Assembly (NCBI GenBank): GCA_903903765.1
Contig: CAIVAH010000133.1
Span: forward strand, 1-15,473
From: an uncultured Methylococcaceae bacterium
GTDB lineage: Bacteria > Pseudomonadota > Gammaproteobacteria > Methylococcales > Methylomonadaceae
Reading direction: 5' to 3'
DNA: 15,473 nucleotides
Below the pieces are notes generated by a model. That model saw nothing but the letters and a program-made list of their open reading frames with translations, did not search any database and was not told where the DNA came from. Below are positions 1-15,473 of the stretch, piece by piece. Each line of letters opens with the position of its first letter. The stretch's first letter is position 1. The translations under genes and the position numbers were made by a program.

Positions 1-1
1 A

Positions 2-2206
2 TCTGCTTACGCTTTACAACTTAGAGCAGAAGCGCTATGTAAGACCATCATACCCAATAAACTAAATGATACTCAAGGCTTACCGAACTGCGCCAACATA
101 GATATTATGCATCAATTACAGGTGCATCAAATTGAACTAGAGTTGCAGAATGAAGAATTATTACATACCCAGGCCGAATTAAAAGCCGCTAAACTTCGCT
201 ATAAAGAACTCTATGATCGAGCGCCAGTTGGTTATTGCACGCTTAATATCGATAGCGTTATTTTAGAACACAATCTATATACCAACCAGCTGCTAGATAA
301 ACCAGATCAAGACTTAGTGGGTAAAAAAATCACCGACTATATCGTAGCAGCAGACCAAGACATTTATTACCTGCATTACAAAAATCTTATCAAGCTTAAA
401 ACATCCAGCTATTGCGAACTCAGATTAATAAAAGCCTCAGGAAAGCCCCTTTGGGTGTTACTTAATCAAACTATAATTAAAACCTCATCAAATAGTCCAG
501 TTTTCTATCTAGCGATTAGTGACATCTCTAAAAGAAAAACCATGCAAATGGATTTGGACCTTTATTACCAAAGCATCAATAAATTGGTAGAACTACGAAC
601 TATAGAACTCTTTCAAGTTAAAGAACAAGCAGAAGCAGCTAATCTGGCTAAAAGTGAATTTCTTGCTAAAATGAGCCACGAAATACGTACCCCAATGACA
701 GCGATTATTGGTTTAACGCATTTATTAAAACGGAGTGCCTTTAACCCAGACGAAGCCAATAAACTAGCTCAAATTGATGTGTCTGCTAAACATTTACTGT
801 CAATTATCAATGACATTCTTGATATATCTAAAATCGAGGCAGGTAAAATGCAAATGGAAGTTATAGACTTTCAACTGTCTGACATTCTAGATAATGTGAA
901 TAATATCATCAGACAAACTGCAGATACTAAAGGTCTAAAGCTTATTATTGATCAAGACCACATGCCCCAAAATTTAATAGGTGATCCCACTCGATTACGG
1001 CAAGCACTACTTAATCTTGCTAGCAATGCTATTAAATTTACTCACAAAGGTACCGTCACCATCAAAACTGAATTACTTGAAGATATTAATGATCAGTTAT
1101 TAGTTCGTTTTAAGGTAACGGATACTGGCATAGGCATTAGTGCGGCTAATATCAAAAAGCTATTTCAAGACTTTATGCAAGGTGAATATTCCGTTTCAGA
1201 TAATACTGGTAGCTCTGGCTTAGGGCTTGCTATTACCAAAAGGTTAGCGGAACTAATGAATGGAAATGTAGGTGTGTCAAGTAAGGTAGGCATTGGCTCT
1301 ACTTTTTGGTTTACAGCTCGATTGCAACGGAATTCCACAAAAAATCCCGACAGCATTACACCTTTAACACGCCCTTTAAATAAATTAAATTCTGAGTCCT
1401 TATTAACTCAACAACATCAAGGCACCCATCTGTTGTTGGTTGAAGACAATATTATCATCAGAGAAATCATTCAAGAACTATTACGAGATGCGGGCATTAT
1501 TATTGATATTGCTATAGATGGGGTCAGTGCAATTGAGAAAGCTAAACTCAGAGTTTATGATTTAATCTTAATGGATATTCAAATGCCCAATATGAATGGT
1601 CTTGACGCAACTAAAAATATTCGTAGCTTATCTGCTTGGGTCGCACAGCCAATTATCGCTTTAACTGCGAATGCGTTTACCGAAGATAGAGCTGCTTGCA
1701 TTGCAGCAGGCATGAACGATTTTCTGGCCAAACCCATTGACCCTGAAATTTTATTTGAAACACTGCACAAATGGTTACCCCGCACCCTACAAAATACAAC
1801 CGTAACACCCACAGTTACGCCCACTAAACGTAAAAGACGGCTTAAAGCCAACACACGTATGGCGCTGATACCTGGTTTAAATTTAGATTATTGCCATTCA
1901 CTACTAAAAGGTGATGCTAAAAGATATTTAGAATTAATGACTATCTTTATCGACACACATACAAACGACATGGATACTTTTTATGATGCACTCAACAAGC
2001 AAGACTTTGTTAAAGCTAGACGGGTAGCGCATAGCTTAAAAGGTTCAGCAGCTACCTTAGGTATTGATAATCTAGCTAATTTAGCGTTGCAACTAGAAGA
2101 CTACGTTAAAGACCCCAACCTAGCTTTAGACTCTGCTTTGATAGAGAACCAAACCTTGGCTATTAAACAAGAATTACTTGCTATTATTAATGTCATGGCG
2201 AAATAA
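2..2206 (+). CDS. Hybrid PAS sensor histidine kinase with REC and Hpt domains (5' end outside window)
   Basis: Multidomain phosphorelay sensor kinase. Residues are counted from the ATG at 107. That ATG is probably not the start: the frame is open back to base 2 and the translated upstream stretch (LRAEAL...) belongs to the conserved segment that precedes the [15 protein letters not shown] motif in PAS kinases. Domains in order: that coiled motif (3-17), PAS (about 30-140), a coiled linker (145-180), HisKA with phospho-accepting H191 in MSHEIRTP, HATPase with N-box N307, DTGIGI (339-344) and GLGLAI (371-376), a receiver with acidic pair E446/D447, phospho-acceptor D490, T520 and K542, and a C-terminal Hpt with H642 in AHSLKGSAA. 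All catalytic residues are present, so a four-step His-Asp-His relay is inferred. No membrane segment is seen in the visible part, suggesting a cytoplasmic sensor. No partner regulator is adjacent, so the signal and output are unknown. It converges on queG with 15 bases between the stops and no visible terminator. Confidence 0.93.
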
Positions 2207-2221
2207 CAGCTTATAAGAACA

Positions 2222-3310
2222 TTATTGATGTCTAACCAAAGCCCAAAGCACATGTTCTTTAACTAAATCAGAACATGCCGTTAACTTGGCAAGTAAGGCG
2301 TGTTTAACTTCTATAGATTTTGGAGCGTTACCCAAAGCCACTGCTATATTACGTAACCAGCGTTGATAACCAATCCGACGAATGGCAGAGCCCTCTGTTT
2401 TAGCTAAAAACATCACTTCTGTCCAATTAAATACTTCAAGCAATTGCTGGGTATTTAATTGTTGCCTCGGATTAAAATCGACTTCTTTAGTTAATTTGGC
2501 AAAACGATTCCACGGACAAATAATCTGGCAATCATCACAACCATAAATACGATTACCGATTAAACTTCTATACTCTTCGGGTATCGGGCCCTGTAATTCA
2601 ATAGTCAAATACGACACACAGCGCCTAGCATCAACCTGATAAGGTGCGACAATAGCTTGAGTTGGACAAATGTTAAGACAAGCTATGCAATCACCACAAT
2701 GCGCCGAAGTGGCTTGATCAACCGGCAATGGCAATGCTGTATAGATTTCACCTAAAAAGAACCATGAACCTGCCTTACGGTTAATAAGATTAGAATGTTT
2801 ACCTATCCAACCTAAGCCAGCCTTCTCTGCCAGCGCTTTTTCTAAAACAGGCGCACTATCCACAAACGGACGCATGTCTATATTAAATAACGTAGCCGCT
2901 TCTGATAATTCATTAGTTGTAGATAAAGCATCGTGAATCTTATCAACGAGTTTCTGCAAACGTTGCCGCATCAGTTTATGGTAATCACGTCCTAATGCAT
3001 ATCTAGAAATATATGCCGCAGTTGGATCTTGTAATAACTGGGTCAACTGTTTCATAGAATCCGTTTGATAGTCCATACGCACCGAAATAACGCGGTAAGT
3101 TCCCGCTTGTAGTTCTGAGGGCCGACTGCGTTTTAATCCATGCCGATGCATATACTCCATCTCGCCATGGTAACCCTTTGCCAACCAATTCTCTAAATGC
3201 TGTTCCGCTATGGATAAGTCTGTATCGGTAATGCCAACTTCCTGAAAGCCAAGTTCTTGTCCCCAATGTTTGATTTGCTTAGCTAAATCTTCTAAGGCTT
3301 CTGTATTCAT
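2222..3310 (-). CDS. queG: Epoxyqueuosine reductase QueG
   Basis: Catalyses the last step of queuosine synthesis, cobalamin-dependent reduction of epoxyqueuosine to queuosine at position 34 of GUN-anticodon tRNAs; it acts in the cytoplasm. The 362-residue length is normal for the family. D151 in VDSAPVLEKALAE matches the conserved acidic active-site residue. Two 4Fe-4S clusters are indicated by C205-x2-C208-x2-C211-x3-C215-P and by C231 with C258-x2-C261-x3-C265-P. The C-terminal part (about 300-362) looks like the HEAT-type repeat tail of QueG. The ATG is preceded by a modest ribosome site (TAGGG) about eight bases upstream. It begins 15 bases after the gluQ stop, so it is probably the third gene of a dksA-gluQ-queG transcript. 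Its product makes the nucleoside that GluQ then modifies on tRNA-Asp, so the pair is functionally coherent. Confidence 0.96.
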   Translation of the reverse strand: MNTEALEDLAKQIKHWGQELGFQEVGITDTDLSIAEQHLENWLAKGYHGEMEYMHRHGLKRSRPSELQAGTYRVISVRMDYQTDSMKQLTQLLQDPTAAYISRYALGRDYHKLMRQRLQKLVDKIHDALSTTNELSEAATLFNIDMRPFVDSAPVLEKALAEKAGLGWIGKHSNLINRKAGSWFFLGEIYTALPLPVDQATSAHCGDCIACLNICPTQAIVAPYQVDARRCVSYLTIELQGPIPEEYRSLIGNRIYGCDDCQIICPWNRFAKLTKEVDFNPRQQLNTQQLLEVFNWTEVMFLAKTEGSAIRRIGYQRWLRNIAVALGNAPKSIEVKHALLAKLTACSDLVKEHVLWALVRHQ

Positions 3311-3325
3311 AATAAGCCCTATTGA

Positions 3326-4198
3326 TTAATGCAGACCCATAGCCTGACAATTGAGTAATGCTTTTGGATTCCAATGCGATATTGCCCAATCTAATTGCTC
3401 ATTTACAGGCTTAACTTTTAGGTCTTCGGGTGGATTCTGTTTTAACAAGCCTAATAATTGATATATAAGTCGCTCCGGCCTGTTTAAATCAACAGGGGCA
3501 GCCAATGTCTGTTTACTTAACTTAAAGCCCTGTGCGTCAATTATAATCGGCACATGCATATATTTAGGCATTGACAAGCCAAGTAACTTTTGCAAATAAA
3601 TTTGTTTAGGGGTTGACAATAATAAATCATAACCACGCACTACATGATTAACGCCTTGCCAGTAATCATCCAACACCACAGCAAATTGATAAGCGAAAAT
3701 TTGATCCTTTCTTTTTATGACAAAATCAAGCTGTTCTGCCGGATTATAACTAAGCCAACCTTGAAGCTGATCTCTAAAACCTATTACTCTCGAATCTGTC
3801 TTAACTCGATAGGCATGTGGAATCGCCAGATTAATCCTTTTATCACGACAAGAACAAGGCTCATCGTTAGCTAAAGTTTTTCGGCTACACTGACAAGCAT
3901 AAAGCATATAATCGTCTTGTAATCGCTGTAACGCCACCTCATAACCACTGATTGATTGACTCTGATAAATAACAGCTCTGTCCCAATGTAGCCCAAAAGC
4001 CGCTAATGTTTTTAGAATTAGTGCGTCAGCACCTTTTATATTTCTGGGGTTATCAAGATCGTCAATGCGGAGTAACCACAAGCCTTGTTGTGATTTAGCA
4101 TCTAAAAAACTAGCTAACGCAGTGTACAGAGAACCTAAATGTAGGGGGCCGGTTGGTGATGGTGCAAACCGGCCAATATAGGTTGGTTTATCGAACAC
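3326..4198 (-). CDS. gluQ: Glutamyl-queuosine tRNA(Asp) synthetase GluQ
   Basis: A truncated glutamyl-tRNA synthetase paralogue that activates glutamate and attaches it to the queuosine base at position 34 of tRNA-Asp. At 290 residues it holds the catalytic domain only and lacks the anticodon-binding domain, as expected. Visible motifs are GRFAPSPTGPLHLGSL (9-24, the HIGH region), a cysteine-rich zinc region with C102, C104, C115 and C117, and FKLSKQ (225-230) in the place of KMSKS. The start is GTG at 4198, nine bases after the in-frame TAG of dksA; there is no obvious Shine-Dalgarno sequence, so translation is probably coupled to dksA. The dksA-gluQ order is the classical one in gammaproteobacteria; here queG follows. 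Confidence 0.95.
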   Translation of the reverse strand: MFDKPTYIGRFAPSPTGPLHLGSLYTALASFLDAKSQQGLWLLRIDDLDNPRNIKGADALILKTLAAFGLHWDRAVIYQSQSISGYEVALQRLQDDYMLYACQCSRKTLANDEPCSCRDKRINLAIPHAYRVKTDSRVIGFRDQLQGWLSYNPAEQLDFVIKRKDQIFAYQFAVVLDDYWQGVNHVVRGYDLLLSTPKQIYLQKLLGLSMPKYMHVPIIIDAQGFKLSKQTLAAPVDLNRPERLIYQLLGLLKQNPPEDLKVKPVNEQLDWAISHWNPKALLNCQAMGLH

Positions 4199-4207
4199 AA
4201 TAAAGCG

Positions 4208-4642
4208 CTAGCCCATTTGTTTTTCCCTAATTTCATCTAAAGTTTTACAGTCAATACATAAACTAGCAGTAGGGCGTGCCTCAAGACGTCGAATGCCAAT
4301 CTCGATACCACATGCTTCACAGAAACCATAATCACCTGACTCTATTTCTTTAAGCGACTCATCAATTTTTTTAATTAATTTACGCTCACGGTCACGGGTT
4401 CTTAATTCGAGACTAAACTCTGACTCTTGAGTCGCTCTATCATTGGGATCAGGAAAATTTGCCGCCTCATCTTTCATGTGCGATACAGTACGATCAACTT
4501 CATGCATTAATTCAGCTTTCCAATTATTTAAGATTGCCTCAAAATGTTTTAATTGCGACGGACTCATATATTCTTCATCTTCCACCTCAACATAAGGCTT
4601 AAAACTGAAAGGTGAAGCAGTCGCTTTGGTACTATCGGTCAT
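4208..4642 (-). CDS. dksA: RNA polymerase-binding transcription factor DksA
   Basis: Binds the RNA polymerase secondary channel and, with ppGpp, represses rRNA promoters and activates amino-acid biosynthesis promoters. At 144 residues it is close to the usual length of about 150. The coiled-coil tip carries D65-P-N-D68-R-A70, the DxxDxA signature needed for activity. The C-terminal zinc finger is complete: C108-x2-C111 and C129-x2-C132. The ATG is well supported by AGGAG seven bases upstream. An overlapping ATG four bases earlier is out of frame. It is the first gene of a unit continuing into gluQ and queG and is divergent from the rhodanese gene, with a 156-base intergenic region that must hold both promoters. 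Confidence 0.97.
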   Translation of the reverse strand: MTDSTKATASPFSFKPYVEVEDEEYMSPSQLKHFEAILNNWKAELMHEVDRTVSHMKDEAANFPDPNDRATQESEFSLELRTRDRERKLIKKIDESLKEIESGDYGFCEACGIEIGIRRLEARPTASLCIDCKTLDEIREKQMG

Positions 4643-4798
4643 CCATTAACTCCTAAAGACAGGATAAATAAAAACTGGGCATTTTTATCAGAATAACGCC
4701 CAATTAGCAAGCATTATTGATATTATTAGACCTTTTTACCGTTATTAACTACATGCTAGTTAACAATTAAAATTTTTAACACTTATCTAAGGATTTCA

Positions 4799-5122
4799 AT
4801 GCCAGTTAAACAATTATCAGTATTTGATCTACAAACTAAGCTTAACCAAAACTCAACGCTATATCTATTAGATGTTCGAGAAGTCAATGAGTATGACTAC
4901 ACCCATATACCTAACAGCGTGCTAATACCTCTTAGACAAATTCCAGATCGCTTAAATGAACTAAACGCTGAAGATGAAATAGTTGTTATTTGTCATCATG
5001 GTATGAGAAGCCAACAAGCAGCTATGTATCTAGTGCACTCAGGCTTTAAGAATGTAGCTAATTTAAGTGGCGGTATTGACGCATGGGCTTGCCAATGTGA
5101 TCCCTCCATAAAACGCTATTAA
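4799..5122 (+). CDS. Single-domain rhodanese-like protein
   Basis: A small sulfurtransferase-type protein of 107 residues, about the size of GlpE. The whole length is one rhodanese fold: LLDVRE (23-28), the HIPNSVLIPL segment (36-45), and the active-site loop ICHHGMRS (64-71) with nucleophile C65, ending in the GGIDAW motif (91-96). Members move sulfane sulfur, for example from thiosulfate, to cyanide or to a protein acceptor, but the true acceptor cannot be inferred here. There is no signal peptide, so it is cytoplasmic. The ATG has AAGGA six bases upstream. It is divergent from dksA and followed by a separate small gene after 142 bases; no sulfur-metabolism partner is adjacent. Confidence 0.92.
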   Translation: MPVKQLSVFDLQTKLNQNSTLYLLDVREVNEYDYTHIPNSVLIPLRQIPDRLNELNAEDEIVVICHHGMRSQQAAMYLVHSGFKNVANLSGGIDAWACQCDPSIKRY

Positions 5123-5267
5123 TTAGCTACAATATTAAAACCTTAATCTTTATAGACCCTTAGAATTCTTAATACCACTTGCGATTTAAATTAATTAAAA
5201 AACCTACTCCCTTCATTAAAAATAGCATTATGATGCTCGTCTCAACTAATCAATTTAAGGAATAATG

Positions 5268-5504
5268 ATGCCATACACACAAGATATTGTAGATGAAATT
5301 AATATTTTAGTTCGCTATAACCTAAGTACAACTCAAGAAGGTATCAAAGTACATAAGACAGCAGCACCTGAATGTATAGAAGCCACTAAACGCTTATTTG
5401 CAAAAGGCTTGGTGACACAAGAAGACGGTGGATATTTAACTAGCTTAGGACATGAGGCAGCTGAACAAGCACAAATGGTTTTAAACCTGCTTAACCCGGC
5501 TTAG
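5268..5504 (+). CDS. Small conserved protein, TIGR02647-like
   Basis: A 78-residue protein resembling the gammaproteobacterial family TIGR02647. Recognition rests on the recalled conserved segments LSTTQEGIKVH, AAPECIEA, RLFAKGLVTQ, DGGYLTSLG and HEAAEQAQ. The alternation of short helices ending in GLVTQEDGGYLTSLG looks like a winged-helix-type fold, but no biochemical role is established to my knowledge. There are two consecutive ATG codons, at 5265 and 5268; the second has the better spacing (six bases) from AAGGA at 5257-5261 and is chosen here. The gene ends shortly before a bidirectional terminator shared with rpoH, so it is probably transcribed alone or with the rhodanese gene. Confidence 0.82.
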   Translation: MPYTQDIVDEINILVRYNLSTTQEGIKVHKTAAPECIEATKRLFAKGLVTQEDGGYLTSLGHEAAEQAQMVLNLLNPA

Positions 5505-5531
5505 TAAACTCAGCCATTTAAGGCAGATAAC

Positions 5532-5571
5532 AAAAAAGGGCTTAGCGATTGAATTCGCTAAGCCCTTTTTT
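5532..5571. terminator. Bidirectional intrinsic terminator between the small TIGR02647-like gene and rpoH
   Basis: A perfect 11-bp stem, GGGCTTAGCGA (5538-5548) with TCGCTAAGCCC (5555-5565), closes a six-base loop. It is flanked by six A on the left and a run of seven T on the right. Read on either strand it gives a GC-rich hairpin followed by a U-tract, so it can end both the rightward transcript from the gene ending at 5504 and the leftward rpoH transcript ending at 5588. Confidence 0.95.
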
Positions 5572-5587
5572 TATAAGCTATATAAAT

Positions 5588-6445
5588 TTAAGCAACCAAC
5601 GTCATTGAAGCTTTAATTTTTTTCATGGCATTTTGCTCTAACTGTCTAATTCTTTCTGCAGAAACATTATATCGCTCTGCAAGCTCATGCAATGTTGCCT
5701 TATCTTCAGCTAACCAACGACTGGTTAAAATATCAATACTGCGAGCATCTAATTTTGCCATTGCCTCAGATAATAAATCATGGCCATGATCTTCCCAATC
5801 TGCGTTTTCAAGCAATTCTGAAGGATCAGCCCCATATTGTTGCAAATAATTGACAGGATAAAACGCTGTTTCTTCACAAGACTCATCGGTCGGCATATCA
5901 AAAGACATGTCATGACTACTTAAACGCTTCTCCATTTCATAAACATCACTTAGATCCACATTTAAATCATCTGCGATAGCTATCGCTTCGGAATTTGATA
6001 ACCATCCTAAATCTTGTTTAGATTTTCGTAGATTAAAAAATAATTTACGCTGCGCTTTTGTAGTCGCTATCTTTACTATGCCCCAATTCTTAATGACATA
6101 TTCATGAATTTCAGCTTTAATCCAATGCACTGCAAAAGAGACTAAACGTACCCCCACATCAGGATCAAAACGTTTAACCGCCTTCATTAAACCAATATTA
6201 CCTTCTTGAATAATGTCAGGCATTGATAGGCCATAACCGCTATAACCTCTAGCAACATGAACGACAAATCTTAAATTGGTCATAACCAATTGTCTTGCTG
6301 CTTCTAAATCACCTTCATCTCTGTATCGAAGGGTTAATTCGCGTTCTTCTTCAACCGTTAAACGCGGTATTTGTCTTACTAAATTCAAATATGCATCGAA
6401 TGTTCCAACAGACAAATTAACCGGTAATGCTATTGAGCTATTCAT
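5588..6445 (-). CDS. rpoH: RNA polymerase sigma-32 factor (heat-shock sigma) RpoH
   Basis: Directs RNA polymerase to heat-shock promoters for chaperone and protease genes. The start chosen is the ATG at 6445, giving 285 residues (E. coli RpoH has 284). It has GGAG five bases upstream and begins MNSSIALPV. A longer frame from a GTG at 6484 would add 13 residues, but that GTG lies inside the CIRCE operator and is rejected. Sigma region 2 is well conserved (LIQEGNIGLMKAVKRF-like stretch and RLVSFAVHWIKAEI). The RpoH box QRKLFFNLR falls at residues 132-140, as in E. coli. Region 4 ends with the helix-turn-helix YNVSAERIRQLEQNAMKKI. It follows ftsX, as is usual in gammaproteobacteria, but has its own operator and probably its own promoter; the bidirectional terminator lies downstream. 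Confidence 0.97.
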   Translation of the reverse strand: MNSSIALPVNLSVGTFDAYLNLVRQIPRLTVEEERELTLRYRDEGDLEAARQLVMTNLRFVVHVARGYSGYGLSMPDIIQEGNIGLMKAVKRFDPDVGVRLVSFAVHWIKAEIHEYVIKNWGIVKIATTKAQRKLFFNLRKSKQDLGWLSNSEAIAIADDLNVDLSDVYEMEKRLSSHDMSFDMPTDESCEETAFYPVNYLQQYGADPSELLENADWEDHGHDLLSEAMAKLDARSIDILTSRWLAEDKATLHELAERYNVSAERIRQLEQNAMKKIKASMTLVA

Positions 6446-6474
6446 ACTATCTCCAAGTAAAAAACTTTTTTGCG

Positions 6475-6504
6475 ATTTTAGCACTCTCCTTTGAAGAGTG
6501 CTAA
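6475..6504 (-). promoter_or_regulatory. rpoH: Possible sigma-70 promoter of rpoH embedded in the CIRCE
   Basis: On the minus strand the right CIRCE arm runs into an extended -10 element, TGCTAAAAT, whose hexamer TAAAAT (6475-6480) matches TATAAT at five of six positions. TTAGCA at the start of the left arm (6499-6504) can serve as a weak -35 with an 18-base spacer. Transcription would start near 6468, leaving a leader of about 23 bases that includes the GGAG site. HrcA bound to CIRCE would then cover the promoter. This is inferred from sequence only; a second promoter inside ftsX is also possible. Confidence 0.42.
6478..6504. promoter_or_regulatory. Perfect CIRCE operator (HrcA-binding site) upstream of rpoH
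   Basis: The inverted repeat TTAGCACTC-N9-GAGTGCTAA is present with both nine-base arms exact and the exact nine-base spacer. This is the full consensus of CIRCE, the operator of the heat-shock repressor HrcA. Its edge is 32 bases upstream of the rpoH start codon and it lies wholly in the gap between ftsX (stop at 6524) and rpoH, so it can only act on rpoH. In known cases CIRCE overlaps the promoter or leader of groESL or of the hrcA/dnaK genes. hrcA itself is not in the window. Confidence 0.95.
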
Positions 6505-6523
6505 CAATTTTTCAAACAAAGCT

Positions 6524-7543
6524 TTACTGCAACTTATTAGACCTTAACTCAAAAAACAAAACCACCCATGCTCCCATGATACCCAGAAGCGATGAAATAA
6601 ATAATAAAAACACGGTTTCAGGAAAACTGAGAAAAAGTAAATGCATATCACCTTGATAAAGACCTGATAACCTCTCAACAGATCCTCTTAAAATTAACAT
6701 CAGGATAGTAACGATGAACCAAGCACTGACACCTGAAATAAAACCTATCCAAAATCCAGTGTATAAAAAAGGTCGACGAATAAACCCATTTGTTGCACCC
6801 ACTAATTTAGAAATAACTACTTCAGCTCGCCGACTATAAAACTCTAAACGTACAGTATTACCAATAACAACCAGCACGGCGGTAGATAATAATATATTCA
6901 ACAAAGTTGCAAATACTTGGGCCACCTCAACTATTGCCTGTAGACGCTCAACCCATTGCAAATCAAATTGTGCAAAATCAACTTCAGGCATTTGTTGAAA
7001 GCTTTTTAATAAATCAGTCAAACTTTGCTTATCGGTTAAAGTATTATTAGGCAACACTTGTATTACGATGGGTAAGGGATTCTTTTTAAGTACATTAATA
7101 GCAGACCCAAAACCACTGTATTCTTTAAACTCTGCTAAGGCCTGATCCTTAGAAATCAACTGAACCGTCTGCACACTCTGGTTGTCACGAATATTTTCTG
7201 ACAATTTTTTAGCATGTACATCTGATACTTCATCCCTAAGAAATAAAGAAATTTGACTACTGGTTTGCAAATTACCTGTCAATTGATGAATATTAACCAC
7301 AGCAATATAAAAACCGCTAGCTAAAGAAATAGAGATCGCAAGAACTGCAATCGTCATTATTGAATTAAAGGGCGTCGAAAGCATCCGACCTAAACTAGAA
7401 AACAAGGCCTGTGCGTGTAAGTCACGATAAGCATTGAACTTATCTAAAACCGTTCCACCTGCCAGCGTTGTTTGGCGTTTCTCTGGTTTGACTTGTTTAA
7501 TAGGTGGATCTTTTTTAATACGATTTTTATTTACACGTTTCAT
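6524..7543 (-). CDS. ftsX: Cell-division ABC transporter permease-like protein FtsX
   Basis: Membrane partner of the ATPase FtsE. In gammaproteobacteria the FtsEX complex sits at the divisome and controls septal cell-wall hydrolases through EnvC-type activators. The protein has 339 residues with a basic cytoplasmic N-terminus of about 58 residues, TM1 (about 59-83), a periplasmic domain (84-205), then TM2 (about 208-232), TM3 (about 262-285) and TM4 (about 308-332). The cytoplasmic loop holds the family motif KLVGAT (246-251). Its ATG lies three bases after the ftsE stop, so the two are translationally coupled. Nothing in the sequence looks damaged. Confidence 0.96.
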   Translation of the reverse strand: MKRVNKNRIKKDPPIKQVKPEKRQTTLAGGTVLDKFNAYRDLHAQALFSSLGRMLSTPFNSIMTIAVLAISISLASGFYIAVVNIHQLTGNLQTSSQISLFLRDEVSDVHAKKLSENIRDNQSVQTVQLISKDQALAEFKEYSGFGSAINVLKKNPLPIVIQVLPNNTLTDKQSLTDLLKSFQQMPEVDFAQFDLQWVERLQAIVEVAQVFATLLNILLSTAVLVVIGNTVRLEFYSRRAEVVISKLVGATNGFIRRPFLYTGFWIGFISGVSAWFIVTILMLILRGSVERLSGLYQGDMHLLFLSFPETVFLLFISSLLGIMGAWVVLFFELRSNKLQ

Positions 7544-7546
7544 GAC

Positions 7547-8203
7547 TTAACTCACTACTAATTGGCCGTGGTCTAACTTTAAGACACGTTGATTTAACTG
7601 TGAGATCAAAGAAATATCATGTGTAGCTATTAAAATAGTCACCCCAACTTGTTGAAATTGACGAAACAACTGCATAATCTCGGCTGATAACTCTGGATCT
7701 AGATTACCCGTAGGTTCATCCGCAATAATGATAGGTGGCTTATTAACAACAGCCCGCGCAATACCAACACGTTGCTGCTCTCCCCCTGACAATGCCAAGG
7801 GATACTTTTTCTCTTTACCTTGTAAACTTACTTTCTCTAATGACGCTCTAACACGTCTCGTGACTTCTTGATGACCATAACCAGCAATAATTAATGGCAA
7901 TGCTACATTATCAAATACAGTTCTATCATTAAGTAACTTATAATCCTGATAAATAAAGCCCATTTTTCTTCTTATAAATGGTAGTTGACTTTCTTTCGCA
8001 AGACTTAAATCTTGGCCATCAACCAGAATCTGTCCACGAGTACATCGTTCCATGACCGCAATTAATCTTAATAACGTACTTTTTCCAGCTCCCGAGTGAC
8101 CAGTAAGAAAAGCCATTTCTCCGCGCTCAAGATCAAAACTAACGTTACGCAGTACATCTCCGGTCTCTTCGTAACGCTTAATTACATTAAGAAAATGAAT
8201 CAT
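7547..8203 (-). CDS. ftsE: Cell-division ABC transporter ATP-binding protein FtsE
   Basis: Cytoplasmic ATPase of the FtsEX complex. At 218 residues it has the family's usual length. It carries Walker A GHSGAGKST (35-43), the Q-loop Q86 in YQD, the ABC signature LSGGEQ (138-143), Walker B IIIADEP (158-164) and the switch histidine H195. The ATG begins five bases after the stop of the COX15-FtsY fusion. There is no strong Shine-Dalgarno sequence, so coupling to the upstream gene is likely. The order ftsY-ftsE-ftsX-rpoH is the conserved gammaproteobacterial one, except that FtsY here is the C-terminal half of a fused protein. Confidence 0.96.
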   Translation of the reverse strand: MIHFLNVIKRYEETGDVLRNVSFDLERGEMAFLTGHSGAGKSTLLRLIAVMERCTRGQILVDGQDLSLAKESQLPFIRRKMGFIYQDYKLLNDRTVFDNVALPLIIAGYGHQEVTRRVRASLEKVSLQGKEKKYPLALSGGEQQRVGIARAVVNKPPIIIADEPTGNLDPELSAEIMQLFRQFQQVGVTILIATHDISLISQLNQRVLKLDHGQLVVS

Positions 8204-8208
8204 GACAA

Positions 8209-10164
8209 TTAATCTTTAACAAATAAAGCATCAACAAATAATTCGGCGTTAAAATCTTGCAAATCATCAATACCCTCCCCTATGCCGATAAAACGGATAG
8301 GTGTACCTGTATGTTTAGCCAAAGCGAATATCACGCCACCTTTTGCTGTACCATCAAGTTTTGTTAACACCAAACCTGTTAAAGAAACTGCTTCGTTAAA
8401 TAATTTTGCTTGCGATAACGCATTCTGCCCTGTTCCCGCATCTAAAACCAAAAGCACTTCGTGTGGAGCCGATTCATCTAATTTACCCATTATTCTTTTG
8501 ATTTTCTTTAATTCTTCCATCAAATTGGACTTCGTATGTAAACGACCTGCTGTATCAGCAATTAAAACATCAATTCCTTTGGCTTTAGCTGATTGTAATC
8601 CATCATATATAACTGAAGCAGAGTCTGCACCTGTATGCTGTGCGACAACAGGAATATTATTTCTCTCGCCCCATACCTGAAGTTGCTCCACCGCAGCTGC
8701 TCTAAAGGTATCTCCTGCCGCAAGCATCAAGCTGTGACCTTGAGCTTGCAGCCGTTTAGCTAGCTTACCTATAGTAGTAGTCTTACCTGCTCCATTAACA
8801 CCTACCACCAAGATAACAAAGGGGGTATTTTGTTTAGGAATTTCTAGAGGCTGACTACATGGTTTAAGAATTCTATATAACTCTTGTTTTAAAGCCGAAG
8901 CCAAGGCCTCACTATCTTTAAGCTCATGTCGCTCAAGGTTGGTTGTCAAACGTCTAATAATCTCTGTCGTTGCATCAATACCGACATCAGCCATCAACAG
9001 ATTGGCTTCTATATCTTCAATTAGTTCCGCATTGAGATCTTTTTGACCCAAAGGCAAACCTGCCAAAAAGCCACCTAATCCTGTACGTGTTCTTTTTAAC
9101 TGAGCTTTAAGTCTTAGATATAAAGACTCTGGTAAGGGCTCTACATAGACTTCAGCAATATCAACTGTTAAATCCTCTTCTTTACCCTCTTCCGTTACTG
9201 CAATCTGTTCTATTGATTCACTGACGTGCTCTATTTCAGAAACAGATTCTCTACTGTAACCGCTATAAAAACCAATCGAAATCAATGGCAACATTAATAG
9301 AACTGCCAACGCATAATGAATCGTTCCCATCCATAGCGGCAAATGGAATTTAAGCGCAACAATTTCTAAACCAACCACACCAAACAATAAAATACCAAGC
9401 AATAATCCCGCTTTTTTAACTGACTTAGTTGAATTAGTTGATGTCGCTAAGAACATCAATGCACTAAGGACAATAAAAACGACTAAAGCATTTACTCGAT
9501 GCAACCAATTAATCGCAACTTGACCATCATAAGAAATAACACCATCGTACTGAGTTATCAAACCTCTAATTAGATCAAGTGCACTTGCAAAATCAGCTTG
9601 AGGTATCCATTGACCATTACATTGGGGAAAACCATTACAAGCCATCGCTCCATGATTTACAGTAACCCATATACCCAAAGTGATTTCAACTATTAATAAC
9701 AATACTGCAACTGGAATTAGAGCTTTTAAAAAACTATTTTCTGACTTTGTTTTTTCATTTAAGCTGGCAATTTGCGCATCCTGACCTGAGTGCAGTAATA
9801 AATAATAAAGTAGCCAAAATATTAATAAACCAGATATTAAGTGAAACGCGATAACTATTGGGTAACCAGTATATAAAAATGCAAAAAACGTTAGTGCTGC
9901 TTGTAACAAAATTATAAAGAACACTATGAAACTAGTAATAATTATTTTTAGTTTTAATGGTTTTTGTAACCAAGCGACTATGTTTATAGATAAAACCGTA
10001 AATCCCAAAGCCATAGTTAGGTATTTATGAGCTTCAGTTTTTATTACTTCAATCAAGTCATGATCAATAATACCAGCAGATATATCACCAATCCTAACAG
10101 GTAACCCCAATACCAAGATGATTGCTGTTAAAACAACACTGAACAATGTTAATTTTCTAAACAT
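8209..10164 (-). CDS. COX15/CtaA heme A synthase - FtsY (SRP receptor) fusion protein
   Basis: Two complete enzymes in one 651-residue frame. Residues 1-300 are a COX15/CtaA heme A synthase, which oxidises the C8 methyl of heme O to heme A for cytochrome oxidase. It has eight predicted membrane helices, the four heme-ligand histidines H46, H108, H222 and H283, E44, and the motif AC176NGFPQC182NGQW. An acidic linker (301-345) resembles the FtsY A domain. Residues 346-651 are the FtsY NG domain: the N-domain helix starting LYLRLKAQLKRT, G1 GVNGAGKTTT (455-464), DTFRAAA (485-491), DTAGR (537-541), TKLDG (601-605) and GIGEGIDDL (627-635). The frame has no ATG, GTG or TTG from codon 295 to 366; the nearest upstream internal ATG, codon 291, lies in the last membrane helix and has no good ribosome site. 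The gene starts ten bases after the SCO-like stop and is followed by ftsE after five. A free FtsY therefore appears to be lacking. An assembly error is the main alternative. Confidence 0.93.
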   Translation of the reverse strand: MFRKLTLFSVVLTAIILVLGLPVRIGDISAGIIDHDLIEVIKTEAHKYLTMALGFTVLSINIVAWLQKPLKLKIIITSFIVFFIILLQAALTFFAFLYTGYPIVIAFHLISGLLIFWLLYYLLLHSGQDAQIASLNEKTKSENSFLKALIPVAVLLLIVEITLGIWVTVNHGAMACNGFPQCNGQWIPQADFASALDLIRGLITQYDGVISYDGQVAINWLHRVNALVVFIVLSALMFLATSTNSTKSVKKAGLLLGILLFGVVGLEIVALKFHLPLWMGTIHYALAVLLMLPLISIGFYSGYSRESVSEIEHVSESIEQIAVTEEGKEEDLTVDIAEVYVEPLPESLYLRLKAQLKRTRTGLGGFLAGLPLGQKDLNAELIEDIEANLLMADVGIDATTEIIRRLTTNLERHELKDSEALASALKQELYRILKPCSQPLEIPKQNTPFVILVVGVNGAGKTTTIGKLAKRLQAQGHSLMLAAGDTFRAAAVEQLQVWGERNNIPVVAQHTGADSASVIYDGLQSAKAKGIDVLIADTAGRLHTKSNLMEELKKIKRIMGKLDESAPHEVLLVLDAGTGQNALSQAKLFNEAVSLTGLVLTKLDGTAKGGVIFALAKHTGTPIRFIGIGEGIDDLQDFNAELFVDALFVKD

Positions 10165-10174
10165 CTTTTACCCG

Positions 10175-10912
10175 CTAGCCAATTTGTGAAATTCTAAGTA
10201 AATGCATTAGATCGTCTTTTACCTTGTAGGTATCAAAGCCAGAATCGTATTGCATCATTAAGTTACCTAATGGATCAATTAAAAAAAGCATTCCATCTTG
10301 TAAAGGTTGCTTACTGATCGCTGATATTTTATTTAATACTTCCTCACTCAATTTGATTCTTATTAAATCAGAATTAAGTGCCATTTCTTTATTCTCATTT
10401 TCAATTAGTTTATTGATCAACCCAGAATCGAGCTTATTTTCTTGGTGCAATAAACGCCTATATTGATCATGACTTTCTTTGTCTTCAATACGATTTAAAC
10501 GCCATAATAGCGTATCTTTTAACCACCACTCCGAGGCAACATCTTCATTTGGACTTTTATATATAATGGCTATGCGTCTAGTGCGAGGTAACTCTTTATT
10601 CAGCATCAATCTTAATTGTTTAGTCTTTAATAAAGACTCGATACAAACCTCATTACAGCTATCATTTGGAATCACATTAGCTATCAACCAATGCCCCTGT
10701 ATTTCTTTGATATTATTTACCGAAAAAGTATCAAACCCACTAATATCTTGTTGAGCTATAGTAATAGGAGGGATAACGAGTTGACCTCTATTTGTTGTGC
10801 CATTAACTAAATTTGGATGTTCTTTTAATCCCCAAGCGATTAAAAACGGAATAATAGTCATTGAAAAAATAGAGACTATTAAAATTTGATTTTTCTTCTG
10901 TTGTTCATTCAT
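10175..10912 (-). CDS. SCO-like membrane-anchored protein of the cytochrome oxidase cluster
   Basis: A 245-residue protein with one N-terminal membrane anchor (about 10-28) and a periplasmic region. The segment GHWLIANVIPNDSCNEVC holds a C86-x3-C90 pair placed like the CxxxC of SCO copper chaperones, and FLIDPLGNLMMQY (210-222) matches the late strand of a thioredoxin-like fold. The third SCO copper ligand, a histidine before the last strands, is not apparent, so copper binding may differ or be replaced by thiol-disulfide activity. Proteins of this kind commonly sit between SURF1 and COX15 in gammaproteobacterial oxidase clusters and are usually annotated as hypothetical. The start overlaps the end of SURF1 by eight bases, indicating coupling. 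A role in assembling CuA or CuB is inferred from context only. Confidence 0.8.
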   Translation of the reverse strand: MNEQQKKNQILIVSIFSMTIIPFLIAWGLKEHPNLVNGTTNRGQLVIPPITIAQQDISGFDTFSVNNIKEIQGHWLIANVIPNDSCNEVCIESLLKTKQLRLMLNKELPRTRRIAIIYKSPNEDVASEWWLKDTLLWRLNRIEDKESHDQYRRLLHQENKLDSGLINKLIENENKEMALNSDLIRIKLSEEVLNKISAISKQPLQDGMLFLIDPLGNLMMQYDSGFDTYKVKDDLMHLLRISQIG

Positions 10913-11621
10913 TTTTATTATTCTTTTTACTATACCAAAAAAACAACACTGTTAAAGTTAGAGCTAAGGCAAACCACTGAATAGCATAAGCTAAATGCTG
11001 TTCAGGCAACATAATTGCACTGAGTTGCCAGTCGCGTTTATAACCTTCGGATGATTCCTTATCTAATTCGACTTGAAAATTAAAAAGATCATAACCCAAT
11101 ATTTTAGCCAAAACTTGATTATCAACTACTTGCACTACAGCGGGCCAAGTTAAACTAGGTATTTCTGAACCAGACAATTTAATTCCAACACTTGGAAAAC
11201 TATTTATTCTCCCAGTAATCTCTTCAGGATTAGTCTGTAGACTCAAATCAGGCAAGATATTTCTATTTACATTAAGAGGAACCCACCCCCTATTGACTAA
11301 TACTGACCGTGAACCATCTAATAAGATAAAAGGTGTCAAAACAAGGAAACCTACTTTACCGGCGTTTATTTGATTATCAATCAAAAACTGATGGGTTTCA
11401 TCATAACGCCCTTTGATAATTACTTTTTTATATCTCAATAACTCACTGTCGTCTATAGTATTATTGGACAAATGCAAAACTTCAGAACTTGCGATACCTG
11501 CTTGTCGCTGTTCTAACAATTCTTTTTTTTGTGTCGCACGATCTAATTGCCATAAGCCTAAGCTAATTAACAACGCTAATGCACATAAATAAACGATCGT
11601 AGGTGTTTTTTTAAAATTCAT
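10905..11621 (-). CDS. SURF1-family cytochrome oxidase assembly protein
   Basis: Assembly factor of aa3-type oxidases; bacterial SURF1 proteins bind heme a and help insert it into subunit I. The protein has 238 residues with two membrane helices (about 7-24 and 212-231) around a periplasmic domain, the family topology. Visible motifs are LGLWQLDRA (21-29), IDNQINAGKVGFLVLTPF (81-98), RGWVP (111-115) and HLAYAIQWFALA (209-220). It is the first gene of a minus-strand run that continues through the SCO-like protein and the COX15-FtsY fusion into ftsE and ftsX. The ATG is the only usable one, since two ATGs just upstream hit stops at once; its ribosome site is weak. It is divergent from the DUF2909 gene. 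Confidence 0.93.
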   Translation of the reverse strand: MNFKKTPTIVYLCALALLISLGLWQLDRATQKKELLEQRQAGIASSEVLHLSNNTIDDSELLRYKKVIIKGRYDETHQFLIDNQINAGKVGFLVLTPFILLDGSRSVLVNRGWVPLNVNRNILPDLSLQTNPEEITGRINSFPSVGIKLSGSEIPSLTWPAVVQVVDNQVLAKILGYDLFNFQVELDKESSEGYKRDWQLSAIMLPEQHLAYAIQWFALALTLTVLFFWYSKKNNKNE

Positions 11622-11675
11622 TTACATACCATTTTATAAAGAATAATGTTTTATTTTAAATTATTGGCACAATTT

Positions 11676-11696
11676 CGAAAATAAACGAAAATAAAC
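11676..11696. repeat. Short tandem repeat in the SURF1/DUF2909 intergenic region
   Basis: The ten-base unit CGAAAATAAA occurs twice in direct succession, followed by the first base of a third copy. It lies in the 106-base gap between the divergent SURF1 and DUF2909 starts, where both promoters must be. It could be a regulator site or chance in AT-rich DNA. Confidence 0.6.
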
Positions 11697-11727
11697 AACA
11701 ACCATCAATCATTAATTCAACTCTACC

Positions 11728-11988
11728 ATGATTCTTCAAAGTATCGTACTTATCACCTTTATTATAATAATTATAACTTTAGGTTCGGCTTTATATCACT
11801 TAATAAAACATAAATCAGAAGAACAATCACAAAAAACTCTTAAATCATTAACCTTTCGAATTTCGCTTTCATTGATTTTATTTGTATTTATTTTTATTGC
11901 TTTTGCAACTGGCCTCATTAAACCTCATGGCATAGGTTTAAAAATGCACAACGCACATACCGCCGATATTGAACAAAATAAACATTAA
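11728..11988 (+). CDS. DUF2909 twin-transmembrane protein
   Basis: An 86-residue protein with two hydrophobic helices (about 2-25 and 45-65) separated by a charged loop (HLIKHKSEEQSQKTLK) and a polar tail. This fits the small DUF2909 family, which is regularly encoded inside gammaproteobacterial aa3 oxidase clusters, between subunit III and SURF1. Its biochemical role is not known to me; a part in oxidase assembly is inferred from position. It is the only gene on the plus strand in the cluster, divergent from SURF1 and convergent with coxC. No Shine-Dalgarno sequence is visible before the ATG. Confidence 0.85.
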   Translation: MILQSIVLITFIIIIITLGSALYHLIKHKSEEQSQKTLKSLTFRISLSLILFVFIFIAFATGLIKPHGIGLKMHNAHTADIEQNKH

Positions 11989-11999
11989 AAAGTGCTGAC

Positions 12000-12034
12000 A
12001 AAAAAAAAGCGCCGCCCAAAATAGGCAGCGCTTT
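12000..12034 (-). terminator. Intrinsic terminator at the end of coxC
   Basis: AAAGCGC (12006-12012) pairs with GCGCTTT (12028-12034). Inside this there is one C/A mismatch, then three more G-C pairs and a seven-base loop. On the minus strand the hairpin is followed by nine T (complement of the A-run 12000-12008), the signature of an intrinsic terminator for the coxBA-cox11-coxC transcript. It lies 20 bases after the coxC stop. The plus-strand T-run is short (three), so termination of the DUF2909 transcript here would be weaker. Confidence 0.88.
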
Positions 12035-12053
12035 CTAAAGCAAGAAATAGTTA

Positions 12054-12905
12054 TTACATTAAATATACGAAAATAAATAACCCTAACCAAACTACGTCAA
12101 CAAAATGCCAATACCAAGCAGCTGCCTCAAATGCAAAATGGTTCTCTGGTGAGAAGTGACCTTTAGTACTACGGAATAACACCACACTTAATATTATTGC
12201 TCCGACACAGACATGGAAGCCATGGAAACCTGTTAGCATAAAGAAAGTCGAACCATAAACACCCGACCCTAATGTCAAGCCCATTTCTGTATAAGCTTCA
12301 TGATACTCAATCGCTTGAAAACATACAAACAAGAAGCCTAATGCTACCGTTGCAATTAAACCTTTAATCAATTGATCACGGTTTTTTGCCAATAAGCCAT
12401 GATGAGCCCAAGTACAAGTCACACCACTTGTTAATAAAAGCAAAGTGTTTAAGAATGGTAAACCCCATGCACCCATAGGTTCAAAATCACCACCTACTTT
12501 ACCTGGCCCATTCGTGGGCCATGTTGCATCAAAAGCAGGCCATAAAAGTTCTTTAGTTGCACCTTCACCTAACCAGGGTACCGATAAATTTCTTGTGTAC
12601 CAAAGAGTGCCAAAAAACACTGCGAAGAAAACTATTTCTGAAAAGATGAACCACATCATGCCATGTCTATATGAAATACCCACCTCATGATTATACATGC
12701 CCGATTCACTTTCTTTTGCTTGCAAGCTGAACCAACCTACCAACATAGTGATAAAAGTCAATAAACCAACTATCATCATCGGCTGTCCAACTGAAGAACC
12801 GTTTAAGTAGTTAGCAAATCCAGCGAGCATAATCATCAACCCAACCGTTCCAACAACGGGCCAAGTCGCCTTATGCGGTATGTAATACGTGCTATTTGTA
12901 GACAT
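12054..12905 (-). CDS. coxC: Cytochrome c oxidase subunit III
   Basis: Core membrane subunit of the aa3 oxidase; it binds subunit I and supports proton uptake and turnover stability. At 283 residues it has seven membrane helices, including an N-terminal pair. Conserved pieces are the SE90IVFFAVFF helix with its buried glutamate, TLLLLTSGVTCTWAHHGLL (154-172), LTGFHGFHVCVG (224-235) and the C-terminal WYWHFVDVVWL (264-274). The ATG is supported by AGGGGAA just upstream. It follows cox11 after 26 bases and is the last gene before the terminator at 12000-12034. The call is secure. Confidence 0.97.
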   Translation of the reverse strand: MSTNSTYYIPHKATWPVVGTVGLMIMLAGFANYLNGSSVGQPMMIVGLLTFITMLVGWFSLQAKESESGMYNHEVGISYRHGMMWFIFSEIVFFAVFFGTLWYTRNLSVPWLGEGATKELLWPAFDATWPTNGPGKVGGDFEPMGAWGLPFLNTLLLLTSGVTCTWAHHGLLAKNRDQLIKGLIATVALGFLFVCFQAIEYHEAYTEMGLTLGSGVYGSTFFMLTGFHGFHVCVGAIILSVVLFRSTKGHFSPENHFAFEAAAWYWHFVDVVWLGLFIFVYLM

Positions 12906-12931
12906 TAGATTCCCCTATTTTAATTATTTAT

Positions 12932-13471
12932 TTACCTTTCAGTATTATCGAAAAATGTGTATGACAGCGTAATAGTTTTATATTGCTCAGGTATTTCTGG
13001 GTTAATAACAAAACGCATCGGCATTTTTTTAGTTTCCCTTGGTTTAAAGGTTTGCTCTGAGAAACAAAAACACTCTATTTTTTCAAAATATTTACTTATT
13101 AAAGCCGGCGAAAAACTAGCGATAGCTCTAGATTTCATTTCTTTATTTGTTTTATTTTCAGCATAAAAGTTAACCGTATGGTATTCACCTGGGTGCACTA
13201 TTATTTGTTTCTTTTCAGCGTAAAATTCCATAGGAGTCGACTCGTTTAATACAGTCAGAAACTCCACAGTTATCTCTCTATTAACATCGACTTTATGAGC
13301 GGATTCAGATACTTTCTTAATATCATCTGGCCTATCACGCTCTATCCATTTCCATTCACATAACACATCGTAAATAGGCACTAAAGCATATCCAAAACCA
13401 AACATAGCTACTGCCACCAATAATAGGGTTCTCGCCAGTTTAAGGTTTTTTCTACTAATAGAATCTGTCAT
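12932..13471 (-). CDS. ctaG: Cytochrome c oxidase assembly protein Cox11/CtaG (CuB insertion)
   Basis: Copper chaperone that delivers Cu(I) to the CuB site of subunit I. It has 179 residues with an N-terminal cytoplasmic tail, one membrane helix (about 12-34) and a periplasmic immunoglobulin-like domain. Copper ligands are visible as IEC134FC136F, the CFCF motif, with a further cysteine C38 just after the membrane helix. The conserved segments YALVPIYDVLCE (28-39) and MPMRFVINPEIP (150-161) confirm the family. The ATG overlaps the stop of the upstream 31-aa microprotein by one base (TAATG), so its translation is probably coupled to that gene. Confidence 0.96.
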   Translation of the reverse strand: MTDSISRKNLKLARTLLLVAVAMFGFGYALVPIYDVLCEWKWIERDRPDDIKKVSESAHKVDVNREITVEFLTVLNESTPMEFYAEKKQIIVHPGEYHTVNFYAENKTNKEMKSRAIASFSPALISKYFEKIECFCFSEQTFKPRETKKMPMRFVINPEIPEQYKTITLSYTFFDNTER

Positions 13472-13566
13472 TAAGATACGGCTTGAGCAACTGCGAATAA
13501 ATAGAAAATTAAGGTAATAGCCCCTAAAATAACCGCCGTTAAAATATTCTTATTTTTTACTGTCAT
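13471..13566 (-). CDS. 31-aa membrane microprotein, likely cytochrome oxidase small assembly protein
   Basis: A short gene missed by ordinary length cut-offs. It encodes 31 residues: a basic head MTVKNKN followed by a single membrane helix (about residues 8-28) ending FAVAQAVS. The stop overlaps the cox11 start by one base as TAATG, the usual sign of translational coupling. Small one-helix proteins lie between subunit I and Cox11 in many proteobacterial oxidase operons and are annotated as cytochrome oxidase small assembly proteins; position, size and topology fit. No clear ribosome site is seen upstream of the ATG, which lowers the confidence. The molecular role is unknown. Confidence 0.7.
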   Translation of the reverse strand: MTVKNKNILTAVILGAITLIFYLFAVAQAVS

Positions 13567-13582
13567 GTTTATATATAAAGTT

Positions 13583-13619
13583 ATGTAGCGTAGTCATCGT
13601 TAACAAAACTACGCTACAT
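13583..13619. other. 12-bp perfect inverted repeat between coxA and the microprotein gene
   Basis: ATGTAGCGTAGT (13583-13594) and ACTACGCTACAT (13608-13619) are exact inverse complements around a 13-base loop. The hairpin lies 15 bases after the coxA stop on the minus strand. No T-run follows in that direction (the next bases are AACTTTATATATAAAC), so it is not a standard terminator. It more likely protects or punctuates the 3' end of coxA mRNA, giving more subunit I than assembly factor, or is a partial terminator. Confidence 0.8.
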
Positions 13620-13633
13620 TAGACTTACAAAGC

Positions 13634-15280
13634 TTAGTGTGAATCAAGCACGTGTTCAGTAGGCACAGTTAAAGGAGGTGTCGTCCAAGTATGATATGGA
13701 ACAGGTGAAGGCAATGTCCACTCTAAACCATGCTTACCTGCATCTTCCCATACTTCATCAGAAACCTTCTCACCAGTACCACCTCTGATAGTATCAATAA
13801 CTATGTAAAGGAAAAGTAATTGACTAGCTCCAAAAATAAAACCACCCACACTAGAAATCATATTCCAATCAGCAAATTGCACAGCATAATCTGGAATACG
13901 TCTTGGCATACCTGCCAAACCTAAAAAGTGTTGTGGGAAAAATAATATATTGACAGAAATAACTGACAACCAAAAATGTAATTGGCCAATTTTTTCGTTA
14001 TACATATGACCAGTCCATTTTGGTAACCAAAAATAACCTGCAGCCATCAATATGAATATTGATGCAGGTACTAAGGTGTAATGGAAATGTGCCACAATAA
14101 AATAGGTATCATGATATTGAAAGTCTGATGGTGCAATAGACATCATCAGACCAGTAAAGCCACCCAAGGTAAATAAGACTACAAATGAAATTGAAAATAA
14201 CATTGGCGTTTCAAATGTCATTGCACCTTTCCACATTGTAGCAGTCCAGTTAAATACTTTTACACCCGTCGGAACAGCAATAATCATGGTTGCGTACATA
14301 AAGTACAACTCACCCGCAATTGGCATACCCACAGTAAACATGTGATGCGCCCATACGATAAATGACAAAAATGCAATAGATGCAGTTGCCCACACCATAG
14401 ATGCATAACCGAACAATGGCTTACGTGCAAACACAGGAATGATTGTAGAAGCTACGCCAAAAGTAGGCAAAATCATAATATATACTTCTGGATGACCGAA
14501 GAACCAGAAGATATGCTCATACAATACTGGATCACCGCCACCCGCAGCATTAAAGAAGCTGGTATGGAAAAACTTATCAGTTAATAACATAGTCACTGCA
14601 CCAGCAAATACCGGCATAACAGCAATTAATAAAAACGCAGTAATCAACCAAGTCCATACAAACAAAGGCATATCCATCAACTTCATAGCGGGGGCACGCA
14701 TATTGAATATGGTCGCGATAATATTAATAGCGCCCATAATTGATGAAATACCTAACAAATGCACAGAGAAAATAGCAAAAGGCAGTGCTTTTCCAACAGT
14801 AATCGGTTGCAATACTAAAGGTGGATATAAAGTCCAACCGCCATTAGGTGCGCCACCTTCCATGAATAATGTACTGGCTAATAACAACACACCAGCAACC
14901 AACATCCAAAAACTCATATTGTTCATACGAGGTAATGCCATATCAGTAGCACCAATCATCAATGGAATTTGCCAGTTGGCTAAACCAACAAACGCTGGCA
15001 TAACTGCACCAAACACCATGACTAAAGCATGCATAGTAGTCATTGAGTTGAAAAATGCAGGATCTACAAACTGCAAACCTGGCTCGAATAATTCAGCTCG
15101 AATTACCATAGCCATTGAGCCACCCACAAAAAACATGGTTAAAGCGAATAATAAATACAAAGTACCAATGTCTTTATGATTGGTAGTAATAACCCATCTC
15201 AACAATCCTTTATCGGGACCGTGATCGTGGTGATCATCAGCATGGTGATCATGATCATGTTCATCTACAACAGCAGACAT
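13634..15280 (-). CDS. coxA: Cytochrome c oxidase subunit I (aa3 type)
   Basis: Catalytic subunit of the terminal oxidase: it reduces O2 to water at the heme a3-CuB centre and pumps protons across the inner membrane. It has 548 residues and 12 membrane helices. Ligands and channels are all present: H84 and H400 for heme a, H398 for heme a3, H263, H312 and H313 for CuB, the cross-linked Y267, E265 in GHPEVYI (type A1), D113 with N120/N121 of the D channel, and K341 with T338 of the K channel. The N-terminus is unusual in carrying a stretch rich in His and Asp (residues 7-20, seven His). The ATG is supported by AGAGG about nine bases upstream. It lies between coxB and the microprotein/cox11/coxC group. 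Confidence 0.98.
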   Translation of the reverse strand: MSAVVDEHDHDHHADDHHDHGPDKGLLRWVITTNHKDIGTLYLLFALTMFFVGGSMAMVIRAELFEPGLQFVDPAFFNSMTTMHALVMVFGAVMPAFVGLANWQIPLMIGATDMALPRMNNMSFWMLVAGVLLLASTLFMEGGAPNGGWTLYPPLVLQPITVGKALPFAIFSVHLLGISSIMGAINIIATIFNMRAPAMKLMDMPLFVWTWLITAFLLIAVMPVFAGAVTMLLTDKFFHTSFFNAAGGGDPVLYEHIFWFFGHPEVYIMILPTFGVASTIIPVFARKPLFGYASMVWATASIAFLSFIVWAHHMFTVGMPIAGELYFMYATMIIAVPTGVKVFNWTATMWKGAMTFETPMLFSISFVVLFTLGGFTGLMMSIAPSDFQYHDTYFIVAHFHYTLVPASIFILMAAGYFWLPKWTGHMYNEKIGQLHFWLSVISVNILFFPQHFLGLAGMPRRIPDYAVQFADWNMISSVGGFIFGASQLLFLYIVIDTIRGGTGEKVSDEVWEDAGKHGLEWTLPSPVPYHTWTTPPLTVPTEHVLDSH

Positions 15281-15335
15281 AATTTATACCTCTAAAATTA
15301 ATAAAAAAGAGTAAGTTGATAGTAGCATCTGAGAA

Positions 15336-15473
15336 CTATTCATCATCATCCGGTAATGCTGTTTGTTTTGGCTGTAATTCATCGCCCACTTTATTACCCA
15401 GACTATTACGCACATAAGTCATCAACTCTGCAAATTCCTTTGCATTTAATTTTTCAAACTTCGGCATTTTTGA
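15336..15473 (-). CDS. coxB: Cytochrome c oxidase subunit II with C-terminal cytochrome c domain (3' end only)
   Basis: The last 45 codons of a gene that runs off the right edge. The visible residues contain KMPKFEKLNAKEFAELMTY followed by VRNSLGN and DELQP. This matches the end of the cytochrome c domain fused to subunit II in many proteobacterial caa3/aa3 oxidases: the MP motif would give the heme's methionine ligand and the YVRNSLGN helix closes the domain. The protein ends with an acidic tail, DDDE. The CuA domain and the CxxCH heme site lie outside the window. It is followed by coxA after 55 bases, the usual coxB-coxA order. Confidence 0.9.
   Translation of the reverse strand, partial: SKMPKFEKLNAKEFAELMTYVRNSLGNKVGDELQPKQTALPDDDE

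Follow-up and report, generated by a model that had tools for sequence, protein, structure and literature searches.

The locus considered here raises the question of what becomes of the SRP receptor FtsY when it is encoded in one frame behind a protein related to haem A synthase. FtsY is essential and is normally a peripheral membrane protein, and the haem A synthase CtaA has both of its ends in the cytoplasm. In the window, as we call the whole stretch of 15,473 nucleotides from an uncultured Methylococcaceae bacterium that was analysed, an earlier note had described one uninterrupted frame of COX15 and FtsY, and the 651 open codons with their Pfam and NCBIfam matches bear this out (Table 1). 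Sequence comparisons make it likely, in our view, that a haem A synthase, originally bifunctional and by now mostly decayed but still haem-b-binding, has turned FtsY into an integral membrane protein, the two being produced as one polypeptide.

Table 1. Features of the fusion gene and its neighbors in the window
Feature	Position	Strand	Basis or remark
COX15-FtsY fusion gene	8209..10164	-	651 aa; open frame, Pfam and NCBIfam
COX15/CtaA-derived domain, residues 1-301	9262..10164	-	eight predicted membrane helices
N-terminal half, residues 1-130, substrate-haem site	9775..10164	-	E57 replaced by Thr43; H46 and H108 kept; first-loop Cys pair absent
C-terminal half, residues 142-301, haem-b site	9262..9741	-	H222, H283, C176 and C182 nearly invariant
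Acidic disordered linker, residues 305-345	9130..9252	-	in-frame ATG absent
Helix 348-368	9061..9123	-	aligns with the E. coli FtsY stretch immediately ahead of the N domain
FtsY NG GTPase, residues 373-651	8209..9048	-	Pfam, NCBIfam, E. coli alignment, Foldseek
HYP245, upstream neighbor	10175..10912	-	Pfam: none; NCBIfam: weak, below cut-off, redox-active disulfide protein family
SURF1, oxidase assembly	10905..11621	-	Pfam
cox genes COX3, COX11, COX1	12054..15280	-	Pfam
ABC ATPase, called FtsE from context	7547..8203	-	Pfam shows ABC ATPase only
FtsX	6524..7543	-	Pfam
Sigma-70 family factor, called RpoH from context	5588..6484	-	Pfam shows sigma-70 factor only

The COX15-CtaA family (PF02628) matches residues 45-292 with 97 bits against a Pfam cut-off of 29.9, covering only positions 80-319 of the 322 in the profile. 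In the remainder of the protein Pfam places SRP54_N at residues 373-429 and SRP54 at 448-648, and the score of 366.4 bits for the NCBIfam ftsY equivalog TIGR00064 exceeds its cut-off of 260.7; the NG GTPase is complete, as originally read. The 50 matches listed by Foldseek against the PDB are FtsY/SRP GTPases and concern the NG part; with phmmer against the same database, the window's COX15 half gave no match up to an E-value of 1, and an unfused relative matched the haem O oxygenase 8aw5. The C-terminal part of E. coli FtsY can be aligned with residues 315-650, and the NG portion is about 62% identical. Most of the soluble acidic A domain of the E. coli protein has given way here to a membrane domain of eight helices with a short acidic linker. 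The eight helices are predicted both by hydropathy and by AlphaFold2. The structure prediction of the whole protein, which had been proposed as a check, gives these helices and, after them, disorder from 305 to 345, one more helix at 348-368 and the NG domain, with a mean pLDDT of 77.9 and a pTM of 0.50, at which the relative placement of the domains is unreliable. This predicted anatomy of eight helices and then NG supports the earlier suggestion that FtsY is here an integral membrane protein.

Residue and segment counts below refer to 87 fused representatives, namely loci L001-L037 and L118-L177 with a strong FtsY match, less exact duplicates and the unfused L167-L170; as these are the best-scoring loci together with picks by genus, the fractions are not population estimates. 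The named loci L038-L070, some of which may be further genomes, were left out of the residue counts. A crude hydropathy count gives 8 hydrophobic segments in 56 of the 87, 7 in 26, 6 in 3 and 9 in 2, a variation that leaves the topology unproven for some fused proteins. L130 (565 codons), with six segments, is missing approximately the first 90 residues. The fused frames of L147, L153 and L156, at 775-878 codons, exceed all others.

The window presents the series COX1-COX11-COX3-SURF1-HYP245-fusion-ftsE-ftsX-rpoH, in which the fusion gene lies 10 nt after HYP245 and ftsE 5 nt downstream of it. The fusion shares its eight helices and its place after SURF1 and HYP245 with the proteobacterial cox-operon COX15/CtaA, which has Cys pairs in both loops, and shares the ftsY-ftsE-ftsX-rpoH order, named partly from context, with gammaproteobacterial FtsY. 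It differs from the cox-operon enzyme in having a partner at its C-terminal end, in no longer having ctaB next to it and, in the window, in being without E57 and the first-loop Cys pair. A DUF2909 gene (window 11728-11988) runs against the direction of the cox genes, an orientation also seen in most relatives where it was found. Several loci of family f4 (L154, L155, L158, L175 and L177) keep the fusion, with ftsE and ftsX not found in the adjoining fetched stretch.

If the polypeptide were cut, or FtsY were also started internally, separate COX15-like and FtsY proteins would result, and we regard this as unlikely. The disordered linker of about 41 residues offers a plausible cleavage site, and in the linker region of 20 of the 87 proteins a start codon of any kind is combined with a Shine-Dalgarno-like match; however, these start-like sites fall in no conserved column (5/87 in the best one) and are rarer per codon than in the flanking domains (3.4 per 1000 codons against 5.7 and 14.3), and the single frame is maintained across six families. 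An in-frame ATG occurs in the linker region of 13/87, with a Shine-Dalgarno-like match in only 1/87, and the region has 2.2 ATG per 1000 codons where the flanking domains have 23.9 and 17.8, a low density that may in part reflect linker composition. Free FtsY from an internal start is hence unsupported, start-like sites in the linker being rare and without a common column.

The two halves of the COX15 domain have fared differently. In the available parts of PMC12808453, E57, H60 and H123 are assigned to the substrate-haem half and H216 and H278 to the haem-b half, and E57 is described as strictly conserved; the alignments there leave out fusions, and FtsY is unmentioned in those parts. In the window protein all four haem-ligand histidines are present where the earlier note had placed them (H46, H108, H222 and H283). 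Of its "paired cysteines" the C176/C182 pair stands, but the first-loop pair of type 1 enzymes is missing, in a loop that is shortened relative to L168. The catalytic Glu of the ExxHR motif (E57) is likewise missing, with Thr43, three residues before H46, in its place, so that "complete" does not describe this active site. The counts over the fused representatives are as follows: 1) The triad E57/H60/H123 is intact in 24/87 fused proteins versus 48/48 unfused operon relatives in one alignment. 2) E57 considered alone is Glu in 29/87 versus 48/48 controls; an alignment-free ExxH pattern, which missed 8 controls, was found in 23/87 and 40/48. 3) The first-loop Cys pair is present in 54/87 versus 48/48 controls by a loose pattern, for which the first hit in L162 and L172 is a spurious N-terminal C...C and a small number of further matches are questionable. 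4) No other position of the COX15 half is as conserved as C176, C182, H222 and H283, each of which is present in 86/87; in a second alignment the haem-b histidines were recovered in 83/87 (H216) and 76/87 (H278), the shortfall being mostly gaps. A structure alignment covered 57 of the 64 two-domain proteins and the window protein. The C half is eroded in L124 and L145, and in L124 and L125 (genus g8) tblastn found no similarity to the window's COX15 half. The frames of the latter two have 620 codons (7 hydrophobic segments) and 662 codons (8 segments), in loci that also contain COX1, COX11 and COX3. Parsimony on the FtsY tree, which has many weak forks, requires at least 15 changes, gains or losses, of the intact-triad state. 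Median omega over 91 pairs, many of them divergent or saturated at silent sites, is 0.30 for the COX15 N half, 0.24 for the C half and 0.12 for FtsY, with 0.35 for the linker (87 pairs) and values of about 1 in the N half for some divergent pairs; selection on the fusion is mainly purifying. The active site of the fused enzyme half seems to have been lost in many members, including that of the window, while the haem-holding membrane part was kept.

Haem A is probably supplied by a standalone CtaA in most fused species. Among 151 genomes searched, 131 belong to the fused families, and 128 of these have at least two PF02628 matches, although the matches may share one gene, with a single match each in G177, G187 and G246; the 20 unfused genomes have one match in 15, more in 2 and none in 3. 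The first-loop Cys pair, E57, H123, H216 and H278 are found in 40/40 of the standalone CtaA copies fetched, and the 17 of these in the COX15 tree form a distant clade (support 100). All 40 copies (L182-L221) also show Asn at H60, the first haem His, a substitution given for 34% of type 1C sequences in the available text of PMC12808453. In the window genome, the second CtaA (L181) is an 88-residue contig-edge fragment that ends before E57 and shows 64% identity over 69 residues to the standalone copy of M. buryatense; ctaB is on contig C238.

The earlier note had taken the fused half for the enzyme that makes the haem A of CoxA in this organism, and a fusion that were both active haem A synthase and SRP receptor in the window species would link CoxA insertion to haem A supply. 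The position of the gene after the cox genes, the retention of all four histidines, the purifying selection on the COX15 half, and the members with intact triads, with G177 having a single CtaA match, are consistent with such a dual role. Nevertheless, Thr at E57 and the absence of the first-loop Cys pair, set against the E57 of every standalone copy in relatives and the separate CtaA piece in the window genome, make it improbable for this species. Residual haem A synthase activity of the window protein is possible, given the survival of H46 and H108. Nascent CoxA may have been brought next to the enzyme making its haem in the ancestor, as had been proposed, and this arrangement may persist in members with an intact triad, notably in G177 (94% complete, contamination 4). 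In this genome the fused triad is intact and the only detected CtaA is the fused one, and it may preserve the bifunctional ancestral state.

As we envisage the integral FtsY, the eight-helix domain from a cox-operon haem A synthase would hold it in the membrane, with the NG domain acting as SRP receptor on a flexible tether and permanent anchoring taking the place of reversible lipid binding. The ancestral fusion would also have made haem A, whereas in the window species this would fall to the separate CtaA, leaving the fused half as a haem-b-binding pseudoenzyme anchor. Haem b binding, and any effect it may have on FtsY, are suggested by the conserved ligands. The haem-b histidines and the second-loop Cys pair rank highest in conservation even where the substrate half has decayed, as would be expected if the SRP receptor were regulated by the retained C-terminal half through its haem-b or redox state; but these residues may simply stabilize the helix bundle, and we consider such regulation unlikely. 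Should the fused domain, having lost haem A synthesis, have become a haem-b/disulfide sensor tuning the SRP receptor, an idea to which we give little credence, then membrane-protein insertion in these methanotrophs would respond to the status of haem or of oxygen/redox. The best-supported reading is an SRP receptor that is permanently anchored, based on the predicted anatomy and on the precedent of E. coli, in which an FtsY tethered permanently to the membrane works (PMC2780400, in its available part, citing Zelazny 1997).

The fusion is no peculiarity of a single genome, and the group of bacteria that has it consists mostly of methane oxidisers. The search of relatives for COX15 followed by an SRP54-type GTPase, another check that had been proposed, recovered it in six of the order's eight sampled families, the other two having FtsY alone. 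All 35 genomes of the genus match, 30 with the whole protein in a single frame and 5 with pieces only, several of these visibly at contig ends. In the family sample, counted by hand, FtsY is in one frame with COX15 sequence in 143/151 genomes, including G068, whose COX15 part was recognized at the locus level; 7 of the remaining genomes are without FtsY, showing weaker relatives only, and G073 has a contig-edge piece. Families f2-f6 have the fusion in 52/54 genomes (G230 is partial and G237 without the FtsY part), and the 20 genomes of f7 and f8 have standalone FtsY in at least 18, in frames of 331-367 aa, with FtsY not found in G219. In a class sample of 229 genomes, 225 of which gave any match, the matches listed include the fusion only in the order's two members, and outside the order none of them starts before residue 293. 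A second, standalone FtsY beside the fusion was not seen among the matches listed, which reach well below FtsY scores, and in 18 exceptional genomes that were re-searched the FtsY matches were fusion parts, cut pieces or absent. The window genome, 80% complete, contains the fusion and one 35% match on contig C258, which is Ffh-like judging by its length. The named-genome scan retained 80 of 93 loci; in L038-L070 both parts are in one frame in 31/33 loci, one of them truncated at the 5' end, and L049 and L051 reach the contig edge before FtsY. The named loci include those of Methylovulum, Methylotuvimicrobium, Methylobacter, Methyloglobulus and Crenothrix, all of the Methylococcales, and the fusion frame is open in the isolates Methylovulum miyakonense HT12 (L054) and Methylotuvimicrobium buryatense 5G (L063) and in the complete genome of Methylomicrobium sp. 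wino1 (L065). A protein search in which 7998 candidates of suitable length were scored found both domains in 64 of 66 matches, and one record, named FtsY, is from the methane-oxidising endosymbiont of Gigantopelta. With a metagenome bin as fragmented as this one, in 328 contigs and at that completeness, an artefact of assembly or a frameshift might be suspected, but this has a negligible chance of being right, as named isolates and a complete genome have the frame open as well, and the conservation of the fusion in the genus, family and order samples, including isolates and single-contig chromosomes, excludes both chance and artefact. A tie to methanotrophy was likewise rejected: the AMO/PmoA family is present in the unfused f7 and f8 and was not found in several fused genomes, including that of the window, and hence the fusion does not simply track it.

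Gene order suggests how the fusion arose. In the unfused L168 (f7) and L170 (f8), an M16 peptidase gene has beside it a divergent ftsY-ftsE-ftsX-rpoH series, which heads for ctaB-ctaA on the opposite strand, and the betaproteobacterial L087, with COX15-CTAB, reversed RpoH and FTSY and then M16, matches this arrangement. The fused L163, L164 and L166 (f6) show ctaA-ftsY, ftsE, ftsX, rpoH, reversed ctaB and M16, except that L166 yielded neither ftsE nor ftsX, and the fused L156 (f4) retains reversed ctaB and M16 downstream. In the window genome a divergent M16/ctaB pair (L178 on contig C238), apart from the fusion contig, may be read as a relic of an inversion breakpoint. These arrangements fit a single inversion of the ctaB...ftsY block, with breakpoints between ctaA and ctaB and between ftsY and M16, which would have put ftsY behind ctaA. 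Among the 55 fused loci that were fetched together with their flanks (L118-L166, L171-L175 and L177), only these 4 have ctaB downstream of the fusion, so that later rearrangement has to be assumed in the others, unless their ctaB lies beyond the fetched stretch. A COX15 tree of 25/87 fused, 17/48 control and 17/40 standalone rows agrees with one origin: the 25 fused rows form one group (SH-aLRT 93) beside the unfused L168 (97), whose COX15 copy is 31% identical to that of the window, and L162 (f5) is the first branch among them (96 for the rest). The FtsY tree is less clear: the remaining fused rows exclude the fused L151 (f3), on a long branch, together with the unfused L170 (f8) (support 86), and L162 clusters with f6 and f2; taken at face value, the placement of L151 counts against a single origin.

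Some Actinobacteria have an FtsY with membrane segments. The eukaryotic SR-beta tether and engineered membrane-tethered FtsY are further permanently anchored SRP receptors, as discussed in the available part of PMC2780400. The predicted fusion protein resembles all of these in the permanent anchoring of an SRP-receptor GTPase and differs from them in that its anchor would be a former haem enzyme with haem-b ligands. A haem A synthase is also joined to another protein in many archaeal type 1A enzymes, which are fused to haem O synthase (PMC12808453, in the part available), but that partner belongs to the same pathway and FtsY does not. The earlier note knew of no described COX15-FtsY fusion, and our search of the full-text literature by titles and abstract openings, with subscription journals mostly outside it, agrees in finding no published description. 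The combination is recorded in precomputed Pfam annotations, yet is undescribed as far as we have seen; the COX15 half is easily overlooked because sources naming these proteins say FtsY or SRP receptor.

Whether bacterial SRP receptors need to leave the membrane is debated (PMC2780400, available part). Six of the eight sampled families, cultured methanotrophs included, appear to have a permanently integral FtsY, and the question of membrane release thereby becomes testable in nature. The case also offers a traceable origin in one inversion, a likely bifunctional ancestor, and an enzyme that repeatedly decayed to become a membrane anchor.
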